Assembly (NCBI GenBank): GCA_016235555.1
Contig: JACRKC010000094.1
Span: 1-64,000, forward strand
Source of the DNA: Verrucomicrobiota bacterium
GTDB lineage: Bacteria; Verrucomicrobiota; Verrucomicrobiia; Opitutales; Opitutaceae
DNA: 64,000 bases
Reading direction: 5' to 3'
In this document: piece after piece, positions 1 through 64,000 of the stretch
Numbering within the stretch: position 1 is the stretch's first letter
Layout: each line of letters begins with the position of its first letter
Program-made: the position numbers and the translations under genes
Notes under the pieces: model-generated
What the model saw: the letters and a program-made list of their open reading frames with translations, nothing else
What the model was told of the DNA's origin: nothing
The model's database searches: none

Positions 1-5
1 ACACG

Positions 6-125
6 CGGTGGTTCGGGGAGCGCCCGCGTCCCGCGGGCCGTCCTCGGCGTCTCGCCGAGGATTTCGGAGGTGTCGGCGAGACGCCGGCACCAGCACCCGA
101 GACGGGTGCGCTCCCCGAACCACCG
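6..125. repeat. Nested palindromic repeat upstream of the SulP gene
   Basis: Two perfect 18-bp arms (6-23 and 108-125) pair around a second inverted pair (47-59 with 73-85). The whole block could fold as a long hairpin. Nothing in it looks coding. Bases 126-347, up to the SulP start, show no gene or clear promoter. It resembles the other nested palindromes of the window in design but not in sequence. Confidence 0.8.
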
Positions 126-347
126 AACTCTTTGTCACCCTGTTTCGCGAGACTCAGCAGACAGAATTGCCGGTGAGCTGTGGCGTCCCCGTGTCATCCA
201 CCGCACGCTGTCGTTTCATCTTGTTGCGCTGGCCGGGTAACTGCTCCAAATGCAGGCCGCGAATCCGATGAATCTCCTGCGTCCGCCGATCATTCCGCTC
301 CTCCCGCACCGGCCCGCCCCGGCGGCCTGCGTCCCCGCCGGCCGGCC

Positions 348-2162
348 ATGAGCTTGACCCTCCCGTTCCGACCGCGGCTGTTCGACGCCGTGCGGGATTA
401 CTCGGCGGCGCATTTTCGCCGCGATCTTCTCGCCGGCTTCAACGTGATGATCCTGGCGTTTCCGCTGTCGATGGCCTTTGCCATCGCCGCGGGCGTGAAA
501 CCGGAACAAGGGCTCCTCACCGCGATCATCGGCGGCGCGATCATCGCGGCGCTCAGCGGCTCGCGCGTGCAGATCGGCGGCCCGACCGGCGCCTTCGTGA
601 TCATCACCTACAGCGTGCTGCAAGCGCACGGGCCCGGCGGGCTCGTCGTCTGCACGATGCTCGCCGGGGCGATTCTCTGCCTGATGGGCGCCGCCCGGTT
701 CGGATCGGTGATCCGGTTCATCCCGTATCCGGTCTCCCGCGCGTTCACCAAGGGCATCGCGATCCTCATCCTCGCCTCCCAGATCAAGAACTTCTTCGGC
801 CTCGACGTGGCCAAGGCGCCCGTCGATTTCCCGGGCAAGCTCGCGATGCTCGCGACGCACCTCGACGGCATCCATTGGCCGACGGTCGCGCTCGGGGTCG
901 CCTCGGTGGCGATCATGGGGCTGTGGCCGGTGCGGTTCTCGCGCTACGTGCCCGGCTCGTTCGTGGGCCTCGTGTGCGGCACGGTCGCCGTCGGGCTCTT
1001 CGGCCTGCACGAACACTGGCACGTGGCGACGATCGGCTCGGCCTTCGGCGAGATTTCGCGCAGCCTGCCGCTGCCGCACCTGCCCGCCTTCGATGTCCAG
1101 ACGCTCCCGCAGCTCGTGCAGCCCGCCTTCACGATCGCGATGCTGGTGGCGATGCAGGCCCTGCTCTGCGCCGTGGTGACGGACGGCATGCTGGACGAGC
1201 GTCACGATTCGAATCAGGAGCTGATCGGCCAGGGCATCGCCAATCTCGTCACGCCGCTCTTCGGCGGCATCCCCGCCACCGGCGCCGTCGCGCGCACCAT
1301 CGCCAACGTCCGCGCCGGCGCCGCCACCCCGGTCGCCGGACTCGTCCACTCCGCGCTCCTGGTCGCCCTGCTGCTCCTCGTCGCGCCGCTGGCGAAACAC
1401 ATCCCGCTGGCGACGCTCAGCGCCGTGCTGATCGTCGCGGCATTCCGGATGATTTCGTGGAAACAGTTCCTGCGACTCGGCCGCTGGCCGCGCAGCGACT
1501 CGACGGTGTTCCTGGCCACGTTTGCGCTCACCATCCTCACGGACCTCACGGTGGCGGTCGAAGTCGGTGTCGTGCTCGCCGCGCTCCTGATGGTGAAGCG
1601 CATCTCCGAGACCTCGCAGATCACCGCGGTTGACGAGACGACCGAAACCGAAGGCTCGCAGCACTCGCTCATCGGCCGGGAGATTCCGCCCGGCGTGCTC
1701 GTGTTTCGCGTGTTCGGCGCGTTCTTCTTCGGTGTGGTCGACAAGCTCGACGACGAATTGAAGCGCGCGAAGCAGGAACCCGAAGTGCTCATCCTGCGCG
1801 TGCGCAAGGTGCTCGCGATCGACGCCACCGGCCTGCAGGCCCTGGAAGATTTGCACGCGAAGCTCCGGGCCAAGGGCAAGCACCTCATCCTGAGCGCGCC
1901 GCATACGCAGCCGCTCGCCGTGATGGTGAATTCCGGGTTCATCGACCGGATCGGCGAGGAGAACGTGTGCCCGCACATCGCCGCGGCCCTCGAGCGGGCG
2001 CGCGCCATCCTCGGCCTGCCGCCGGCGCCGGAATCGCACGACGACAATGCTCCGCTCCAATCGCAGAAACTCCAACTCGAGGCGGCGCACCGCGAACTGT
2101 CGGAGGCGGTCGCACGCGCCGGCAAGCTGCTCGGCGAAACGAAATCGGCGCCACGGAGCTGA
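348..2162 (+). CDS. SulP family anion transporter with C-terminal STAS domain
   Basis: This 604-residue inner-membrane protein belongs to the SLC26/SulP family, which moves sulfate, bicarbonate or other anions with Na+ or H+. The N-terminal three quarters are hydrophobic, with the family segment GPTGAFVII near residue 85. A soluble STAS domain follows at about 440-555 and a charged helical tail ends the protein. The ATG at 348 was chosen because the family alignment begins there and the upstream reading frame is low complexity. The next gene downstream, beyond a palindromic repeat, starts an Ehr-type membrane complex. A bicarbonate or sodium link to that complex is inference only. Substrate cannot be read from the sequence. 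Confidence 0.88.
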   Translation: MSLTLPFRPRLFDAVRDYSAAHFRRDLLAGFNVMILAFPLSMAFAIAAGVKPEQGLLTAIIGGAIIAALSGSRVQIGGPTGAFVIITYSVLQAHGPGGLVVCTMLAGAILCLMGAARFGSVIRFIPYPVSRAFTKGIAILILASQIKNFFGLDVAKAPVDFPGKLAMLATHLDGIHWPTVALGVASVAIMGLWPVRFSRYVPGSFVGLVCGTVAVGLFGLHEHWHVATIGSAFGEISRSLPLPHLPAFDVQTLPQLVQPAFTIAMLVAMQALLCAVVTDGMLDERHDSNQELIGQGIANLVTPLFGGIPATGAVARTIANVRAGAATPVAGLVHSALLVALLLLVAPLAKHIPLATLSAVLIVAAFRMISWKQFLRLGRWPRSDSTVFLATFALTILTDLTVAVEVGVVLAALLMVKRISETSQITAVDETTETEGSQHSLIGREIPPGVLVFRVFGAFFFGVVDKLDDELKRAKQEPEVLILRVRKVLAIDATGLQALEDLHAKLRAKGKHLILSAPHTQPLAVMVNSGFIDRIGEENVCPHIAAALERARAILGLPPAPESHDDNAPLQSQKLQLEAAHRELSEAVARAGKLLGETKSAPRS

Positions 2163-2170
2163 GGCAGAAA

Positions 2171-2288
2171 GGTGGAGCGCGTTGCCTCCAACGCGCTTTT
2201 TGTGGGAGGGGCTTTACGCCCCGACGAGTCGCGGGGCAAACCCGCTCCCACCTTCAAACCAGCGCGTTGAGGGCAACGCGCTCCACCT
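2171..2288. repeat. Dispersed palindromic repeat, family A, copy 1 (full length)
   Basis: The ends are inverted copies of GGTGGAGCGCGTTG, each itself nearly palindromic. They flank a central hairpin containing GGGGCTTTACGCCCC. A nearly identical copy lies at 19393-19509 and shorter ones at 25868-25952 and 27072-27146. The repeat fills almost all of the gap between the SulP gene and the first NuoL-like gene. Confidence 0.9.
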
Positions 2289-2340
2289 CCCGCACAACGA
2301 AGCTGGCCACGTGCGGGCAGCGTGCTCAAGCTCCGCGGCC

Positions 2341-4296
2341 ATGAGTCCCGGATCGTGGCTGCTCGGCGGCGCGCTCGGCCATCTGGCCGGCATGCTGGCC
2401 AGCCGGCGTGCGTCCCGACTCTGGCTGCCGGCCACGCTGGCCGGCACGGTCGCCGCCCTCGTCGCCGCGCTGCTGATCCTGGGCGGGGATTCGCCGTGGG
2501 ACTGGCGCAGCGGGTTTTCCGTCGCCGGCGATCCGCTGCACCTGCGGCTTGACGGCCTGAGCGCGTTCTTCCTCGTGCTCGTCACGATCGTGGTCGGCGG
2601 TGGCGCCGTTTACTCCCGCGCCTACTGGACTGATGCGGCGCATCCGCGTTCGGCCGCCGCCGGGCGGGCGTGGTGGAACGCGCTCGCGCTGAGCCTCGGC
2701 TTCGTCCTCGTGGCCGCAAACGGCCTGCACTTCCTGCTCGGCTGGGAGCTCTTCACGCTCGCCGCGTATTTCCTGATCACGCTCGACCGCCAGCGCGGTG
2801 AGGTGCGCGCGGCGGGCTGGCTTTATCTCGGCGCCTCGCACGTCGGCACGCTCGCGCTCTTCGCGTTTTTCGCGGGACTCGCGGCGCAAACCGGCGGCTG
2901 GGAACTCGGGCCGATGCGGGAGCGCACGGAGCTCGCACCGCTCTTCTGGCTGGCGCTTTTCGGCTTCGGGCTGAAATCCGGCATGTTTCCGCTGCACATC
3001 TGGCTGCCCTCGGCGCACGCCAACGCTCCGAGCCACGTCTCCGCGATTCTCTCCGGGGTCACGATCAAGCTGGGCATCTACGGGCTCGCGCGTTTCACCG
3101 GCTGGCTGCCCGTGCCGGCGGCGGCCGGCTGGACGATCGCGATCCTCGGCGTGGCGAGCGCGGTCCTCGGCGTGGCGTTTGCCCTCGGGCAGCACGATCT
3201 CAAGCGCCTGCTCGCCTACCACAGCGTCGAGAACATCGGGATCATTCTCATCGGGCTCGGTTTCGCCGTCGTGGCGGCCGGCCAGGGCACCGACGCCGCG
3301 GGCTGGGGCCAGCTCGCGCTCGCAGGCGGCTTGCTGCACGTCTGGAATCACGGGCTGTTCAAGGCGCTGCTCTTCCTCGGCGCCGGCTCGGTGCTGCATG
3401 CGACGGGCACGCGCGAGATGAGCCGGCTCGGCGGACTCTGGCGCGCGATGCCGTGGACGGCCTCGCTCTTCGGCCTCGGCGCCATCGCGATTTCCGGGCT
3501 GCCGCCCCTCAACGGCTTCGTCAGCGAGTGGCTCGTCTATCTCGGGCTCTTCGACGCCACGCGTTCCGCCGGGCCGGTCGCATGGGCGGTCGTGCCCGCG
3601 GCCATTTTGCTCGGGATGACGGGCGCGCTCGCCCTCGCCTGCTTCGTCAAGGTGTGCGGCGTGGTATTTCTCGGCGCGCCGCGCAGCGCCGCCGCCGCCC
3701 ACGCGCACGAATGCGGACCGGCCATGCGCGGACCGATGCTCCTGCTCGCCGGCGGCTGTGTTGCCATCGGGCTCGCGCCGGTGTGGGTCTGGCCCGCGGT
3801 CGCGCAGGCGGTCGGCACCTGGGCGCCAGCGTGGGCCGGCCTCGCCGCTCCGCCGTCGCTCGCCGTGCTCGGCTGGACGCACCTCGCGCTCGCGGCGCTC
3901 GCCGTCACCGGAGTCGTCGCGCTGCGTCGGCGGACCGGGCGCCAACCGGTCCCACGCCACGTCACCTGGGATTGCGGTTACGCGGCGCCCGCCGCGCGGA
4001 TGCAATACACCGCCGGCTCGTTCGCCGCGATCATCACCGAGTGGTTCGACTGGATTCTGCGGCCGGTGCGGCATGCGCAGGCGCCGGACACGCCGTTTCC
4101 CGCGCAGGCGAGCTGCACCTCCCACACCCCGGAGACCGTCCTGGAGCACGTCGTGACGCCGGTCGGCGGCGCGGTGATGCGCCTTTCCGCCGCGGCGCGC
4201 CGGCTCCAGCACGGGCGGCTCGAAGCGTATCTCCTTTACCTGCTCGTCGGCATCGCGGCGCTGGCCGTGATCGTGGCGACGGATGTTGGCCAATGA
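2341..4296 (+). CDS. Ehr/Hyf-type proton-translocating subunit, NuoL/HyfB-like (copy 1)
   Basis: This 651-residue polytopic membrane protein belongs to the proton-conducting NuoL/M/N family and is the antiporter-like module of the complex encoded downstream. Key channel residues are visible: Glu136 in GWELF, Lys212 in LKSGMFPLHIW, Lys243 in TIKLGIYG and Lys341 in HGLFKALLF. They match the Glu/Lys pattern of proton pumps in the family. The C-terminus carries the conserved WDCGY segment seen in HyfB-like proteins. The ATG at 2341 follows repeat copy A1. A close paralogue begins at 5125 and is collinear with this protein along its length. Function as an ion pump is known for the family; the ion (H+ or Na+) is not determinable here. 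Confidence 0.88.
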   Translation: MSPGSWLLGGALGHLAGMLASRRASRLWLPATLAGTVAALVAALLILGGDSPWDWRSGFSVAGDPLHLRLDGLSAFFLVLVTIVVGGGAVYSRAYWTDAAHPRSAAAGRAWWNALALSLGFVLVAANGLHFLLGWELFTLAAYFLITLDRQRGEVRAAGWLYLGASHVGTLALFAFFAGLAAQTGGWELGPMRERTELAPLFWLALFGFGLKSGMFPLHIWLPSAHANAPSHVSAILSGVTIKLGIYGLARFTGWLPVPAAAGWTIAILGVASAVLGVAFALGQHDLKRLLAYHSVENIGIILIGLGFAVVAAGQGTDAAGWGQLALAGGLLHVWNHGLFKALLFLGAGSVLHATGTREMSRLGGLWRAMPWTASLFGLGAIAISGLPPLNGFVSEWLVYLGLFDATRSAGPVAWAVVPAAILLGMTGALALACFVKVCGVVFLGAPRSAAAAHAHECGPAMRGPMLLLAGGCVAIGLAPVWVWPAVAQAVGTWAPAWAGLAAPPSLAVLGWTHLALAALAVTGVVALRRRTGRQPVPRHVTWDCGYAAPAARMQYTAGSFAAIITEWFDWILRPVRHAQAPDTPFPAQASCTSHTPETVLEHVVTPVGGAVMRLSAAARRLQHGRLEAYLLYLLVGIAALAVIVATDVGQ

Positions 4297-4417
4297 ATGC
4301 GCAGACGCCCGCCGTGAGTCCGCTAGGATTGCCGCTCGTTTTCCATCCGGACGCGTGGGCCAGGCCGAGGGTTTGACGCCGCGACCGGAATCCTGAAACC
4401 TCCAGCTCTCCCACGCC

Positions 4418-5128
4418 ATGTATCTCAACCTCGTCCAGATTGCCGAATCGTTCGGCGTGTCCGAGGCGACCATCGAGGGCTGGATTCGCGCGGAGGGCCT
4501 GCCGCACATCGCGGAACGCGGCCGCCTCCTCTTCGATCGCGCGCAGGTGGCGAACTGGGCGGCGGCGCGCGGGCTCGCGGCGCAGGTGGGTTTCCTCGCC
4601 GACACCACCACCGCCTTCGCGACCGGCTGGCGGCTCGAGACTCTGCTGCGCGCCGGCCGCATCTGGCGCGACGTGCCGGCGGCCGACGTGACCGCGACGT
4701 TTGCGCGCATCGTCGACGCGCTGCCGGGCACGAGTCCGTCGCTCCGACAACTGGTGACGCAGCGTCTGCGCGCCGCCGGCGGCGTGACGATGGCGCCGGT
4801 CGGCGGCGGCTTCGCGCTCCCCCACCCGAGCGCGCGCGTCGCACTCGGGCGCGATGCGGGCGTCGTGGGCCTGCTGCTGTTGCGCGAACCGCTCGTGCTG
4901 CCCGAGCCGCCGCCCGATGAGGTGCCGCTCACCCGGCTGTTGTTCTTCATCGCGCCGTCGCCCCGCGCGCATCTGGACTTGCTCGGCCGGCTCAGCCGCC
5001 TGCTCGGACGCAGTCCGCTGCGCGAGTTGCTCGCGCGCCACGCCAGCGACGAGGAAATTTTTCTGGCCGTCGGCGCCTTTGATGCGAGCGCGTCGGCCCC
5101 TGCCGCCAGCCGGGAGGTAAGCTCATGA
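4418..5128 (+). CDS. Excisionase-like helix-turn-helix fused to PTS EIIA (Ntr/fructose-type) domain
   Basis: The first ~48 residues form an excisionase/MerR-like helix-turn-helix (IAESFGVSEATIEGWI, then a wing ending DRAQVANW). Residues ~75-220 resemble EIIA of the fructose/nitrogen PTS class. His136 in GGFALPHPSAR sits where the phosphorylated histidine of that family lies. The 236-residue protein is coded between two NuoL-like pumps and overlaps the second by ATGA, so it is translated with the complex. EIIA-Ntr proteins normally relay phosphorylation state to partner proteins, so a regulatory or sensing role for the complex is plausible but inferred. The DNA-binding half could instead serve only as a protein-interaction module. 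Confidence 0.75.
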   Translation: MYLNLVQIAESFGVSEATIEGWIRAEGLPHIAERGRLLFDRAQVANWAAARGLAAQVGFLADTTTAFATGWRLETLLRAGRIWRDVPAADVTATFARIVDALPGTSPSLRQLVTQRLRAAGGVTMAPVGGGFALPHPSARVALGRDAGVVGLLLLREPLVLPEPPPDEVPLTRLLFFIAPSPRAHLDLLGRLSRLLGRSPLRELLARHASDEEIFLAVGAFDASASAPAASREVSS

Positions 5129-7092
5129 CGCCCGGTCCGCTGCTGCTTTTCGCCGCGGCGGGCCTCACGGCCGGCCTCGTCGCCGGCCGCCGCCACGCCC
5201 CGGCGTGGCTCGGGTTCACCCTCGCCGGTGCCGTGGCGGCACTCGTCGCGGCGGCGCAGTTGCTGCTCGGCGGCGCGCCGTGGGAATGGCGGAGCGAGTT
5301 CGCCGTCGCCGGCCAGCCGCTCCACCTGCGGCTCGACGCGCTGGGCGCGTTGTTCCTCGCCCTCGTCGCGGTCGTCGGCGGCGCGGGCTCGGTCTACGCC
5401 CACGGCTACTGGAGCGATCGGGACTACCCGCAGTCCGCGCCGCGCGGCCGGTTGTGGTGGAACACGCTGCTGCTGAGCCTCGGCGCCGTCCTGCTCTCGT
5501 GGAACGGCCTGCATTTCCTCATCGCGTGGGAACTGTTCACGGTCGCCGCGTTTTTCCTCATCACGCTGGAGAACCAGCGGCGCGACGTGCGCGCGGCGGG
5601 CTGGCTCTACCTCGCGGCCTCGCACCTGGGCACGATGTGCCTGTTTGCGTTCTTCGCCGCGCTGGCGGCGCGCACCGGCAGTTGGGAACTCGGGCCGATG
5701 CGCGAACGCGCCGATCTGGCGCCGCTCTTCTGGCTCGCGCTCGTCGGCTTCGGCCTGAAGGCCGGCATGTTTCCCCTGCACATCTGGTTGCCCTCGGCCC
5801 ACGCCAACGCCCCGAGCCACGTCTCCGCGATCATGTCGGGCGTCACCATCAAGCTCGGCATCTACGGCCTGCTCCGCACCGCCGGCTGGCTGCCCGTGCC
5901 CGCCGCGGCACCCTGGACGCTTATCGTGCTCGGCGCGGTCACCGCGCTGCTCGGCATCGCGTTTGCGCTGGCCCAGAGCGACGTCAAACGCCTGCTCGCC
6001 TACTGCTCGGTCGAGAACATCGGGATCATTCTCATCGGGCTCGGGGGCGCGCTGCTCGCCGCAGCCGATGGTTCGACTTCGCTCACCGCAGGCGCCGCGT
6101 GGGGCCGCCTCGCGCTGGCCGGCGCCCTGCTGCACGTCTGGAATCACGGGCTGTTCAAATCGCTGCTCTTCTTTGGCGCGGGCTCGGTGCTGCACGCGAC
6201 GGGCACGCGCGAGATGAGCCGGCTCGGCGGACTGTGGCGCGCGATGCCATGGACCGCGTCGCTGTTCGCGCTCGGCGCCGTCGCGATCTCCGGGTTGCCG
6301 CCGCTCAATGGCTTCGTCAGCGAGTGGCTCGTCTACCTCGGCCTGTTCGACGCCGTCACCAGCCGCAGCCCCGCCGCGTGGGCCGCGCTGCCCGCGGCGA
6401 TCATGCTCGGGGTGACCGGTGCGCTCGCGCTCGCGACGTTCGTGAAGGCGGGCTCGCTGATTTTCCTCGGCGCTCCGCGCACCGCCGCCGCCCGCGACGC
6501 GCACGAATGCAGCCCGTGGATGCGCGGCCCGATGGTGGCCGTCGCCGCCGCCTGCGGGGCGATCGCGCTCGCGCCGGCGCTGTGCTGGCCGCTCATCGCC
6601 CGCGCCGCCGGCGCGTGGCAACCGGGTTGGGCGGACCTGACGCCACCGGCGTCGCTCTTCACGCTCGGCGGCATGCAGGTGGCGCTCGCGTTGCTCGCGT
6701 TCGCGGCGGGCTTCGCGCTGTGGCGGCGCGCGCGGGCCGACGACGTGACGCGTCAGCTCACGTGGGACTGCGGCTACGTCGTCCCCACCGCCCGCATGCA
6801 ATACACCAGCGATTCGTTCGCCGGGATCGCCGGCGGCTGGTTTGCGTGGATCCTTCAACCGCAGCGCCGGCTGCGGCGGCCGCGGGGGCTGTTTCCCGAA
6901 GGGGCGAGTCGCATGGAGCGTGTGCCGGAGACCGTGCTCGAGCGCCTGATCGGGCCGGTGGCCGCAGTCGTCATGCAGGCATCGCTCGCGGTGCGCCGGC
7001 TCCAGCATGGGCGGCTGCAATACTACATCGCCTACGTGGTCGTCGGCCTCGCCGGCCTCGGAACGCTCGTCGTGCTGGGAGGTGGCTCATGA
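5125..7092 (+). CDS. Ehr/Hyf-type proton-translocating subunit, NuoL/HyfB-like (copy 2)
   Basis: This 655-residue membrane protein is a close paralogue of the subunit at 2341-4296. It shares the same order of landmarks: PLHLRLDALGALFL, AWELFTVAAFFLI, LKAGMFPLHIWLPSAHA, TIKLGIYG, HVWNHGLFKSLLF and a C-terminal WDCGY. The proton-channel Glu and Lys residues are all kept, so both copies look functional. Its start overlaps the stop of the EIIA-like gene and its own stop overlaps the next start (ATGA), placing it in a tightly coupled operon. Two antiporter-like subunits of this kind in one operon suggest a complex with an extra ion-pumping module. Confidence 0.88.
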   Translation: MTPGPLLLFAAAGLTAGLVAGRRHAPAWLGFTLAGAVAALVAAAQLLLGGAPWEWRSEFAVAGQPLHLRLDALGALFLALVAVVGGAGSVYAHGYWSDRDYPQSAPRGRLWWNTLLLSLGAVLLSWNGLHFLIAWELFTVAAFFLITLENQRRDVRAAGWLYLAASHLGTMCLFAFFAALAARTGSWELGPMRERADLAPLFWLALVGFGLKAGMFPLHIWLPSAHANAPSHVSAIMSGVTIKLGIYGLLRTAGWLPVPAAAPWTLIVLGAVTALLGIAFALAQSDVKRLLAYCSVENIGIILIGLGGALLAAADGSTSLTAGAAWGRLALAGALLHVWNHGLFKSLLFFGAGSVLHATGTREMSRLGGLWRAMPWTASLFALGAVAISGLPPLNGFVSEWLVYLGLFDAVTSRSPAAWAALPAAIMLGVTGALALATFVKAGSLIFLGAPRTAAARDAHECSPWMRGPMVAVAAACGAIALAPALCWPLIARAAGAWQPGWADLTPPASLFTLGGMQVALALLAFAAGFALWRRARADDVTRQLTWDCGYVVPTARMQYTSDSFAGIAGGWFAWILQPQRRLRRPRGLFPEGASRMERVPETVLERLIGPVAAVVMQASLAVRRLQHGRLQYYIAYVVVGLAGLGTLVVLGGGS

Positions 7093-7997
7093 TCGTGTTC
7101 CTCGAATTTGTCGCGCGGCTCGTCGGCTGGCTCGTGCTGGCCCCGCTGCTGCCCGGCATCATCAACAAGGTGAAGGCGTGGGTCGGTGGCCGCCGCGGCC
7201 CGCCGGTGCTGCAACTTTACTACGACCTCGCGCGGCTGTGGCAAAAGGGCGTTGTGCTGAGCACGCTCGTGTCGCCGGGCTTCATCGCGGGCCCGGCCGT
7301 CGCGTGGGTCGCCGTGCTGGGCGCAGCGCTGCTGCTGCCGCTCGGACCGGTCGGCGCGGGGCTGAGTTTCCGCGGCGATGTGCTGCTCCTGATTTATCTG
7401 CTCGCGCTCGCCCGCTTCTGCACGGCGTGGGCGGCGATGGAAACCGGCTCCGCGTTCGAGGGCATGGGCGCCGCCCGCGAGGTGAGCTACGCCGTGCTCG
7501 CCGAGGCCGCGATCATCACCGCGGTGCTCGCGCTCTGCGTGCACAGCGGCAGCGTCTCGCTCGCCACCATGCTCAACCCCGCCGCCGGCGCCGGGGCCGT
7601 GCTGCTCGCCGCCGGGCTCTTTGCCGTGCTGCTCGCGGAAAACTGCCGCGTGCCCTTCGACGATCCCAACACGCACCTCGAGCTCACGATGATCCATGAG
7701 GTCATGATTCTCGATCACAGCGGTCCGCCGCTCGCCGCGATCCTGCACGGCGCCTCGATCAAGCTCCTGCTCTTCGCCACGCTGCTGGTCGAGGCCGTGG
7801 TGCCGCTCGGCGGGCTCTCGCGACCCGCGGCGGCCGGCGTGCTCGCGGCCGGCGTGCTCGTGGTCACCGTGGGCGTCGGGCTCGTCGAGTCGCTGCTGGC
7901 GCGGCTCGCGTTTCGCCGCGTGCCCCTGCTGCTGACGACCGCTTTCCTGCTGTGTCTGTTCGCGCTGCTGGTCGCGTGGAAAGGCGGCGCCGCATGA
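7089..7997 (+). CDS. Ehr/Hyf-type membrane anchor subunit, NuoH/HyfC-like
   Basis: The 302-residue hydrophobic protein is the NuoH (complex I subunit 1) homologue that joins the soluble redox arm to the membrane pumps. Family landmarks visible are the loop METGSAFEGMGAAREV near residue 120 and the acidic loop ENCRVPFDDPNTHLELTMI near 185, which in complex I lies at the quinone-chamber entrance. The start overlaps the previous stop as ATGA, and the stop overlaps the next start in the same way. Length is normal for HyfC/HycD. Confidence 0.9.
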   Translation: MIVFLEFVARLVGWLVLAPLLPGIINKVKAWVGGRRGPPVLQLYYDLARLWQKGVVLSTLVSPGFIAGPAVAWVAVLGAALLLPLGPVGAGLSFRGDVLLLIYLLALARFCTAWAAMETGSAFEGMGAAREVSYAVLAEAAIITAVLALCVHSGSVSLATMLNPAAGAGAVLLAAGLFAVLLAENCRVPFDDPNTHLELTMIHEVMILDHSGPPLAAILHGASIKLLLFATLLVEAVVPLGGLSRPAAAGVLAAGVLVVTVGVGLVESLLARLAFRRVPLLLTTAFLLCLFALLVAWKGGAA

Positions 7998-8635
7998 ACG
8001 CCTACCTCAACCTCCTCATCGGCCTCGCGATCGGTTTGAACCTGCTCGCGCTCGGCAGCAGCCGGCTGCCGTCGCTCATCAACGCGGTCGCCGTGCAGGG
8101 CATGGCGCTGGGCGCGATGCCGTTTCTGCTGGAGGAACACATCAACTGGATGGTCGCACTCGTCGCCTGCGCCACCGTCGCGGTGAAGGGTTTCGTGATC
8201 CCGATCCTGCTCCGCCGGGCGATGCGCACCGCCAACATCGAGCGCGAGGTCGTCCCGTCGATCGGCTACGTGCCGTCGCTGCTCCTCGGCGCCGGCGGCA
8301 CGATCGCCGCGGTGGCGTTTGCGCGCACGCTGCCGTTGCTGCCCGAGCACGCGGGCTCGCTGCTCGTGCCGGGTTCGCTCGCGTCGGTGCTGACGGGCTT
8401 CGTGCTGCTGATCGGCCGCTCCAAGGCCATCTCGCAGGTTTGCGGCTACCTGATTCTGGAAAACGGCATTTATCTCTTCGGCCTGCTGCTCATCCACGCG
8501 ACCCCGCTGCTCGTCGAGGCGGGCATCCTGCTCGACCTCACGGTCGGCGTGTTCGTCATCGGCATCATCGTGGATCGCATCCAGCGCGCGTTCGACTCGC
8601 TCGACACGCGCAAACTCACCGTGCTCCGCGAATGA
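7994..8635 (+). CDS. Ehr/Hyf-type membrane subunit, HyfE-like
   Basis: The 213-residue protein is almost wholly hydrophobic, with six or seven likely membrane segments. It matches the hydrogenase-4 component E family, whose C-terminal half resembles NuoK. A pair of Glu residues within membrane segments (VCGYLILENGIY and LVEAGILLDL) corresponds to the conserved NuoK-like acidic positions. ATGA overlaps with both neighbours show translational coupling. It is expected to sit between the NuoH-like and NuoL/N-like subunits. Confidence 0.85.
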   Translation: MNAYLNLLIGLAIGLNLLALGSSRLPSLINAVAVQGMALGAMPFLLEEHINWMVALVACATVAVKGFVIPILLRRAMRTANIEREVVPSIGYVPSLLLGAGGTIAAVAFARTLPLLPEHAGSLLVPGSLASVLTGFVLLIGRSKAISQVCGYLILENGIYLFGLLLIHATPLLVEAGILLDLTVGVFVIGIIVDRIQRAFDSLDTRKLTVLRE

Positions 8636-10074
8636 AAGCCCTCCTGCTCGTCCTCCTGCCTCTCGCCGGCGCCGCGCTCGCCGCCGTGTGGCCGAGCGAC
8701 CGCACGCGGCCGTGGCTGCTGCCGGTGGTCGGCGTGTTGCATGTGGCGCTCTCGCTCTGGCTGCTGTTCGTGCCGCCGCCGTTCGCGTCGACCGCGTGGT
8801 TCGCGTTCGATCCGCTGGCCCGCGCGGTGCTGCCCGCGGTCTCGCTGCTGTTCCTCGCCTGCGCCGCCTATGCGGTCCCCTACCTCGGCGTGCGCGCGGA
8901 GCGCTCGAACCGCGTGTTCGTCGCCACCTTCCTCGCCGTGCTCGGGCTGCTGAGCGCCGGCCACGGGGCGCGCCACCTCGGCCTGCTCTGGATCGCGACC
9001 GAGGGCGTCACGCTCGCCGCGGTGCCGCTCATCCACTTCAACGGCACGTCGCGCGCGTTCGAGGCGACGTGGAAATACCTCCTCGTCGGCGGCACCGGCA
9101 TCGCGCTGTCGCTGCTCGGCTCGTTCGCACTCGGCTACGCCTCGCTCTACGGCGGCGGCAGCGGCGACCTGACGGTCGCCGCGCTCGCGAGCCAGGGCGC
9201 CAAGCTTTCGCACCCGTGGGTGCTCGCCGCGTGGGTGCTCCTGCTCGCCGGCTACGGCACCAAGATGGGCCTCGCGCCGATGCACACGTGGAAACCCGAC
9301 GCCTACGGCGAGGCGCCCGGCATCGTCGGCGCGCTGCTCGCCGGCGGCGTCACCACGGTGGCGTTCACCGCGGTGCTGCGTGTGCGCGAGGTCGTCGCGG
9401 CGTCCGGCTCCGGCGCGATCGCCGATCGCACGCTGCTCGCGATCGGGTTGTTCTCGATGCTGGTGTCCGCGCTCTTCCTGCTGGGGACGCGCGACTTCAA
9501 ACGCATGCTCGCCTACTCGAGCGTGGAGCACATGGGCATCCTCGCCGTCGGCGCGGCGCTCGGCGCGGCAGGGGTGTATGCCGCGCTGTTCCACGTCTGG
9601 GGCAACAGCCTCACGAAGGGCGCGCTCTTCCTCAGCGCCGGCAACATCCGCCGCGCCGCCGGCGCGCGCACGATGGACGAGGTCAGCGGCATGTCCGCGA
9701 TCACGCCGCACTCGGCCGCGATTTTTATCACCGGCATGTTTGCCGTCACCGCGCTGCCACCGTTCGGGCCGTTCTTCAGCGAGCTCGGCATCGTGCGCGC
9801 GGCGTTTGGCGCGGACCGGCCGGGCACGGCCGCGATGTTCCTCGGTTGCCTGCTCTTTGTTTTCTTTGGTCTCACGCGACTCGTCTTTGCCATCGTCGAC
9901 GGCCGCCCGCGCGCGGCGTCGCGCGTCACCGGCCAGCGCTTCCCTGAAACCATGAGCGTCATCGTGCCGCCCCTCGTGCTCCTCGGTTTCTCGCTCTGGC
10001 TCGGCCTCGCCACGCCGGCAGTCCTGACCGAGGCGTGGGCCGGCGCCGTCGCCCAACTCTTCCCGACGCCATGA
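8632..10074 (+). CDS. Ehr/Hyf-type proton-translocating subunit, HyfF/NuoN-like
   Basis: This 480-residue polytopic protein is the third NuoL/M/N-family member of the operon. Motifs include a Glu in WIATEGVTLAAVPLIHF, a Lys in GYGTKMGLAPMHTWKPDA, SSVEHMGIL, and a Lys in HVWGNSLTKGALFLSAG. It is shorter than the two NuoL-like paralogues and more like HyfF. The start ATG overlaps the preceding stop (ATGA), and the stop overlaps the large-subunit start. Together with the two upstream copies it gives the complex three antiporter-like subunits. Confidence 0.88.
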   Translation: MKALLLVLLPLAGAALAAVWPSDRTRPWLLPVVGVLHVALSLWLLFVPPPFASTAWFAFDPLARAVLPAVSLLFLACAAYAVPYLGVRAERSNRVFVATFLAVLGLLSAGHGARHLGLLWIATEGVTLAAVPLIHFNGTSRAFEATWKYLLVGGTGIALSLLGSFALGYASLYGGGSGDLTVAALASQGAKLSHPWVLAAWVLLLAGYGTKMGLAPMHTWKPDAYGEAPGIVGALLAGGVTTVAFTAVLRVREVVAASGSGAIADRTLLAIGLFSMLVSALFLLGTRDFKRMLAYSSVEHMGILAVGAALGAAGVYAALFHVWGNSLTKGALFLSAGNIRRAAGARTMDEVSGMSAITPHSAAIFITGMFAVTALPPFGPFFSELGIVRAAFGADRPGTAAMFLGCLLFVFFGLTRLVFAIVDGRPRAASRVTGQRFPETMSVIVPPLVLLGFSLWLGLATPAVLTEAWAGAVAQLFPTP

Positions 10075-11582
10075 GCAGCGAAACCTCCTTCGCCCTGCTG
10101 GCCAACGCCACGAGCCTCCCGTGGGCCGCCCTGCCCGAATGGCCCGCGGCCGAATTCGTGCGCGCCACCGCTGCCGAACTCGATCGCGGCGCGCGGCTGT
10201 GCGCGTGGTTCGGTGTGCCGGGCGATGCGGGCACGCATCTCGTCGCCATCATCGCGTTCGACGCCGACAACACCCTCGCCGCCGCGCGCAGCGCGCCCTT
10301 CGCCGGGCATTACCCTTCGCTCACCGCCACCCATCCGCAGGCGCATTTGTTCGAGCGCGAAGTGTGGGAACAGCACGGCCTCGTCCCCGACGGCCACCCG
10401 TGGCTCAAGCCGGTGCGTCGCACCGACGCGGCCGGCACCGCGCCCGCCAACGGCGAGTTCTTCCGCGTCGACGGCCGCGAAATCCACGAAGTCGCCGTCG
10501 GCCCCGTGCACGCCGGCATCATCGAGCCGGGACACTTCCGCTTCCAATGCGCCGGCGAGGAAGTCCTCCATCTCGAAATCGCGCTCGGTTACCAGCACCG
10601 CGGCGCCGAGACCGGCCTCGCCGGCGGACCGCACCGCGCGACGCTCAGCCAGATCGAAACCGTCGCGGGCGACACCACCATCGGTCACGCGACCGCCTAC
10701 GCGAGCGTGCTCGAAGCGCTCGCCGGCACCGAGGCGCCGCTGCGCGCGCAGTGGCTCCGCGCCCTCGCGCTCGAACTCGAGCGCCTCGCCAATCACACCG
10801 GCGATCTCGGCGCGCTCGCCAACGACGTCGCGTTTCTCCCAACGTCAGCCGCGTGCGGAAAAATCCGCGGCGATTTTCTCAACCTCACCGCGCTCCTCTG
10901 CGGCAACCGCTTCGGCCGCGGCCTCGTCCGCCCCGGCGGCTGCCATCACGACCTCGAACCCGCGCGGGCGACGACGATGCTAGAGCGACTGCGCGTCGCC
11001 GTCGCCGACACCGAGCAGGCCGCCGGCTGGCTCTGGGACGCCGCCTCGGTGCGCGCGCGTTTCGAAAACACCGGCCCCGTCTTTGCGCCGCAAGCCACCG
11101 CCCTCGGCCTCGTCGGCCCGCCGGCGCGCGCCTGCGGCCTCGTGCGCGATGTCCGCTACGATCATCCCGCCGGCTGGTATCGCCTCGCGCAGGCGCCCGT
11201 CGCCGTCTGGCCCGGCGGCGATGTCTACGCGCGCGCCCGCGTGCGCTGGCTCGAGTTGCAGCGCTCCGGCCAGTTCCTGCTCGAGCAACTCGCCACGCCG
11301 CCCGACGGCCCGATCTTCGAAGCGCTGCCCGCGCCTGCCTGCCCTGAGCCTGTCTCACGGGCACCTGACACGCTCGCCGTCGCGCTCGTGGAGGGCTGGC
11401 GCGGCGAAATCTGCCACGTCGCGCTCACCGACTCCGCCGGAAAATTCCGCCGCTACAAAATCACCGACCCGTCCTTCCACAACTGGACCGGCCTCGCCCT
11501 CGCGCTCCGCGGCCAGGCGATCTCGGACTTTCCGCTCTGCAACAAGAGCTTCAACCTCTCCTACTGCGGCCACGATCTCTAG
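10071..11582 (+). CDS. Ehr large subunit, HyfG/HycE-like (NuoC-NuoD fusion) lacking the NiFe ligands
   Basis: The 503-residue protein fuses a NuoC-like N-terminal domain (EQHGLVPDGHPWLKPVR near residue 110) to a NuoD/hydrogenase large-subunit domain. In true group 4 hydrogenases a CGxC motif follows an ET/ER segment and a CxxC ends the protein, binding nickel and iron. Here the first reads ETVAGDTTIGHA (residues 196-207) with no cysteine. The C-terminus ends DFPLCNKSFNLSYCGHDL, whose cysteines are not spaced CxxC. H2 chemistry is therefore unlikely, and the protein fits energy-converting hydrogenase-related complexes. The stop codon TAG forms the start of an inverted-repeat arm (11580-11590). 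Confidence 0.85.
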   Translation: MSSETSFALLANATSLPWAALPEWPAAEFVRATAAELDRGARLCAWFGVPGDAGTHLVAIIAFDADNTLAAARSAPFAGHYPSLTATHPQAHLFEREVWEQHGLVPDGHPWLKPVRRTDAAGTAPANGEFFRVDGREIHEVAVGPVHAGIIEPGHFRFQCAGEEVLHLEIALGYQHRGAETGLAGGPHRATLSQIETVAGDTTIGHATAYASVLEALAGTEAPLRAQWLRALALELERLANHTGDLGALANDVAFLPTSAACGKIRGDFLNLTALLCGNRFGRGLVRPGGCHHDLEPARATTMLERLRVAVADTEQAAGWLWDAASVRARFENTGPVFAPQATALGLVGPPARACGLVRDVRYDHPAGWYRLAQAPVAVWPGGDVYARARVRWLELQRSGQFLLEQLATPPDGPIFEALPAPACPEPVSRAPDTLAVALVEGWRGEICHVALTDSAGKFRRYKITDPSFHNWTGLALALRGQAISDFPLCNKSFNLSYCGHDL

Positions 11583-11814
11583 GAATTTGCCGCCGTGAAT
11601 CCCTCCCTCCGCACAAAACTCGAAGCCAGTGGACCGCAGCGGCCGGACGTGGCCTGCAAATTCCTAAGCGCACTTCGTGCGGGGAACCGCGCACCCGACT
11701 GGCCGCCGCAGCGCGCCGCGCTGCCTGAGGAATTTGGCGGGTTGGCCCATCCATCGGCCCTCAGTATTTTCTATCTCGCCATTCGGTTTCACCGGCACTT
11801 CCGCCAAATTCCTC
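11580..11814. repeat. Two tandem inverted repeats splitting the Ehr operon
   Basis: The 233-bp gap between the large-subunit gene and the iron-sulfur subunit gene contains two inverted pairs. The first is an 11-bp perfect pair TAGGAATTTGC (11580-11590) with its complement at 11656-11666. The second is a 14-bp perfect pair GAGGAATTTGGCGG (11727-11740) with its complement at 11801-11814. The last arm ends one base before the next ATG. No gene is seen between them. The stop codon of the upstream gene lies in the first arm. Confidence 0.8.
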
Positions 11815-11815
11815 C

Positions 11816-12622
11816 ATGTTCGCCCTCGACACCCTCACCCACCGGCTGAAACGCGGCTGCGAGACGATGGCGTATCCCGACGGCCCGCCGCCCGCGCTGC
11901 CCGATCGGCACGGCGGCGCGCTGCGCGTCGATGGCGCGCGATGCACCGACGGCTGCGGCGCGTGCATCGAGGTCTGTCCGACCGATGCCATCACTCGCCC
12001 CGCCAACCAACCCATCGCGCTGGATCTCGGCCGTTGCATCTTCTGTCACGCGTGCATCTCGGCCTGCGGCCCGGCCGCCATCACGCCCACCGGCGACCAC
12101 CGCATGGCCGTGCGCCGCCGCGAGGATCTCGTGCTCGGCGCCGCGGGCGGCGAACAACTCCGCCTCGCCGCCGCGCTCGACGAAAAGCTCCGCAAGCTCT
12201 TCGGCCGCTCGCTCCGCCTCCGCCAGGTCAGCGCCGGCGGCTGCAACGCCTGCGAGGCCGACACCAACGTCCTCGGCACCATCGGCTGGGACCTCGGCCG
12301 CTTCGGCATCCAGTTCGTCGCCTCGCCGCGCCACGCCGACGGCCTGCTCATCACCGGGCCCGTCTCGCGCAACATGGAACTCGCTCTGCGCAAAACCTGG
12401 GACGCCGTGCCCGCACCGAAGATCGTCATCGCCGTCGGCGCCTGCGCGATCGCCGGCGGGCCGTTCGTCGGCCGCCCGGAAGTGCGCGACGGCGCCGACG
12501 CCATCGTGCCCGTCGATCTCTACATACCCGGCTGCCCCCCGCACCCGCTCACGATCCTCGACGGCCTGCTGCGCCTCCTCGGCCGCCTGGAAACCGGTGA
12601 CCGCGCCCCGACTCCGAGGTAG
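11816..12622 (+). CDS. Ehr iron-sulfur subunit: 2[4Fe-4S] ferredoxin fused to NuoB/HyfI-like domain
   Basis: This 268-residue protein combines two roles that are separate genes in E. coli hydrogenases. Residues 43-84 carry two cluster motifs: Cys43/47/50/54 with CxxxC first spacing, then Cys74/77/80/84 with normal CxxCxxCxxxC spacing. From about 130 on it is a NuoB/HycG-type small subunit, with GGCNACEADTN (Cys143, Cys146), GACAIAGGPF and IPGCPPHP. These supply four cysteines for the proximal [4Fe-4S] cluster next to the catalytic subunit. It completes the electron path of the Ehr complex. It is separated from the other subunits by repeats, and its stop TAG lies inside the next repeat arm. 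Confidence 0.88.
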   Translation: MFALDTLTHRLKRGCETMAYPDGPPPALPDRHGGALRVDGARCTDGCGACIEVCPTDAITRPANQPIALDLGRCIFCHACISACGPAAITPTGDHRMAVRRREDLVLGAAGGEQLRLAAALDEKLRKLFGRSLRLRQVSAGGCNACEADTNVLGTIGWDLGRFGIQFVASPRHADGLLITGPVSRNMELALRKTWDAVPAPKIVIAVGACAIAGGPFVGRPEVRDGADAIVPVDLYIPGCPPHPLTILDGLLRLLGRLETGDRAPTPR

Positions 12623-12692
12623 GGCGCGTTATCCTTAACGCGCCGCTCAGGACTTTCGCAGGCGTTGAGGCGGCGGGTTAAGGATAACCTAC
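12618..12692. repeat. Palindromic repeat after the Ehr operon
   Basis: The left arm reads GGTAGGGCGCGTTATCCTTA and the right arm (about 12675-12692) is its imperfect complement ending AACCTACCC. The inner part contains short GC-rich inverted segments. The stop codon of the iron-sulfur subunit is the TAG in the left arm. It may double as a bidirectional transcription stop between this operon and the convergent ruvC cluster, although no T-tract follows. Confidence 0.75.
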
Positions 12693-12721
12693 CCGACCTT
12701 CCTTCCGCCGCGAATCATCCC

Positions 12722-13324
12722 CTACTCCCGCCAGGTAAACGCGTGGCACAGCGCCACGCCCGCCGCATCCGCCTCGTCCGGCGCAAGCGTGCGGCCGTGG
12801 CCGAGCATCGCCATCACGGTGCGCGCCATCTGCTCCTTGCTCGCGCGGCCCGCCCCCACCACGGCCTGCTTCACCCGCAACGGCGCATATTCGAACACCG
12901 GCAGCTCCCGCAACGCCGCCGCCGCCATCGCCGCCCCCCGCGCCGCCCCGAGGATCTGGGCCGTCTGAAAATTCTGCACGAAGATCGTCTGCTCCATCGC
13001 CACGTGCCGCACGCCGGCCCCCTCGAGCATCGAGCTCACCGCGCGGTGAATCTCCGCGAGCGCGTGCGCCATCGGCCGTTTCGCCGGCACGCGCACCGTC
13101 TGGCACCGCAGCAACACCGGCGCGCGCCCCACCCCAAACTCGATCAGCGCCAGCCCCGTCCCGCGCAGCGATGGATCGATGCCCAGCACCACGCCGGCGA
13201 ACGCCGCGCGGGGTTTCAGCGTCAGCGAATCCTGCACGGTCGCCGCCGCGTTTTTCGGCAGCGCCGCCGCCACCGGCAGCGGTTTGCCCGCCAGTTTCGC
13301 CGCCCACATCTGCCTGACATTCAT
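12722..13324 (-). CDS. ruvC: Crossover junction endodeoxyribonuclease RuvC
   Basis: RuvC resolves Holliday junctions with RuvAB. The retroviral-integrase-like fold is recognised from [10 protein letters not shown] (first catalytic Asp, about residue 49), MEQTIFVQN (Glu) and DEADAAG near the C-terminus (last acidic residues). The 200-residue length includes an N-terminal extension of ~40 residues ahead of the usual start. The ATG at 13324 is preferred because it overlaps the stop of the upstream gene as ATGA. An in-frame ATG at 13333 is the alternative. It is the last gene of a recF-tauE-ruvC cluster. Confidence 0.9.
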
Positions 13325-14067
13325 CCGCGCCATGCCCGGAAAAGAAGATTGAGTCCGGCCACGATGCTGAGCGTGAGCGCCACGTTTTCAAACACCCGCT
13401 GCTCCATCCGCATCACCCATTTCCGCCCGAACCACGCGCCTGCCAGCACCAGCGGCGCCAGCCACAGGTTCAGCCCGAAGCTCTGCGCATTGATCATCCC
13501 GAGGTGCACCATGAACGGCGCCTTGAAGAGATTGATCATCAGGAAAAACACCGCGCCGGTCCCGACGAAGTCCATCTTCGGCAGCCGCATCGCGAGCATG
13601 TAGATCACCATCAGCGGCCCGGCCGCGTTCGCGATCATCGTCGTGAACCCCGCCAGCGCCCCGATCATCGGCGCAAACCACGCACCATGCTCCGCCTCGC
13701 CTCCCGCCGCGCGCCGCCGCACCAGTTGCATCGCCACCAGGCCGAGCACGATCCCGCCGATCAGCGCCGCCGCGCCGCGATCGTCGATGCGCCCGAGCGT
13801 CACATAGCCCGCGAAGATCCCCGCCGCCGTCCACGGAAACAGCCGCCACACGTGCGACCACTTCGCGTGCCGCCAGTAGACGGACGCCGCCACGACATCG
13901 CCGAAGCACAGCAGCGGCAGCACCACGCCGGTCGCCTGTTTCGCCGGGAGAATCTGCGCGAAAATCATCACCGACAGCATCCCGAGTCCGCCGATGCCCG
14001 CCTTCGAGATGCCCACCACCAGCGCCGCGATCACCGCGAGCGCCCATTGCCACACGTCGAAGTTCAC
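13321..14067 (-). CDS. TauE/SafE family membrane permease
   Basis: The 248-residue protein has about eight hydrophobic segments and a TauE/SafE family layout, with a [11 protein letters not shown] motif near the N-terminus and a related repeat in the second half. Members export sulfite, sulfoacetate or other organic anions; the substrate here is unknown. It overlaps recF upstream and ruvC downstream by ATGA junctions. It is therefore co-translated with two DNA-repair genes, a link without obvious functional logic. Confidence 0.85.
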
Positions 14068-15182
14068 GCCGGCGCCTCCGCGGCCGCGACTTCCTCGGCA
14101 AAGTCGCCATCGGCCACGCGAAAGACCTGCCAGGTCCCCAGCTCCCCATCGGGCTGGCCCGCCGTGGCGGGCAGGCTCGTCCCCGTCGCGATCACCTGCG
14201 ACTCATGATCGATCGCCGACCAGAAGCGCCGCCGCCGCGCCGGATCGAGTTCGCCGAGCACGTCGTCGCACAACAGCACCGGCCGCACGCCGCTCTTCGC
14301 GTGAAACCACGCCGCCTGCGCGAGCCGCAACGCGAGCACCAGCGAGCGCTGCTGCCCTTCCGAGCCGAACTCCTTCGCCGCGGTGTGCTTCACGGTGAAA
14401 TGAAAATCGTCGCGGTGCGGCCCGACGAGCGTCGTGCGAAACTGCACATCACGCGCCCGCCCCGCCTCCAGCCGCGCCAGCAACGCATCGGCGTCCGCCT
14501 CCTCGAAATTCGGATCGTAGCCCACCCCCGCCGGCTCGGCACCGTCGCAGAGTTTCGCGTAGCTCGCCTCCAGCGATTTCGCCAGCACCTGCAGGCCCGA
14601 CCGCCGCAGCTCGATCAGCGTGGCTGCCGCGGGCGCCAGCGTCTGTTCAAACGCGGCCAGTTCCTGGTCCGCCGGGCGGCCGGACTTGAGCAGCGCGTTG
14701 CGCTCGGCGAGCGCCCGCGTGAACGTCTGCAAGGCCCGGAAATAGCCCGCGTCCATCGCCGCCAGCGTGAGGTCGAGCCACCGCCGCCGCCCCGCCGGCG
14801 AGCCCCGCACCAGTTGCAGATCCTGCGACGAAAACACGACCGTGGGAAATTTGCCGAGGTGATCCGCCAGCCGCGTGACGCGTGTCTGGTCGCACCACAG
14901 CTCCTTGTCGCCGTGACGCAGCTTGATCGTGAGCTGCGTGTCGCCCTGCTGCTCGTGCTCGACCGCGCACGAAATCGCCGCGGTGTGCTGCGCGAGCATC
15001 ACGAGTTGCTTCTGCTCCGACGTGCGGAAGGACCGCAACGCCGTGATGAAGCCCGCCGCCTCGAGCAGGCTCGTTTTGCCGTGGCCGTTGGCGCCGACGA
15101 GGAAGTGCTGCCGCCCGGAAAATTCGAGCGCGGCGAAGCCCACGTTGCGAAAGTGCCGCAGGGTGAGTTTGCGCAGGCGCAT
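14064..15182 (-). CDS. recF: DNA replication and repair protein RecF
   Basis: RecF is an ABC/SMC-like ATPase that helps RecOR load RecA at single-strand gaps. The 372-residue protein shows Walker [14 protein letters not shown] near residue 33, the RecF segment [13 protein letters not shown], a signature-like [15 protein letters not shown] and Walker [13 protein letters not shown]. The start is set at 15182, just inside the palindromic repeat that fills the region upstream. An earlier start would read through that repeat. It is the first gene of the recF-tauE-ruvC cluster and diverges from gmhA. Confidence 0.93.
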
Positions 15183-15194
15183 GGGAGAAGGACC

Positions 15195-15295
15195 AAAAGT
15201 AGTGAGTAGCGAGTAGCGGGTAGCGAGCATAGTTTTCCGCTAGAGAGAGCGGGGATTTTCTACTCGCTACCCACTACTCGCTGCTCGCTACTTTT
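15195..15295. repeat. Long palindrome filling the recF/gmhA divergent gap
   Basis: AAAAGTAG and CTACTTTT mark the ends. The arms consist of tandem AGTAGCG-like heptamers (gagtagc, gggtagc) and their complements, around a small centre with CCGCTAGAGAGAGCGG. It occupies nearly the whole 118-bp space between two divergent start codons. Promoters for both genes must lie within or overlap the repeat, or the genes rely on it as their leader. No Shine-Dalgarno sequence is visible before gmhA. Confidence 0.85.
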
Positions 15296-15300
15296 CTTTC

Positions 15301-15861
15301 ATGTCCTTCGAAACTTCGCTCGCCGAGACCACGCGCACGTTTCAAGCCCTCACGACCATCCGCCCCGCGATCGATCGCGCCGGCGATCTCATGCTCGCGA
15401 CGCTGCGCCGCGGCGGGAAGCTGCTCATTTGCGGCAACGGCGGCAGCGCCGCCGAGGCCGCGCACTTCGCCACCGAACTCGTCGGTCGCTACGCGAAAAC
15501 CCGCCGCTCGCTCCCGGCCGTCGCCCTCTCGTCGGACGGCTCGCTCCTCTCCTGCATCGGCAACGATTTCGGCTACGACCAGGTTTTCTCGCGCCAGGTC
15601 TCGGGCCTCGCCCAGCCCGGCGATCTCGTCGTCGTGCTCACGTCGAGCGGCAACTCCGCCAACATTCTCGCCGCGCTCCACGAGGCGAAGAAACTCGGCC
15701 TCGACTCCGTCGCCTTCCTCGGCCGCGGCGGCGGTAAGTGCAAGGGCCTCGCGACCGTCGATCTCATCATGCCCGGCGAGAGCGGCGCCGCCGCCCAGGA
15801 AGCGCATCTCTTCCTGATCCATCATTTCTGCGACCGCATCGACGAAGCGTTTCCGAACTGA
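15301..15861 (+). CDS. gmhA: SIS-domain phosphoheptose isomerase (GmhA-like)
   Basis: The 186-residue protein matches sedoheptulose-7-phosphate isomerase, the first step of heptose synthesis for lipopolysaccharide. The SIS fold is shown by LLICGNGGSAAEAAHFATEL and the phosphate-binding VVVLTSSGNSANI. SSDGSLLSCIGNDFGYD is typical of GmhA, and the C-terminal QEAHLFLIHHFCD carries the expected Glu and His. The ATG directly follows a palindrome. Presence of a heptose enzyme agrees with a Gram-negative envelope. A DiaA-like role is possible but less likely given the full active-site pattern. Confidence 0.88.
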   Translation: MSFETSLAETTRTFQALTTIRPAIDRAGDLMLATLRRGGKLLICGNGGSAAEAAHFATELVGRYAKTRRSLPAVALSSDGSLLSCIGNDFGYDQVFSRQVSGLAQPGDLVVVLTSSGNSANILAALHEAKKLGLDSVAFLGRGGGKCKGLATVDLIMPGESGAAAQEAHLFLIHHFCDRIDEAFPN

Positions 15862-15874
15862 AAACGAGACCCCT

Positions 15875-15988
15875 CGTGCCAGCGTAGCGGCCGACGTAAG
15901 GAGGCCGTCGCACTCGCGACTCGTAGTCGGTCGGCCTTGCGGCCCCGGCTGCGACCACCCTTCGGCGCTCCGGTCGCGGACAAAGCAG
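15875..15988. repeat. GC-rich repetitive gap between gmhA and the rhomboid gene
   Basis: The gap between two convergent genes holds GTAGCGGCCGACG, GAGGCCGTCGC and related inverted pieces around CGACTCGTAGTCG. It resembles a decayed member of the palindromic repeats seen elsewhere in the window. No gene or terminator with a T-tract is visible. Confidence 0.5.
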
Positions 15989-15989
15989 C

Positions 15990-17488
15990 CTACTTCTTCT
16001 TGGCGTTGGCCGGTGTCGACGTCGTCAGAATTCGCACCGCCTCCGCTCTCGCCTCGCCATACGCCGCCAACGCCGCGGCGTCACCGTCTCGTGCCGCTCG
16101 CAGCAGAAGATCCGCGGCGTCGAGTCGCGCCTGCACGTAGCGCTTGATCAACGCCCGTCGCTCCGCGGTGGCGCGCCCCGGCGTCAGCGTCAGCGCGTCG
16201 AGGCGGCGTCCGATCTCGCGGTAGAACGGCACGACGTCCTGCTCGACGAACTGGGACCGCCGGCCGCCGACTGACGCCACTGGCCCACCGCCGCGTCCTG
16301 CTTTTCCAACAGCTTCGCCTCGTTCTCGCGAAAGCCCTTGATCGCCGTCGACCAGCCGAACTCCTCCCGAAACGAAAAATCGAAACGCGGAGCGGCCGTC
16401 ACGCCCACCGCCACCAGCATCGCGACCGCCGCGGCGGCGGCGCCGAATTTTCCGCGCCACAGTTGGCGCCGCTTTTCCCGATCGATGGGCATCGCCGTGA
16501 GCCACCCGAGCCCGATGCCGGCGACAAAACCGCCGACGTGCGCCGCGTTGTCGATGCCGGGATAGACCAGCCCGAACAGCAGGTTGTAGGCACCGAAGGA
16601 CACCGCGCTGTTCTGTAGCGGCTTGAACACGATGCGCGGGATCGCGTGTTTCTCCTTCAGCACGAAGCCCAGCATCATGCCGTAGACGCCGAACACCGCC
16701 CCCGAGGCGCCCGCACTCCACACGGCTTTCTGCCCGTGCCAGACGAGGCTCAGCAGTCCGCCCGCTACGCCGCTCGCGAGATAGTTGAACGCATAAAACG
16801 CGCGCCCCTGCAGCCGCTCCAGCAACTGTCCCGCTTGAAACAGCGCCCACATGTTCAGCAGCAGGTGCATCGCCCCGTAGTGCATGAACATGCTCGTCAG
16901 CAGCCGCCACCACTCGCCATCCGTCGTCGCCGCGCCGTGGTTGGCGCCGAAGCGGATGTAGGGATCCATGCTCGCGACGCTCATCCAGCCCGCCCCGTAG
17001 GCCCCGGCCATCACCACAAACACCGCGACATTCAGCCCGAGGAGGACGCCGGTGACCGACTCGAACGGCGCACGGGCGCCGGGCAACTGCCGGAGTTTCT
17101 CCTGAAACACCGCCGCCGAAACATGCCCCGCGTCGACCGTCTTGGGCAGGAGTTGCACCACCGCCCGCGCCCCCTCGGCGTCGCGGCAATGAAAGACGAA
17201 CGGATTTTTCTGCGCGCCCGCCCGCCCCTTCGTCGTCGAAAACCACACCGTCCGCCCCGTCGCGTCGACGTTGGTGATATCGGCCGCCCCATACTCGAGC
17301 TCGATCTGCTCTCCGCCGACGAGCGCCCGGCGCCGCCCGGAAAAACGGAAGGTCCCGTCGCTCTTCGCCGTGAACACGCCGCGCTCGTAAAGATCGGGAT
17401 TCTGGCCGTTGTGGCGGTCACCCTGATACTCGACCGCAAAGGAGATCTCGGGGCTGGGGGTGGCGGCAGGCAGCGGCGCAGGATCCAT
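15990..17488 (-). pseudogene. Rhomboid-family intramembrane serine protease, frameshifted near the 3' end
   Basis: A soluble N-terminal domain of ~110 residues precedes a six-helix rhomboid core. Catalytic features are MHYGAMHLLLNMWAL, the serine motif SAGASGAVFGVYG and the histidine motif AAHVGGFVAGIGLGWL. The core is intact in one frame, which would end at 16190 with a low-complexity Ser/Arg tail. In the neighbouring frame a well-formed continuation (QFVEQDVVPFYREIGRRLDA onward) runs to 15990 and ends TPANAKKK. The shift lies near 16253-16270 in a GGCGGCCGGCGG tract. The lesion removes only the C-terminal soluble tail, so protease activity may survive. A sequencing error or programmed slippage are alternatives. 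Confidence 0.75.
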
Positions 17489-17603
17489 CGCGCGACAATT
17501 TCCGCCGGAGGTGCGGCGTCAATGCGCGACCGCGAGCGCGCATTTTCGTCCGTTTCAAGCGGCCCTCGCGTTCGCCGCCCACGAGTGCGTCGCCGGGCGG
17601 CAG

Positions 17604-17718
17604 GTAGGAGCCTGCTTGCAGGCGATGGATTGGGCGTGGCACGGGTCTCCTAACCCGTGTCCAACCATCACGGGTCGGGAGACCCGTGCCACGAAATCGC
17701 CTGCAAGCAGGCTCCCAC
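17604..17718. repeat. Nested palindrome between the rhomboid and permease genes
   Basis: Outer arms are GTAGGAGCCTGCTTGCAGGC and its complement at the other end. The left arm is itself palindromic around CTGCTTGCAG. An inner pair GTGGCACGGGTCTCC / GGGAGACCCGTGCCAC nests inside. The block lies in the 251-bp gap upstream of the rhomboid gene. No gene is seen in the rest of that gap. Confidence 0.85.
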
Positions 17719-17739
17719 TTTTCGCGTTTCGGAGGGCGC

Positions 17740-18789
17740 TTACTTTTTCGGCATCTCCTTCTCGTAGCGCGCCCAGTCCGCCACTAACTCGTGCACGACC
17801 GCGCTGCCGACACGATAGGCCGACTCCAGCGACGGCACGTAGGCCGAGTAGCTGCCGAGTTTCTCGCCGAACAAACTCTCCGCCGCCGTCATGCCATCCT
17901 CCTGCTGATCGCAATTGCTCGCCGTGCGCAGCACGAGTGCGCGCTTCACGTCCACGCGGCCCGCGCGCGCGAGCCAGGTGAGCGACTGCAGCGTGCCCGT
18001 GTCTTCCATGGCCGTCATCACATAGTTGCCGCGCCCGTCGGTGTGATACTTCACCCAGTCGTCGGCCCATTTGCTGAGCAGTTTGCCGTGCCAGAACGTC
18101 TCCGCCGAAATCGTGTCGCCCTTCAGCACGAAGGGTGGGCGCTGCGCGTTGGGGAACTGCGCAAACTTCTTCCGCCGCTCGGCCATGCCCGCGGTGTCGG
18201 GCAACGTGATGTTCTTCGTGAACTCGTAGGCCCAGTTCACGAGTCCTGGGTCGAGGTGAAACACCTGGCTCGAGTCGGCGTCGTTGCGCGGCAGTTCGTA
18301 GGGTTTGCTCTTCCGCAACGGCACGTAGCCCGTCGGCCAGTCGCGCGGCGCCTCGCGCGGATCGAGTTCGTGACCGAGGTCGCCATTCACGATCCACTCC
18401 GCCCATGCCGCGCTCGCGAGCGAGGCGTCGGCCGGATCGACGCCCGCGATGCCGGCGACCAGCCAGTAACTCGTGCGCAGATCGAACCGCGGATCGGTGC
18501 CGAGCGCCATCACCGTCGCCGCCGCCCGCGTGTTGCCGATGCCCGTGACGATCGCGATCACCGAACCGTCGGCATTCGCCCGCACATCGTGATATGCCGC
18601 CGGGAGCGGGATCACGCGGTCGAGCTTCTCGCGTTCGACCCAAAACTGAAGTTCGCCCGGCGCGTCGCCGGTGTCCTGGCCGGGCTCGAACATCGCGACG
18701 ACCACGACTTTCGGGCGGATCACTGCATCCGCGGCCACGGCGGCGGCACCGAACATGAACCAGATGGCGAAGAGAAAGCGCAGCTTCAT
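17740..18789 (-). CDS. Purine nucleoside permease (NUP) family protein
   Basis: The 349-residue protein begins with a signal peptide (MKLRFLFAIWFMFGAAAVAA) and continues with RPKVVVVAMFEPGQDTGDAPGE, typical of the NUP family first described in yeast nucleoside uptake. Other family segments are GIGNTRAAATVMALG, LVAGIAGVDP, AMEDTGTLQSL and a C-terminal TASNCDQQ. The fold resembles nucleoside phosphorylases, so the protein is probably a periplasmic nucleoside-binding or phosphorylase-like enzyme and not a membrane channel. A nucleoside ABC importer at 24880-29985 and PsuG at 19495-20412 give a loose nucleoside-salvage context. Confidence 0.82.
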   Translation of the reverse strand: MKLRFLFAIWFMFGAAAVAADAVIRPKVVVVAMFEPGQDTGDAPGELQFWVEREKLDRVIPLPAAYHDVRANADGSVIAIVTGIGNTRAAATVMALGTDPRFDLRTSYWLVAGIAGVDPADASLASAAWAEWIVNGDLGHELDPREAPRDWPTGYVPLRKSKPYELPRNDADSSQVFHLDPGLVNWAYEFTKNITLPDTAGMAERRKKFAQFPNAQRPPFVLKGDTISAETFWHGKLLSKWADDWVKYHTDGRGNYVMTAMEDTGTLQSLTWLARAGRVDVKRALVLRTASNCDQQEDGMTAAESLFGEKLGSYSAYVPSLESAYRVGSAVVHELVADWARYEKEMPKK

Positions 18790-18869
18790 GCCGCCACTTC
18801 AGCAGGGCGCACGCCGGGCGCAAATTGGTTCTTGCGGCACCGCGAGGCCGCCGGTTGCCTGCGCGGCTC

Positions 18870-19388
18870 ATGAGCACCTCCGCACCCGCCAACGAAAACG
18901 CCATTATCAAGACCACCTACGGCGACCTGACGCTGTCCTTCTGGACCGACGTCGCCCCGAAGACCGTCGAGAATTTCAAGAAGCTCGCCCGCGACGGCTT
19001 CTACAACGGCACGGCCTTCCACCGCATCATCAAGGGTTTCATGATCCAGGGCGGCTGCCCCAACACCAAGAAGGGCGCCAGCGGCCTGCCCGGCACCGGC
19101 GATCCGGGCTACAAGCTCAAGGCCGAGTTCAACGCCAAGTCCCACGTGCGCGGCGTCATCTCGATGGCGCGCGCGCAGCACCCCGACAGCGCCGGCTGCC
19201 AGTTCTTCATCTGCCACGGCGACGCGAAATTCCTCGACCGCCAATACACCGCCTTCGGCCAGCTCACCGCCGGCGACGACGTGCTCGAGCGCATCGCCAA
19301 CGTTCCCACGAAGAGCGGCGGTGGCGGCGAGAAGAGCACGCCCATCGACCGCATCGAGGTCGTGAGCATCACGATCGTCGCGGCGTGA
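18870..19388 (+). CDS. Peptidyl-prolyl cis-trans isomerase, cyclophilin type
   Basis: The 172-residue cytoplasmic cyclophilin catalyses proline isomerisation in folding proteins. Visible family features are ENFKKLARDGFYNGTAFHRI (active-site Arg in FHRI), GFMIQGGCP, ISMARAQHPDSAGCQFFICH and FGQLTAGDDVLERIA. There is no signal peptide. The ATG at 18870 was chosen because the upstream frame has no cyclophilin similarity. It is transcribed divergently from the NUP family gene and ends just before family A repeat copy 2. Confidence 0.93.
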   Translation: MSTSAPANENAIIKTTYGDLTLSFWTDVAPKTVENFKKLARDGFYNGTAFHRIIKGFMIQGGCPNTKKGASGLPGTGDPGYKLKAEFNAKSHVRGVISMARAQHPDSAGCQFFICHGDAKFLDRQYTAFGQLTAGDDVLERIANVPTKSGGGGEKSTPIDRIEVVSITIVAA

Positions 19389-19392
19389 GTGA

Positions 19393-19509
19393 GGCGGAGC
19401 GCGTTGACCCCAACGCGCTTTTTGTGGGAGGGGCTTTACGCCCCGACGAGTTGCGGGGTAAACCCGCGCCCACCTTCAAACCAGCGCGTTGAGGTCAACG
19501 CGCTCCACC
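19393..19509. repeat. Dispersed palindromic repeat, family A, copy 2 (full length)
   Basis: This copy is nearly identical to copy 1 at 2171-2288, including the central GGGGCTTTACGCCCCGACGA hairpin and both inverted ends. It separates two convergent genes. Its right arm supplies the last four codons (Gly-Gly-Ala-Arg) and the TGA stop of psuG. Confidence 0.9.
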
Positions 19510-20412
19510 CGCCAGCGCCACCGCGATCAAGCCCGCCGTGCGCGCATTGTTGACCAGCAGCGCCGTGTTGGCCTTGCGCGACTCGCCGCCGGTCAATTCA
19601 GCCACGCGCGCCAGCACGAACGGCGTCACGCGCTTGCCGTGCACACCTTGCGCTGCGGCTTCGTCGGTCGCCCGACGGATCGCCGCTTCCACTTTTTCCG
19701 CCGGCAACTCGTCCTTCGCCGGCACCGGCACCGCGACGAGCACGCCATGCTGCGCCCCGAGCCGTTGCGCGGCTGAGATGATCTTCGCCGCCTCGGCCTC
19801 CGTCTCCACGCGCCCATCGATCGGCAGGCCGCTGCTGCGCGAGTAAAACGCCGGCAACGTGTCGGTCCCCAGTCCGACGATGGGCACGCCCTGCGTTTCG
19901 AGCACTTCGAGCGTAAGAGGTAGATCGAGGATCGATTTCGCACCCGAGCACACGACCGCGACCGGCGTGCGCCCGAGTTCCAGCAAATCCGCCGACACAT
20001 CGAACGGCGCCCCGCGGTGCACTCCGCCGATTCCGCCCGTCGCAAACACCCGGATCCCCGCCATGTGCGCCACGATCATCGTGCCGGCCACCGTTGTCGC
20101 GCCGTCCTCGCCGCGCGCCACGGCGATCGGCAGATCGCGCCGCGAACACTTGCGCACACTCCCCGTCGGCAGCGCGCCCAATCGCTCGATCTCCGCGCGC
20201 GAAATTCCCACCGAAAGTTTTCCACCCAGCACCGCGATCGTCGCCGGCACCGCGCCGCCGGCGCGCACCGCCGCCTCCATCGCCAGCGCGGTTTCGACAT
20301 TGGCCGGATGCGGCAGACCGTGCGTGATCAATGTCGACTCAAGCGCGACCACCGCCCGGCCGGCACGGAGCGCTTCAGCTACCTCGGGAGCAACATCGAT
20401 CCGATTGTTCAT
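19495..20412 (-). CDS. psuG: Pseudouridine-5'-phosphate glycosidase
   Basis: PsuG cleaves pseudouridine 5'-phosphate to uracil and ribose 5-phosphate in nucleoside salvage. The 305-residue protein shows the family pattern VALESTLITHGLPHP near the N-terminus, ATIAVLGGKLSVGIS, FATGGIGGVHRGA and VVCSGAKSILDLPLTLE. The C-terminal end is supplied by family A repeat copy 2, which gives the terminal GGAR and the stop. The start overlaps the stop of the hydrolase gene by ATGA. No PsuK kinase gene is seen nearby. Confidence 0.9.
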   Translation of the reverse strand: MNNRIDVAPEVAEALRAGRAVVALESTLITHGLPHPANVETALAMEAAVRAGGAVPATIAVLGGKLSVGISRAEIERLGALPTGSVRKCSRRDLPIAVARGEDGATTVAGTMIVAHMAGIRVFATGGIGGVHRGAPFDVSADLLELGRTPVAVVCSGAKSILDLPLTLEVLETQGVPIVGLGTDTLPAFYSRSSGLPIDGRVETEAEAAKIISAAQRLGAQHGVLVAVPVPAKDELPAEKVEAAIRRATDEAAAQGVHGKRVTPFVLARVAELTGGESRKANTALLVNNARTAGLIAVALAGGAR

Positions 20413-21257
20413 TTTCCGAACAATGCATCCTCCGCTTCCTTCGCCGCAAACATGAACGCCGCCTCGTGGGCGATGCCGGGAGTCTCCACTTTGCGCCAGT
20501 GAAACGGCCAGCCGCGCTCCTTCGCCAGCGCCTGCGCCGCGGCGAAACACGCCCGGCCGCGCGCGAGTCGGTTCGGCCCCTGGCGCATGCCCGCCGGACT
20601 CGCGTCGAAACTGTGCTCCGGCGTGATGTCGCCGGTGCCGAGATAGAGCGTGAGCGGCGCGGCGAGATAGGCGCGCAACACCTCGTCGCTGCTCAGCTCC
20701 GGCGGCAGCTTGCCGAAGCCGTAGCCGAAGTCCTGGTCGCGCGTCGGAAAGAGCGACGATCCGGGATTGGCTGCAACGATGCGCATCGCGTCGCCCGGCA
20801 GAAACGCCGCCAGCCGACCGAGAAACTGCCCGCCCGCCGAGTGCCCGATCAGATAATACGGCAGCGCGGGTTTCCCCTCGAGGCCGCGCACGTGCGCGAC
20901 GATCTTCGGAATGAACGCATACGTCCACGCCTCGCGCGGCTGCACCGCCCCGGCCTTGTCGACGAGCCCGCCGCGCTGGTAACGCTCCGAGGGAAACCGC
21001 TCCTTGTCGAACAGCGGCGCGACCACGATCACGCCAAAGCGTTCCGCCAGCGTGATCGCGAAATTCCGGTAGTCCTCGGCGTTGCGCCCCACGCCGTGAC
21101 ACACCACCAGCAGCGGGCCGTCCTGGTAAGTCGGCGGCTTGTAGGTGAAGAGCGTGAGGGGCTCCGCCGTCTCGGTGAATTCCACGCGCCCCGGTCCGGC
21201 CGGCAGCGGCGCCGCCGGAAGCGCGACCACCAGCATCCACAGGCTGAAAACTTTCAA
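20409..21257 (-). CDS. Secreted alpha/beta hydrolase
   Basis: The protein has an alpha/beta-hydrolase fold with the oxyanion-type motif VCHGVGRNAEDYRNF, the nucleophile elbow GHSAGGQFLGR and a C-terminal GIAHEAAFMF as candidate His region. A TTG at 21257 gives a 282-residue protein with a good signal peptide (MKVFSLWMLVVALPAAPLPA). The ATG at 21236 is an alternative. Earlier in-frame starts read through the palindrome at 21272-21355. It is coupled to psuG by an ATGA overlap. The substrate is unknown; feruloyl esterase or poly-hydroxyalkanoate depolymerase-like enzymes share this outline. Confidence 0.72.
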   Translation of the reverse strand: MKVFSLWMLVVALPAAPLPAGPGRVEFTETAEPLTLFTYKPPTYQDGPLLVVCHGVGRNAEDYRNFAITLAERFGVIVVAPLFDKERFPSERYQRGGLVDKAGAVQPREAWTYAFIPKIVAHVRGLEGKPALPYYLIGHSAGGQFLGRLAAFLPGDAMRIVAANPGSSLFPTRDQDFGYGFGKLPPELSSDEVLRAYLAAPLTLYLGTGDITPEHSFDASPAGMRQGPNRLARGRACFAAAQALAKERGWPFHWRKVETPGIAHEAAFMFAAKEAEDALFGK

Positions 21258-21271
21258 GGCGTATCGAAAAA

Positions 21272-21355
21272 GGTAGGGACGGCTCTCCGAGCCGTCCGAT
21301 CGGAGAACACCCCTCAAAGGCGCGACCCGGACGCCTCGGAGAGGCGTCCCTACCT
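21272..21355. repeat. Nested palindrome upstream of the hydrolase gene
   Basis: Outer arms are GGTAGGGACG and CGTCCCTACC. Each arm extends into its own small hairpin (GACGGCTCTCCGAGCCGTC and GACGCCTCGGAGAGGCGTC). It lies between ald and the hydrolase gene on the minus strand, upstream of the hydrolase start. Confidence 0.85.
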
Positions 21356-21404
21356 CGCTCGGGGGTTTTCGACACACTCTCAGGCTGTCGCGCCCGATCA
21401 TCGC

Positions 21405-22493
21405 TCAGGAATACCCCAGCGCTTTCGCCACCGCGGGATAGACGATTTTGCCCGCCTCGGTGTTGACGCCGCGCGCGAGCCCCTGGTGCTCGGCGAGCGC
21501 GCGCTTCACGCCCTTCTGGACGAGCAGCGCCACATACGGCTCCGTCGCCTGCGTGAGACCGATCGTCGACGTGCGGCCGACGAGCGCGGGCATGTTGGGC
21601 ACCGCGTAGTGGATCACCCCGTGCTGCTCGTAAACCGGATGCTTGTGCGACGTCGGCCGGATGCTCTCGATGCAGCCGCCTTGGTCGATCGCGATGTCGA
21701 CGATCACGCTGCCGGGGCGCATCCGGGAGACCATTTTCTTGGTGACGACCGTCGGCGCCTTCGCGGCCGGGATGAGCACCGCGCCGATGAGGAGGTCGGC
21801 GTCGGCGATCTCGTTTTCGATGTTGGCCGGGTTCGACATGAGCGTGACGACGCGACCGCGATACTCGCTGTCGAGTGCTTCAAGCTTGCGGGTGTCGAGG
21901 TCGAGCACGGTCACCCGCGCGCCCATCCCGACCGCCATTTGCACGGCGTGCGCGCCGGAATTGCCGGCGCCAACCACGACGACGTGTCCCGGCATCGTGC
22001 CGGGAATGCCGCCGAGCAACACGCCCGAACCGCCGTGTTGCGACTGGAGAAAATACGCGCCGATCTGGATCGAGAGGCGGCCGGCGATCTGCGACATCGG
22101 CTTGAGCAGCGGGAAACTCCCGTCGGCGCCCTCGACCGTTTCGTAGGCGATGCCGAGGATTTTTTTCTTGAGGAGGATCTTCGCGAGTTCCGGGCCGGCG
22201 GCGAGATGCAGGTAGGTGAAAACCGTCTGCTCCTCCTGCAACAGATCGTATTCGGCCGGGAGCGGCTCCTTCACTTTCAGGATGAGATCGGCGGCGCGCC
22301 AGACCTTGGCGGCGTCGCCGACGAGCGTCGCGCCGGCGGCGCGGTATTCGTCGTCGGTGAAACCGGCGGTGAGGCCGGCGGCTTTTTGGATGAGCACTTT
22401 GGCGCCGAGCGAAACGCAGCGGCGGCAAAGGCTCGGGGTCATCGAGACGCGCGTCTCGCCGATTTTGATCTCCTTGGGGACTCCGATTGTCAT
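21405..22493 (-). CDS. ald: Alanine dehydrogenase
   Basis: The enzyme interconverts L-alanine and pyruvate plus ammonia with NAD. The 362-residue length and sequence fit the family: GVPKEIKIGETRVSMTP at the N-terminus, LKVKEP (substrate Lys), YLHLAAGPELA (substrate His) and the nucleotide-binding HVVVVGAGNSGAHAVQMA. VDIAIDQGGCIES and HYAVPNMPALVGRTST follow. The ATG at 22493 is the family start. It faces away from folA across 106 bp. Confidence 0.93.
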   Translation of the reverse strand: MTIGVPKEIKIGETRVSMTPSLCRRCVSLGAKVLIQKAAGLTAGFTDDEYRAAGATLVGDAAKVWRAADLILKVKEPLPAEYDLLQEEQTVFTYLHLAAGPELAKILLKKKILGIAYETVEGADGSFPLLKPMSQIAGRLSIQIGAYFLQSQHGGSGVLLGGIPGTMPGHVVVVGAGNSGAHAVQMAVGMGARVTVLDLDTRKLEALDSEYRGRVVTLMSNPANIENEIADADLLIGAVLIPAAKAPTVVTKKMVSRMRPGSVIVDIAIDQGGCIESIRPTSHKHPVYEQHGVIHYAVPNMPALVGRTSTIGLTQATEPYVALLVQKGVKRALAEHQGLARGVNTEAGKIVYPAVAKALGYS

Positions 22494-22599
22494 GGGGCGA
22501 GGAAACGCGCCGCTCCCCGCATGGCAACGACGGAAGCACCCGCCGCGGCCCGCTTCTTGGCTCGCTTCTGCGCGCCGTAACTCCGGGTAATACCCGCCG

Positions 22600-23094
22600 G
22601 TGCCCAAACTCCTCCACTTGATCGTCGCCTGCGCCGAGAACCGCGTGATGGGTCGCGGCGGCCGGCTGCCGTGGCGCATTCCGGAGGACACGACGTTCTT
22701 TCACGACCAGACCGCCGGCCAGATCGTGGTCCTGGGTCGTGTCTGCTACGAAACGTGGCCGCGCGTCGCGCTCGATGGACGGCGACCGATCGTGATCACA
22801 CGCAATCGCTCGCTCGCGAACGACCGCGTGCGGGTGGCGGCTTCCCTCGCCGACGCGCTGACCATCGCCGAAACGCTGCCCGGCGACATCTACATCTGCG
22901 GCGGCGCGCGCATCTATGCGGAAACGCTCGCGCTCGACCGGCCCATGCGGCTGCACCTGACGCTCGTGCATGCGGACGTGGAAGGTGACACGTTTTTCCC
23001 GGAGTGGCGGCACCTCACCTGGCGCGAGATCACGCGCCGGACGGGCGCCGACGCGAATTTTCGCTACACGTTCTTCGAACTGGCCCGCGAGTGA
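22600..23094 (+). CDS. folA: Dihydrofolate reductase
   Basis: DHFR reduces dihydrofolate with NADPH. The 164-residue protein shows LIVACAENRVMGRGGRLPWRIPED (residues ~6-29, with the catalytic acidic residue in IPED), VVLGRVCYETWP, RRPIVITRN and YICGGARIYAETL. The start is a GTG at 22600, chosen because the family alignment begins there and no upstream in-frame ATG fits. Length is normal. Confidence 0.93.
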   Translation: MPKLLHLIVACAENRVMGRGGRLPWRIPEDTTFFHDQTAGQIVVLGRVCYETWPRVALDGRRPIVITRNRSLANDRVRVAASLADALTIAETLPGDIYICGGARIYAETLALDRPMRLHLTLVHADVEGDTFFPEWRHLTWREITRRTGADANFRYTFFELARE

Positions 23095-23239
23095 ACGTCG
23101 CTTCGGGAGGGGTGACAGTGATGGTTGAGGCGCAGGGGACTTGCGGCGCGCGCGATTGACGCCACCGCCCATCCGGGTCTCCACTCCACCGTCTCGTCAC
23201 AGAGCAAACCCCAATGCCATTCAGCTCAGAGGAGGAACC

Positions 23240-23824
23240 ATGAAAAGTCTCGTCCTACGTGTCAGCCTGGCGGCCGTGATCAGCGGCCTTGCTTTTACCG
23301 GAACCGTCACCCCTACCCTCGCCGCCGACGAGGCGCCGTCGCCGCGCCAGGAACGCCGCGAACCCCGCCCCGGCCCGATGGCGCCGGCACCGGATCAGGC
23401 TGCCCGGCAACTGCACGGCCAGCTCGAACGCATCGAGCAACGCCTCAACCAACTCGCCGAACGCCAGGAGCAGATGATGCGTCAGTCCGGCGGTCCGCGG
23501 GAGCGCCCGGGCCCGCGGGCCCAACCCGGCCCGGAAGCGATGCGCGGCCCCGCGATGCCTCCGGCCGCCATGCACCGGGCGTTTGTGCCGGACGCCGCCG
23601 GCCCGGTCGCGCGTCACCAGAAAGCGATTCACGACCTCCTCGGGCTCGGGGTGCTCATCTTTGCGCTCTGCAATATCCTGATGGCGATCTGGATTTTCAC
23701 CGACATCCGCAAACGCGGCGAAGGCCCGGCCATCTTCGTGGCCATGGCGCTCATCGCCGGCATCCCCGCGGCGATGATCTACGCGCTGACGAGAATCGCC
23801 GACAAGAAACCGCCGGTGGCATAG
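23240..23824 (+). CDS. Exported or membrane protein of unknown function with Pro/Arg-rich linker
   Basis: I do not recognise a family. The 194-residue protein begins with a signal peptide ending near TPTLAADEA. A low-complexity Pro/Arg/Gln-rich region follows, with a short coiled coil at about residues 55-80 (LHGQLERIEQRLNQLAERQE). Two C-terminal membrane helices (LLGLGVLIFALCNILMAIWI and IFVAMALIAGIPAAMIYAL) end the protein. A strong ribosome-binding site (AGAGGAGGA) stands seven bases before the ATG. It follows folA in the same direction but has its own leader of ~145 bp. Confidence 0.75.
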   Translation: MKSLVLRVSLAAVISGLAFTGTVTPTLAADEAPSPRQERREPRPGPMAPAPDQAARQLHGQLERIEQRLNQLAERQEQMMRQSGGPRERPGPRAQPGPEAMRGPAMPPAAMHRAFVPDAAGPVARHQKAIHDLLGLGVLIFALCNILMAIWIFTDIRKRGEGPAIFVAMALIAGIPAAMIYALTRIADKKPPVA

Positions 23825-23978
23825 CCGGCCCCGGCGATACCGCTACCGAGGCGTCAGTGGTGAGGCGACCCGTTTCACCTCCTTGATGTTCGCGCATCCG
23901 TGCTGACGGTTTCCGGGAAAGTAGTGCGGCGCCCCGGAAGAAACGTGACATCGCCACGCCGGGTAGCTGCGAGCGTGA

Positions 23979-24118
23979 CAGACTGTGTGAAAATCCGGCG
24001 GCATTCGTTCAGCCGCGCGAAGTGTAGCGGAAACCGTGAGGTTTTCGTGGGATTTGGCCCGCGTTCGGGCGAAAAGCTCACGCTTTCCGCTACAGCCGCC
24101 GGGTTTTCACACAGTCTG
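23979..24118. repeat. Nested palindrome in the 415-bp gap before the gamma-carbonic anhydrase gene
   Basis: Outer arms CAGACTGTGTGAAAA and TTTTCACACAGTCTG enclose GTGTAGCGGAAACCGTGAGG and its imperfect complement. The rest of the gap (23825-24239) holds two further hairpins: GAGCGAGTGG/CCACTCGCTC at 24121-24151, and AGTGCGG/CCGCACT near 24196-24222. No gene is seen. The neighbouring genes converge here, so the hairpins may help end transcription. Confidence 0.8.
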
Positions 24119-24239
24119 GTGAGCGAGTGGCTCGCCCGGAAACCACTCGCTCCCGCTCGCGGCTACATCCCACGAACTCTCGGTGTCGCTGTATTAGTGC
24201 GGTGCTTCAGCCCCGCACTACCGCCGGCCCACCATCACG

Positions 24240-24776
24240 CTATCGCACGAAGTTCGGTATGGCCGCGTGCGCTTTCGCGACCTCGACGTATTTCTCGGCC
24301 CACTTGCGCAGGCCGGCTTGCTCCTCGGGCGTGAGCGCACGCGCGACTTTGGCCGGCGAGCCATAGACCATCGAGCCGGGCGGGCAGGTGAAGCGCTGCG
24401 GCACGAGCGAGTTTGCACCCACGATGGACCGCGCGCCGATCCGCGCGCCGTCGAGCACGGTCGCCCCCATGCCGATCAGGCACTCGTCCTCGATCGTGCA
24501 GGCGTGGACGATCGCGGCATGGCCGATCGTGCACCAGGCGCCGATGATGGCGTCGAGGTCGTCGGCGAGGTGGACGATGGCGTTGTCCTGGATGTTGCTC
24601 CCCTCGCCTACGACGATGCGCGCGATATCGCCGCGCAGCACGGCGCCGTAGAAGACGCTCGACTGCAGCCCCAGCGTGACGTCGCCCATGAGCGACGCGT
24701 TTTTCGCGACGAAAAGAGCGCACGAGGTATCGGGCGTTTTACCGAGGTGCTGGGCGAGGCGTTCGTGGATGGTCAT
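24240..24776 (-). CDS. Gamma-carbonic anhydrase-like hexapeptide-repeat protein
   Basis: The 178-residue protein is built of left-handed beta-helix hexapeptide repeats and forms trimers in the family. Metal-ligand histidines are kept in NAIVHLADD and IGHAAIVHACTIEDE. The C-terminus is the usual amphipathic helix (EEQAGLRKWAEKYVEVAK). Many such proteins, called YrdA/PaaY-like, bind zinc or iron but lack measured carbonic anhydrase activity, so enzyme function is uncertain. It lies at the downstream end of the nucleoside ABC transporter cluster. An in-frame ATG at 24791 is an alternative start. Confidence 0.85.
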   Translation of the reverse strand: MTIHERLAQHLGKTPDTSCALFVAKNASLMGDVTLGLQSSVFYGAVLRGDIARIVVGEGSNIQDNAIVHLADDLDAIIGAWCTIGHAAIVHACTIEDECLIGMGATVLDGARIGARSIVGANSLVPQRFTCPPGSMVYGSPAKVARALTPEEQAGLRKWAEKYVEVAKAHAAIPNFVR

Positions 24777-24879
24777 TTTGTTTAGCCGCAAAAAAGCACA
24801 AACGGCGCAAAAACAAAACCGGCTTCTCGCAGCACACAGAATTTTGAGCCTTCGGTGCCTTTTGTGGCCAATGTCTGCT

Positions 24880-25854
24880 TTATTTCTCCTTGGAATAAGG
24901 CACGCCGATCGCCGCGGGGGCGACGGCTTTGCCGACGAAGCCCGCGAGCAGCAGCACCGTCAGCACATAGGGCAGCGCGAGGATGAACTGCACGGGAATC
25001 ACGCCGACCAGCGGGAGCGCGACGCCTTGCAGGCGCGCGGCGAGCGCGTCGGTGAACGCGAAGAGCAGGCACGCGCCGAGCGTGGGATACGGTTTCCATT
25101 TCCCGAAGATGAGCGCGGCGAGCGCGAGGTAGCCCTTGCCCGCGGTCATGTCGCGCGTGAAGCCGGCGCTCGCCGCCGTCGAGAGATACGTCCCCGCCAC
25201 GCCGCACAGCGCCCCGCAGATCAGCACGGCCTGGTAGCGCAGGGAGTTAACGGAGATGCCCGCGGTGTCGACGGCGTGCGGATTCTCGCCCACGGCGCGC
25301 AGCCGCAGGCCGAAGCGCGTGCGATACAGCAGCCACGCGCTCGCCGGCAGCAGCGCCACGGTGAGGTAGACGATGAGGTTGTGCCCGCTGAGCAGCTCGG
25401 CGTAGAGCAGCCCCGGCAGCGGATGTTCGCGCGCCGTCTGCGACCACGGCCACGCGAACGCCGTGAAGCGCTGCGCCACCTCGTTGAGCTGCGGGGTCTG
25501 TCCGCCGAGGCCGAACCACGCCAGCGCGAGCGTGGGACCGAGCCCGGACACCATGATGTTCACGGCCATCGCGGCCACGACCTGATTGCCGCGGTGCGTG
25601 ACCGTCGCGAACGCGAGCAACGACGCGAGCGCCACCGCGGTCGCGATGCCGGCGCCGAGGCCGAGCCAGGCCGAGCCGCTCACGGCCGAGACCGCCGCCG
25701 CCGAAAACGCCGCGCCGAGCATCATCCCTTCGAGTCCGAGCGCGATCACGCCGGCGCGCTCGGAAAACATCCCCGCGAGCGCCGCGATCACGAGCGGCGT
25801 GGCGACGCGCAAGGTCGCCGCAAGCGTGAGCACGATGACGGTGTAGGTTTCCAT
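24880..25854 (-). CDS. Nucleoside-type ABC transporter permease 2
   Basis: The 324-residue inner-membrane permease belongs to the BPD_transp_2 family used by BMP-type nucleoside importers (NupQ/YufQ-like). The N-terminal segment GMFSERAGVIALGLEGMMLG and the later GGALCG-like loop VLICGALCGVAGTYL are typical. About ten membrane segments are visible. It is the last transporter gene of a four-gene minus-strand cluster with the paired permease at 25964-27064. Confidence 0.9.
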   Translation of the reverse strand: METYTVIVLTLAATLRVATPLVIAALAGMFSERAGVIALGLEGMMLGAAFSAAAVSAVSGSAWLGLGAGIATAVALASLLAFATVTHRGNQVVAAMAVNIMVSGLGPTLALAWFGLGGQTPQLNEVAQRFTAFAWPWSQTAREHPLPGLLYAELLSGHNLIVYLTVALLPASAWLLYRTRFGLRLRAVGENPHAVDTAGISVNSLRYQAVLICGALCGVAGTYLSTAASAGFTRDMTAGKGYLALAALIFGKWKPYPTLGACLLFAFTDALAARLQGVALPLVGVIPVQFILALPYVLTVLLLAGFVGKAVAPAAIGVPYSKEK

Positions 25855-25867
25855 CGTCAGGGACCGA

Positions 25868-25952
25868 GGTGGAGCGCGTTGACCTCAACGCGCTGGTTCG
25901 TGGATTGCAGGGCGGCTCGCCCCAAGCGCGTTGAGGTCAACGCGCTCCACCT
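25868..25952. repeat. Dispersed palindromic repeat, family A, copy 3 (ends only)
   Basis: Both inverted ends with AGGTGGAGCGCGTTGACCTC are kept, but the centre is unrelated to the full-length copies. It fills the gap between the two permease genes of the nucleoside transporter. Confidence 0.88.
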
Positions 25953-25963
25953 TTCGAAGCGAT

Positions 25964-27064
25964 TCATGCCGCCTCCTTTCTCCGGAACAGCGCGGCCAGC
26001 GGCCCACGAAACACATTCTCCAGCGCACCGCAGAACAGGATCACGAGCCCTTGGATGACCACGACCGTGTCGCGGTTGATCTTCGGCATGTCGAAGGAGA
26101 GCTGCGAACCGCCCTGCGCCAGCGCACCGAAGAGCACGGCGGCGAGGAAGATCCCGGCCGGGTGGTTGCGTCCCATCAGCGCGACGGCGATGCCGACGAA
26201 GCCCGCGCCGCCGGGAAAATCGACGAGGATGCGATGCTGCGAGCCGAGCAGCTCGTTGAGGCCGAAGCAGCCCGCGAGCGCACCGGACAGGAGCATCGCC
26301 TGCACGATGATGCGCGGCGGCGAGATGCCGGCGTAGACCGCGGCGGCCTGGTTCTGGCCCGCCACCCGCAGCGCGTAGCCCCAGCGCGTGCGCCACACGA
26401 GCACCCACACGAGCGCGGCGGCGGCCAGCGCGAGGAAAAACGCGAAGTTGAGCGGCGACGGCGCGAACGTGATCCCGATTCTGGCGAGCAGCTCGTGCGC
26501 CGCGGGCATCGCCGCGCCGGGGCCGAACTCACGCGTCTCGGGCGACTGCTGGCCGGGTTTGATCAGCACATTGACGAGCAGGTAGGTCATCAACGCCGCC
26601 GCAATGAAGTTGAACATGATCGTCGTGATGACGATGTGGCTGCCGCGCCGCGCCTGCAGCCATGCCGGGATGAACGCCCACGCCGCGCCGAACGCCGCGC
26701 CCGCGAGGATCGCCAGCGGCATCACCACGAGGAACGGCAGGTGCCCGAGCCACAGGCCGACGAGCCCCACGCCGAGGCCGCCGACGTAGGCCTGCCCCTC
26801 GCCGCCGATGTTGAAGAGCCCCGCGTGGTAAGCGACGGCGACGGCGAGGCCGGTGAACATGAAGTTCGTCGCGTAGTAGAGCGTGTAGCCGAGGCCATCC
26901 TGCGAGCCGAATGCGCCGCCGAGGAGCAGCCGGCACGCCGCCCACGGGCTCTCGCCGAGAATCTTCACGACCACGCCGGAAAGAAGGAGTGCCGCGAGGA
27001 GATTCACGGCGGGCAGCAACGCCAGCTCGGCCCACCGGGGGAGTTTGGTCGCGGTGGCGCTCAT
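25964..27064 (-). CDS. Nucleoside-type ABC transporter permease 1
   Basis: The 366-residue protein is the larger NupP/YufP-like permease of the BPD_transp_2 family. It has a FNIGGEGQAYVGGLG motif near residue 85, typical of this class, and about ten membrane helices. It pairs with the permease at 24880-25854 to form the channel. Family A repeats lie on both sides of the gene, so the operon is punctuated by repeats at each junction. Confidence 0.9.
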   Translation of the reverse strand: MSATATKLPRWAELALLPAVNLLAALLLSGVVVKILGESPWAACRLLLGGAFGSQDGLGYTLYYATNFMFTGLAVAVAYHAGLFNIGGEGQAYVGGLGVGLVGLWLGHLPFLVVMPLAILAGAAFGAAWAFIPAWLQARRGSHIVITTIMFNFIAAALMTYLLVNVLIKPGQQSPETREFGPGAAMPAAHELLARIGITFAPSPLNFAFFLALAAAALVWVLVWRTRWGYALRVAGQNQAAAVYAGISPPRIIVQAMLLSGALAGCFGLNELLGSQHRILVDFPGGAGFVGIAVALMGRNHPAGIFLAAVLFGALAQGGSQLSFDMPKINRDTVVVIQGLVILFCGALENVFRGPLAALFRRKEAA

Positions 27065-27071
27065 GGTCCGA

Positions 27072-27146
27072 GGTGGAGCGCGTTGACCTCAACGCGCTTT
27101 GGTGTGCGAGCCCGCGGACCGGGGGTGGGGGGCAACGCGCTCCACC
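27072..27146. repeat. Dispersed palindromic repeat, family A, copy 4 (short)
   Basis: The left end matches the other copies (GGTGGAGCGCGTTGACCTCA). The right end keeps GGCAACGCGCTCCACC, while the centre is different and G-rich. It lies between the ATP-binding protein gene and permease 1. Confidence 0.85.
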
Positions 27147-27158
27147 ACAAGTGCTTTT

Positions 27159-28703
27159 TCACGCGTGTGCCTCCTTCACGCCGGCCATCATCAGGCCGAG
27201 TTTTTCCTCGGTGGCCTCGGCGCGCGCGACTTCGCCGACGATCTCACCGCCATTCATCACCAGAATGCGGTCAGCCAATCCGAGGATTTCTTCGAGTTCC
27301 ACGGAGACGATCAGCAACGCCTTCCCGGCATCGCGGAGCGCGATCAGTTTCTTGTGGATGAACTCGATCGCGCCGATGTCCACGCCGCGCGTCGGCTGGC
27401 CGACGATCAGCACGCGCGGGTCGACGTCGATTTCGCGGGCGAGCACGAGCTTCTGCTGGTTGCCGCCGGAGAACGCCGAGATTCGCTGCGCCGGCAGCGC
27501 CGGACGCACATCGTGCGCGGCCATCTTTTGTTCGCACGCGCCGCGAATCGCTGTGCGGTCGAGCAACGGGCCGCGGTGGTAAGCCGGACCGTCGTGGTAG
27601 CCGAGGATCGCGTTGTCCTCGGCGGAAAAACTCATCACGACACCCAGGCGCAACCGATCCTCCGGCACGTGGGCGAGGCCGAGGGTCCGGCGCGCGTGCG
27701 GATCGAGGTGCTCGCGCACGAGATCGCGCCCGCCGAGCTCGATCGCTCCGCGCGTCGGCCACCGGATGCCCGCGAGGGCCTCCAGCAGCTCGGTCTGGCC
27801 GTTCCCCGAAACACCCGCCACGCCGACGATCTCGCCCGCCCGCAAGTCGAAGCTCACGCCCTTCACGCGGGCGACTCCGAAGCGGTCGCGCACTTCCAGA
27901 TTGCTCACGCGCAGCAGGGCATCGCCGGGGCGTGCGGGGGCTTTTTCGACGCGCAACAGCACGGCGCGGCCAACCATTTTTTCGGCGAGCTCGCGCGGCG
28001 AGGTGTCACGCGTGGCGACCTCGCCGACGACGGCACCCTGGCGCATCACGGTCACGCGGTCGGTGACGGCCATGATCTCGCGGAGCTTGTGCGTGACGAG
28101 AATCACGGATTTTCCCTCGGTGCGCAGGCGGCCGAGCATCTTGAACAGCGCGTCGGCCTCCTGCGGGGTGAGCACCGCGGTCGGCTCGTCGAGGATGAGG
28201 ATCTCCGCGCCGCGGTAGAGTGCTTTCAGGATCTCGACGCGCTGCTGCACGCCGACCGGCAGCTCGGAGATGACGGCGTCGAGCGGCACTTCGAGGCCGT
28301 AATCGCGGGCGAGTTTTTCCAGCTCCGCGCGCGCGTGCGCGAGACTGCCCGCGAGGAGCGCGCCCCGCTCGACGCCCAGCACGACGTTTTCCAGCACCGT
28401 GAAATTCTCCACGAGCATGAAGTGCTGGTGCACCATCCCGATGCCCGCCGCGATGGCATCGTGCGGCGCATGGATGTCGACGCGCCGCCCTTTCACGAGG
28501 ATCTCACCGGCGTCGGCGCGGTGAAACCCGTAGACGATATTCATGAGCGTGGACTTGCCCGCGCCGTTTTCGCCGATGAGCCCGTGGATGCTGCCGCGCG
28601 CGACCGAGAACGAGATCGCGCGGTTCGCGTGAACGCTACCGAAGCGCTTGTCGATGCCGCGGAGTTCGAGCGCGGGGGCGGTTGGATTTATTCTTTCAAC
28701 CAC
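27159..28703 (-). CDS. Nucleoside-type ABC transporter ATP-binding protein (two ATPase domains)
   Basis: The 514-residue protein holds two ABC ATPase domains, as in sugar and nucleoside importers (NupA/YufO-like). The first has Walker A GENGAGKST, a signature-like region LPVGVQQRVEILKAL and Walker B ILILDEPTAVLTP. The second has the degenerate Walker A GVSGNGQTE, signature FSGGNQQKLVLAREI and VLIVGQPTRGVD. The start is a GTG at 28703 that lies at the edge of a long repeat; no better start is visible downstream. It energises the two permeases that follow. Confidence 0.9.
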   Translation of the reverse strand: MVERINPTAPALELRGIDKRFGSVHANRAISFSVARGSIHGLIGENGAGKSTLMNIVYGFHRADAGEILVKGRRVDIHAPHDAIAAGIGMVHQHFMLVENFTVLENVVLGVERGALLAGSLAHARAELEKLARDYGLEVPLDAVISELPVGVQQRVEILKALYRGAEILILDEPTAVLTPQEADALFKMLGRLRTEGKSVILVTHKLREIMAVTDRVTVMRQGAVVGEVATRDTSPRELAEKMVGRAVLLRVEKAPARPGDALLRVSNLEVRDRFGVARVKGVSFDLRAGEIVGVAGVSGNGQTELLEALAGIRWPTRGAIELGGRDLVREHLDPHARRTLGLAHVPEDRLRLGVVMSFSAEDNAILGYHDGPAYHRGPLLDRTAIRGACEQKMAAHDVRPALPAQRISAFSGGNQQKLVLAREIDVDPRVLIVGQPTRGVDIGAIEFIHKKLIALRDAGKALLIVSVELEEILGLADRILVMNGGEIVGEVARAEATEEKLGLMMAGVKEAHA

Positions 28704-28966
28704 GGATGGACACCGATGGACACGGATTCAAAACCACCCCAGCACAGTCGTGAAAATGGCCGCAGATAAAGATCCTCGGGCAAGCCCCGAGGCATGGGAC
28801 CAATCCCACCAGACAACCTTCGACCACGCATCGTAGCGGCGAGCGCCAGCGAGCCGACGCTCTTCGACTCGCTGGCGCTCGTCGCTACTCAACCACGGCG
28901 CAGCCTGCTTCGCGGGATCGGGCCCAACGAGAATGAATCTGTGTCCATCCGTGTTCATCCGTGGTG
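28698..28966. repeat. Long nested inverted repeat between the BMP gene and the ATPase gene
   Basis: Outer arms AACCACGGATGGACACCGAT and its complement near 28935-28966 lie about 270 bp apart. A second strong palindrome, GTAGCGGCGAGCGCCAGCGAG with its partner (28833-28889), is nested inside. No coding potential is seen. The left arm overlaps the GTG start of the ATPase gene, and the right arm ends nine bases from the BMP stop. Confidence 0.85.
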
Positions 28967-28974
28967 AAACCACC

Positions 28975-29985
28975 TCACTGCGCCCTGTATTCGCTCACCT
29001 TCAGCTTGCCGCTGATGATGTCGGCTTTGGCTTGCTTGAGCTTCGCCTCCATCCCGGGGGTGATGAGTTTGCGGTTGTGCTCGTCGAGGGAGAAATCGAC
29101 GCCGTTTTCCTTTAGTCCGAGCATGAGCTGGCCGGGTTTCCAGGTGCCGTTCTTCGCGGCGGTGAACGCCTCGTAGACCGCCACGTCGACGCGCTTCACG
29201 GCAGACGTGAGCACGCTGCCGGGGTGGAGATAGTTCTGGTTGCTGTCGCAGCCGATGCTGAGTTTGCCGGCGTCCTTCGCGGCTTGCATGACGCCGAGGC
29301 CGGTGGCGCCGGCGGCGTGAAACACCACGTCGGCGCCGCGGCCGAACTGGCTCTTCGCGAGCTCGGCGCCCTTGGTGGGATCGTTCCACGCGGCCGGCGT
29401 GGTGCCGGTCATGTTTTGGAAGACCTCGGCCTTCGGGTTCACGTATTTCGCCCCCTCGGCGTAGCCGAGCGCGAATTTGCGGATGAGCGGGATGTCCATG
29501 CCGCCGACGAAGCCGACCTTGCCCGTCTTGGAGATCATGGCCGCCGCCATGCCGCAGAGGAACGACGACTCCTGCTCGCGGAAATTGATCGACTGGACGT
29601 TGGGCAGGTCGACCACGGCGTCGATGATCACGAACTTCAGATTCGGAAACTGCTTCGCGGCCTTCTCCACCGCCGAGGCCTGCGTGAAGCCGGTGGAGAG
29701 GATGATCTGGGCGCCGCGGCGGGCGAGCTGCACCATGGCCTGCTCGCGCTGCGCGGCGTTGGTGATCTCGAACTCGCGGTAGGCGAGGCCGGTGTCCTTC
29801 TTGAATTTCTCCGCGCCCTCGTAGGCCGACTGATTGAACGAGCGGTCGAACTTGCCGCCCATGTCGTAGATGATCGCGGGCGTGAAATCGGCGGCGCGGG
29901 CCGCGGCGAAACCAAGGGCGAGCGCCGCGGCCGCGCGGACGAGGCCCTTCGACAGGCTCTGGGCAAGGCGGGTCAGATTCATCAT
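28975..29985 (-). CDS. BMP family nucleoside-binding protein of an ABC importer
   Basis: The 336-residue periplasmic protein is the substrate-binding part of the importer coded downstream. After a signal peptide ending LGFAAARAADF comes the family start PAIIYDMGGKFDRSFNQSAYEGAE. IILSTGFTQASAVEKAAKQFP and VGFVGGMDIPLIRKFALGYAEG follow. There is no lipobox cysteine, so it should be soluble in the periplasm and not a lipoprotein. BMP proteins bind purine nucleosides in characterised systems. The next codon (ATG at 29982) is an equally good start. Confidence 0.92.
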   Translation of the reverse strand: MMNLTRLAQSLSKGLVRAAAALALGFAAARAADFTPAIIYDMGGKFDRSFNQSAYEGAEKFKKDTGLAYREFEITNAAQREQAMVQLARRGAQIILSTGFTQASAVEKAAKQFPNLKFVIIDAVVDLPNVQSINFREQESSFLCGMAAAMISKTGKVGFVGGMDIPLIRKFALGYAEGAKYVNPKAEVFQNMTGTTPAAWNDPTKGAELAKSQFGRGADVVFHAAGATGLGVMQAAKDAGKLSIGCDSNQNYLHPGSVLTSAVKRVDVAVYEAFTAAKNGTWKPGQLMLGLKENGVDFSLDEHNRKLITPGMEAKLKQAKADIISGKLKVSEYRAQ

Positions 29986-30118
29986 GTGAAAGCAAACGGC
30001 AGCGATTCGCGTGCCGAGGCCGACGCTGCGAAAAACCCGGCGTTAATCAATGCCCGATCACACGCGCGCGGGCGGGCCGGCGAAATTCAAACTGAGGTCA
30101 GTTTCCGCATGCCTTGGC

Positions 30119-30189
30119 TGTAGCGGCGGTCTATGACCGCTGTCGTTGCGGCAAGGGGATTCGTTCGGCGGTCATAGACCGCCGCTACA
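30119..30189. repeat. Palindromic repeat upstream of the BMP gene
   Basis: TGTAGCGGCGGTCTATGACC at the left pairs with GGTCATAGACCGCCGCTACA at the right around a short unpaired centre. It sits in the 261-bp gap between the BMP gene start and the YdbL-like gene. The flanking non-repeat bases show no gene. Confidence 0.9.
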
Positions 30190-30246
30190 AATCGCTGACG
30201 TCAGTTGGAATCACACCTGGCGGTCCGGGCCGGCACGGCGCGGCGG

Positions 30247-30633
30247 TCACGGCTTCTGATACCACTGCCCGTCGTTGCCCTGCAGCCACACGCCGCGGCG
30301 GCTGCCGGCAGCGATTTTCTGCGCGCGACCGCGGCCGACCTGATCGATGGTGAGACGTTGCTCCTTCGCGATCGACTCGTAGAGCGCCTGGCGGTCGGAG
30401 TTCTCGGACGAGACGGTGCCCTGCTGGGCGCCGTTGAGCGAAGCGCGGGCCTCAAGGAAACCGCGGTGATTTTCGCCGACGAGCTTGCGCTCCTTCAATT
30501 CGTCGACGGCCGCGAGCCGCTGCTCCATGCGGGCGAGCACGGCCTTGCGATCCTCGGCGCGCGCGACGGCGCACCCGAGTCCGAACGACACGAGGAGAAA
30601 CAGGCAGCGGAAGAGGAGATGGGAGGGATTCAT
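30247..30633 (-). CDS. ydbL: YdbL-like periplasmic protein (DUF1318)
   Basis: The 128-residue protein has a signal peptide (cleavage likely after GCAVARAED) and a DUF1318 domain: KAVLARMEQRLAAVDELKE, then LYESIAKEQRLTIDQVGR and the terminal GVWLQGNDGQWYQKP. In E. coli YdbL is encoded with YdbH and YnbE, forms an envelope-spanning lipid-transfer system with them, and modulates their assembly. All three genes are here in the same order on the minus strand. Confidence 0.85.
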   Translation of the reverse strand: MNPSHLLFRCLFLLVSFGLGCAVARAEDRKAVLARMEQRLAAVDELKERKLVGENHRGFLEARASLNGAQQGTVSSENSDRQALYESIAKEQRLTIDQVGRGRAQKIAAGSRRGVWLQGNDGQWYQKP

Positions 30634-30637
30634 GGCA

Positions 30638-30826
30638 TTACGTCTTGTCGGAGCGCACCTGCATGGTCGCGGATTTGCGGTCGAGATCGCCGAAGACGTC
30701 GTCGAGCGCCTTGTCGAGTTTCACGTTCACGTCGACGACGGCGTGCACCTGGATCGGGTCCATCGTCACGTGGACACAGCCGCTGAGTGCGACGGCCGCG
30801 AGCAGGGGGAAGAGTCGGCGGAGCAT
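30638..30826 (-). CDS. ynbE: YnbE-like outer-membrane lipoprotein
   Basis: The 62-residue protein is a small lipoprotein with lipobox LSGC (Cys17), followed by VHVTMDPIQVHAVVDVNVKLDKAL, which matches the YnbE family. It ends just upstream of the YdbL-like gene. In E. coli YnbE caps the outer-membrane end of the YdbH bridge by beta-strand stacking. Function here is inferred from the conserved gene trio. Confidence 0.85.
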   Translation of the reverse strand: MLRRLFPLLAAVALSGCVHVTMDPIQVHAVVDVNVKLDKALDDVFGDLDRKSATMQVRSDKT

Positions 30827-30871
30827 GGCGGGGAGAATGCCACCAAGAGACTCACCAGCGCAAACAATGTT

Positions 30872-32128
30872 TCACCGGGCGGGGTTGAGCTGGATTTTGG
30901 TGCGGTCGTCGAGGCCGAGGCGGAGCACCTGCGTGAGCGGGCCGGAGAGGTTGACGGAGAACCGCACGCGCTCGACCGCCGTGCCCTCGGCCGGACGGGC
31001 GGCGACCTCCACGCTCGCCGTGCGCGCTCCGTCGGGACCGTCGGGCAGGAGTTTCACCTGGAGGTGCTCCAACAGGAGCGGCAACTCGCCCAGCTCGATG
31101 CGGCGCAGGGTGTCGTAGGCGGGATTGTCGGCGGAGAACCACGCCCGCAACGGCCCGGTCCACGCCGGCAGAAACGCGATGCGCGCCGGCGCGCGGCCGG
31201 TCAGCAGGCCGGGTGACTTCGCGAGCCGGAACGTCGCCGGCGCGCCCGGCGCCATGTCGAGCCCGCCCGCATCGGGCTGCACGCCGGCCTGGAGGCTCCA
31301 ATTCACCGCCACGCGGCCGGCCACCTGCCCGCGCGCCTCGGCCAGCGCCTGCGGCACGAACGCCGCCAGCTCGCCCAGCGCGATCCCGGAAAACTCGGCC
31401 GCGGTCCGGATCGCCGGCGCCGCGGGATCGAGCGTGAACGACGCGAGTGCCAGCCGCCCGCCAAACGCATCGAGCTGCGCCCGCCGCACCTCCACGCGTC
31501 CCGCTTCCCCGCCCGCCACCTCCAGCACCACCTGGCGCACCGCGACACCCGCGAACTGCACGAGGCCGATGCGCACCTGCGCCGCGCGCAACGCCACCGC
31601 CGGTCCGACAAACACCAGCTCCGCCTCCGCGGCGAGGTCCCCAGCCGACCACGCCTGCTCCTCACTGGCGGCGCGCGCGTCGGTCAGGTGCGCGCGCACG
31701 GTGCCGCGCCACGCCGGCCCATCCCACGTCCCCTCTCCCGTCACGCGCAAGGTGCCGCCGAGCGTAAGGTCGGCCGGCTTGACCGGCACGCCCGCCCGCG
31801 CCGCCGCTTGCCGCCACCATTCGGCCACGGCGAGGTCCGCTTCCCGCAGCGTCCACGATCCGGGCCGGCCCGCGCGTGGCGGCGTGAGCGTCACCCGCAG
31901 CGCAAGGCCGGGCCCCTTGGCCTCGATGTCGGCTTGCGGTCCGCCGTCGGCTCCCGCGACCACCTGCACCCGCCACGCGATTTCGGGCAGGCCGGAGCCG
32001 TCGGTCAGTTGGAATTTTCCCGCGAGTTCGCCAGTGAGCGGCGGAAACGGCCACGCGGCCGGCTCGGCGGCGGCCAGACTGCCCGTCACTCCGAGCAGGC
32101 CAGCAACGAGGAGACGGCGGAGAAGCAT
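30872..32128 (-). CDS. ydbH: YdbH-like AsmA-superfamily envelope bridge protein, short form
   Basis: The 418-residue protein starts with a signal peptide or anchor (LLVAGLLGVTGSLAAAEP). It consists mainly of the repetitive beta-strand pattern of AsmA/YdbH proteins, such as RLALASFTLDPAAPAIRTAA and PLLLEHLQVKLLPDG. It precedes ynbE and ydbL. E. coli YdbH is about twice as long, so this version keeps the C-terminal, outer-membrane-facing half. Whether a short form can span the periplasm alone is unclear. Confidence 0.75.
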   Translation of the reverse strand: MLLRRLLVAGLLGVTGSLAAAEPAAWPFPPLTGELAGKFQLTDGSGLPEIAWRVQVVAGADGGPQADIEAKGPGLALRVTLTPPRAGRPGSWTLREADLAVAEWWRQAAARAGVPVKPADLTLGGTLRVTGEGTWDGPAWRGTVRAHLTDARAASEEQAWSAGDLAAEAELVFVGPAVALRAAQVRIGLVQFAGVAVRQVVLEVAGGEAGRVEVRRAQLDAFGGRLALASFTLDPAAPAIRTAAEFSGIALGELAAFVPQALAEARGQVAGRVAVNWSLQAGVQPDAGGLDMAPGAPATFRLAKSPGLLTGRAPARIAFLPAWTGPLRAWFSADNPAYDTLRRIELGELPLLLEHLQVKLLPDGPDGARTASVEVAARPAEGTAVERVRFSVNLSGPLTQVLRLGLDDRTKIQLNPAR

Positions 32129-32193
32129 CGATAGGGAAAATTCGGCGACGATGCGGATGGTGTTATTCCAACGCGGTTGATATTTGGATGATC

Positions 32194-32260
32194 GTAGGTC
32201 GGGCTTTACGCCCGACGCTTACCCGCCGTCGGCGGATGTCGGGCATAAAGCCCGACCTAC
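32194..32260. repeat. Palindromic repeat, family B (GTAGGTCGGG), copy 1
   Basis: Arms GTAGGTCGGGCTTTACGCCC and its complement GGGCATAAAGCCCGACCTAC enclose a small GCCGTCGGCGG centre. A second copy lies at 38431-38478. The rest of the 243-bp gap between glgP and ydbH shows no gene. Confidence 0.88.
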
Positions 32261-32371
32261 CCACACGACCCGATAGTCCAATCTTCATGTGCCGTTGGTG
32301 TTAGCCACACTCCGCCCGCCGGGCGAGCCCAACTCTCCGACCCCGCACCGCGCGCGCGGCCACGCGCGGGG

Positions 32372-35029
<2,658 letters not shown>

Positions 35030-35174
35030 GGGAAAAGGGCAATCGGTTAAAACAGAATTCGTGCCAGAGCGAGCGCAGGTTTAGGCATATTTCCAGCCGG
35101 GGCGCCGCCCACTTTTCTACACATCGAGCGCCGCGCCGGAGGAGCGGCGGTTCTCAACCGCCGAACTGCCCGGG

Positions 35175-36980
35175 TCATTTCTGGAACCGCCGTGCGAGTT
35201 CCCCGTGGTTCAACTCGATGTAGGTCGGGCGCCCGGCCGGGCTCGTGAGCGGGGCGGTGGTGGCAAACAACTGCGCCACCAACGCGCGCAACTCGGCCTC
35301 GCCCTGCGTCGCGGGCAGGCGCACGGCCCTGGCCGCCGCGAGCCGCGCGAGTTCTTCGCGGGCAAGATCGGCGTTCTTCTCCGGCATCCGCCCGTCGCGA
35401 AACGCGCCGAGCAAATCGCGCAGGAACGGCTCGGCGTCGGCCGGTTCCATCCACGTCGGCACGGCTTCCACCCGGAAGAAATTCCGGCCGAACTCGCTCA
35501 CCTCGAAACCGTGCGCCGCGAGAAACTTCAGGCGGTCGAGCAGCAGCGCCGCCGCGATCGGATCGAGTTCGAGCGGCACGGGCAGCAGCAGCCGCTGACT
35601 CGGCACCGCGCCGGCACGAAACTGTTCCTGCAACCGCTCGAACCACACGCGCTCGTGCGCCGCGCGCCGGTCGAGCAGCACGACGCCCGCGGTCGTCTCG
35701 AACACCGCGTAGTTGCCATGCGCGAGCGCGAGGAAACGCCAGGCGGGCGCCGCCGCAGGCGCAACCGGCAATGAGGAATGCCAAGTGCCGGATGCCGAAT
35801 GGGAACCAGTAGCCGGCACTGGAACAGACGGGGTCGAGTTCGTAGCCCCGGCTTTAGTCGGTTCCGGAAAACTCCGGCTAAAGCCGGGGCTACGAACTCC
35901 AACCGTTGGCGCCACCGGAGCTGGAAGCGCCTTCGGCGATTCGGCACTCGGCATTTGGCGTTCGGCATTTCCCGCGGTCGCGGGCGGAGTGCCCAATTCG
36001 CGCAATCGCTGCAGCACCGAGCGGATCACAAAGCTCCTCACCTGCGGCTCGCTGCGGAAGCGCACTTCGCGCTTGGCCGGGTGCACGTTCACATCGACCG
36101 CCGCCGGATCGCACTCGAAGAACACGAACGCGAGCGGGTAGCGGCCCTTCGGCAGCGATTCGTGATAGCTCTCGATGAGCGCGTAGTTGAGCGTGCGGCT
36201 GTCGACCGGCCGGGCGTTCACGAACACGATCATCTCGTGGCGCGTCGCCCGCCCCACCCCGGGCCGTCCGATGAGCCCGCCCAGCCGCAGTCCCGGCTCC
36301 GCCGCCTCGATCGGGACGAGTGACTCGGCCGTCTGCCGGCCGAAAATCTCCGCGACGCGCTCGCCGAGCGTCGCGCACTCCGGCGACCGGAAAATCACGC
36401 GCCCATCCTCGATCAACGTGAAGGCCGTGCGCGGACACGCCAGGGCGTAGAGCCGCACCCCTTGCACGATATGCGCCGCCTCGGTCTGGTCGGTCTTGAG
36501 AAATTTCCGCCGCGCCGGCACGGAGTTGAAGAGATGCGTGACCTCGATGCGCGTGCCCACCGGCCGACCGCAGTCGCGCACGTGCACCAGCTTGCCGCCG
36601 TTCACGAGAATCTCCGTGCCGAGGTCGCTCCCCGCCTCCCGCGTCTGCAACTCGAACCGCGACACGCTCGCGATCGACGGCAGCGCCTCGCCGCGAAAGC
36701 CGTAGCTCGCGAGCCGGTCGAGGTCCGCCGCCTCCGCGATCTTGCTCGTGGCATGGCGCTCCAGCGCGAGGAGCGCATCGTCCCGCGACATGCCCGAGCC
36801 GTTGTCTTCGACGCGCATGAGCGAGCGCCCGCCGTGGCGGAACTCCACCTCGATGCGCGTGGCGCCGGCGTCGAGCGCGTTTTCGACGAGTTCCTTCACG
36901 ACCGCCGCCGGCCGCTCAATCACCTCCCCCGCCGCGATCTGGTTCGCGACGCGGTCGGGGAGGATGCGGACCTTGGCCAT
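35175..36980 (-). CDS. mutL: DNA mismatch repair protein MutL with repeat-derived linker
   Basis: The 601-residue MutL has an N-terminal GHKL ATPase (ELVENALDAGATRIEVE, VEDNGSGMS, GFRGEALPSIASVS) and a C-terminal dimerisation domain (~430-601). The Pro-rich linker between them contains the translated palindrome at 35836-35899, giving SPGFSRSFPEPTKAGATN at about residues 361-382. The endonuclease motif DQHA-x2-E-x4-E appears as DRRAAHERVWFE, so two of its residues are changed. Latent nuclease activity is therefore doubtful. The ATG at 36980 is the family start. Confidence 0.93.
   Translation of the reverse strand: MAKVRILPDRVANQIAAGEVIERPAAVVKELVENALDAGATRIEVEFRHGGRSLMRVEDNGSGMSRDDALLALERHATSKIAEAADLDRLASYGFRGEALPSIASVSRFELQTREAGSDLGTEILVNGGKLVHVRDCGRPVGTRIEVTHLFNSVPARRKFLKTDQTEAAHIVQGVRLYALACPRTAFTLIEDGRVIFRSPECATLGERVAEIFGRQTAESLVPIEAAEPGLRLGGLIGRPGVGRATRHEMIVFVNARPVDSRTLNYALIESYHESLPKGRYPLAFVFFECDPAAVDVNVHPAKREVRFRSEPQVRSFVIRSVLQRLRELGTPPATAGNAERQMPSAESPKALPAPVAPTVGVRSPGFSRSFPEPTKAGATNSTPSVPVPATGSHSASGTWHSSLPVAPAAAPAWRFLALAHGNYAVFETTAGVVLLDRRAAHERVWFERLQEQFRAGAVPSQRLLLPVPLELDPIAAALLLDRLKFLAAHGFEVSEFGRNFFRVEAVPTWMEPADAEPFLRDLLGAFRDGRMPEKNADLAREELARLAAARAVRLPATQGEAELRALVAQLFATTAPLTSPAGRPTYIELNHGELARRFQK
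35836..35899. repeat. Palindromic repeat inserted in frame inside mutL
   Basis: GAGTTCGTAGCCCCGGCTTT and its complement AAAGCCGGGGCTACGAACTC flank a TCCGGAAAA centre. The element is 64 bp and is read through by mutL in the linker region without a stop. It has the same architecture as the intergenic palindromes, which marks it as an insertion tolerated by a disordered linker. Confidence 0.88.
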
Positions 36981-36998
36981 GAGGGGGAAAGGGCGGAC

Positions 36999-38429
36999 TC
37001 AATCGCGGCTTTTCGCCGCCGGGTCAACGCGCACCGTGTTCGCCCCAGCTTCCGTCCCGCGCCCGAGGCTCCGCAGGTCGATGAGGTTGACGAGATACGT
37101 CGCCGCGCGCATCGGGCGCAGGATGGCGTTGCCGATGAGGATCGGCTCGACCGGGTGCCCCTTGTCCTCCGGCAGCCGGGCGATCAGCGGCGAGGCGACG
37201 AGCGCGCCCACGGCCACGCTCACAAAAAACCACTGAAACACGCCGGCATCGAACGCCCGCGCCGGGCCGCCGTGTTTCAGGAAATGGCCCCACACGATCG
37301 GCGAGAGCCCGCCGACGAACGCCGTCAGCGCGCCGTGGATCGACACCACGAGGGTGCGGTCGTCCGCGGCGAGGAGTTTCGGCAGATAGTTGAGGTTCGC
37401 GATGGCCCACGTCGCCGCGCCGAGCCCGATCAGGAAGTAGACCGCAAACACTCCCGCGATGCCGCCGAATCCGTTGCGCAGGTAGCACCACCAGTAGACG
37501 GCCACGAGCAGGTAGAGTCCGAGCGCGAGCAGGAAAAACGGTTTCGCGCCCGTGATGTCGATCCGCCGCCGGATGGTCCACGCCGCGACCATCACGCCCG
37601 CATACCGCAGCACCTCGAACAGCATGATCTGCCCGCTGGAGAGCGCGGGGCCCACCTTCAGGTAATAGGCCGCGAAGGGCGGAATCGGCGTCGAGATGAT
37701 CGCGAAGATCACCGCCAGCCACACATAGCTGCGAAACGGCGACGGCCGGAGCAGGTGGCGGGGCGTGTCGCGCAACACCGTGCGCAGGCTGATCGACGCG
37801 GGACGCTCGGCGTCGGGCAGTTGCCGCAGGGAGAAATAACTGATCGTCGAGCCGACCAGGGCGATGGCGTATTGCACCAGCAACGCCCAGTAGACGGGCA
37901 GCAGCGCGAACAACGCCGCGCACGCCAGCAGCGTGCCCACGCTCGCGACCGCCGCCACGAACTGGTCGTTGGCCCAGTAGCGTCCACGCAGACCGGCCGG
38001 CAGGATCGCGTAAAACCACGCCACGCCCGACGCCGCGCCGATCGAGCGAAACACGCAGAAGAAAAACACGCTCCAGACGAGCGCCGCCACCATCCACGGC
38101 AGCGGCCCGCGCAGCAGCGCGACCGCGGCGAGCACCGCCGGCACCGCGAGGAAAAAACTCCGCGTGCGCCAGCCGCCGAGCATCACCGCCTTGAAACCGT
38201 AGCGCGGCAGCAGCGCCGTCGACACGATCTGCACCGGGGTCAGGACAAACACGAACGAATAGGCCAGCCCGACCTGAAACGGCGTCGCGCCCAGCTGCTC
38301 GGCGAAGAGCACCATCGGCGTGCCGATGCCGATCTGCCACGCGAGGGCGTTGAAAAACGCGAACGTCAACCCCGGCCGAAACGGAAAGAGTTCCGGGTCG
38401 GATTTGGCGGTCGGAAAAAACGAAGGCAT
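36999..38429 (-). CDS. Major facilitator superfamily transporter
   Basis: The 476-residue protein has about 12 membrane helices in two halves. FAFFNALAWQIGIGTPMVLF forms helix 1, and a charged loop GWRTRSFFLAVPAVLA follows helix 2. A central loop links the halves near residue 200. No substrate motif is recognised. Its start codon is two bases from family B repeat copy 2, so no ribosome-binding site of its own is visible. It lies downstream of argH on the same strand. Confidence 0.8.
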   Translation of the reverse strand: MPSFFPTAKSDPELFPFRPGLTFAFFNALAWQIGIGTPMVLFAEQLGATPFQVGLAYSFVFVLTPVQIVSTALLPRYGFKAVMLGGWRTRSFFLAVPAVLAAVALLRGPLPWMVAALVWSVFFFCVFRSIGAASGVAWFYAILPAGLRGRYWANDQFVAAVASVGTLLACAALFALLPVYWALLVQYAIALVGSTISYFSLRQLPDAERPASISLRTVLRDTPRHLLRPSPFRSYVWLAVIFAIISTPIPPFAAYYLKVGPALSSGQIMLFEVLRYAGVMVAAWTIRRRIDITGAKPFFLLALGLYLLVAVYWWCYLRNGFGGIAGVFAVYFLIGLGAATWAIANLNYLPKLLAADDRTLVVSIHGALTAFVGGLSPIVWGHFLKHGGPARAFDAGVFQWFFVSVAVGALVASPLIARLPEDKGHPVEPILIGNAILRPMRAATYLVNLIDLRSLGRGTEAGANTVRVDPAAKSRD

Positions 38430-38430
38430 C

Positions 38431-38478
38431 GTAGGTCGGGGTTTAGCCCCGACACGTCGGGCGTGAAGCCCGACCTAC
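38431..38478. repeat. Palindromic repeat, family B (GTAGGTCGGG), copy 2
   Basis: GTAGGTCGGGGTTTAGCCCC and the complementary GGGCGTGAAGCCCGACCTAC form the arms. The 48-bp element makes up essentially the whole spacer between argH and the MFS gene. It contains the argH stop codon TAG. Confidence 0.9.
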
Positions 38479-39875
38479 CGGAGCGTTTTCCTCCAGCGCG
38501 CGAACTGCCTCGCCACCTGCGCCGGGCCGGGCATGCCGGTGCCCGCTCGCTTGGCGAGCGCCCGCGCGAGATCGAATACTTCGAGCCAGTCGGCCCCGAA
38601 GGCCGGGTGGATTTTTTTCACCTCATCGGTCGGGAGCTGGTTGAGCTCGACGTGGTTCTTCTCCGCGAGCCGCACGACCGCGCCCACGGCGTGATGCGCC
38701 TCGCGGAACGGCACGCCCTTGAGCACGAGATAGTCGGCGAGGTCGGTGGCGAGCAGCGCCGGGTCGCGCACCGCCGCGGCGCAGCGTTCGCGCACGATCT
38801 CCATGCCGGCAAGCGTGCCCGCGAGCACGTCGGCACAGATCGCGGTCTGGTCGAAGCTGTCGAAGACCGGCGGCTTGTCCTCCTGCAGGTCGCGGTTGTA
38901 GGTGAGCGGCAGGCCCTTCGCGAGCGTGAGCAGCGTGGAGAGATTGCCGTGGAGGCGCGCCGATTTGCCGCGGAGGAGCTCGCACGAATCCGGGTTTTTC
39001 TTCTGCGGCATCAGCGACGAACCGGTGCAGAACGCGTCAGGCAGCTCGACGAATTTGAACTCGGTGCTGCTCCAGATGATCAAATCCTCCGCAATGCGCG
39101 ACGCATGCACGCCGAAGAGCGCGCACGCCGCGGCAAACTCGATGAACAGGTCGCGGTCGGCCACGGTGTCCATGGAGTTCTGCGTGACCTGCGGCCGGCC
39201 CTTCGCGTCGACGAATCCGAGCGCCTTCGCCGTGAACTCGCGGTCGATGGGCAGCGTGGTGCCGGCGATGGCGCCGCTGCCCAGCGGACACCAATTGGCA
39301 TGGGCGGCCACGGTGGCGAAGCGTGCGCGGTCGCGCTCGAGCATCTCCATCCACGCGAAGAAGTGGTGCGCGAGGAAGACCGGCTGCGCCCGCTGCAGGT
39401 GCGTGTAGCCGGGGAGGAGCACGTCGCGATTGGCCGCGGCCGCCGCGAGCAGCGCGCGCTGGGCGCCCAGGATTTTTTCGCCGAGCGCGGCGCAGGCGTG
39501 CTTGAAGAAGAGCCGCATGTCGGTCGCGACCTGATCGTTGCGGCTGCGCGCCGTGTGGAGCTTGGCCGCGGCGGGCACGCGCTGCGTGAGCGCCTGCTCG
39601 ATGTTCATGTGCACGTCCTCGAGCTTGGTGCTCCAGGTAAACTTGCCCGCCGCGATCTCGGCGCCGATCGCGTCCAGGCCGGAGCGGATGGCATCGCGTT
39701 CCTTCGCCGTCAGGAGGCCGACCTGCGCGAGCATGGCCGCGTGCGCCTTGCTCCCGGCGATGTCAAACGGCGCCAGCCGTCGGTCGAACGAGACGGACTC
39801 GCTGAACTCCAGCATCAGCTCGGCGGGGCCGGCGGTGAAGCGGCCGCCCCAGGTGGCGTGCGATGATTTGGCCAT
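38475..39875 (-). CDS. argH: Argininosuccinate lyase
   Basis: ArgH splits argininosuccinate to arginine and fumarate, the last step of arginine synthesis. The 466-residue protein has the family signature [12 protein letters not shown], the catalytic-serine loop, and [28 protein letters not shown] and [13 protein letters not shown] are also typical. The start [13 protein letters not shown] at 39875 fits the family. An in-frame ATG 39 bases earlier adds residues unlike the family. Its stop codon is supplied by the downstream family B repeat. Confidence 0.95.
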
Positions 39876-39969
39876 GATTGACGGGAGCAGACCGCTCCGG
39901 CGCAGCGCCCGCAACGCGAAAACCGCCCTCCACTCTTGCCCGCCCGGGCCGCCGCCGCACAGTCACCGC

Positions 39970-40434
39970 ATGTTTTGCCGCCTGCTCTGTGCCCTCGCCT
40001 GTGTGCTGGCCTGCGCCCGCGCGGCGGCACCCGATCCGGCGCGCTTCGCCCAGGTCCAGATCGAACCCTCGAAGACCTCCATCTATCTGGGCGTGGTTTC
40101 GCTCACGCTGCCGGTGTTCCAGCGCGCGTCCGCCCGCTACGAGTCGAGTTACAGCGCGAAAGTGATGCCGTATTTCTTCCTCAACGAAAAAGGCCGCATC
40201 TCGGTCGACGTGTCCGACGAGGCGCTGGCGAAACTCGCACGCGGCGAAGCCATCGAGTTTACCGGCCGCGCCGTGCGCGAAGACGGCGTCGAGCGGCGCG
40301 TCGAGGGCAAGGCCACGCCGGCCGACGCCACGGGCGGGAAGGTGAAGGTGCGGGTGTTCGTGACGAAGAGCGTGGAACTGATCTTCAACTCGACCTACCG
40401 CCTCGACCCGAAGCCGGCGGCGAACCGCAACTGA
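39970..40434 (+). CDS. Exported protein of unknown function
   Basis: I do not recognise this family. The 154-residue protein begins with a signal peptide (FCRLLCALACVLACARAAA). The mature part is predicted mainly beta (IYLGVVSLTLPVFQ, SAKVMPYFFLNEKGRISVDV, VKVRVFVTKSVELIFNSTYR), consistent with a small periplasmic domain. It is transcribed divergently from argH and convergently with osmC. No lipobox is seen. Confidence 0.65.
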   Translation: MFCRLLCALACVLACARAAAPDPARFAQVQIEPSKTSIYLGVVSLTLPVFQRASARYESSYSAKVMPYFFLNEKGRISVDVSDEALAKLARGEAIEFTGRAVREDGVERRVEGKATPADATGGKVKVRVFVTKSVELIFNSTYRLDPKPAANRN

Positions 40435-40440
40435 CCGACC

Positions 40441-40854
40441 TCACGCCGCCGCCCAGTGGATGGTCACCGGCTTGTCGATCGACGCATCGAGGCTGTGATG
40501 CACGGGACACGCGCGCACGACGGCCGCGAGCGCTTTGGCCGCCGGATGCGATTCCGCGATCGGCATCCAGATCGTCATCTCGAGCCGCGCGATACGCCGC
40601 GGTGAGTCGGTCGACATCTCCTTCGTGACCTCGAACCGCAGTCCTTTGAGCTCAATCCCGTGCTTGCGGGACGCGATGGCCATCGTCGTGGCAACGCAGG
40701 TGCCGAGCGCCGTCGCGACGAGATCGGTGGGCGAGAACGCCTCACCGCGCCCTTGGTTGTCCTTCGGCGCATCGGTCGGCAGGGTATTGCCCGAAGGTTC
40801 ATGAAGCGCGACGCAACGAAGGTCGCCCTGATATTCGCCAGTGATTTTGACCAT
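40441..40854 (-). CDS. OsmC/Ohr family protein
   Basis: The 137-residue protein fits the OsmC-like peroxidase family, which reduces organic hydroperoxides through two cysteines. One is in ALGTCVATTMAIASRK and the other in VVRACPVHHSLDASI. The FSPTDLVATAL motif is typical. It lies four bases downstream of a small GIY-YIG gene on the same strand, so the two are likely co-transcribed. Confidence 0.88.
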   Translation of the reverse strand: MVKITGEYQGDLRCVALHEPSGNTLPTDAPKDNQGRGEAFSPTDLVATALGTCVATTMAIASRKHGIELKGLRFEVTKEMSTDSPRRIARLEMTIWMPIAESHPAAKALAAVVRACPVHHSLDASIDKPVTIHWAAA

Positions 40855-40858
40855 AAAT

Positions 40859-41104
40859 TCAGTTCCAAAAATGACGCCGGGCAAAGGCATGACCGGAGCC
40901 AATCTTCAAGTAACGTTCGAAGGCCAGGGCCCATTCGCGGTTACGAAAACCCACATACGTCTCCAACCGCCACGGGCGATGCGCACTCGTGTGCTTCGAT
41001 TTGCCTGCGTTGTGATCGGCGAGGCGCTGTTTCATGTCGTCCGTGAAACCGACATATCGCTTGGTGGTGTCTCGTTCGCTTTCGATGAGGTAAACGTAGT
41101 GCAT
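40859..41104 (-). CDS. Small GIY-YIG domain protein
   Basis: The 81-residue protein is a single GIY-YIG domain of the UPF0213/YhbQ type. Visible are MHYVYLIESER, KRYVGFTDDMKQRLADHNAG (catalytic Tyr and Arg) and the C-terminal RNREWALAFERYLKIGSG with the acidic residue. Such stand-alone proteins are common and of uncertain role. A palindromic GCCCTAC repeat lies immediately upstream. The start at 41104 is preferred over 41119 because it aligns with the family. Confidence 0.85.
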   Translation of the reverse strand: MHYVYLIESERDTTKRYVGFTDDMKQRLADHNAGKSKHTSAHRPWRLETYVGFRNREWALAFERYLKIGSGHAFARRHFWN

Positions 41105-41107
41105 GAT

Positions 41108-41238
41108 AGGTGGCCTCACGCCCTACTTCGCCAAGGCTACGTAGGGCATACTTCTTGAGGGTGTTCAACCCCTCTTCCGTTTGCGAACTCAAGGCGTGCC
41201 CTACGAAGCTCGCCCGGTAACAACGGGCGGGCGAAGTA
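41108..41238. repeat. GIY-YIG-associated GCCCTAC repeat block
   Basis: The block contains GCCCTACTTCGCCAAGGCTA and GTAGGGC as an inverted pair (41120-41147), a third GCCCTAC at 41198-41204, and an inverted pair around CGCCCGGTAACAACGGGCG. It lies between the small GIY-YIG gene and a tRNA gene. No coding sequence is seen in it. Confidence 0.7.
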
Positions 41239-41242
41239 TGGC

Positions 41243-41315
41243 GCGACGGGCGAGACTCGAACTCGCGACCGACGGTTTAGAAAACCGTTGCTCTATCCGG
41301 CTGAGCTACCGTCGC
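41243..41315 (-). tRNA. tRNA-Arg (anticodon TCT)
   Basis: The minus strand folds as a 73-nt tRNA: acceptor GCGACGG paired with CCGTCGC, D-arm with AGCTCAGCCGGATAGAGC, anticodon loop TTTCTAA giving TCT, and T-arm GAGTTCGAGTCTC. CCA is not encoded. Confidence 0.95.
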
Positions 41316-41422
41316 AAAAAACCGTGAGGACGGGTAGCGCCCGGCAATAATTCCGACAAGGGGAAAACCGCGCTTGACTCACCTGCGGCCAAACCTACGT
41401 TCCGCTCCCTTTCCCGTCTCAC

Positions 41423-41499
41423 GGGGTGGTAGCTCAGCTGGTTAGAGCGTCTGCCTGTCACGCAGAAGGCCGCGGGTTCGAGTCCCGTCCATCCCGCCA
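41423..41499 (+). tRNA. tRNA-Asp (anticodon GTC), likely integration site
   Basis: The 77-nt sequence folds with acceptor GGGGTGG/CCATCCC, D-arm AGCTCAGCTGGTTAGAGC, anticodon loop CTGTCAC giving GTC, T-arm CGGGTTCGAGTCCCG and an encoded CCA. A tyrosine recombinase gene begins 72 bp beyond its 3' end, the standard layout of an element integrated at a tRNA 3' end. Confidence 0.97.
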
Positions 41500-41500
41500 C
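41475..41500 (+). other. Putative left attachment site at the tRNA-Asp 3' end
   Basis: Integrases of this type usually recombine within the T-arm and acceptor end of a tRNA gene, here GGTTCGAGTCCCGTCC onward. A direct repeat of this segment would mark the right border. I did not see one up to 64,000, so the island is expected to extend beyond the window. CGCCACTTA recurs 24 bp downstream (41519-41527), which may be an accessory arm site. Confidence 0.5.
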
Positions 41501-41571
41501 TTAAGTCGCGATTCAATCGCCACTTAGTTTTTCGGTGAAGCTAGGTTGCCAGTTGACGTGGCAACCTAAGC

Positions 41572-42780
41572 ATGAATCAGACAGAATTCACCGTCAGCCG
41601 GTTCGAAAATCGGAATGGCACCACGTCGTGGCGGGTAGCCGGTTTGCTCCACGGAGTCCGCATCCGCAGAAACTTCAAAACGAAGGAAGAGGCCGCAGCG
41701 GAGAAAGCCGCGCTTGAGATCGCCGAGTTGCAGGCCACGGCCGGAATGCGCGCCGCCACCACCTTTCTCTCGGACGCGCAATTGCGCGAAGCCGAGGATG
41801 CCTTCCGCCGCCTCGAATTGAAGCCCCAGTCGCTGCTTTTCTATCTCGAATACGCGTTCGCAAACTATCGGACACCGGAGCGTGAGAAGCCGCTCGCGGA
41901 AGCAGTCAAAGCCTACCTCGCCAAAAAATCTGAGGAACACACGCGGACTTTGCTCTCCAAGCGCCAGCTCGGTGCGATCACCTACGAATTGGGCGTTCTG
42001 GAGCGGCATTTCCCCATCGGCCCGATCTCGCAGTTCACGCCGCAGAACCTCGCGGTGTATCTGAATCGCGGGAATCCGTCGCTCAAGACCTACAACAACC
42101 GGCGGGGACTCATTTCGACATTCCTCAAGTTTGCGCTGCAAAACGATTGGGTTGTCGCCAATCCGGTCGAAAAGACCCCGCACCACAGGATCAATCACCG
42201 CCGCGGGTCGGCGGTCACGATTACCGCTGAACGTGCCGCCGAATTGATGCATTTTCTGGAAACGTTTGCGGACGGTAAGCTCGTGCCGAGCTTCGCGCTG
42301 TCACTTTTCGCCGGCATCCGGCCCTGCGTGCGGTTCGGTGAAATCACGAAGCTCAAACCCGAATCGGTCAAAATGGACACGGGCGTCATTCGTATTGAAC
42401 CGGACGTTTCCAAGGTGCGTATGCCACGAATCGTCACGATCCAGCCGAACCTCGCGGTCTGGCTCCGTGCCTATCCGTTGGGAAAATTCGCAATCGTTCC
42501 GCCGAATACGATGAACCTGCGCCAAGTCGTATGCAAAAAGTTTGGGCTCACGCACGACGTGCTGCGCCACACGTTCATCTCGATGTTCGTGGGGAAATTC
42601 CGGTCGATGGGAGAAGCGGCCCTGCAAGCCGGCAACTCCGAGAGCATCATCCGCAAGCACTACCTCGATTTGAAGAGCGCCGCCGAGGCGGAGCAGTTTT
42701 TCAGCATCCTCCCGAAACGACGGGCCGCACATGAACCGATCCCGGTCGGGACGGCTCAGCCGGTTGACGTGGCAGCGTAG
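41572..42780 (+). CDS. Tyrosine recombinase (site-specific integrase)
   Basis: The 402-residue protein has an N-terminal arm-binding region, a SAM-like core-binding domain (~110-215) and a C-terminal catalytic domain. Catalytic residues are visible in GIRPCVRFGEITKLK (first Arg), HDVLRHTFIS (His-x-x-Arg) and RKHYLDL (nucleophilic Tyr). It begins 72 bp after tRNA-Asp and likely moves the island between 41,500 and a border beyond the window. An 8-bp inverted repeat AGGTTGCC/GGCAACCT around TTGACGT stands just before its start and may be an operator. Confidence 0.93.
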   Translation: MNQTEFTVSRFENRNGTTSWRVAGLLHGVRIRRNFKTKEEAAAEKAALEIAELQATAGMRAATTFLSDAQLREAEDAFRRLELKPQSLLFYLEYAFANYRTPEREKPLAEAVKAYLAKKSEEHTRTLLSKRQLGAITYELGVLERHFPIGPISQFTPQNLAVYLNRGNPSLKTYNNRRGLISTFLKFALQNDWVVANPVEKTPHHRINHRRGSAVTITAERAAELMHFLETFADGKLVPSFALSLFAGIRPCVRFGEITKLKPESVKMDTGVIRIEPDVSKVRMPRIVTIQPNLAVWLRAYPLGKFAIVPPNTMNLRQVVCKKFGLTHDVLRHTFISMFVGKFRSMGEAALQAGNSESIIRKHYLDLKSAAEAEQFFSILPKRRAAHEPIPVGTAQPVDVAA

Positions 42781-42782
42781 GC

Positions 42783-43013
42783 ATGGAAACCAACTCACCT
42801 CCCCCGATGATCACCAACTCTCTCACCGATGTCGTCGGCCTGCGAGCCAGCGGCATTTTTCCGGCAGGCAAAGAGCCGTCGATTCGCACGCTTCGTTCCT
42901 GGACGAAGCTCCGGCGAATTCCCCACCACAAAGTCGGGCACTTCGTTTACTACGATGCCAACGAGGTCGCGCTGCACATTCGCACCAAACTAATGGTGCC
43001 CGCCCGGGGCTAA
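42783..43013 (+). CDS. Small helix-turn-helix protein (excisionase-like)
   Basis: The 76-residue protein has a winged-helix excisionase-like pattern, PSIRTLRSWTKLRRIPHHKV, followed by a wing GHFVYYDANEVALHI. Its position directly after the integrase gene suggests a recombination directionality factor, or a repressor of the integrase. The ATG lies three bases after the integrase stop and is preceded at 19 bp by TTGACGTGGCA, the same motif and spacing as upstream of the integrase. Confidence 0.7.
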   Translation: METNSPPPMITNSLTDVVGLRASGIFPAGKEPSIRTLRSWTKLRRIPHHKVGHFVYYDANEVALHIRTKLMVPARG

Positions 43014-43288
43014 ACCTGAGTCGGCGTGGACGCTTGTTTCCAGTCCGGGTTCCGCGAGGAAGCTTCGAGCAATACCTTGACGGTGCCCGCTGCGCCATGC
43101 CGTTGAGGCGCGAGGCGTGCCGGTTCGGCCGCGCGATAGCGCACGCTCGCAAACGAGGTTCGCTATCGCCGAAATGCAGGGAATCGCGCCCGAAACTCGG
43201 TGGCCGACTCAATGAAACAATAGAAAGGAACTGCAGGGACGCAGTGGAAGAGCAAGAAACGGGAAAGGCGCGCGCAGTTTCATCAGGT
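43014..43288. other. Non-coding 275-bp stretch in the island
   Basis: The stretch holds one clear hairpin, GCGATAGCG paired with CGCTATCGC (about 43134-43170). I see no gene or promoter in it. It separates the integration genes from a convergent GIY-YIG gene, so the hairpin could end transcription. Confidence 0.5.
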
Positions 43289-44098
43289 TCAGTTCGCGTT
43301 AAGGCCGTGATCGCGCGTCAGCAACTTCGCTTTCCACGCCGCCTCCATACGGAGCAGCTCGTCGGTTGTCGCGGACGATGCGGCTACTTCGAGGATTGTG
43401 ACATGATAATCGGCGGTTGGCAGGTCCCGCATTCGCTTGTTGCCGCCGTGGCCCGAGGCAACGTATGTCTCCCACCGCCCCCAAAATCCGGCCTCGCCGT
43501 TCGCGGAGCCGACATACTGTTGCCCTGTTTCCGGATGCGTCAGCAGATAGACGCCCGCGACTGATGACAGCGCCTCGCGCCAAGATCGTGGAACCGTAGC
43601 TAGCGCGTTCAGGCGCGTAGTAAACCGCATGAAGCCGGGGAACGGCGGATCGCTGACTGCGCGGCGAATTTCGAGGATCAGCTTGTCTTGGTTCGCCGCG
43701 TTTTGAACCCACGCGCGAAATCCATCGCCCCAATCGATGATGAGGCGACCCCGCAACTCCGCGAGTGCGGGCGCGGCCTCGAGTTCGTAGAAGTTTGCTC
43801 CGTGCGATTCTGTCAGCGTTGAAGGGTCAATGGTGCCGGACGGGACGACGCCAACGCTCTTCACGACATACAAGCCGACAAAAAGCGTTTCGTCCAACGG
43901 TGTGGCTACGAAGGACGCGATGGCTTTTGCACCGGCGAAGCGCGGCTTGCCTTGGATACGCTGATAGAGCTCGAACGTGCCCGCTCGCCATAACTCATAT
44001 GGCATACGTTCGGGCGGAACGCGCCGGTCTTGGTGGCGGACGAGCTTAACGTCGGCAGGATCGAGACCGGCGTCACGCAGCAGGAGATTGAACTTCAT
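43289..44098 (-). CDS. GIY-YIG nuclease-family protein with unknown N-terminal domain
   Basis: The 269-residue protein has an N-terminal domain of ~180 residues that I do not recognise (MKFNLLLRDAGLDPADVKLV onward). A C-terminal GIY-YIG domain follows: AGVYLLTHPETGQQYVGSAN, GFWGRWETYVA with the Arg, and LRMEAAWKAKL with the acidic residue. The ATG at 44098 was chosen because upstream codons lack family-like features. It lies in an accessory region beside two nuclease-like genes on the opposite strand, so defence or mobile-DNA roles are plausible but unproven. Confidence 0.72.
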   Translation of the reverse strand: MKFNLLLRDAGLDPADVKLVRHQDRRVPPERMPYELWRAGTFELYQRIQGKPRFAGAKAIASFVATPLDETLFVGLYVVKSVGVVPSGTIDPSTLTESHGANFYELEAAPALAELRGRLIIDWGDGFRAWVQNAANQDKLILEIRRAVSDPPFPGFMRFTTRLNALATVPRSWREALSSVAGVYLLTHPETGQQYVGSANGEAGFWGRWETYVASGHGGNKRMRDLPTADYHVTILEVAASSATTDELLRMEAAWKAKLLTRDHGLNAN

Positions 44099-44179
44099 CG
44101 TAACTGGAAGGGATGGACTGCACCATAGTGGAGCGAATGCGTCGAGCGCGTTGCGGCACGAAGGCCCTCCCTCGTAATT

Positions 44180-44728
44180 TTGTTCACTTTGCCGCGACCG
44201 CTGGGTCACGCTGCATACGTGCCCCTCGATCTCGCCCACGTCAGCAACGCGCCGGACATCACGGACGATGAAGTTGTGTGCGCGTTCGCTACGATCCTCA
44301 CGGCTATGCGTGATCGCGGTATTATTAGAACGAAAAACGTCGTCGGGGATTTAGGCGAGCGATATGCCGTCCATGCATATGCGCAGCATGGACCGCGTGG
44401 CGCGTTGTCGCTGCAACCGACGAATTCGACCGACGTCGATGCAGTGGACACTGCTTGCGCGCGCTATGCGATCAAGGCTGCATCGCCAGGCTCCACTCGC
44501 ACGAGCACGTTCCACTTCGGCGAGCACTGGGCTGAATCAGAGGCCCTGGTTGACTACGTGGTCGTGGTCAGACTCAACGATCACTTCCAACTCGATTCGG
44601 TAGTCGAGTTCACGTGGAAGCAATTTTGGCAACACAAGGCGTGGAGTAAGCGCCAGCACGCATGGTTTCTTCCGCTGACACAGAAGGTGCTGCGCGCCGG
44701 TCGAGCAATCGGAGGACCGGCCCTTTGA
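44180..44728 (+). CDS. PD-(D/E)XK-like nuclease-fold protein 1 (unknown function)
   Basis: Residues ~50-110 read like a restriction-endonuclease fold: a helix with conserved Glu (NVVGDLGERYAVHAYAQ), then STDVDAVD and YAIKA in strands that would carry the acidic and Lys catalytic residues. The 182-residue frame may start later, at an internal ATG (MRDRGIIRTKN), since the first ~40 residues look unconserved. Its TGA overlaps the TTG start of the next gene, so the two are translationally coupled. Prediction is from pattern only. Confidence 0.55.
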   Translation: MFTLPRPLGHAAYVPLDLAHVSNAPDITDDEVVCAFATILTAMRDRGIIRTKNVVGDLGERYAVHAYAQHGPRGALSLQPTNSTDVDAVDTACARYAIKAASPGSTRTSTFHFGEHWAESEALVDYVVVVRLNDHFQLDSVVEFTWKQFWQHKAWSKRQHAWFLPLTQKVLRAGRAIGGPAL

Positions 44729-45120
44729 ACGCACAGATCGTCGGCAACATTGGGCTCTATTTCGTTTGTTACGAACTGTCGAAACGCGGCTGGAACGTCA
44801 TGCCAACCACACGCAACGCCCGGGGCATCGACATCATCGCCTATCACCTCGAAACCAGTGAATACGTCGGGATTCAGGTGAAGGCTCTTAGCAAGAAGAA
44901 CCCAGTGCCACTCGGCGGCTCGCTGGATCGCGTGCTCGGTGATTTTTGGATTATTGTGAACAACCTCGACGCGCAGCACGGCGTATTCGTGATGACACCT
45001 GAAGAGGTCAAGAAACGTGCCCACCGCGGCGAGAAAGATGGGAAGGTCTCGTTTTGGCTTCAGCCGAAGAGCTATATGCTCGCTCAGTTCGAGGGAGCAT
45101 GGGATCGTATTCGCCGCTGA
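44725..45120 (+). CDS. PD-(D/E)XK-like nuclease-fold protein 2 (unknown function)
   Basis: The 131-residue protein begins at TTG 44725, overlapping the previous stop, with GGAGGA 10 bases upstream. Its core (IGLYFVCYELSKRGWNVMPT, ARGIDIIAY, YVGIQVKAL) follows the helix, strand-D, strand-Q-x-K order of PD-(D/E)XK proteins. The C-terminal RAHRGEKDGKVSFWLQPKSY is a conserved feature of a widespread uncharacterised family. Pairing with a second nuclease-fold protein suggests a heteromeric enzyme or a defence cassette. Confidence 0.6.
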   Translation: MNAQIVGNIGLYFVCYELSKRGWNVMPTTRNARGIDIIAYHLETSEYVGIQVKALSKKNPVPLGGSLDRVLGDFWIIVNNLDAQHGVFVMTPEEVKKRAHRGEKDGKVSFWLQPKSYMLAQFEGAWDRIRR

Positions 45121-45166
45121 ATCATACGCGGACGCGCGCTATCGGCAATCAGGGCATTATGTTTGG

Positions 45167-45931
45167 CTACGCGTGCGGTGAGACGCCGTCGCTGCGGCCG
45201 CCGCCGAATCGGTTTCGTGTCCTGCCACGGGAAAGGCGGCGTCCATGTTGTCTTTCGCAGCCGACCGAAGCAGTCTTGCGCATGGCATCGACGAACTCCG
45301 TCAGATATGTCAGATCTTGAAGCGCTAGGTTCGCCGCCGGGGGTGGCCATCGTCGCCAAAAATCACGTGTCCGGGCCAGCGACCGGCTCGCAGCACGCAA
45401 TTCGCGCATCAAACGGAATGCCACTACCGCCGTCCCGAGGGTTGCATTCGGCGGCTGGCGTCCCTGCACAGACGCGACCGACGCACGGATGCGGCTGCGC
45501 AATTCGGACGTTGAAAGACGCTCCGCCTCGGCAATCGACAACCATAGCTCTATCTCAGCCCGGTCGGAGAACGCGAGCCCGACCTCGCAGTGATGGGTCC
45601 AAGTCAAAGCGTCATGTCGCCATGACAGCGGGATGCGCGTGCACACCAGTTTCGCGTTTCGCAGTGTGCCCGGATCAAAGCCAGCGGCCTCGGCGCACTC
45701 GGTGATCAGGCCGCGCCCACGCCCACCTCCGTAAGCGAGCGCATCCCCCAGCCATGCGGTCAACGTCTGTCGCGCACCGGTGGCCGTGCGCGCCAGACTG
45801 GCGACGCGAGTGACGAGGTGCCGCCAGACATACGCTTCCATTTGCGGCACGAGTGAAAGACCCAGCCGGGTGGCGCCTTCGATGCCGGCGGGGGGTAGCT
45901 CCGCCAAGAGTTGTGGCACGTCAGCTTGCAT
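45167..45931 (-). CDS. Accessory DNA-binding-like protein of mobile elements
   Basis: The 254-residue protein resembles the central helical region of plasmid/phage KorB-like proteins. LTAWLGDALAYGGGRGRGLI is followed by AAGFDPGTLRNAKLVCTRIP, WTHHCEVGLAF and SIAEAERLSTSELRSRI, a helix-turn-helix-like pattern. The C-terminal third is Arg-rich and unconserved. It overlaps the stop of the upstream gene at 45921-46289, so the pair is co-translated. A regulatory role in the island is inferred. Confidence 0.5.
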   Translation of the reverse strand: MQADVPQLLAELPPAGIEGATRLGLSLVPQMEAYVWRHLVTRVASLARTATGARQTLTAWLGDALAYGGGRGRGLITECAEAAGFDPGTLRNAKLVCTRIPLSWRHDALTWTHHCEVGLAFSDRAEIELWLSIAEAERLSTSELRSRIRASVASVQGRQPPNATLGTAVVAFRLMRELRAASRSLARTRDFWRRWPPPAANLALQDLTYLTEFVDAMRKTASVGCERQHGRRLSRGRTRNRFGGGRSDGVSPHA

Positions 45932-46289
45932 CGGCGTGCTGTGTCGGTCGCGGTGCCAGCCCCAACCGCCGCTGCATCTTCAGGACGTGTTGCCGAAACC
46001 CCTCTGGAGTCAGGCCGTGTTTGCGCGCATACTCGCGCAGACTGGTCAGATCGAACTCGGCGACACCAGTCGCATAGATAAGGACATCGACCGCTAGGTC
46101 GCGATTGCTCGCGCCGGCAAGTTCATAGACGAGATCACGCACGGCCTGAAGTGCATCGCCCGGCGGGCAATCTCGCCCATGATTCACCGCCGCGCGCAGT
46201 TCTTCGAGCAACCCAGCTTCCGCGCACTCCGCCAACGCATCGGCAACGATGCCGTTGGTGGGTAAGTGAGTGCGATTAAGCCCTTGCAT
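45921..46289 (-). CDS. Small helical protein with C-terminal HTH-like segment
   Basis: The 122-residue protein is predicted all-helical. The C-terminal FDLTSLREYARKHGLTPEGF and QHVLKMQRRLGLAP resemble a sigma-region-4-like helix-turn-helix seen in element-encoded regulators. I do not recognise a named family. The ATG at 46289 was chosen as the only good start before conserved-looking sequence. It is divergent from the gene at 46454 and probably shares its 164-bp control region. Confidence 0.5.
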   Translation of the reverse strand: MQGLNRTHLPTNGIVADALAECAEAGLLEELRAAVNHGRDCPPGDALQAVRDLVYELAGASNRDLAVDVLIYATGVAEFDLTSLREYARKHGLTPEGFRQHVLKMQRRLGLAPRPTQHADAS

Positions 46290-46453
46290 GGTGTTCTGTC
46301 CGAAAGAATGCCACGCTAGGATCTCCGAAGTGAAGCGAGGGCCGCGAACACCTCCCCCGCACCGGTGTTCGTCCGGGCGCCTTGACGCGTTCTGGACGAT
46401 TCCGCGCTGACGAAATGCAGCCGCCGGCTGGCGCACTTGTAGGCGGTGGTATA

Positions 46454-47386
46454 ATGTATCAGCAAAACCTACGACTTCCACCCAGCACCTTGAAACTGCG
46501 TCTCGCCCAGCCCCATTGGCCCGAAGTGCTCACCGATTGGTGTGTCATCCGGGCGTTGGCGGCGGCGGGCTGGCCGGAGCCACTTGGTTCCTCCGGTGGG
46601 GCACAGGCGGCTTTTGTCTCGGAAGTAAGCTCCTATCTGCGTCTTCGGGCGATCGACTTGCGCGAGGCGGAAGCCGAAACGAGGATCATCGCGGCTATCG
46701 AAGGAGTCTACCGGCGGACTGGCGGCGCGGCCTACCTAGCAGCGAAAGACACACTGGAGGCGACGCGTGGCGGCTACTCGATCGCATTTGTGCGCGCTGC
46801 TGACCGCACTGCCAGTCTCGCGGTCGAACTGCGCCACTGCGAGCACCGCCTCGATGAATTTCGGCGTCCGGTCATGGCCGAAGCTCGCCGGGCGGCTAGG
46901 ATCGCCGCCGAAAATTACTGGAACGCGGTGGCGGCTTGCCGCGTGCCCGAGGGATTTTTCGCCAACGTTCCGGCTCGTGGTGCCATCGCCCACATGCGGG
47001 CGCGTTTCGATCTTTGGTGGATGCTGTTTCTCCGGTCGCTGCGTTCGATTCTCCGGGAAACGAATCCGTCGTATTGCCGGCTGCTCCAGGCCCTGCCGAC
47101 GCTCCGGAAGGAATCCACCCGGCCCGGCCAGAAGTTCGTCCTTGGTGCCCTCGTGCGGGATTGGCGCGAGGCCAACGCCGAGAGATTCGGCCTTTTGAAG
47201 GACATTCATTTCCCGGTGCTCGAACAGCGTTCGTTCGTGAAATTCGACACCGTGAACGCGTGGTTCGACCATCACGCACCCGGCTACAAACGCGACGAAG
47301 GCGTGCGCGAAGCAGCGGTTCGCGCGCTCTACGATGGTTTGGGGCGCGTGCTTTCCGAACCTCACGAAGTGCGCTGGGATAACTGA
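46454..47386 (+). CDS. Island protein of unknown function beside the relaxase
   Basis: I do not recognise a family. The 310-residue protein is rich in Arg, Ala and aromatic residues, mainly helical, with no signal peptide or membrane segment. Segments such as LAVELRHCEHRLDEFRRPVM and HMRARFDLWWMLFLRSLRSI suggest long amphipathic helices. A TATAAT hexamer at 46450-46455 overlaps the ATG, so the true start may be further in (for example TTG at 46490). It ends 112 bp before the relaxase gene on the same strand, which suggests a role in transfer. Confidence 0.5.
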   Translation: MYQQNLRLPPSTLKLRLAQPHWPEVLTDWCVIRALAAAGWPEPLGSSGGAQAAFVSEVSSYLRLRAIDLREAEAETRIIAAIEGVYRRTGGAAYLAAKDTLEATRGGYSIAFVRAADRTASLAVELRHCEHRLDEFRRPVMAEARRAARIAAENYWNAVAACRVPEGFFANVPARGAIAHMRARFDLWWMLFLRSLRSILRETNPSYCRLLQALPTLRKESTRPGQKFVLGALVRDWREANAERFGLLKDIHFPVLEQRSFVKFDTVNAWFDHHAPGYKRDEGVREAAVRALYDGLGRVLSEPHEVRWDN

Positions 47387-47498
47387 TCCTTTTCGGGGTG
47401 ATTCGAGGTTAGTCGAGCTTCGTGAATTAACATCGGTGCAGGCCGGGTGTTATTCTGGTCTGCTTGGTCGCTCGTCCCTGCGCGTGCATTCTCGCGCC

Positions 47499-50345
47499 AT
47501 GTTCACGATGGCAAAACTGCGCGACGGTTCGACCTACCTAGCGAACCATCTTTCCGCGAACGACTACTATTCCGAAAAGGAGTCCGTCGCGGGTGAATGG
47601 ATCGGCCAAGGCGCCGGGCGCCTTGGCCTCGACGGTCGCAGCATCGGCGTGCACGACGAGGCGTTCGAGCGACTGCGTTGCAACCGACATCCGCTGACGG
47701 GCCGGAAACTGACGGCGCGCAACGGCGCGGGCCGCATCGCCTTTCTGGATTTCCAGTGCTCGGCGCCGAAGAGCGTCTCGTTACTCGCCGTCACGTTCGG
47801 CGACGAGCGATTGCGTCAGGCGCATCGTGACGCCGTTACCGTTGCTTTCGGTGAACTGGAGCGATTCGCCGCGCGGCGCGTGCGTGGCGGCGATGCCGCG
47901 TGGTCGGAGCAAACCGCGATCACCGGGAACCTCTGCGCCGCGCGCTTCGAGCACGACGCCTCGCGGGCGCTCGACGCGCAACTCCACACTCATCTCGTCA
48001 CGGCCAACGCGACTTTCGATGCCAAAGCCGACAAATGGTTCGCACTCACCGAACGCGAGATGGTCGAGGCGATCCGCTATGCGGGCAAAGTCTATCAGAA
48101 CGAACTCGCCCGCGGCACGCTGGCCGCCGGTTACGAGATCGAGGCCGCACGCAACGATCGCGGTGTGGTCGAAGGATTCGAGATCGTCGGCGTGAATACG
48201 GAGGACCGTGCCATCGCGTCGAAACGGCGTGCCCAGATCGAAACGGAAATTGCCACTTTCAGGAAAAAACACGGCCGCGAACCCACGACTCGGGAGATCC
48301 ACGGCATCACGACGCAGACACGTAGCGGCAAACTCGCCGAAATCACCACCGCCGAGGTCCGCCACCGACAGCGCGCGGATTTTTCGCCAGAACGGGTGCA
48401 CGCACTGGATTCAGTGGTCGATGCCGCTCGCCGCCGGGGACCGGTCGCACCCGTCGCGTCAGGCGAGGCGGCGGCACTCGTGCAAGCGCGCAACCACCTG
48501 TTCGAGCGTGCGAGTGTCCAGCGCGGGCACGAGGTGATCGCCGAGGCCCTCAATCAAAACCTTGGCGGCCTCTCTCTCGAAGCCGTCAAACAAGCCCTCG
48601 CGGAGGGAAATGCCACCGATTGCGTGCCGTTGAAGTCTGGCGATAATGGCCTTCACTCCGCCTATGCCACGCGGGAGGGATTAACGCAGGAACTGTCGGC
48701 CACCGCCGTCGTCAACGGCGGGCGCAACGCCTGCGGGTTGCTGGGTCGCCGGGATTTCCAGCCAAGCGAAAGGCTGTCCACCGACCAGCGCTGCGCGGTC
48801 CAATCGTTGCTCGAGTCCACCGACCGCGTGTGCGCGCTACGCGGCGTCGCCGGCGCGGGAAAGACGTTCACGTTGCAGGAAGTGCAGCGCGGCCTTGTTG
48901 CAGCCAATCGCGAAGTCATCGCGTGCGCGCCCACCACGGCTGCAGCGGCCGTGCTTCGCGGCGAAGGGTTTGCCACCGCGACCACGTTGGCGGATTTCCT
49001 CCAAAACGGCGAGGCGAGGCATGGGCCGCGCCTGCTCGGCGCGACCGTGATCGTCGATGAAGCCGGCATTGCGAGCACGCGGCAGGGCGCGGAATTGTGC
49101 GCGCTCGTGAAAGCGCAGGGTGCCCGGCTGATCCTCGTTGGCGACTCGCGCCAGCACAGCGGCGTCGAGGCCGGCGATTTTCTGTCGATCATCGAAAATC
49201 ATTCACGCCTGCAAACGTGCGAGTTGACTGACATCCGCCGTCAGACGGCGCGCGAGTATCGCGGCGCGGTAAAATTGATGGCCCAAGGTCAAGCCCGCGC
49301 CGGGTTGGAGGCTCTCGACCGCCTTGGTTGGGTCAAAGAGGGCGGTGCCGACTACGTGAAGCGCGCCGCCGAGCACTACGTCGAAAGCGCCGCGGCGAAG
49401 CGCGATGTGATCCTCGTGGCACCCACGTGGGAGGAGATTCATCGTTTGACTGACGCCGTGCGAGCCGGGCTAAAAAAACGCGGCCGGCTCGGCGAAAGCC
49501 AAGCAGCCACCGTCGCCGAGCCGCTCGCGTGGACGAAGGCACAGGCGGAGACGGTCGCGAACTATCGGCCCGGTCATCTGCTCACCTTGCATCGACCACT
49601 CCGCGAAGCGCAGCTCCCGGCGGGAACGACGGTCGAAGTCGTTTCGGTTACGCGCGGCAGGATTCGCGTGCGCGACGCTCAGCGCCGCGAGGCCGACGTT
49701 TCGCCACGTCGCCATGCTACGGCGTGGACCGCATCCGCGCCTCGGGTGATCGAACTCGCCGCCGGTGATCGCGTGCTCATCCGCCAGAACCATCGTGCTG
49801 CCGGCCTCGTCAACGGCGAGGTGCTCACGCTCGCCGTCCGCGATGCGGCGGGGACGTGGCACGCACACGACGCGTCCGGTCGCAAAAAGACGATTCCGGC
49901 GGACTTCGGCGCCTTCGCCCACGGCTACGCCGTCACCTCGCACAAAGCCCAGGGTCGCACCTGCGACGAAGTAATCGTCTGCGCCGCGCGTCTCGATGCG
50001 AAGGCTACCTACGTGGCGTTCTCGCGCGCCCGCCAACAGGCCACCGGCTACACGCCGGACAAAACGGCCTTGTTCGACGCGCTGCCCGCGACGAACCGCC
50101 CGCGTCAAGCGGCCCTCGACCTCTGGACGCCTGCCCACAGTCGCCGGCTCCGCTGGGTGCGCAGCGTCGTCGAGCGCGTGCGCGAATTGCTCACGCCTAT
50201 CGTCCGCGTCCCGGAATTCACCGTGGTTCCTCCCGTGCTCCCTCCAATTCTCAAACCCCGCCAAGCCATCGCAAACAGCACCAGCAGCGGACGGCACGTC
50301 CGTAACTCGGTGCGCGCTACGCCCGCGATACGGATGCGCTTCTAA
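47499..50345 (+). CDS. MobF-family conjugative relaxase with RecD-like helicase domain
   Basis: The 948-residue protein nicks oriT and unwinds the strand to be transferred. The N-terminal TrwC-like relaxase shows an early NDYYSEKE tyrosine pair, CSAPKSVSLLAV and the metal-binding HTH motif DAQLHTHLVTANATF (His163, His165). The helicase part has Walker A LRGVAGAGKTFT near residue 450, IVDEAGIASTRQG, and C-terminal AHGYAVTSHKAQGRTCDEVI and YVAFSRAR. Length is normal for TrwC/TraI-type relaxases. No type IV secretion genes are in the window, so the element is mobilisable or its mating genes lie beyond. Confidence 0.9.
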   Translation: MFTMAKLRDGSTYLANHLSANDYYSEKESVAGEWIGQGAGRLGLDGRSIGVHDEAFERLRCNRHPLTGRKLTARNGAGRIAFLDFQCSAPKSVSLLAVTFGDERLRQAHRDAVTVAFGELERFAARRVRGGDAAWSEQTAITGNLCAARFEHDASRALDAQLHTHLVTANATFDAKADKWFALTEREMVEAIRYAGKVYQNELARGTLAAGYEIEAARNDRGVVEGFEIVGVNTEDRAIASKRRAQIETEIATFRKKHGREPTTREIHGITTQTRSGKLAEITTAEVRHRQRADFSPERVHALDSVVDAARRRGPVAPVASGEAAALVQARNHLFERASVQRGHEVIAEALNQNLGGLSLEAVKQALAEGNATDCVPLKSGDNGLHSAYATREGLTQELSATAVVNGGRNACGLLGRRDFQPSERLSTDQRCAVQSLLESTDRVCALRGVAGAGKTFTLQEVQRGLVAANREVIACAPTTAAAAVLRGEGFATATTLADFLQNGEARHGPRLLGATVIVDEAGIASTRQGAELCALVKAQGARLILVGDSRQHSGVEAGDFLSIIENHSRLQTCELTDIRRQTAREYRGAVKLMAQGQARAGLEALDRLGWVKEGGADYVKRAAEHYVESAAAKRDVILVAPTWEEIHRLTDAVRAGLKKRGRLGESQAATVAEPLAWTKAQAETVANYRPGHLLTLHRPLREAQLPAGTTVEVVSVTRGRIRVRDAQRREADVSPRRHATAWTASAPRVIELAAGDRVLIRQNHRAAGLVNGEVLTLAVRDAAGTWHAHDASGRKKTIPADFGAFAHGYAVTSHKAQGRTCDEVIVCAARLDAKATYVAFSRARQQATGYTPDKTALFDALPATNRPRQAALDLWTPAHSRRLRWVRSVVERVRELLTPIVRVPEFTVVPPVLPPILKPRQAIANSTSSGRHVRNSVRATPAIRMRF

Positions 50346-50365
50346 AATTCTCCCAGTCGACAACG

Positions 50366-50764
50366 ATGACGCTTAAACCCAAGTCACCAGACATCGGAGA
50401 AGCCAATATTCCCCGCTTGCTCTCGTCCCACGAACCGGGCTGCTGCACCAGCGAAGACAGCCACCGCAGCCTCGTGCTGACCCAGATGGACGGTGCCACG
50501 GAGGGCTTTCCGCTGACGTGGCTCTACCGCTGGCAATGGCGGTCATCGGCCACGCACGAGCTACTGATCCTCACACTCACCGATCACGAGGTGACGATTC
50601 ATGGCAAGCACCTCGACGGCGTAACGGAGCTTTTGAGCAACGGCAAAGGGCTGCACCTCCGAATCAAGGATGCCCGTTATCAAAGCCTCATGCGACCAAA
50701 CGAAATTCTTATCACCACCATCAACGTTCAACCCAACTCGAAACACGAGCCCTCACAAAACTGA
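50366..50764 (+). CDS. Hypothetical island protein
   Basis: I do not recognise a family for this 132-residue soluble protein. It has a beta-rich middle (HELLILTLTDHEVTIHGKHL, GLHLRIKDARYQSL) and no signal peptide or membrane segment. It follows the relaxase gene by 20 bp and precedes the candidate oriT. It could be an oriT accessory factor or an unrelated passenger. Confidence 0.45.
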   Translation: MTLKPKSPDIGEANIPRLLSSHEPGCCTSEDSHRSLVLTQMDGATEGFPLTWLYRWQWRSSATHELLILTLTDHEVTIHGKHLDGVTELLSNGKGLHLRIKDARYQSLMRPNEILITTINVQPNSKHEPSQN

Positions 50765-51086
50765 CCAGCACAACGCTCAACCTCGCACACTGACCAACCC
50801 TCATCCTCACCGAAGACACATCCACCAGAAATCAAAATCACGAATCAGTTCATCGAGTAAGAATCACAAAAATCTCATCAGCAAAAATCGGTCAGAAACA
50901 TCACGAAAATCCCAATCATGAGAAGAAGAGACGCAATATCCCTAACGCCATTTTGGGCGTTGGGCCGACGTGCCGCTCCGCGGCAAAGCCATTCGAGCTT
51001 CATCCGAGCCTCGTTCGAGGAGGCCGCGCGATGACCGCGGCGTCCTCGAATAACCTCGAACCTGCTCGAATCACCTCGCACGCCCG
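50765..51086. other. Candidate oriT/centromere region with 10-bp phased repeats
   Basis: The first half is AT-richer than its surroundings. A hairpin AACGCC-ATTTTG-GGCGTT lies at 50944-50961. Further on, CTCGAA/CTCGCA occurs four times at exactly 10-bp steps (51045, 51055, 51065, 51075). Two inverted TTCGAG boxes stand at 50992 and 51014. The region lies between the relaxase side and a TraK-like gene that starts at 51087. That matches the position of oriT relative to traK in IncP plasmids. Confidence 0.6.
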
Positions 51087-51428
51087 ATGACCCCAAAGCC
51101 GTTTCAATCGAAGCTACGTCCGCACTTGGATTTCATCCGCGAGTGCCGCGCACGGGAGATGAGCTATCCGCACATCGCCGCCGAATTGCGCACGCGCTTC
51201 GGCCTGTCGGCCGCGCCCTCGACCATCTTCGCCTTCGTGAAAGTGCGTTCCCGGCGGCGCTCCGCGATCGCATTGCTCGCATCGGATCCGACACGCACAG
51301 CCGCTGCGTCACCGCAGCCACCAGCGCCAGCGAAACACGTCCGACCGCCGGTCGAGGCCAGCGCGCCCGCCAGTTGGATTTTCCACGATCCCACCAAACC
51401 GCTCGAAAAACTACCTCCATCGCCATGA
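51087..51428 (+). CDS. Small HTH protein, TraK-like by position
   Basis: The 113-residue protein has a helix-turn-helix-like N-terminal half (LDFIRECRAREMSYPHIAAE, then SAAPSTIFAFVKVR) and a Pro/Ala-rich tail. It is followed, in overlap, by a ParA-like ATPase and a membrane-anchored coiled-coil protein. This is the traK-traL-traM order of the RK2 transfer region, where TraK binds oriT. Sequence similarity to TraK itself cannot be claimed. The phased CTCGAA repeats just upstream are natural binding-site candidates. Confidence 0.6.
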   Translation: MTPKPFQSKLRPHLDFIRECRAREMSYPHIAAELRTRFGLSAAPSTIFAFVKVRSRRRSAIALLASDPTRTAAASPQPPAPAKHVRPPVEASAPASWIFHDPTKPLEKLPPSP

Positions 51429-52159
51429 CCACAACCAAACCTTCCAAACTCATCATCTTTTCCTGCGGCGGCAAAGGCGGTGTTGGCAAAACGACCGTCG
51501 CCACCGCCATCGCCGATTACTACGCCGCCCGCAGCATCGCTGCGACGCTCTTCGACTGCGACACCGAGAACAAACAGCGCGGCTCTCTGAGCCACTTCTT
51601 CCCCGACGCCACCAAACTCGACATCCGCGCAGAGCGTGGACTCGACCGGTTTGTTGACACCATGCTCGCCGCCGAGACGCCGGTGGCACTCGCCGATCTC
51701 GCGGCGGGGTCCGGCCGCGACACTTTCGAGTGGATCGATACTATGTTCGACGGGCTCGCGGCGGAAGGCTTTCAGTTCACGGCGGTCGCGACCATCACGA
51801 GTGCCGCAAGCAGCGTCGAAACGCTTTTCACCTGGTCGGCGGCGTTGCGTGACCGCGTCCGCTATCTCGTGGTGAAAAACCACGTCGCGGGCGACGATTT
51901 CGGCTATTTCGACGACACTGAGGCCGGTCGCGCGTTCATGGCAACGGCGCAGCCGGCGGTGATTTATCTACGCGCTCGCGCTCGCGAAATCCAGACCGAA
52001 CTCGACAATCGCGGACTGACACCCGCGCAAATGATGACCGCCGATGCGGGCCGCCGCGGCCCGCTCCTCAACGGCGGCACCGCCCGCATCCGAGCCCAAG
52101 CCTACGCCACCCAGATCGATGCGGCCTTGGATTCCGCCCAGCGCCTGCTTATCCCGTGA
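51425..52159 (+). CDS. ParA/MinD-like ATPase, TraL-like
   Basis: The 244-residue protein is a deviant-Walker ATPase: FSCGGKGGVGKTTVATAIAD near residue 12 carries the two-Lys motif, with a switch region TLFDCDTENKQRGSLSHFF. DLAAGSGRDTFEW follows where Walker B is expected. Length and order agree with TraL of IncP-type transfer operons. It overlaps both neighbours (ATGA and GTGA). Partitioning of a circular form of the element is an alternative role. Confidence 0.75.
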   Translation: MTTTKPSKLIIFSCGGKGGVGKTTVATAIADYYAARSIAATLFDCDTENKQRGSLSHFFPDATKLDIRAERGLDRFVDTMLAAETPVALADLAAGSGRDTFEWIDTMFDGLAAEGFQFTAVATITSAASSVETLFTWSAALRDRVRYLVVKNHVAGDDFGYFDDTEAGRAFMATAQPAVIYLRARAREIQTELDNRGLTPAQMMTADAGRRGPLLNGGTARIRAQAYATQIDAALDSAQRLLIP

Positions 52160-52749
52160 CCGAGCCCAACCGCTTCCCGGATTCGGTCTTCGATCGCATC
52201 GGCTCCTACCTGCCGGCGGAGCAGCGCGCTTCGTATTTCCGCTACGTCGCGAACCTGCGCACGCTCAACCCGAAGGACGAGTTACTGGTCCTCGCCGAAG
52301 GTATGGCGCTCTTCACCTGCATCGCCCGGCAGGTGCCGGATGCTCTCGTGACCGAACGCGAGAAACTCTTCGCTGAATTCACCCGGCTTTGCGCGAAGCA
52401 CGAGACGGCCACGACGAACGCCACGGCTGACGTGCGCACTCTATTTTCCGCGCACCAAAAACTCTTGGAGCAAAACATCGCTGCGTGGCAGAACAAGGAG
52501 CAGCAGACAGCGCAGTCACTCGACCGAACCGCAAAGCGTTTCGAGGAAACCGCGAACCAGTGTGCTGCTCGGCTTCAGGCCGCGTGCAGTGAATTTCAAA
52601 CGGCCACGAAGGAGCACCACGCCGCAGCCACCAAGGCGCAGAACTGGGTCGCGCGCGTCTCACTCGAGAATCGACTGTGGCCGTGTATCGCGTGCGGCGT
52701 GATTGGCGCCCTGCTCACGGTTTTGGTCGTGTATTTTCGGCCCCATTGA
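52156..52749 (+). CDS. Coiled-coil protein with C-terminal membrane anchor, TraM-like by position
   Basis: The 197-residue protein starts at a GTG that overlaps the ParA-like stop. A helical N-terminal domain, then a long coiled coil (~95-170, for example AWQNKEQQTAQSLDRTAKRF) lead to one membrane helix at the C-terminus (LWPCIACGVIGALLTVLVVY). That architecture and order match TraM of RK2-like systems. It ends 37 bp before a strong hairpin. Confidence 0.6.
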   Translation: MTEPNRFPDSVFDRIGSYLPAEQRASYFRYVANLRTLNPKDELLVLAEGMALFTCIARQVPDALVTEREKLFAEFTRLCAKHETATTNATADVRTLFSAHQKLLEQNIAAWQNKEQQTAQSLDRTAKRFEETANQCAARLQAACSEFQTATKEHHAAATKAQNWVARVSLENRLWPCIACGVIGALLTVLVVYFRPH

Positions 52750-52786
52750 CCGCTGGGCTGCGAGAAACAGCCTGCTGCGTCGTCAA

Positions 52787-52813
52787 AGCCAGCCTTTCCG
52801 GGAAAGGCTGGCT
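52787..52813 (+). terminator. Strong hairpin after the traKLM-like operon
   Basis: AGCCAGCCTTTCC and GGAAAGGCTGGCT form a perfect 13-bp stem around a single base. No T-tract follows, so it is either a weak or Rho-assisted terminator, or an mRNA-stabilising structure. It lies 37 bp beyond the last gene of the operon. Confidence 0.6.
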
Positions 52814-52965
52814 TGCGTCGTCGTCGGCCACGGCCCTAACGTCAGTGCGCTCACTTCACCTAATTTTTTCTTCCGCACTCACACTCATTTCATAGTCAAA
52901 AATCATTTCGCGTAGCTTCGGCTGCTGTCCTAGACGAAACCTTGGAAATTTCGACAACAAGACGG

Positions 52966-53104
52966 CGCTCGACGCACGCCCCCGACTGGGGGCGTGTCGA
53001 AAGCGCTCTTGTGGGGCTCTCCAAGGTGCCTGTCTAGGGGCGTGTGTAGGCACGTCCCCTCTGTGTTTTTTCGCAGGCACCTCGGTAAGAGTTTCCACAA
53101 GAGC
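52966..53104. other. Strongly folded two-hairpin leader upstream of mod
   Basis: Hairpin 1 (52966-53005) stacks CGCTCGAC, ACGCCCCC and their complements around GACT. Hairpin 2 pairs GCTCTTGTGG (53005-53014) with CCACAAGAGC (53095-53104), AGGTGCCTG (53024-53032) with CAGGCACCT (53074-53082), and AGGGGCGTG with CACGTCCCCT (one-base bulge). The block lies 48 bp before the first mod ATG. Bases 52814-52965 show no gene but are AT-richer and may hold the promoter. It may be a regulatory leader RNA or an inserted palindromic element. Confidence 0.65.
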
Positions 53105-53152
53105 AAAAGCCATCCCGCACAGGGGCTGAACGTCGCGCGAGCGTTCATGCCC

Positions 53153-55216
53153 ATGTCCGAAACCCCATTACCGGGGAAGTCGCGTTCGTTACTCGAACAA
53201 CTTCCCGAAATCGTCCGCGCCGGAAAGCGCCGGGCGGAGCAGATCCTTGAAGGTCTCGACGGCCGCAGCCGCATCGGGCTGCAAACCCGCGAGCTGGTCA
53301 TCCCGGCCAGGGATACCGCCGAAAAAAATCTAGCTTTGCACGCGCCGGGTGCTGGTGTGAGCGGATGGATGAACCGGCTGATTTACGGTGACAATCTGCT
53401 GGCGATGGCGGCGCTGCTGGCGGGCGACGAGCACGCGCCGTCGCTGCGCGGGAAAATCGACCTCATTTACATTGATCCACCGTTTGACTCGAAGGCGGAC
53501 TACCGGACGAAGATTACGCTGCCCGGCGGCGACGTGGAGCAGAAGCCGACGGTGATCGAGCAATTCGCCTACTCCGACACTTGGGCCGACGGCACGGCGA
53601 GCTATCTCGCGATGATTGTCCCGCGCCTCTGCCTCTTACGTGAACTGCTCTCAGACCAGGGTTCACTTTACGTTCACCTCGATTGGCACGTCGCGCATCA
53701 TGTGAAAATTGCTTTAGATGAGATTTGGGGCCGCGATAGTTTCCGAAACGAAGTCATCTGGCGACGAAGCACGTCACACAGCGATGCGAAGAAATTTGGT
53801 GCAGTTCATGACTCGCTCTTTTTATACACGAAAGGCGAAAACTACATCTGGAACCCGCAGTATCGGCCATACACTCAGGAATACATAGATCGCTACTTTC
53901 GATTCAGAGAACCTGACGGACGCCGCTACTGGAAAGAGGACGCAACCGGCGCGGGCAATGGTCCGCCGCGCAGGTTTGGAGATCGGTTGGTTGCTCCACC
54001 AGCAGGACGTCACTGGCGTTGGACGCAGGACAAAGTTGATGCGTTCTGGGCGCAGGGGCGTTTCGTTCTCACCAAGTCGGGAAAGCCAGAGTTCAAGCGT
54101 TACCTTGACGAGCAGGAAGGCGAACCCATCAGCGATGTCTGGGACGACATCAAGCGAATCAATATGATGGCGGACGAACGCCTCGACTACTCAACCCAGA
54201 AGCCAGAGTCATTGTTGGAGCGAGTGATCAAGGCGTCTTCAAACGAGGGCTCCATCGTCGCTGATTTCTTCGGCGGCTCCGGCACAACGGCGGCGGTGGC
54301 GGAGCGGCTCGGTCGCCGCTGGGTCACCTCCGATCTCGGCAAGCCGGCGTGCATGATCATGCGGAAGCGGCTCATCGACCAGAACGCGCAGCCGTTTTTC
54401 TACCAAGCCATCGGCGACTACCAGGTGGAGGCGGCACGCTCCACGCTCGGCAAAAAGTTTCGCGTGGGTGATCTGGCCGGGATCGTCCTCAAACTTTATG
54501 GCGCGCTGCCGCTCGCGTCGGAGGATAATCCGAGCCGCAACCTCGGTAAAGTCGCGCCGCGCACGCTCGTCGTCGTGGATTCGCCGCAGAAGCTCACCGG
54601 GCTGGCCACACTCAAACGGGCGCAGGAGTTGCGGGCTTCGCATCTCGGCGGTTGGGACAAGGTCGTTGTGCTCGGTTGGAATTTCACGGCGGACATCGGT
54701 CACGTCATCGCCGGGCTGAACGATGCCAAGCTGGAGGTGCTCGTCATCCCGCCCGACCTGCTCGACCAACTCAAAAAGAAAGGCGAGAAACTCACGGCGG
54801 AGGTGGTGCGTTTCTCCTCACTCCAATACGTGACAATAAAACCCATCGGGCGGAAGACGCTGCCCAGCGGGGAAGCGCTCACGGTGGAACTCGATAACTA
54901 CGTGCTGCTTTCGCCCGACGCACTCAACTTGGAGGCGAAAGACAAAGAGCGACTACGCGCGGTGTCCGACCGCGACCCGCTCGCGCTCGTGGAGTATTGG
55001 AGTGTGGACCCGGACTACGACGGCGAAGTGTTCCGCTCCGTGTGGCAGGACTACCGCGGTAACACCGGCGACGATGACGATCACGACCCGTTGCACGTGG
55101 TGAAGAAGGCGCAGTTGAGCGGACTGCCAGTGAAGTCCGGCGCGCGCCGCGTGTGCGTGCGGGTGGTGGACGTATTCGGCTTCGAGGCCGAGGTGATAAA
55201 GGACGTTTCGCCATGA
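53153..55216 (+). CDS. mod: Type III restriction-modification DNA methyltransferase (Mod)
   Basis: The 687-residue protein is an adenine-N6 methyltransferase of the beta class: the catalytic motif [11 protein letters not shown] (~106) comes before the SAM-binding motif [12 protein letters not shown] (~371). A target-recognition region lies between them. C-terminal parts (residues ~430-687) serve as the Res interface in the family. An ATG six bases earlier (53147) is equally possible. It overlaps res by ATGA. Mod gives sequence specificity and protects host DNA. Confidence 0.88.
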
Positions 55217-58137
55217 CCGGCACCATTAGCTCGCCCTCGCCGCTCGTGCGTGCGTTGCATCCCGTGATTCTGGCCGAATGCGGCGGACTGGAATCGGGCA
55301 GCGCACCGATTCTGGAAAAAGTCACGCCGGTCACGGCGGACCTGCTGCGCTGGTGGTTTCAGCAGGACTGCATGGATGCGCGCGCGATCAATTTTCACGA
55401 CGGCCAGCGGCAAGCGATTCTGCACACGATCTACGCGCATGAGGTGTTGCAGCCGGCCAAGCTCGTCGATCTCTACCAGCAACTCGCCGCCGAGGACATG
55501 CTGACGGCGCGGCGGATGGAGGACGTGATGCGCAGCGGGCATCCGAAGTATTGTCTCAAGATGGCCACCGGCACGGGCAAGACGTGGGTCCTGCAGGCGC
55601 TGCTCTACTGGCAACTGCTCAACGCGGCGCGGACACCGGACGATGCGCGGTTCACGAAAAACTTCCTGATCGTCGCGCCCGGGCTGATTGTTTACCAGCG
55701 ATTGCTCGACGCTTTTTGCGGCAAGGTGCGCAGCGGGAAACCGGATTGGGAAACGTCGGATTTGGCGAAAAACGCCGACTTGTTCGTGCCGGACGCCTAC
55801 CGCGAAGAGGTGTTTCGCTTCGTGCAGGGCAACGTGTGCCCCAAAGAAGAACTGGGGAGAAAAGTCACCGCCGGAGGATTGATCGGCATCTGCAACTGGC
55901 ACGCGCTGGCGGACGCGGGCGAAGAAATCGAGCCCGAGACCGACGTGGAAACGCCAGGCGTCGCACCCGATTCGAAGGAAGTCGCGACGGCGGTGCTGCC
56001 GCTGTCACCGGGGACCAGCGCGGGCAATTCGCTGGAGGTGCTGAATCGGAGGTTCGAGCGCGGGAGCGTGCTGCACTATTTGCGCAAGCTCCCGGGGCTG
56101 CTCGTGTTCAACGACGAGGCGCATCACATTCACGAGGTGCGCAGCGAGGGCGAGATCACGGAAGTCGAGTGGCAGCGTAGTTTGCGGCTGATCGCCGAGA
56201 CGAAGGGGCGGCGATTCGTGCAGGTGGATTTTTCGGCGACGCCCTATAACCAGGTCGGCGCCGGGAAGCAGGCCAAGGCGGTCTTCTTTTCGCACATCAT
56301 CGCAGATTTCGATTTGCGTGCGGCGATGCGAGCGGGACTGGTTAAATCTCTCGTGCTCGACAAGCGGCGCGAACTCGGCGCGCTGTCGAACGAGGAGTTG
56401 CAGTTCAAGGCCGACCGCGACGAGCACGGCAACCCCGTGCTGGCGGAAGGTCAGCGTGTCATGTTGCGCGCGGGTTTGGCGAAGTTGATCAAGTTGGAGG
56501 CTGATTTCGCGGCGCTCGATCCGACGCGGTGTCCCAAAATGCTCGTGGTCTGCGAAGACACGAGCGTGACGCCGCTGGTCGAAACGTTTTTGCACGACCT
56601 CGGCCTGAGCACCGAGGAAATCCTGCGCGTGGACTCGAACCGCCGTGGCGAATTATCCGAAGACGATTGGGGCGTCCTCCGCGAGCGGCTTTTCGACATG
56701 GACGCACACGCGAAACCGCGCGTCGTCATCAGTGTGCTGATGCTACGCGAGGGTTTCGACGTGAACAACATCTGCGTCATCGTGCCGCTGCGGACGACCG
56801 GGGCGAAAATCCTGTTGGAGCAAACCGTGGGGCGTGGACTGCGCCTGATGTGGCGCGGAAACGAATTTGAGGACCAGAAGCGCGAGAACCGCGAACGCAT
56901 CCGCAACGGACAGGAACCGCAGAGCATGATCGACGTGCTGAGTGTGGTGGAGCACCCGGCGTTCGCGGAGTTCTACGAGCAGTTGCGGAGCGAAGGCTAC
57001 GAGTTTGCGTGGGGCGCGATGAAGGACGGAGCGGAGCGCAGCACCGGCGATCTGATCCCAGTTGGACTGCGCGAGGGTTACGAGGATTTTGATTTTGCGG
57101 TGCCGGTGGTGTTGCGCGAGCAGGACGAGGAGCTGGTGCAACGATCGCTCGACGTGATGACGCTGGAAATATTTCCGATGCCGCTGGCGATGCTGCGAAA
57201 GGAGATCGGCCAGGGCGACGTGTTCCGCTCGCACGATGTGCAAACGGGCACGCAATTCGGCGACTACCGCGTGGACGGCGGCATCATGACCGCGACGGGC
57301 TATAATGATTTTCTCAGTCGGATGGCGCGACGGATTGCGGAGAGCCTGAGCGCGCCGGTCACGGGCAGCAGCAACGTCTTCGCCAACATCAGCGAGTTTC
57401 CCTACCTGCAAGTGAACCTGCCGGTGCTGGCCGGTTGGGTGGATGAGTTTATTCGCCAGCGGCTGTTCGACGGGGACTTCAATCCGCAGGAAGACGAGAG
57501 CTGGCGGTTGTTGAAGCTCGATCCCGTGGCAAACCACATCATCCGCGAGTTTGGGCGCAAACTGCCCGAACTCACGACGACGGAAACGACGGCACCGGCG
57601 GAGGTGATGCCGCGGCGGTTGTCGGAAGTGGCAAAGCTGAACGTGCGCGAGGCCTTTTCCATCATCACGCCCAAGTGCATCTATGAACGGTTGCCGTTTC
57701 CGTCGCGGAACGGTGGATTTGAAAAGGCATTCATCGAGAGAGCCAATCTCGATGCGACGGTGGAAGCGTTCTGCAAAGTGAATGAGCAAAAGCACCTCTT
57801 CATGCGCCTGCGCTACGTCAAGGAAAGCGGCCTGCCCGGGTTTTACTCGCCGGATTTTTTGGTGCGGACAGGCACGGGAATCTATCTCACCGAAACGAAA
57901 GCGCAGGGTATGCTCACGCAAGCGGATGTGGTAAGAAAGCAACGGGCGGCCGTTGCGTGGTGTGAACGGGTGAACAGCCTGCCGCCACCGCAGCGCGGCG
58001 AACGGGAGTGGAGTTATTGTTTGCTGGGCGAGGGCTTGTTTTATCAGTTCCGGGACAAGGGCGCCACGATGGAGGAAATTTTGCAGTTCAGCCGCGTGCG
58101 CGCGAAAATTACGGGAGCCGAAACTTTGTTCGATTGA
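55213..58137 (+). CDS. res: Type III restriction endonuclease subunit (Res)
   Basis: The 974-residue protein is a superfamily 2 helicase-nuclease. It shows Walker [13 protein letters not shown] (~116), DEAH-type [11 protein letters not shown] (~300), [11 protein letters not shown] and motif [13 protein letters not shown] (~537). A C-terminal PD-(D/E)XK nuclease follows, with [12 protein letters not shown] then YLTETKAQG (~878-896). All motifs are intact. With Mod it cuts DNA after ATP-driven communication between two unmethylated sites in the family. It overlaps mod by ATGA. Confidence 0.92.
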
Positions 58138-58603
58138 ACTATTTTTTCAGCGGCCACGGTCGCCGACACTCGGGCTTGCTCGGCGTCACGGGCTCGTTGG
58201 CCCGTGCGCCTCGCAACCCGAGCGACGGCTGGGCCGTTCGCGGGCGGGAGTCCGTCGCGGACGGTGGCTCGCTGCGCTCCCCACCGACCGCTCCCGGCCC
58301 CGCTTGGCCATTGCCAATGGCGACATAGATTTTCGGTGAGCGCCAGCCGCCGCGCCGCCTCTATATAATAGAGAGACGTTTGCCCGCATCGATTCTCGAA
58401 TGCACTAATGCGATTGGCACCGCCCACGGTAGGTCTAGGATTCGCATCCTGCGGCTTCCCCATGCCTCCGCGCTACCAACTCCGTCTCGACCTTGACCAC
58501 CCCGCGCTCGGCTGCGCCATGCGCCGTGGAAACACCTCATCCGCTGCGCGTGTTCACTCCGATCGCAACTTCGATTTCCGCCACGGCAGTCGCTGAATTT
58601 CTC
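58138..58603. other. Non-coding gap between res and the CRISPR-cas operon
   Basis: The first half is GC-rich with small hairpins, including CCATTGCCAATGG near 58309. A TATAAT hexamer at 58364-58369 inside CTCTATATAATAGAGAG may be a cas promoter -10 box, but no matching -35 is seen 16-18 bp upstream. No gene is supported. No CRISPR repeats are present. Confidence 0.45.
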
Positions 58604-58789
58604 ATGCCATCGTTTAAGCTATTCTTCGAAAGCGTCACGGACAACGCACCCTACGACTATCAGCGCCGGCTCGCAGGCGAAAATGACGGCATAAGCTGCG
58701 AGTCGCAGCTCATCTCGATCCCCACGGCCTCGGAAAAACTGCGGCCATCGTGCTCACATCTCTTTCGAACTCCACATCAACACCGTTAA
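58604..58789 (+). pseudogene. Frameshifted N-terminal remnant of a type I cas3 helicase
   Basis: The open frame from 58604 reads FKLFFESVTDNAPYDYQRRL and later SQLISIPTA, which is how type I-G/I-U Cas3 proteins begin before their Walker A. Near 58724-58730 the frame shifts. The alternative frame continues GLGKTAAIVLT, restoring a textbook Walker A (PT-GLGKTAA). Homology then ends, and csb1 starts at 58794. A one-base loss plus deletion of the rest of the gene explains this. The intact Cas3 at 61737 is a different sequence (LPTASGKTA), so this is not a simple duplicate. Confidence 0.7.
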
Positions 58790-58793
58790 CCTC

Positions 58794-60032
58794 ATGAGTA
58801 AAACACTCGATCTCGCTACCCTCCAGTCTGCTGTCCGCAGCTCCGCTGCATTTCGATGCCGCCGTCGTCTTCAACCTGCTGGTGGTCCTGGCGACAAAGT
58901 CTTTCCGCCCACCTTCGCCGGGGCGGTCTATGCAGTGGAACAACGCCGCGTCGTCGGCGAAGACGGCAAGATACTGCCCGAACCGAAAACCTGCGTAGTG
59001 CTCGACACCGTGCAGTCGCAGGCGAACCGCATGGAGCAGGCGTTGCAGGAGGCGATCGATGGCGGGCGCATCGCGATTCCGGTGCTGAAAGTGGACTTCT
59101 CCGCGTGGTCGCCGACGGGCAGCAAGTCAGCCGACGAGAAGTTCATTGATGACGTGGGCACCATCACCAGCCTGCAAGTGCCGCATCGCCTCGCGGACGC
59201 CATCCTGCGCGACAGCCAGACGCAGGACGGCACGCCGTTTCGGAAGTCGGAAAAAGGGAAGGCGCTAAACACCGTCAGCCAACGCAACGCGACTGCGCTC
59301 TACCAGCTTTGCCCCACGGCGCTGATTTTCGGCATGTGGGATTCCACGGGGCCGAAAGGTGGTCTGGGCGCGAAGTTCGAGCGCGCGATGGTGTCGGAGG
59401 TCGTCGGCGTGGGAGCGACGGTTCAAGAAACGCACAAGGCTCGAGGCGTTCGACGCGACCCGCTGGAAATCCGCAAGGCCGTTCCCATACTGAGGGCTGC
59501 GGACAAGTCTTGGAGCATTGCGGAACCGAAGACAAAAGGTGTCGATGCGCCCTCGTCCATCAATCACGGGAGCGTTCCGTTCGACTCCGACAACGCCGGA
59601 ACCACAATCGAATATGCTGAGCAAGTGACGACGCTCTCGCTCATCGTTCTGCGGAGACTCTGTTTCCCCACTAACGGCGCGCCGACTTCGGAAGTTGATA
59701 TGGCTGGCCGCACGGTCTTGGCCGCACTTGGCCTTTGTGCGGCAACGCTCGCTTTCGAGTCGGGACTAGCTCTTCGCTCGCGTTGTCTGATTTGGCCGGA
59801 GGATGCCATGATTTGGGAGTTGCTGGCGAAACCGGGCGACAAACCGGAGACGTTCTCGCTGAGCAGCGATGAAGCGATTGCTTTGCTCCAAGCCGCAGTC
59901 GTCGCCGCAGAGAAGGCGAAGCTTGAATGGGAGGAAGCAGCTATCCCGCTTTTCCCGCAGCCGAAACTCGCCGAACTCGTCAGGCTGAGCCAACTCGAAG
60001 CCACGAAAGACGAAGGCAACGACGCGAAGTAA
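58794..60032 (+). CDS. csb1: Type I-G (I-U) CRISPR Cascade protein Csb1 (Cas7)
   Basis: The 412-residue RAMP protein is the Cas7-like backbone that coats crRNA. The Csb1/GSU0053 family is recognised by RLQPAGGPGDKVFPPTFAGA at ~25-45, LDTVQSQANRMEQAL, VPHRLADAILRDS and LIFGMWDSTGPKGGLGAKF. It is the first intact gene of the operon, one base before csb2. It replaced or lost an upstream cas3, of which a relic remains. Confidence 0.9.
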   Translation: MSKTLDLATLQSAVRSSAAFRCRRRLQPAGGPGDKVFPPTFAGAVYAVEQRRVVGEDGKILPEPKTCVVLDTVQSQANRMEQALQEAIDGGRIAIPVLKVDFSAWSPTGSKSADEKFIDDVGTITSLQVPHRLADAILRDSQTQDGTPFRKSEKGKALNTVSQRNATALYQLCPTALIFGMWDSTGPKGGLGAKFERAMVSEVVGVGATVQETHKARGVRRDPLEIRKAVPILRAADKSWSIAEPKTKGVDAPSSINHGSVPFDSDNAGTTIEYAEQVTTLSLIVLRRLCFPTNGAPTSEVDMAGRTVLAALGLCAATLAFESGLALRSRCLIWPEDAMIWELLAKPGDKPETFSLSSDEAIALLQAAVVAAEKAKLEWEEAAIPLFPQPKLAELVRLSQLEATKDEGNDAK

Positions 60033-60033
60033 C

Positions 60034-61740
60034 ATGCTCACCCTCGGCATCCGCTACCTGCAAGGCGTCGCCGTCGGCTCGCACGGCGAGCATGGGCGCG
60101 TCGAGTGGCCGCCGCATCCGGCCCGCGTGTTCATGGCGATGGTGGCGGCGCATTACCAGACCGGCGCGGTGGCGACGGAACGCGCGGCGCTGGAATGGCT
60201 GGAAAAGCAGTCTGCGCCAGAAATCCACGCCCCCGACGCCGAGCCTTGCCGCGTGGTGACGCAATATGTGCCGGTGAACGACAAGGCCGGCCCGGCGAAG
60301 ACGCAGATGCACTCGCTGCCGCTCACGCGTCATCGCATTGATCGCGTGTTCGCCCGCGCCTCGCTCGCCAGCGACACGGTGATGCTCCACTGGCCTGCGG
60401 CCGAGCCGCTGCAGCCGGTGCGCGATGCGCTGGCGGCCTTGTGCGGTAAGGTCACGCGCGTCGGGCACTCGAGTTCGCTCGTGCAGATGTGGGTGGCGGA
60501 TTCCATCTCCGACGGGCTGCAATGCTGGGTCGAGAATGAGAAGCACGGAACGGAGCGGTTTCGCGTGCCGCGAGAGGGGACGCTGAAGGATGTTCTCGAC
60601 GCCAGCTTCAACGGCGAAGCAGTGGCGCGATACTGCGAGTTGAAAATCAGCGAGGCCGAGGCGTTCGCCGCGGAGGCAGTCGCCAAAAAGCGCAGCGACG
60701 ACGCGCAGGCAGAAGCGAAAGCAGCGAAGGCGGCCAGTGCCGACAAGAGCGCGCAGAAGGCGGCGAAGGATGCGGCCAAGATTGCGAAAGCGGCGTTCGA
60801 TGCAGCGGAAGCGGTCCGCGAATCCATTGAGCAATCGCTCGATACTGACTTTCCGCTCGGCGAACCACGGCAGGATCGGCCGCGTATTTCGACCTATGCC
60901 AGCTATGCGAGAACGGAGGAGATTACCGACCAGTCTTCAGCAAAGGGCACCGTCTTCAGTCCGCACCTGTCCATTTTTACCCTCGAACGCGTGCAGGGGC
61001 CATATCGCTCGCTCGATCTCGCCTGCACGCTGGCGCTCACCGACCGCTGGCGCGAGGCGCTGGCCAGCCACGCGAACGACCTCAGCCCCGGAGCGCAATC
61101 GCTGCTCACCGGCCACGCACTGAACAGATCCCCGCTGCAAACCGCGCATGTCGCTTTTTTGCCCCTCGGCTTCGTGGGCCATCTCCACGCCACCGGGCAG
61201 TTGCCCGGCGTCGCGCTCGCTTTTCCTGATGAGACGGTGATGCCAACGGACGTGCGAAGAAATGTGCTCCGCGTAGCGGCTAGAGTTTGCGAAGAGGGTT
61301 TGAAACTCGGCCGCCTCGGCGTGTGGAAACTTGCGCCTTCCACGATGGCCCGTCCGCTGGAGACCCTGCGCCCTGCGACATGGACGGGGCATCCTGAAGG
61401 CGCGACGCAGTGGAGCACCGTAACGCCCATTGCCTACGACCATCACCCGAAGGCGAAGGACAAAGCCGGCTACCTCGCCGAAGTCGCCGCGATGATTTCC
61501 GCTGGCTGCGAACGCATCGGCCTCTCGCGCCCGCGCACGGTCATTCCCACGCCCGTCTCCGCGCACCTTGGCGCGCCGCCCGCGCACGCCTTCCCGCGCC
61601 TGCGCCGCAAGGACGGCAGCGAACGCCGCCACACCCACGCCATTCTAGTTTTCGATGAACCCGTGCGCGGCCCGGTCACCATCGGTGCAGGGCGTTACCG
61701 CGGCTACGGGCTGTGCCGCCCGATGGAGGTGGAGGTATGA
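60034..61740 (+). CDS. csb2: Type I-G (I-U) CRISPR protein Csb2 (Cas5-Cas6 fusion)
   Basis: The 568-residue protein is Csb2/GSU0054, which combines Cas5-like and crRNA-processing Cas6-like RAMP domains. The N-terminus shows GIRYLQGVAVGS and VEWPPHPARVFMAMVAAHYQ. The C-terminal half has LPLGFVGHLHATGQLPGVAL and ends with the glycine-rich GAGRYRGYGLCRPM. Residues ~209-268 are an Ala/Lys-rich helical insert (AEAKAAKAASADKSAQKAAK) not expected in a RAMP core. It overlaps cas3 by ATGA. Confidence 0.88.
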   Translation: MLTLGIRYLQGVAVGSHGEHGRVEWPPHPARVFMAMVAAHYQTGAVATERAALEWLEKQSAPEIHAPDAEPCRVVTQYVPVNDKAGPAKTQMHSLPLTRHRIDRVFARASLASDTVMLHWPAAEPLQPVRDALAALCGKVTRVGHSSSLVQMWVADSISDGLQCWVENEKHGTERFRVPREGTLKDVLDASFNGEAVARYCELKISEAEAFAAEAVAKKRSDDAQAEAKAAKAASADKSAQKAAKDAAKIAKAAFDAAEAVRESIEQSLDTDFPLGEPRQDRPRISTYASYARTEEITDQSSAKGTVFSPHLSIFTLERVQGPYRSLDLACTLALTDRWREALASHANDLSPGAQSLLTGHALNRSPLQTAHVAFLPLGFVGHLHATGQLPGVALAFPDETVMPTDVRRNVLRVAARVCEEGLKLGRLGVWKLAPSTMARPLETLRPATWTGHPEGATQWSTVTPIAYDHHPKAKDKAGYLAEVAAMISAGCERIGLSRPRTVIPTPVSAHLGAPPAHAFPRLRRKDGSERRHTHAILVFDEPVRGPVTIGAGRYRGYGLCRPMEVEV

Positions 61741-64000
61741 GCGAGTTTCCTTCATTCGCAGAGTTCTTCTGCGAGTTATGGGCCGAGGAAAAGAAAAGCC
61801 CGTTTCCGTGGCAGGAGATTCTCGCTGACCGGGCCAACAAGAAGGGCTGGCCCGATGCGATTGACTTGCCCACAGCCAGCGGCAAAACCGCGTGCCTCGA
61901 CATCGCCGTGTGGGCGCTGGCACAGCAAGCCCACGCTGAGAGGCGCAGCGCGCCGCGCCGCATCTGGTTCGTCGTCGATCGACGCATCGTCGTGGATGAG
62001 GCGTATGACCGGGCGCAAAAAATCGCCGACAGACTGGCGGATGAAAACGCGCCTGCCGCCGTGCGCGCCATCGCGGAAGGCTTGCTGAAACTGCGCGGCC
62101 TGCCCAATCGCCGAGAACGCCCGCTCGCCGTCGGTCGCCTGCGCGGCGGCGTGTTGCGCGACGACCGTTGGGCGCGCGTCCCCTCGCAGGCGGCCATCAT
62201 CACCAGCACGGTGGATCAGCTCGGCTCGCGCCTGCTCTTTCGCGGCTACGGCCACAGCGCACTGGCCGCGCCGATATTCGCCGGGCTGGCGGGCAACGAC
62301 AGCCTCATCCTGCTCGACGAGGCGCACTGCGCGCAGCCCTTCCTGCAAACGCTGCGCGCGGTGCAGATTTTCCGTTCCACGAAGTGGTCCGAGGTGGAAA
62401 ACCCGACTCCGTTCCATGTCGCCGTGCTCTCCGCGACACCGCCGGGAGAGGACGATGGGAAAAAGCCGGAAGTTTTTCCCGCGGACGAGGGCGAACGGGC
62501 GAAGGCGCTGAATCATCCGGTGCTTCAGTCCCGGCTCACGGCAACGAAGCGCGCAGCTTTGGAAAAAGTGAACGACGAGGAAAAGCTGGCGGGAAAAATC
62601 GTCGCCGCTGCCGAGTCCTTCGCTCGCAAAGGAACGATGCGCGTCGGCGTCATCGTCAATCGCGTCGCCCGCGCGATGGAAATCGCCGCCACATTGCAGG
62701 CAAAGGCCCGCGAGAAAATCCCAGACGGCGAGCCGCCCGCTTTCGACGTGGAGTTGCTCACGGGCCGCATCCGCTCCGTCGAACGCGACGCGCTCGTCGG
62801 CGAAAAACTGCATCCGGTTCTGCACTCATCGCCAGAGCGGAATCCCGAACGCCCGCTCATCCTCGTCAGCACCCAGTGCCTCGAAGTCGGCGCGGACTTC
62901 AGTTTCGATGCGCTTGTGACCGAGTGCGCCAGCCTTGATGCGTTGCGCCAGCGTTTTGGCCGCCTCGCCCGGCTCGGCCAGCCGGAGACCTCGCACGCCA
63001 CCATCTTCGCCACCGAGTCGGCCATGAAGGAAAGCGACCCGATTTACGGCGATGCGCTGAAAGCGACGTGGGAGTTCCTTTGGGGAAAAGCAAAGCCCGA
63101 AAGCCGCACCGAAGGCAAAAAGACGGTCGAAGAACCCACCGTCAACTTCGGCTTTGAGTCCCTGCGCGCGCTCCTGCCGCCGCCGGATTCCGAAGACCTC
63201 CGCAAAATGCTCGCCCCGTCACCCGATGCGCCGATTTTGCTCCCCGCCCATCTCGATCTGCTCTGCCAGACGGCACCGCGCCCGCACCCCGACCCGGACA
63301 TCGGCATCTTCCTCCACGGCAAAAACCGCACCGCCGCCGAGGTGCGCGTCGCCTTCCGATGCGACTTTGACCCGCACGATGACAGTGATTGGTCGGAAAT
63401 CGCCAGCCTCTGCCCGCCCGTCTCGGGCGAGATGTTCTCCGTGCCGCTCCACCGCTTCCGCAAGTGGCTCGAAAATCACGCCAGCACCGACACCACCGGC
63501 GACGTGGAAGGCGAGCGCGAGGAGGTAGCGGGCGAGAGGCACGGCGCGAAAGCGGACAAAACGAAACGCCCTGTTTCCAGATTCCTCCTCTGCGGTGGGC
63601 GCGAGAAATCCCAAGTCTCCCGCGACCCCGCCGCAATTTCCCCAAACAGCGTCATCCTCCTCCCCGCGCCGCGCGACGGCGACGGCTTGGCCGAAGTGCG
63701 AAAACTCGGGCAGGTGTTGGAGCAAGGCCTCGGCGCGGGGAAAGTGGACGTGTGGGAACTCGCCCTGCAACGCGCCGGAAAAACGCCCGCCCTGCGCATC
63801 AACGCCGACACCCTCGATCCGTGGCGCAAAGACTGCCCGCCGCTGCATGAATTGCTGGAGCTGTTGGAAAACAGCGAACCGTTGCGGGGAGAAATGGATG
63901 AAGCCATCGCCGCCGTGCTCGAATGGAAGCCAGTAAGCGAAACGGCACCTGATTTGCCCGACTGGCTGCGCGACCTTTTCGCCGCCACGCAGGATTACCG
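61737..64000 (+). CDS. cas3: Type I-G (I-U) CRISPR helicase-nuclease Cas3, cut by the window end
   Basis: At least 754 residues are visible and the frame is still open at 64,000. It begins SEFPSFAEFFCELWAEE, with PFPWQ as the Q-motif region. Walker A is LPTASGKTACLD, then LLDEAHCAQPF (DEAH), VAVLSATPP and motif VI RQRFGRLARLGQ. In this subtype the HD nuclease lies at the C-terminus, so it is expected just beyond the window. Cas3 degrades DNA marked by the Csb1/Csb2 crRNA complex. The ATG overlaps the csb2 stop. Confidence 0.9.
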   Translation, partial: MSEFPSFAEFFCELWAEEKKSPFPWQEILADRANKKGWPDAIDLPTASGKTACLDIAVWALAQQAHAERRSAPRRIWFVVDRRIVVDEAYDRAQKIADRLADENAPAAVRAIAEGLLKLRGLPNRRERPLAVGRLRGGVLRDDRWARVPSQAAIITSTVDQLGSRLLFRGYGHSALAAPIFAGLAGNDSLILLDEAHCAQPFLQTLRAVQIFRSTKWSEVENPTPFHVAVLSATPPGEDDGKKPEVFPADEGERAKALNHPVLQSRLTATKRAALEKVNDEEKLAGKIVAAAESFARKGTMRVGVIVNRVARAMEIAATLQAKAREKIPDGEPPAFDVELLTGRIRSVERDALVGEKLHPVLHSSPERNPERPLILVSTQCLEVGADFSFDALVTECASLDALRQRFGRLARLGQPETSHATIFATESAMKESDPIYGDALKATWEFLWGKAKPESRTEGKKTVEEPTVNFGFESLRALLPPPDSEDLRKMLAPSPDAPILLPAHLDLLCQTAPRPHPDPDIGIFLHGKNRTAAEVRVAFRCDFDPHDDSDWSEIASLCPPVSGEMFSVPLHRFRKWLENHASTDTTGDVEGEREEVAGERHGAKADKTKRPVSRFLLCGGREKSQVSRDPAAISPNSVILLPAPRDGDGLAEVRKLGQVLEQGLGAGKVDVWELALQRAGKTPALRINADTLDPWRKDCPPLHELLELLENSEPLRGEMDEAIAAVLEWKPVSETAPDLPDWLRDLFAATQDY

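Follow-up and report, generated by a model that had tools for sequence, protein, structure and literature searches.

What is a protein that joins a helix-turn-helix (HTH) domain to an EIIA domain of the phosphotransferase system (PTS) doing inside an operon for a complex I-like ion pump? The gene that raises this question, HTH-EIIA (4418..5128, + strand; one open frame, 236 aa), lies in the 64,000-nucleotide stretch of Verrucomicrobiota DNA analysed here (the window), between two genes for antiporter-type membrane subunits. The reading preferred below, to which we give a probability slightly above one half (about 0.52), is that the protein would be a dedicated EIIA switch of the pump, a partner acting at the protein level in a phosphorylation-dependent way.

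All genes of the operon are on the + strand. The contig starts at window base 1, and the first visible gene encodes a SulP-family anion transporter with a STAS domain (348..2162, the start at 348 being our choice; Pfam Sulfate_transp 269 bits, STAS 51.8 bits). It is followed by B1, a HyfB-like antiporter-type membrane subunit (2341..4296, start estimated; Proton_antipo_M 169.6 bits) whose best NCBIfam model, hydrogenase 4 subunit B, stays below cut-off, then by the HTH-EIIA gene and by B2, a second HyfB-like subunit (5125..7092; Proton_antipo_M 158.9 bits). Next are C, a NuoH/HyfC-like subunit (7089..7997; NADHdh 94.2 bits), E, a HyfE-like subunit (7994..8635; NCBIfam hydrogenase 4 membrane subunit 68.1 bits, below the cut-off of 136), F, a HyfF/NuoN-like antiporter-type subunit (8632..10074; Proton_antipo_M 154.8 bits), G, a NuoC-NuoD-like large subunit lacking the NiFe cysteine ligands (10071..11582; Complex1_49kDa, Complex1_30kDa), and I, a two-cluster ferredoxin fused to a NuoB-like subunit (11816..12622; Oxidored_q6 92 bits, Fer4 domains). 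Among 103 large-subunit ORFs taken from the window and its related loci, not one carries either NiFe cysteine pair motif (3 to 7 rows of the alignment, depending on the column, have no letters at the cysteine columns), and the operon is therefore classed as Ehr, not hydrogenase. The name follows the usage of PMC6349859, passages of which describe Ehr complexes (Mbx-type and related) as having group 4 hydrogenase-like subunits without NiFe ligands together with antiporter-like subunits. Genes for antiporter-like, NuoH-, NuoB- and NuoD-like subunits are all present, and the complex is predicted to be a redox-driven, complex I-like ion pump.

As the earlier note had said, the HTH-EIIA gene overlaps the second pump gene: its stop TGA (5126-5128) and the ATG of B2 (5125-5127) form a 4-bp ATGA overlap at 5125-5128. 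On the other side B1 ends 121 bp before HTH-EIIA (4296 to 4418), and the overlap is only with the downstream HyfB-like gene. A short ORF (4293-4376), starting ATGAATGCGCAG, overlaps the B1 stop, and its start is common to several Opitutaceae loci. A GTAAGAT or CTAGGAT block, common to 12 aligned gaps from mostly Opitutaceae loci, comes after the short-ORF start and hints at an internal promoter, one without a clear -35.

The HTH-EIIA protein has an HTH_17-like domain at residues 2-51, a linker at about residues 56-72, and an EIIA fold at about residues 70-223 that includes His136 and His185. The HTH scores 28.8 bits against the Pfam HTH_17 cut-off of 27 (residues 2-51) and 19.6 against the NCBIfam 'excise' cut-off of 28.8, which is not reached. 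PTS_EIIA_2 (PF00359) is borderline in the single sequence, with 27.1 bits against a cut-off of 27 (residues 109-215; 28.1 in a genome-wide search), and the EIIA part was therefore examined by further routes. Among PDB sequences phmmer matches PtsN 3urr (E = 3.1e-5), whose active-site 'PH' aligns with P135-H136. An AlphaFold2 model built with 86 relatives has a mean pLDDT of 86.3 with a linker disordered near residues 62-69, and its residues 70-223 match EIIANtr 4gqx (Z = 13.8, 142 residues, 2.9 A) and 3urr (Z = 13.6), which bears out the EIIA domain that had been proposed. The HTH part of the model resembles the phage terminase small subunit 7lwr (Foldseek, 54 columns). Residues 68-236 also resemble anion-exchanger cytoplasmic domains (band 3, Z about 10), probably through a shared fold only; the operon includes a gene for a SulP anion transporter.

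Gly131, Ala133, Pro135, His136, Asp167 and His185 are invariant in 86 aligned proteins, seven of them from a sister lineage described below. His136 and His185, the latter of which we take from EIIA structures to be the second active-site histidine, are kept in all 149 relatives (80/80, 48/48 and 21/21), and Gly131, Pro135 and Asp167 are likewise invariant in 149/149. This argues against an EIIA part that is no longer phosphorylated, in a protein whose role in the complex would be structural or in its assembly. Such a role would fit the borderline Pfam score and the long stem branch of the window-type proteins (2.9 changes per column; one clade, 100/100, in a tree of 95 proteins, 26 of them window type, with a root for drawing only), but the presence of EI and HPr also speaks against it, and we regard it as improbable.

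Phosphotransfer control, as put forward in the earlier note, calls for homologues of EI and HPr, and the host genome encodes both: a single HPr, which carries GIHARPA and a conserved Ser region, and an EI of 587 aa with only the three PEP-utiliser domains (one of two family matches, the other being a 671-aa frame). It also encodes one HPr kinase, one PTS EIIC and a free PtsN-like EIIA. The HPr and EI families are present in 30 of 30 sampled carrier genomes, which is a necessary condition only, because carrier genomes alone were examined. The EINtr of a PTSNtr has an N-terminal GAF domain, whereas the 587-aa EI has no extra sensor domain; together with the HPr kinase this may point to PEP/energy status rather than to PTSNtr, and for the link to nitrogen state that had also been suggested no evidence was found in these proteins. 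Elsewhere in the host genome, an EIIA-DacZ_P-DAC fusion (L238:10662-12005, - strand) lies downstream of a same-strand nuoA-like gene; the EIIA on this diadenylate cyclase-like protein suggests putative PTS-gated c-di-AMP synthesis.

A close orthologue of HTH-EIIA was found in 7 of the 223 genomes of an order sample (the window's genome counted), and all seven adjoin Ehr subunit genes. Because these window-type orthologues, 46-76% identical, recur at the same place, the association of HTH-EIIA with Ehr is more than chance. From a one-genome-per-species scan the best 80 of 92 relatives were kept as named loci (L026-L105), and 79 of these 80 have an Ehr gene within 1.5 kb on the same strand; in the exception, L047, the contig ends 11 bases past the HTH-EIIA gene and a SulP gene lies upstream. 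The synteny across Verrucomicrobiota for which the earlier note had proposed a search is thus present. The 80 loci include isolates such as Geminisphaera colitermitum TAV2 as well as MAGs titled Gemmatimonadota, Planctomycetota and Desulfovibrionales, although MAG titles can be wrong. As a negative control, 20 stretches were chosen around weak EIIA matches (PtsN-like or fused), and Ehr genes were found at 0 of the 20; generic PtsN was rejected as the identity of the EIIA part on this count.

Two Thermodesulfobacteriota MAG loci (L101 and L105) nest inside the Verrucomicrobiota lineage in the tree and have an identical operon order, a probable case of whole-cassette transfer between phyla. A cassette that seems to cross phyla could carry along a regulator with no function for the operon, simply left in a mobile unit; its retention at 46-76% identity, with the active-site residues unchanged and Ehr genes beside it at 79 of 80 loci, makes such hitch-hiking hardly credible.

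In the matches over the window plus the loci of both sets (n=82), the next gene 3' of HTH-EIIA is HyfB-like in 65, C in 15, F in 1 and the contig end in 1. The distance from the HTH-EIIA stop to the HyfB start is zero or less in 57 of the 65, with 44 of these at -4, as measured from the start nearest the stop, a choice that favours overlaps. HTH-EIIA is not tied to one HyfB copy, since the gene stays where the second HyfB is absent and C comes next. A same-strand SulP gene is present in 22 of the 80 named loci and absent from 58, some of them cut by contig ends; SulP is therefore considered accessory. Its position beside the window gene, the 22 same-strand loci and its place directly upstream of HTH-EIIA in 11 of 82 would suit an EIIA that controls the SulP transporter instead of the pump, with SulP and pump cooperating; set against Ehr genes in 79 of 80 loci, however, the 58 loci without a same-strand SulP make this very improbable.

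The association has limits within Ehr. A second Ehr-like cluster, about 40% identical, lies beside the first at L026:16-7629, L017:15280-18694, L056, L074, L081, L082 and L092, and no HTH-EIIA match was found within these second clusters. When the Ehr large-subunit loci of 387 phylum genomes were banded by score to the window's large subunit, HTH-EIIA was found within 16 kb of 9/9 loci at 800 bits or more, 26/47 at 500-800, 7/49 at 380-500, 1/18 at 200-380 and 0/10 below 200, with some of the misses due to split contigs. Among 20 stretches around large subunits with no nearby match, L232 has a broken HTH-EIIA before HyfB, and the other 19 have none at the threshold used. HTH-EIIA thus belongs to a single Ehr clade and is not general among Ehr complexes. 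The counts in distant groups (7/49, 1/18 and 0/10) reject the statement that every Ehr carries it, and because it is mostly absent there, Ehr can work without it.

A profile search of the 387 phylum genomes also revealed further HTH-EIIA proteins at about 26-30% identity to those of the window type. The sister set (all 41 listed matches, E from 4e-33 to 4e-24, in 40 stretches) has 29 genes directly upstream of a HyfB-like gene, 10 without an Ehr neighbour and 2 at contig ends, and a weaker-match set (21 genes in 20 stretches, a few matches of that band left out) has 7 that head Ehr operons, 1 cut off before a HyfB-like fragment and 13 with no such link. One of the 10 sister genes without an Ehr neighbour stands ahead of an Mrp/Mbh-type cluster (L168:1353-6429, - strand; MnhE, MbhD, antiporter subunit), which puts this kind of switch next to a different ion-pumping machine. 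Another of the 10, at L161:4297-4950 (+), is a second HTH-EIIA copy and faces the 3' end of an Ehr operon already headed by one. The Ehr operon of L030 has, between F and G, a weak HTH-EIIA-like match of a third type (15729-16370, +; 28.8 bits). HTH-EIIA genes at L198, L204 and L208 adjoin PtsN-type, CBS-type and cation antiporter-type proteins by eye. Seven of the 80 named loci, and L167 from the phylum set, have both types: the sister-lineage gene precedes the first HyfB-like gene and the window-type gene precedes the second. Each HyfB there thus has its own HTH-EIIA.

The two lineages differ in their HTH domains. The HTH carries a mean net charge of -1.9 in the window type (range -5 to 1, n=80) vs +2.4 in the sister lineage (-3 to 6, n=48) and +2.4 in the remaining proteins (-4 to 6, n=18), with ranges that overlap, some sister proteins being acidic too. 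Helix 16-26 of the window type has an average net charge of -2.05 (n=80). Recognition-helix positions 20 and 21 are mostly Glu and Asp/Gly in the window type vs Tyr and Arg in the sister lineage, and position 38 is Leu in the window type vs Arg. The HTH is nevertheless the most conserved part of the window-lineage protein, with a mean top-residue frequency of 0.83 vs 0.71 for the EIIA part.

They differ as well in the DNA upstream. Of 56 non-redundant regions upstream of HTH-EIIA-headed operons, 23 contain the direct repeat GACA-N6-GACA, where six shuffles gave at most 8 for any dyad, vs 4 of 410 control upstream regions from the same loci, and its spacing peaks at exactly 10 bp and next at 20 bp (7/56). 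By leading gene, the repeat is present in 22 of 44 operons of the sister lineage (Fisher p about 2e-21 against the controls) vs 1 of 12 of the window type (p = 0.01 between lineages), and it is absent from all SulP-led (0/20), HyfB-led (0/36) and internal gap (0/62) regions. Because one set had served both to discover the motif and to test it first, held-out regions were examined, and 9 of 21 upstream regions, in a set with some near-copies, carry it. Inspection by eye shows one orientation overlapping a TTGACA-like -35, with the other near the start. The repeat is also present at orphan HTH-EIIA genes (L171-L173; held-out L198, L204 and L205-L208), which ties it to the HTH-EIIA gene and not to Ehr. 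The sole match to the pattern in the window, at 28709 (within 28700-28728, GATGGACACCGATGGACACGG), looks by eye to be part of a dispersed repeat and was left uncounted. No dyad exceeded the shuffles in the regions before SulP-led (n=20) and HyfB-led (n=36) operons. Internal gaps before the window-type gene have GGAG-N7-ATGA and GCCA-N5-GCCA above the shuffles; these are read as probable ribosome-site and start-codon conservation.

The sister-lineage protein is likely a DNA-binding, PTS-controlled autoregulator, with the GACA repeat as its candidate operator. BldC, a MerR-like HTH, binds direct repeats head to tail with 9 bp per protomer (PMC5859096, from passages of that paper); the repeats, like those in front of the sister-lineage genes, are spaced by about one turn of the helix. 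The differences are that the BldC repeat is 9 bp vs 10 bp here, that BldC has no EIIA and that the window lineage has no such site. DNA binding by the window-lineage protein is doubtful, because its HTH is acidic and its operons lack the direct repeat of the sister lineage. The HTH regulator envisaged in the earlier note calls for a changed reading in this lineage, in which only 1 of 12 led operons has the repeat.

Chlamydia belongs to the same superphylum as the Verrucomicrobiota. The product of Cpn0061 (ptsN_2) is annotated 'PTS IIA protein + HTH DNA-binding domain' (PMC5723314), a likeness in two-domain make-up that is by annotation only and for which the table entry gives no ion-pump link. 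That annotation in Chlamydia pneumoniae is one point in favour of a window protein that would regulate transcription of its own operon under PTS control, through an altered site, where phosphorylation would shift DNA binding and leave the pump untouched directly. An HTH_17 score above cut-off, an HTH that is the best conserved part of its lineage (0.83 vs 0.71), a strong candidate operator in the sister lineage and the compatibility of an acidic HTH with DNA binding point the same way. Still, the HTH and its recognition helix are acidic, SulP- and HyfB-led operons have no enriched upstream dyad over shuffles, and the gene sits inside the operon coupled to HyfB, all of which leave such a regulator unlikely, if well short of improbable.

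A role at the protein level is favoured because the basic residues are lost, the repeat is nearly absent, the gene is inside the operon and its stop overlaps the HyfB start. PtsN of E. coli serves as the precedent on which this control model is given to the window lineage: in its unphosphorylated form it binds and inhibits the K+/H+ antiporter YcgO (PMC11808508). Alike are the EIIA fold, the phosphorylatable His, the ion-transporting target and a role that is apparently regulatory and not sugar-importing. PtsN is free and global, whereas the window EIIA is fused to an HTH and encoded in the operon of its candidate target, which is a multi-subunit redox-driven pump. Known Ehr complexes have no EIIA partner mentioned in the passages of PMC6349859, whereas the window has a dedicated HTH-EIIA and two HyfB-like subunits.

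In the dedicated switch preferred here, phosphate from PEP would pass via EI and HPr to His136 of a protein made in step with the HyfB-like subunit, to which its production may be coupled through the overlapping start and stop codons. The window-lineage HTH, with its basic DNA-contact positions lost, may serve as a docking or dimer module, while the sister-lineage HTH, heading Ehr operons, would remain a DNA-binding autoregulator. Pump activity would then follow PEP and the energy state, and control could run in either direction. A tentative extension, which we hold at somewhat less than even odds, is that the window lineage arose as a second lineage from a DNA-binding HTH-EIIA autoregulator whose HTH turned to protein docking, with the PEP relay setting ion pumping directly, beside or instead of transcription; in two-copy operons one protein would serve expression and the other activity.

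No description of an EIIA partner of an Ehr complex was found in the open-access literature searched. In a PTSNtr review (PMC13104625) the words hydrogenase, complex I, helix-turn-helix, Verrucomicrob and NADH do not occur, and antiporter occurs once, in the references.

These comparisons suggest that a PEP relay may control the Ehr pump in many Verrucomicrobiota. EIIA proteins steer single transporters, and the switch proposed here, if true, would bring redox-driven ion pumping within the reach of PTS signalling. The GACA repeat offers a candidate operator for HTH-EIIA regulators, and an EIIA borne in the operon would give a handle on the role of Ehr complexes, which is untested in most bacteria.
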